A stretch of 6,440 bases of DNA from Candidatus Latescibacterota bacterium (GTDB lineage Bacteria; JAAXHH01; JACQVL01), in assembly GCA_016209865.1 (NCBI GenBank), contig JACQVL010000103.1, positions 1-6,440 on the forward strand. The letters run 5' to 3'. The notes under the pieces were generated by a model. That model did not search any database, had not been told where the DNA came from, and saw only the letters and a program-made list of their open reading frames with translations. Below are positions 1 through 6,440 of this stretch, piece after piece (position 1 is the first letter of the stretch; each line of letters starts with the position of its first letter). The position numbers and the translations under genes are program-made.

Positions 1-79
1 GCCCGACTCTGAGCGGATGACCCGACTCGGCCCGGGCAGTCAGGCGTTGCAGCACCGACTGACTCGTCACGTGCCCCAT
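1..79 (-). CDS. Possible N-terminus of an NAD(P)-binding (homoserine dehydrogenase-like) protein, cut by the left edge
   Basis: A minus-strand frame with an ATG at 79-77 stays open to the left edge and gives about 26 residues beginning MGHVTSQSVLQRL and ending HPLRVG. A helix of the type LxxRAxxGxPxRVG directly before a Rossmann beta strand is familiar from homoserine dehydrogenase-like/SAF-domain oxidoreductases, where VGLIGAGKFG usually follows. The glycine-rich loop itself lies outside the window, so this rests on resemblance over a few residues. A GGAG lies only 3 bases before the ATG, a poor ribosome-binding spacing; a GTG at 73-71 is the other candidate start. The frame is open upstream to a TAG at 121-119. 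It would be downstream of, and co-directional with, the URO-D gene. A plus-strand frame is also open here, ending at a TGA at 122-124, so the call is tentative. Confidence 0.33.
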   Translation of the reverse strand, partial: MGHVTSQSVLQRLTARAESGHPLRVG

Positions 80-171
80 CCGCTCCCCACAGAGGACAGG
101 TCTGTTCGTGTCATGGGTCTATGAAGAACAAAAACCTAATGAGATTTGATGATCAAAACAGGTCATCTGTT

Positions 172-221
172 GGGGCGATCCTTGTGATCGCCCGCATCGG
201 GGCGAATACAAGATTCGCCCC
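172..221. repeat. Twin-hairpin intergenic repeat with mirrored loops
   Basis: Two hairpins lie head to tail. The first pairs GGGCGATC (173-180) with GATCGCCC (186-193) around the loop CTTGT. The second pairs GGGGCGAAT (199-207) with ATTCGCCCC (213-221) around ACAAG. The loops are reverse complements of each other, so the second hairpin read on the opposite strand closely resembles the first. It lies in the gene-free stretch 80-269, downstream of the URO-D stop codon. No U-tract follows on either strand, so it looks more like a dispersed palindromic element than a standard terminator, though it could slow transcription or protect mRNA ends. Nothing else in 80-269 looks functional. Confidence 0.8.
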
Positions 222-269
222 TACAGATTTTTACCGATTTTGGTCGTCAAAATTCATTAGACCGATTCG

Positions 270-1313
270 CTATCTCCGCCAGTGTGTGCTCAGGTATTCG
301 AGATAAAAACGGGCGTTGTCCACCGGGACGTTGCTGGGGAGATGGTTGCCGATGGCAAACACAAACCCGGGACACGCCCTGGCCAGGGTGAGCGTCTCAT
401 CGATCTCGCGCTGGATCCCCTCCCACGTCCCGAACGTCAGGGTTCGGCAATCCACCTTGCTCCCCATGATGACGTGAGTCTTCCCGTAGCGTTCTACCAC
501 AGACTCCAGGTCGGTGATCGGCTCAAAGATGAACCCATCCGCGCCCGCCGCCGCGATGTCGTCCACGAATTGAGTCCAGTCGCCGTCTGAGCAGAACAGG
601 ACGATCTTGCCGGCGTCGTGCAACACGTCCCAGAGCCGCCTGTATCGTGGGAAGATCGCCGTGCGGTAGAAATCCGGGTGCATGAACGGACCCTGCGTCC
701 AGACCATATCATCATGGCAGATGAAGACAGGGCAGGTCGTCTTCGCCCAGGCCCGGACATGATGGAGGGTGAGCTGATAGAAACTCTCCAAGACCTTGTC
801 GAATCGTTTCCAATCGGCGGCGGCGGTCAGGAGCATCTCCCAGCCGAACGCTTCGATCGCGCCGGAGACGATCGTCTTGTAGTAGCCGCCCGGGTAGACC
901 TGATGCGGGTACATCTCCTGGCCATGCCGGTAGCACCGGTCGTCATACTGGATGAGTTCCTCCATGTTGGGGAGGCCGTATTCCTCGACCGCGTCGAACC
1001 GCAGGACGTCTTCAACCTCGTAAAACGGGCAGGAGACGGTCTCCCGCCGGTCGATCCCCTCTTCCAGGAATTCGGCATGACCCATGTCGGTCGTCCGGCC
1101 GCGCCGGCTCCAGGGGACGGGGCCGTCGTTCGTGACCCAGAGGAAGTCGATCTGCCAGACATCGTAAAACTGCCGCCATGCCGCATCCCCGTCGACACGC
1201 GGGTTGAGGCCGGTCACCGCCCGGACGAGCGCGTAGTTGCTGCAATATTCGGTATGCGCTAAGCGTTCGGTCGGCTCCAACCGGATCGTCCTCAGTCCGA
1301 TGTCGTAGCTCAT
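270..1313 (-). CDS. Uroporphyrinogen decarboxylase-fold (URO-D/MtaA superfamily) protein
   Basis: A 347-residue cytoplasmic protein with no signal peptide or membrane segment. The length and C-terminal pattern fit the URO-D/corrinoid methyltransferase superfamily, a TIM-barrel fold. Visible landmarks are a His-Asp-Asp segment (H200-D202) ending a barrel strand, GKIVLFCSDGDW (235-246), the strand and helix DGFIFEPITDLE (259-270), a GS-x-VDCRTL segment (284-292), and the closing GNHLPSNVPVDN (322-333). Members either decarboxylate uroporphyrinogen III or transfer methyl groups between corrinoid proteins, cofactors and small substrates. The standard HemE N-terminal substrate motifs are not evident, and the MtaA-type zinc motif His-x-Cys is not intact, because Cys241 stands where relatives often have His. 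I therefore do not call it HemE, and its substrate is unknown. The ATG at 1313 is supported by GAGGAG (1328-1323), 9 bases upstream. The stop is TAG at 272-270. A 75-bp gap with a hairpin separates it from the cytochrome cluster, so co-transcription is uncertain and it may be unrelated to that cluster. Confidence 0.88.
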   Translation of the reverse strand: MSYDIGLRTIRLEPTERLAHTEYCSNYALVRAVTGLNPRVDGDAAWRQFYDVWQIDFLWVTNDGPVPWSRRGRTTDMGHAEFLEEGIDRRETVSCPFYEVEDVLRFDAVEEYGLPNMEELIQYDDRCYRHGQEMYPHQVYPGGYYKTIVSGAIEAFGWEMLLTAAADWKRFDKVLESFYQLTLHHVRAWAKTTCPVFICHDDMVWTQGPFMHPDFYRTAIFPRYRRLWDVLHDAGKIVLFCSDGDWTQFVDDIAAAGADGFIFEPITDLESVVERYGKTHVIMGSKVDCRTLTFGTWEGIQREIDETLTLARACPGFVFAIGNHLPSNVPVDNARFYLEYLSTHWRR

Positions 1314-1322
1314 GGCTGGGTG

Positions 1323-1328
1323 CTCCTC
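1323..1328 (-). promoter_or_regulatory. Shine-Dalgarno site of the URO-D-fold gene
   Basis: On the minus strand GAGGAG lies 9 bases before the ATG at 1313. It fixes the start codon. It sits immediately beside the hairpin at 1330-1349, so folding of that hairpin could affect ribosome access; this last point is inference. Confidence 0.65.
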
Positions 1329-1329
1329 A

Positions 1330-1349
1330 GGGCGCGATGAATCGCGCCC
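1330..1349. repeat. GC-rich palindrome between cytochrome and URO-D genes
   Basis: GGGCGCGA (1330-1337) pairs with TCGCGCCC (1342-1349) around TGAA, and the inner AT pair can extend the palindrome. On the minus strand the flank reads TATAGGGGCG, resembling the TGTAGGGGCG flank of the twin hairpin at 172-221, so both may belong to one dispersed family. It has no adjacent U-run, so I do not call it a terminator, although it could attenuate read-through from the cytochrome cluster into the URO-D gene. Confidence 0.7.
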
Positions 1350-1388
1350 CTATACACGGATGTTACGAATAATGTTCTTTATCGCCCG

Positions 1389-1784
1389 TTACGGCTTCTC
1401 TTCGCGTATACTTGCCGTCTTCCCTTTTTTCCTCACTTTCGAGTCATAGATGAGGAACTCGATGATCTTCTCGCCGTTGCGGGGGTTAATGCCCGAGCCG
1501 GGCTTGCGTATCATCTGCTGGACATAGGCTTTCCACTCAGACCCGTAGTAGTTCGAGTTGATCGGGCGGGCCAGGGGATGGCACGTGCGGCACCGCATCA
1601 CAAAAACTCGGTAATTCTCTCGCATCTCCTGAGGATAGTTGGAGACATCGATCGTCGACGGACCTTTGTCCGCCTCGAACGTTTTTTTCTGTTCCTTGAC
1701 CGGTTGCTGGGCATCGACCGGGTTGAGGACTCCAGGGACGATCAGTCCCAGCATCACCAGCGGCAACCACCGTTTGGTCCACAT
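1389..1784 (-). CDS. Small exported monohaem cytochrome c
   Basis: From the ATG at 1784 the product has 131 residues. Residues 1-25 form a signal peptide: basic MWTKRW, a hydrophobic core LPLVMLGLIVPGVL, and a likely cut after VDA before QQ. Haem c attachment is by CRTCH (65-69). Met91 in VQQMIRKPG is the best candidate distal ligand, giving a His/Met class I-like monohaem cytochrome of the periplasm. The pattern EWKAYVQQM followed by a helix with EKIIEFLIYDS is typical of short cytochrome c domains that bind near the C-terminal helix. The tail (from about residue 115) is very basic and charged. The frame also opens at a GTG (1811), right after the porin stop TGA (1814-1812), but the ATG at 1784 starts a proper signal peptide. 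It is the last gene of the closely spaced exported set, probably carrying single electrons to or from the haem-bearing porin; that role is inferred. Confidence 0.85.
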   Translation of the reverse strand: MWTKRWLPLVMLGLIVPGVLNPVDAQQPVKEQKKTFEADKGPSTIDVSNYPQEMRENYRVFVMRCRTCHPLARPINSNYYGSEWKAYVQQMIRKPGSGINPRNGEKIIEFLIYDSKVRKKGKTASIREEKP

Positions 1785-1811
1785 CGTCTCAAAGAGAGTA
1801 GTGCATTCCAC

Positions 1812-2933
1812 TCAATAAGTCAACACGACTTGCAGGTTGACCAGATTGAGGTCCTTAAAATCAGTCAATCGCCAGAATTCATGATTCACTTTGATCATCA
1901 GATAAGACCGGGCGACGACCGTGATCCCGGCCGTCAGGCGCGTGATGCCCATCGACTCGTCCAACGCCTGTCCGACGACCGGGCCTTTGCGCAGCATGCC
2001 ATCCACCCGGGCGATGAACTCCAGGTGCGATTGAACCGGAAACTCGATCTCGGCATAAAACCCCGATTTGGCGAACGAGTCGCGGATCACCCCTCCCCCA
2101 GGAACTGGGATGTACACTTGGGTTTTGCGGCGCAGGTACTCCCCTCGCACGGTGAAGCGCTTCACCCTGGTCCTGAGTTCTGCGCCCGCAATCCAGTAGC
2201 CCAGGTCGCTGTCATCATCGTATGTGCCAGTCAAGAAGGAACCACCGATGATAAAGAGGTCGTACGGGGCGATCACCATACGTGCGCCGCCGACGGGAAA
2301 CGGGTTGTTGTCCCGGTATTCAGCCGACTGGACCCAGTTGATGTCGTTCGTCCCTTGCAGGCCGTTGACCAGGTAGAGGGCGTAAGACAGTTGCACGTTA
2401 TCGTTCGGCCAGTAGTTGCCGAACAGGTTGAGGCCGGTATCGGCATACGGGGTCATTAAGATGGAATAGTTGTGATCCAGCGGCCTGACTATGTGTCCCA
2501 TCATGTAGGGGAGCGGCTTGGAAGCGGTCTTATTGTTGGCCGGGTCGTGTCTGCTGTTGAACTCCCCAAAGGGCACGATGAAACGCCCGATCTCGACGTT
2601 CACCAGATCAGACGCGCTCACCTCGGCATACGCCTGGGAGACGCGGAACCCGTGGCATGACAGGCAGGTCTTCACGTTGATGGCGACGCGCTCCGAGAGG
2701 TTGACAGAGACCTTCTGCGCGGCTTCCAGGGTGAAGGTGTTCAGTCCTACTCTGTCAGCCTTGTTGAGCGTCTGCATGTACCCGTGCGCGTTGGTGGCAA
2801 GAGACCCCGACCACTTCCACCTCTCCTGCGCCGCGCTCGTTCCTATTTCAGCGAGAAGGCTGAGGAGAGTGAGAGTCATGCAGAAAGGGAGGGAGATTTT
2901 GGGCCTCAGACGATTGCGGATCGATACACCCAT
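1812..2933 (-). CDS. Outer-membrane porin-like beta-barrel with embedded haem c motif
   Basis: A 373-residue exported protein. Residues 1-35 are a signal peptide ending near TSAAQ. The rest alternates polar and hydrophobic residues as in beta-barrels. It ends in Tyr373 after VVLT, the aromatic C-terminus recognised by the BAM complex. IGRFIVPFGEFNSRHDPANN (115-134) matches the conserved early strand of phosphate-selective and DcaP-type porins (usually GRFxxPFG). Unusually, CLSCH (90-94), a complete haem c attachment motif, lies between the strands ending AINVK and starting RVSQAYAEV. The other histidines (49, 129, 147, 154, 303, 351) or methionines could supply the distal ligand. The ATG at 2933 has AGGA about 6 bases upstream, and the gene starts 25 bp after the lipoprotein cytochrome stop. 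A lone motif could occur by chance, but two cytochrome neighbours make haem binding likely. Its role as an outer-membrane electron pore is inference. Cyc2-type fusions differ in carrying an N-terminal cytochrome domain. Confidence 0.85.
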   Translation of the reverse strand: MGVSIRNRLRPKISLPFCMTLTLLSLLAEIGTSAAQERWKWSGSLATNAHGYMQTLNKADRVGLNTFTLEAAQKVSVNLSERVAINVKTCLSCHGFRVSQAYAEVSASDLVNVEIGRFIVPFGEFNSRHDPANNKTASKPLPYMMGHIVRPLDHNYSILMTPYADTGLNLFGNYWPNDNVQLSYALYLVNGLQGTNDINWVQSAEYRDNNPFPVGGARMVIAPYDLFIIGGSFLTGTYDDDSDLGYWIAGAELRTRVKRFTVRGEYLRRKTQVYIPVPGGGVIRDSFAKSGFYAEIEFPVQSHLEFIARVDGMLRKGPVVGQALDESMGITRLTAGITVVARSYLMIKVNHEFWRLTDFKDLNLVNLQVVLTY

Positions 2934-2958
2934 CGTTCATCCTCATCGGATAGAGGGC

Positions 2959-3408
2959 TCAATTGTTCAACGCGCCTTCATCGACCCAGGTCATGATCCG
3001 GGTGATCTCATCGTCCGACAACGGGAGGCCGCCGCGCGGCATCTGGGGAGGAATCACGCCCCTGATGCGTTTGACGATCAGGCTGCTGGCAGCGTCTCCC
3101 GGCACGACCACAGTCCCGCTGTCTCCTCCCGCCATCAAGACATCGTAGGACGTCACGTCGAGTCCACCCCGTTTGAATCTCCCCTGTTTGCCGTGACAGA
3201 GGATGCATTGTGCGTCAAAAATCGGCTGAATATCTCGACGGTACAAGACCGTGGGACGGGTAGTGGAATGATCGGGGCCGAAAACGTGATCCTCGTTCCA
3301 GTATTCACATCCGGCTGTCAGCAACACCAACAAGAGGGACAGAATGGATTCCCGCTTTCGTGGGAATGACAACGTATGGAACGGCAAGACCCTGTAGAGG
3401 GGTGACAT
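2959..3408 (-). CDS. Lipoprotein monohaem cytochrome c (planctomycete-type cytochrome domain)
   Basis: From the ATG at 3408 the product has 149 residues. The n-region contains PRKRES, the hydrophobic core is ILSLLLVLL, and the lipobox LTAGC places the lipidated Cys at residue 34, with Glu next, so an outer-membrane lipoprotein is likely. The mature part has DIQPIFDAQCILCHG with haem motif CILCH (68-72), a KRGGLDV segment, a glycine-rich GGDSG loop, and PPQMPRGG with Met123 as the likely distal ligand. It closes with DDEITRIMTWVDEGA, the usual end of PSCyt1-like (planctomycete cytochrome C) domains. The start is chosen for AGAAGAGG just upstream and for the signal peptide. The frame continues upstream to a GTG at 3513 that overlaps the preceding stop as GTGA, but those 35 extra residues come from repeat DNA and look like no signal sequence. 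The signal peptide is itself partly encoded by a REP-like palindrome. Confidence 0.85.
   Translation of the reverse strand: MSPLYRVLPFHTLSFPRKRESILSLLLVLLTAGCEYWNEDHVFGPDHSTTRPTVLYRRDIQPIFDAQCILCHGKQGRFKRGGLDVTSYDVLMAGGDSGTVVVPGDAASSLIVKRIRGVIPPQMPRGGLPLSDDEITRIMTWVDEGALNN
3348..3367. repeat. dRS3/REP-like palindrome inside a coding region
   Basis: The sequence is ATTCCC, eight bases (GCTTTCGT), then GGGAAT, exactly the ATTCCC-N8-GGGAAT pattern of dRS3 elements first described in Neisseria. With flanking GG and GAC it matches the widespread REP-like palindrome whose translation in one frame gives SFPRKRES. Here it is translated in that frame and supplies the basic n-region of the lipoprotein cytochrome signal peptide. 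Confidence 0.85.
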
Positions 3409-3437
3409 CAAACCTCTTCTCATCAGTTGATTTTCCA

Positions 3438-3500
3438 GAACCCCGTACCCCGTCATTGCAGTTGATGTTCCCGAACCCCGAACCCCGAATCCCGAACCCC
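3438..3500. repeat. GAACCCC heptanucleotide array, partly degenerate
   Basis: Four tandem heptamers run from 3473 to 3500: GAACCCC, GAACCCC, GAATCCC, GAACCCC. Two more, GAACCCC and GTACCCC, lie at 3438-3451, exactly three heptamer lengths (21 bp) before position 3473, so the whole 63 bp keeps one 7-bp phase with the middle units degenerate. It occupies most of the 101 bp between the second FG-GAP gene (stop at 3510) and the chosen start of the lipoprotein cytochrome (3408). It resembles short tandemly repeated heptamers known from cyanobacteria. Confidence 0.8.
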
Positions 3501-3509
3501 GAGTTTCCT

Positions 3510-5285
3510 TCACTTCGTCAACAGCATCCGGCGGGTCGCGGTGAACCCGCCCGCCCGGAGGGTATACAGGTAGATTCCGCTCCCGGCCGGCTCTCCGCGC
3601 CCGTTCCGGCCGTCCCAGCGGACGGCGTAGTACCCGCGTGGCTGTTCCCCATCGACCAGGACGGCGACTTCTTCGCCGAGGAGGTTATAGACGGTGAGGG
3701 TCACACGACCCGTCCTGGCCAAACGATATGCAATCTCCGTGCCAGCGTTGAACGGGTTGGGAACATTCTGGGCGAGGTCGAACCGATCAGGCGGAACGAC
3801 GGTCACGACCAGCGGGCCGAAGACCTGCCGGCTTCCGTCATGGCCGGTCGCTTCCAGCCAGTAGGTGTAGACGCGGCCGGGTTGCACGTCCGTATCGACG
3901 AACCGGTGACGCCCAAGCCCGGTGATGGGGGCAGAAGTCCTCCTGCTGCTTCCGTCGAGTCGGGCTCCGCCGCTCTGGACACTGCCCGATTGCCGGTAGA
4001 CGAAGATGGCAACGCCGGACGTGGCGGTCTCCCAGGCAATCTCGACCGTCCCGTCGTCGAGGATGGTCGCTCCCAGGCCGGTGACGGCGATGCCGACCGG
4101 TTTTGCGACGTCGTTGAGGAGGACGGTCAGGGTATCATTGTCTTTGTTGGCGATCACCAAATCCTGATCCCCGTCGTGATCCAGGTCGGCCGCGACGAGG
4201 GATCGCAACGAGATGCCGAACTCAAAGGGAATCGTCATCGGGTCGGCGAACTCTCCCCGTCCGTTCCCGCGATAGAGCATCAGGTCATCTGAGAAGCCAT
4301 GCACCAGGGCGATATCGGCGTGTCCGTCCCCATCCAGGTCGGTCGCGGCGACGGCCGCCGCCATCTCCCCGGCCGCTAAGTAGAGCGGGTCACGAAACGT
4401 GCCCTCTGTCTGGCCTAAGTAGACGGAGAGTCCGGGCTGGCCCGTGCCGGCCCGCCGGTTGGCGACGACCAGGTCGAGCTGGCCGTCCTCGTTCAGGTCA
4501 GCGGCGGCGAGATGGACCGGCCCCGGCCTGGTGGTCAGGGTAATGGGATCGTTGAAACTCCCGTCCCCCTTGCCCGTGAAGACGAAGATCGTGGCGGCTA
4601 AAAAGTTGGCTGCCACCAGGTCGGTCTTCCCGTCTCCGGTCAGGTCGGCGGCGAGGAGGGCCCGGGGGGAACGGCCCAGTAAGCGCGTCTCTCGTTCGGT
4701 GAAGTGGCCGGCTGGCGTCTGGAGCAGGATGGACACATCCCCCGGCACCGGCGTATGGCCTGCCCGGTTGGCCACAGCCAGGTCGAGCCGTCCATCCCCG
4801 TCGAAATCCGCCGCCACGACCGCTGAGGGAGTAGCCCCAGCCTGGTACTCGACCGGACTGGCAAACTCACCCTGCCCGTTGCCGTAGAGGATGGAAACAG
4901 TGTTCGTTCTATAATTGGTCACGATGAGATCGAGCGCCCCATCGCGGTTCAGGTCTGCGGCCGTGAGGCTCGTCGGCCGGCGATCATCTCCCAGGGGGAA
5001 GTCGAGCCGGGACGGGAACCCGCCTTTGCCGTTGCCGATGAAGACCGACACGTCGCTCGACCCCCGGTTGCACACCCCTATGTCGAGGTGTCCATCCCGG
5101 TTGAAATCCCCCGTCACCAGGTAGAACGGCTGATCGCGGGTCGGGAGCACGACGGGGGGAGCGAACCGGAACTGAGCGTGGCTGTGGGAGGGGAGGAAGA
5201 ACAGGAGAAAGAGAGAAGTCCAGCTCAACCAGTGACGAGTGACGAGTGACGAGTGACGAGTAAGAACGAAGAGCGGACGTATCAC
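3510..5285 (-). CDS. Exported seven-repeat FG-GAP/VCBS protein with C-terminal sorting-type domain
   Basis: A complete 591-residue surface or secreted protein. Residues 1-37 form a signal peptide with core SLFLLFFLPSHSHA. Seven FG-GAP/VCBS repeats carry DxDxDGxxD calcium loops starting at Asp60, 111, 160, 214, 263, 316 and 367, about 50 residues apart, as expected for one seven-bladed beta-propeller. Residues about 397-498 look like a fibronectin III/Ig-type domain (TVEIAWET, YTYWLEAT). Residues 502-591 are a FlgD-Ig/Por-secretion-tail type domain: QNVPNPFN (506-513), then VYNLLGEEV, GYYAVRWDGRNGRG, SGIYLYTLRAGG, and a basic end. Such tails direct proteins to type IX secretion in Bacteroidota, but they also occur in phyla where that use is unproven. 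The GTG at 5285 overlaps the preceding TGA as GTGA, indicating translational coupling. A heptamer array encodes residues about 9-18, supplying the Arg residues of the n-region. Ligand or partner is unknown. Confidence 0.9.
   Translation of the reverse strand: MIRPLFVLTRHSSLVTRHWLSWTSLFLLFFLPSHSHAQFRFAPPVVLPTRDQPFYLVTGDFNRDGHLDIGVCNRGSSDVSVFIGNGKGGFPSRLDFPLGDDRRPTSLTAADLNRDGALDLIVTNYRTNTVSILYGNGQGEFASPVEYQAGATPSAVVAADFDGDGRLDLAVANRAGHTPVPGDVSILLQTPAGHFTERETRLLGRSPRALLAADLTGDGKTDLVAANFLAATIFVFTGKGDGSFNDPITLTTRPGPVHLAAADLNEDGQLDLVVANRRAGTGQPGLSVYLGQTEGTFRDPLYLAAGEMAAAVAATDLDGDGHADIALVHGFSDDLMLYRGNGRGEFADPMTIPFEFGISLRSLVAADLDHDGDQDLVIANKDNDTLTVLLNDVAKPVGIAVTGLGATILDDGTVEIAWETATSGVAIFVYRQSGSVQSGGARLDGSSRRTSAPITGLGRHRFVDTDVQPGRVYTYWLEATGHDGSRQVFGPLVVTVVPPDRFDLAQNVPNPFNAGTEIAYRLARTGRVTLTVYNLLGEEVAVLVDGEQPRGYYAVRWDGRNGRGEPAGSGIYLYTLRAGGFTATRRMLLTK
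5231..5261. repeat. AGTGACG heptanucleotide array within a signal-peptide coding region
   Basis: Four perfect tandem AGTGACG units (5231-5258) are followed by a partial AGT. On the minus strand they lie between the GTG start at 5285 and the hydrophobic core of the signal peptide and are translated as a TRHSSLV-type periodic peptide. Because the unit is 7 bp, gain or loss of one copy would shift the reading frame relative to the GTG start. A TTG at 5228, just after the array, is the only nearby in-frame alternative. Confidence 0.92.
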
Positions 5286-6440
5286 AGTGGGGTCCGATTC
5301 AACAGCACGAAGACGCTGTCGGAATCACGGCTGGGGACGATCAGGTCGAGGCGGCCGTCGCGGTCGAGGTCGACCGCCAGGACGGCGCGGGGCGTCTGGC
5401 CGACCTCCGCGCTGACGACGACCGGGGCGCTGAACCCGCCGCGACCGTCACCGAGGAGGACGACGAGGTTATCGGGCGCGTTGTTGGCGACCGCCAGATC
5501 GACCGCGCCGTCGCCGTTCAGGTCGGCCGCCGCGATCCCGGCCGGATGGCCGCCCGCATCCCATTCGGTGGGGGCGATGAAGTGTCCTTTTCCATCGCCC
5601 ATGAAGAGCAACAACCGTCCCTGCTCGTTGATGCCGGGGGCCTCATCCCCGGACGCCCGATCCGAGACCGCCCGATCGGCGACGACCAGGTCGAGCGTCC
5701 CGTCCCGATTGACGTCCGTGCTCAGGAGCATCGTCGGCCCGTCCCCGGCGGCGAGGGTCAGCGAGTCCGCGAACGCGCCGCGTCCATCCCCGAACCGAAC
5801 GGTCACAGTGCCGCCGACGCGGTTGGCCGTCGCTAAGTCGGGTGCTCCGTCCTTATTCAGGTCGGCTGCGATCACGTCGCGCGGACCTTTGCCCATCCGC
5901 AGCAGAACTGGTCCGGTGAACTGGCCGCGCCCATCGTTCAGGTAGAACGACAACCGCCCCGATTCCCGTCCAGCGACGGCGAGGTCGGGGGTTGTATCCC
6001 CGTTCAGGTCGGCGACCGCGACCGCCTGCGGCCCCCGACTGATGGGCAGGCTGGCCGATTGTGGGAATCGTCCCTTCCCATCCCCGAACAGGAGGGTCAA
6101 GTCGCCGGATTCCCGGTTGGCGATGACGAGATCGAGCGCTTTGTCCCCGTTCAAGTCGGCGCAGACGGCGAACCGGGGGGACCGTCCGGTGGGATATTCC
6201 GTCGGAACAGAAAAATTCCCGCGTCCGTCTCCAAACAGAATAGAGACACAATGACCGTCCTTGTCCGGTACCGCAAGGTCGAGGAGGCCATCTCCGTTCA
6301 GGTCGGCCGCGGCCGCGACGAACGGTCCTTTGCCGGCCGGAAAGGCACGCGGGGGCGAGAAGACGACTTGGGCGCTGACGCTGGGCAGAGTGATGAAGAG
6401 GACAAGAAGAGCGACGACTACTGACCACTGACCACTGACC
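5282..6440 (-). CDS. Exported seven-repeat FG-GAP/VCBS protein, start beyond the right edge
   Basis: The frame is open from the right edge (codons from 6439) to TGA at 5284-5282, giving 385 visible residues. A TTG at 6154 looks like a start but falls inside a calcium loop (ADLNGD), so it is internal. The visible N-terminus VSGQWSVVVALLVLFITLP then SVSAQ is the end of a signal peptide. There is no ATG, GTG or TTG in frame within the visible part before its core, so the true start is upstream. Seven DxDxDGxxD-type loops begin at visible residues 46, 95, 144, 193, 242, 306 and 357. The first five are exactly 49 apart, and a 15-residue insert (around SDRASGDEAPG) enlarges the next step. This predicts a complete seven-bladed propeller. 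Loops two and three (NGDKALD, NGDTTPD) lack the usual Gly. The protein stops right after the last blade with no sorting domain, unlike its neighbour. It is the upstream gene of a GTGA-coupled pair. Confidence 0.88.
   Translation of the reverse strand, partial: VSGQWSVVVALLVLFITLPSVSAQVVFSPPRAFPAGKGPFVAAAADLNGDGLLDLAVPDKDGHCVSILFGDGRGNFSVPTEYPTGRSPRFAVCADLNGDKALDLVIANRESGDLTLLFGDGKGRFPQSASLPISRGPQAVAVADLNGDTTPDLAVAGRESGRLSFYLNDGRGQFTGPVLLRMGKGPRDVIAADLNKDGAPDLATANRVGGTVTVRFGDGRGAFADSLTLAAGDGPTMLLSTDVNRDGTLDLVVADRAVSDRASGDEAPGINEQGRLLLFMGDGKGHFIAPTEWDAGGHPAGIAAADLNGDGAVDLAVANNAPDNLVVLLGDGRGGFSAPVVVSAEVGQTPRAVLAVDLDRDGRLDLIVPSRDSDSVFVLLNRTPL
6417..6440. repeat. ACTGACC heptanucleotide array reaching the window edge
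   Basis: Three perfect ACTGACC units (6420-6440) run to the window edge, preceded by a partial ACT. On the minus strand (unit GGTCAGT) they encode residues just before the signal-peptide core of the first FG-GAP protein, the same placement as the AGTGACG array in the next gene. Confidence 0.85.

Follow-up and report, generated by a model that had tools for sequence, protein, structure and literature searches.

The locus described here raises the question of whether an outer-membrane barrel can hold a haem c in its own wall, between two of its strands, and what such a protein might do. In the window (the whole stretch of DNA that was analysed, 6,440 nucleotides), an open reading frame on the minus strand (1812-2933) encodes a protein of 373 aa, which starts with a signal-peptide-like stretch (MGVSIRNRLRPK... 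in the ORF translation) and ends with an aromatic residue, Y373. Residues 90-94 (2652-2666, minus strand), preceded by SVNLSERVAINVKT, read CLSCH, a haem c attachment motif; the presence of this motif in a porin with an aromatic C-terminus had been pointed out in a preliminary description of the sequence and was confirmed. The porin has no match in Pfam and none above the cut-off in NCBIfam, and therefore it would be overlooked in annotation. We propose, with a probability of roughly two in three, that it is the barrel of a trans-outer-membrane electron conduit in which the barrel itself carries the covalently attached haem c; the support for the conduit function consists of gene context and conservation.

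The AF2 model of the window porin (28 sequences, pLDDT 83) comprises 16 strands, with short turns of the periplasmic type at residues 78-83 and 106-112, and places CLSCH at the tip of the hairpin formed by β3 (83-92) and β4 (95-106), i.e. in loop 2, at the end of the barrel that bears the long loops. The model of the member from Anaeromyxobacter oryzae (L077, 5833-6954, plus strand; 40 sequences, pLDDT 91) likewise has its motif (CATCH, residues 77-81) at the tip of the β3-β4 hairpin on the long-loop side, between strands 70-79 and 82-95. The long loops of porins are by established topology extracellular, and the location of CxxCH predicted from the models is on the extracellular side of the barrel, in agreement with the strand count from which the preliminary description had placed the motif opposite the periplasmic turns. 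According to the averaged alternation of hydrophobicity, residues 83, 85, 87 and 89 face the lipid and residues 84, 86, K88 and C90 face the lumen, while the parity of β4 directly after the motif is ambiguous. Further along the chain, the porin signature GRFIVPFG (residues 116-123; 2565-2588, minus strand) occupies β5 and leads into loop 3, which contains the sequence PLPYMMG with M145 (2499-2501, minus strand). The best fold matches among solved porins are the phosphate-selective porins OprO and OprP (Z-scores 27.8 and 27.6; rmsd 2.7 over 299 aligned residues for the better match), with only 14-15% sequence identity to the window porin. Together, the 16 modelled strands, the signal peptide, Y373 and the fold matches identify the protein as a 16-stranded outer-membrane porin. 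OprO and OprP are solute channels and to our knowledge do not carry haem. Membership in the phosphate-selective porin O/P family (PF07396) was rejected, as the window protein gave no match to it and its relatives matched only below the cut-off.

For the analysis of conservation, 71 full-length relatives were reduced to 42 non-redundant sequences (<90% identity), with a mean pairwise identity of 40% and a minimum of 28%. C90, C93, H94 and G95 are invariant (100%) in this set, K88 is conserved in 95% of the sequences, and in 39 of the 42 the motif pair are the only cysteines past the signal region. Apart from H94, a single His or Met is invariant, namely M145 of loop 3, which bears on the question of a second His or Met raised in the preliminary description and makes this residue a candidate distal axial ligand of the haem. 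The same description had proposed to look for co-conservation of CxxCH and GRFxxPFG; the former is indeed invariant, but of the latter only G116, R117 and G123 are. All members among the 44 loci of a scan of named genomes, for which the motif region served as one of two patterns, retain CxxCHG and P[LM]x[YF]xMG. In searches independent of the motif (protein or profile), CxxCH was found in every full-length relative, and of the members scoring more than 240 bits, each one with a retrieved locus retains it. The tree of the family is deep, with end branches of up to 1.2 changes per site; the window porin groups in it with a copy (L060) from the same genome as another relative, L006. A conserved CxxCH is what is expected of a c-type cytochrome, and we regard it as near certain that the motif is real and under selection. 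CLSCH very probably binds haem c.

The next-best porins found with the profile (58-96 bits) all lack CxxCH, and they also lack M145 where loop 3 can be aligned, although the gaps in this loop weaken the half of the comparison that concerns M145. This group of sister porins (L002-L005 and similar), which includes a paralogue encoded in the same genome as the window porin (L002), shows about 25-31% identity over the matched part, and its members have, unlike the window porin, neither CxxCH nor an equivalent of M145 in the alignments. CxxCH and the methionine of loop 3 thus occur together and are absent together, on the basis of which we propose His/Met ligation, with the reservation that the alignment of loop 3 is gappy. 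The sister porins L002-L004, from the window's genome and from order-level relatives, adjoin genes for a Rieske protein and a dihaem oxidoreductase-like cytochrome.

A search with the single protein in 384 genomes across the domain revealed two full-length relatives, L006 and L007 (40% and 37% identity), both with CxxCH at the equivalent place and with the same two cytochrome neighbours as in the window (see below); the other matches in this search were partial and did not exceed 50 bits. The initial scan of the genome collection with a single protein gave no matches, and a profile of 3 and then of 28 sequences was required. When 195 genomes from the phylum of genome G190 were searched with the profile, 29 gave a match; 28 of these contain members of the family, and one a porin without the motif (L058, 96 bits). 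The scan of named genomes reported Anaeromyxobacter species, Myxococcaceae, Archangium, Polyangiaceae and a few other bacteria; since these names dominate it, we assume that G190 belongs to the Myxococcota. Searches of plasmids and of the sequences of solved structures returned nothing useful.

In the window, the porin gene lies between two genes for c-type cytochromes, all three being tightly spaced on the minus strand in the order PSCyt1-like lipoprotein, porin, small cytochrome. The PSCyt1-like cytochrome c lipoprotein (2959-3513; lipobox LTAGC, CILCH at 3193-3207) is encoded 25 bp upstream of the porin, and its start is uncertain, probably downstream of 3513. The small monohaem c-type cytochrome (1389-1811; CRTCH at 1578-1592), which is weakly SorB-like, follows directly after the stop codon of the porin and likely starts at the ATG at 1784. 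Both partners are present on the strand of the porin within 3.5 kb in 27 of 46 loci, and at least one of them in 44; the two exceptions (L073 and L089) end at a contig or locus edge near the porin. A PSCyt partner was not recognised within 3.5 kb in 16 of the 46 loci, some of which end early. In Myxococcaceae/Archangium CxxCH occurs twice in the downstream cytochrome, and these loci yielded no PSCyt partner. No close homologue was found that lacks CxxCH beside the same neighbours, a finding that would have spoken against the preliminary description.

In seven loci of the Anaeromyxobacteraceae type, the cassette is adjoined by a decahaem member of the OmcA/MtrC family (TIGR03507, over the cut-off). 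Additionally, in L094 a single open frame (3012-5930, plus strand) fuses an OmcA/MtrC-type decahaem protein to a PSCyt domain, which suggests that the PSCyt partner belongs at the cell surface. The haem motifs of the PSCyt1-like proteins vary between CxCH, CX4CH and CxxCH within one alignable domain: CxCH (CGCH or CSCH) is found in one clade (partners listed: L062, L064, L065, L067, L069, L070 and L071), and CX4CH (CATxxCH) in Anaeromyxobacteraceae (loci such as L077, 5511-5834) and in some Myxococcaceae, with CxxCH in the others. In L006 (296-1459, minus strand) the small cytochrome runs into a long C-terminal extension, which by eye appears transglutaminase-like.

We infer the attachment of the haem, its His/Met ligation, the placement of the partners and the flow and direction of electrons as follows. 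The cytochrome c assembly machinery would attach the haem in the periplasm, before insertion of the barrel, with C90 and C93 holding the vinyl groups and H94 as the proximal ligand, while M145 of loop 3 would be the likely distal ligand. The haem would then sit in or just above the constriction of the pore, between the β3-β4 hairpin and loop 3; we give about even chances to this location in the eyelet with M145 as a ligand. On the periplasmic side, the small monohaem cytochrome may exchange electrons with the haem of the barrel, and at the outer face the PSCyt1-like lipoprotein may take over, joined in Anaeromyxobacteraceae by the OmcA/MtrC-type decahaem cytochrome. The direction would likely be outward in Fe(III)-reducing Anaeromyxobacter, whereas uptake is possible elsewhere. 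According to the preliminary description, the porin would be a minimal one-haem outer-membrane electron pore; this picture is too simple, because the porin gene is conserved in company with the genes of two further haem proteins and, in Anaeromyxobacteraceae, often with that of a decahaem cytochrome of the surface type.

Several other explanations of the motif were considered. That CxxCH arose by chance in an ordinary porin might seem to accord with its absence from the distant porins, including the paralogue in the same genome; however, the 100% conservation over a deep tree and the conserved cytochrome cassette refute this explanation, to which we assign a negligible probability. A more serious alternative is a haem-free channel for metals or anions, in which C90, C93 and H94 of loop 2 would make up a disulfide or a site for a metal (Cu, Zn or Fe). 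In exported proteins, CxxC is often part of a disulfide or of a metal site, and small hairpins are atypical carriers of haem. Yet H94 and G95 are invariant along with both cysteines, as fits CxxCHG, the candidate distal methionine is invariant as well, both partners are cytochromes of the c type, and the window's genome encodes proteins of cytochrome c assembly, all of which makes a haem-free site improbable.

Somewhat less improbable, but still unlikely in our opinion, is that the haem is bound and the porin is not a conduit: it could be a substrate channel in which the haem serves in gating or in sensing of a ligand (O2, NO or peroxide), or a redox enzyme of the cell surface, with the cytochromes serving that reaction. 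The fold is shared with the OprO/OprP solute channels, and several members come from Myxococcaceae/Archangium, families that are largely aerobic and have no obvious need for extracellular electron transfer. On the other hand, the two conserved c-type cytochrome partners and the adjoining OmcA/MtrC proteins favour electron transfer, and an invariant methionine would result in a six-coordinate haem, a better fit to electron transfer than to catalysis. The electron conduit, which we prefer, has difficulties of its own: one haem and the docked partners must span a membrane of about 4 nm, which is near the limit of a tunnelling step, and a hairpin loaded with haem would need to pass through the BAM insertion machinery.

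Among known proteins, Cyc2 and Cyt572 of iron oxidisers resemble the window porin in combining one CxxCH and an outer-membrane barrel of 16-17 strands in a single chain. In Cyc2 the haem is located in an N-terminal cytochrome domain that precedes the barrel, with the sequence AXPXFAR[Q/K][T/Y] upstream of CxxCH (PMC8406198, PMC10654088); this domain has been modelled as a periplasmic plug, and the pore has been likened to phosphate porins (PMC8406198). The window porin differs from Cyc2 in that its CxxCH is inside the barrel, after strands 1-3, in a hairpin on the extracellular side, and in that its loop 3 offers a methionine as a candidate ligand. Membership in the Cyc2 family was rejected, given this position of CxxCH and the absence of AXPXFAR[Q/K][T/Y] from the alignment of the family.

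The MtrAB(C), PioAB and Pcc systems also combine a porin with c-type cytochromes, and the OmcA/MtrC-family neighbour of the Anaeromyxobacteraceae porins adds to the likeness. In these systems a larger barrel, itself free of haem, sheaths a separate multihaem cytochrome (PMC4245776, PMC7198977), whereas the window barrel has 16 strands and a haem motif of its own, and its partners in the window are monohaem. The porin could not be assigned to the MtrB/PioB family (PF11854), as it has no Pfam match, and a conduit of the Mtr/Pio/Pcc type was rejected as well, since the partners in the window have one CxxCH each and the decahaem neighbour in the relatives belongs to the OmcA/MtrC family. The distinction from both Cyc2 and Mtr/Pio drawn in the preliminary description is thus borne out by the motif inside the barrel and by these failed assignments. 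The nearest precedent, in which haem motifs are predicted between barrel strands, is GM18_3465 from Geobacter sp. M18, a predicted porin-like protein with 10 haems, motifs in long loops and 21 predicted strands, whose loops were proposed to form a cytochrome domain; it was reported as a single case (PMC4245776). Compared with it, the window porin has one motif, which lies in a tight hairpin and is constant throughout a large family. A literature search, whose coverage excluded most subscription journals, so that a description elsewhere is possible, found no account of this porin family, and within the literature searched the haem-in-hairpin architecture is undescribed among outer-membrane porin-cytochromes. 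The porin probably represents a hitherto undescribed type of electrical feed-through in the outer membrane of Myxococcota and a small number of other bacteria.

In the known designs, either a multihaem protein runs as a wire through a barrel that is itself empty, or a cytochrome is fused at the N-terminus of the barrel; a haem held by a hairpin would, if true, be a third and small design. We give even odds to the reading that the porin represents a new class of conduit, in which a haem c on a hairpin of the wall and a Met of the constriction loop form a relay in the eyelet between periplasmic monohaem and surface cytochromes, serving OmcA/MtrC-type proteins in bacteria without MtrB. Three genomes of the Myxococcota type (G190, G416 and G484) indeed contain OmcA/MtrC (TIGR03507, over the cut-off) and no match to MtrB/PioB. 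If the proposal is true, it suggests an outer-membrane electron route for Anaeromyxobacter and relatives that have OmcA/MtrC and lack MtrB. The window's genome shows the opposite, i.e. an MtrB/PioB-like protein (PF11854) and no OmcA/MtrC match. The MtrB/PioB-like barrel is encoded beside a protein with 11 CxxCH motifs and several smaller cytochromes. This cluster (L113, G000:C134, 900-6414, minus strand) is an apparent second conduit, and therefore the porin with the haem motif need not be the sole one in this genome.

As to the remainder of the window, no RNA element was found with Rfam, and scans for promoters and terminators gave results at chance level. Downstream of the cassette, the minus strand encodes a protein of the uroporphyrinogen decarboxylase/MtaA-like methyltransferase family (270-1313). 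On the other side, it encodes two propeller proteins of the FG-GAP type (3510-5285 and 5282-6439, the second judged by eye), the first of which has a C-terminal tail like those of type IX secretion.
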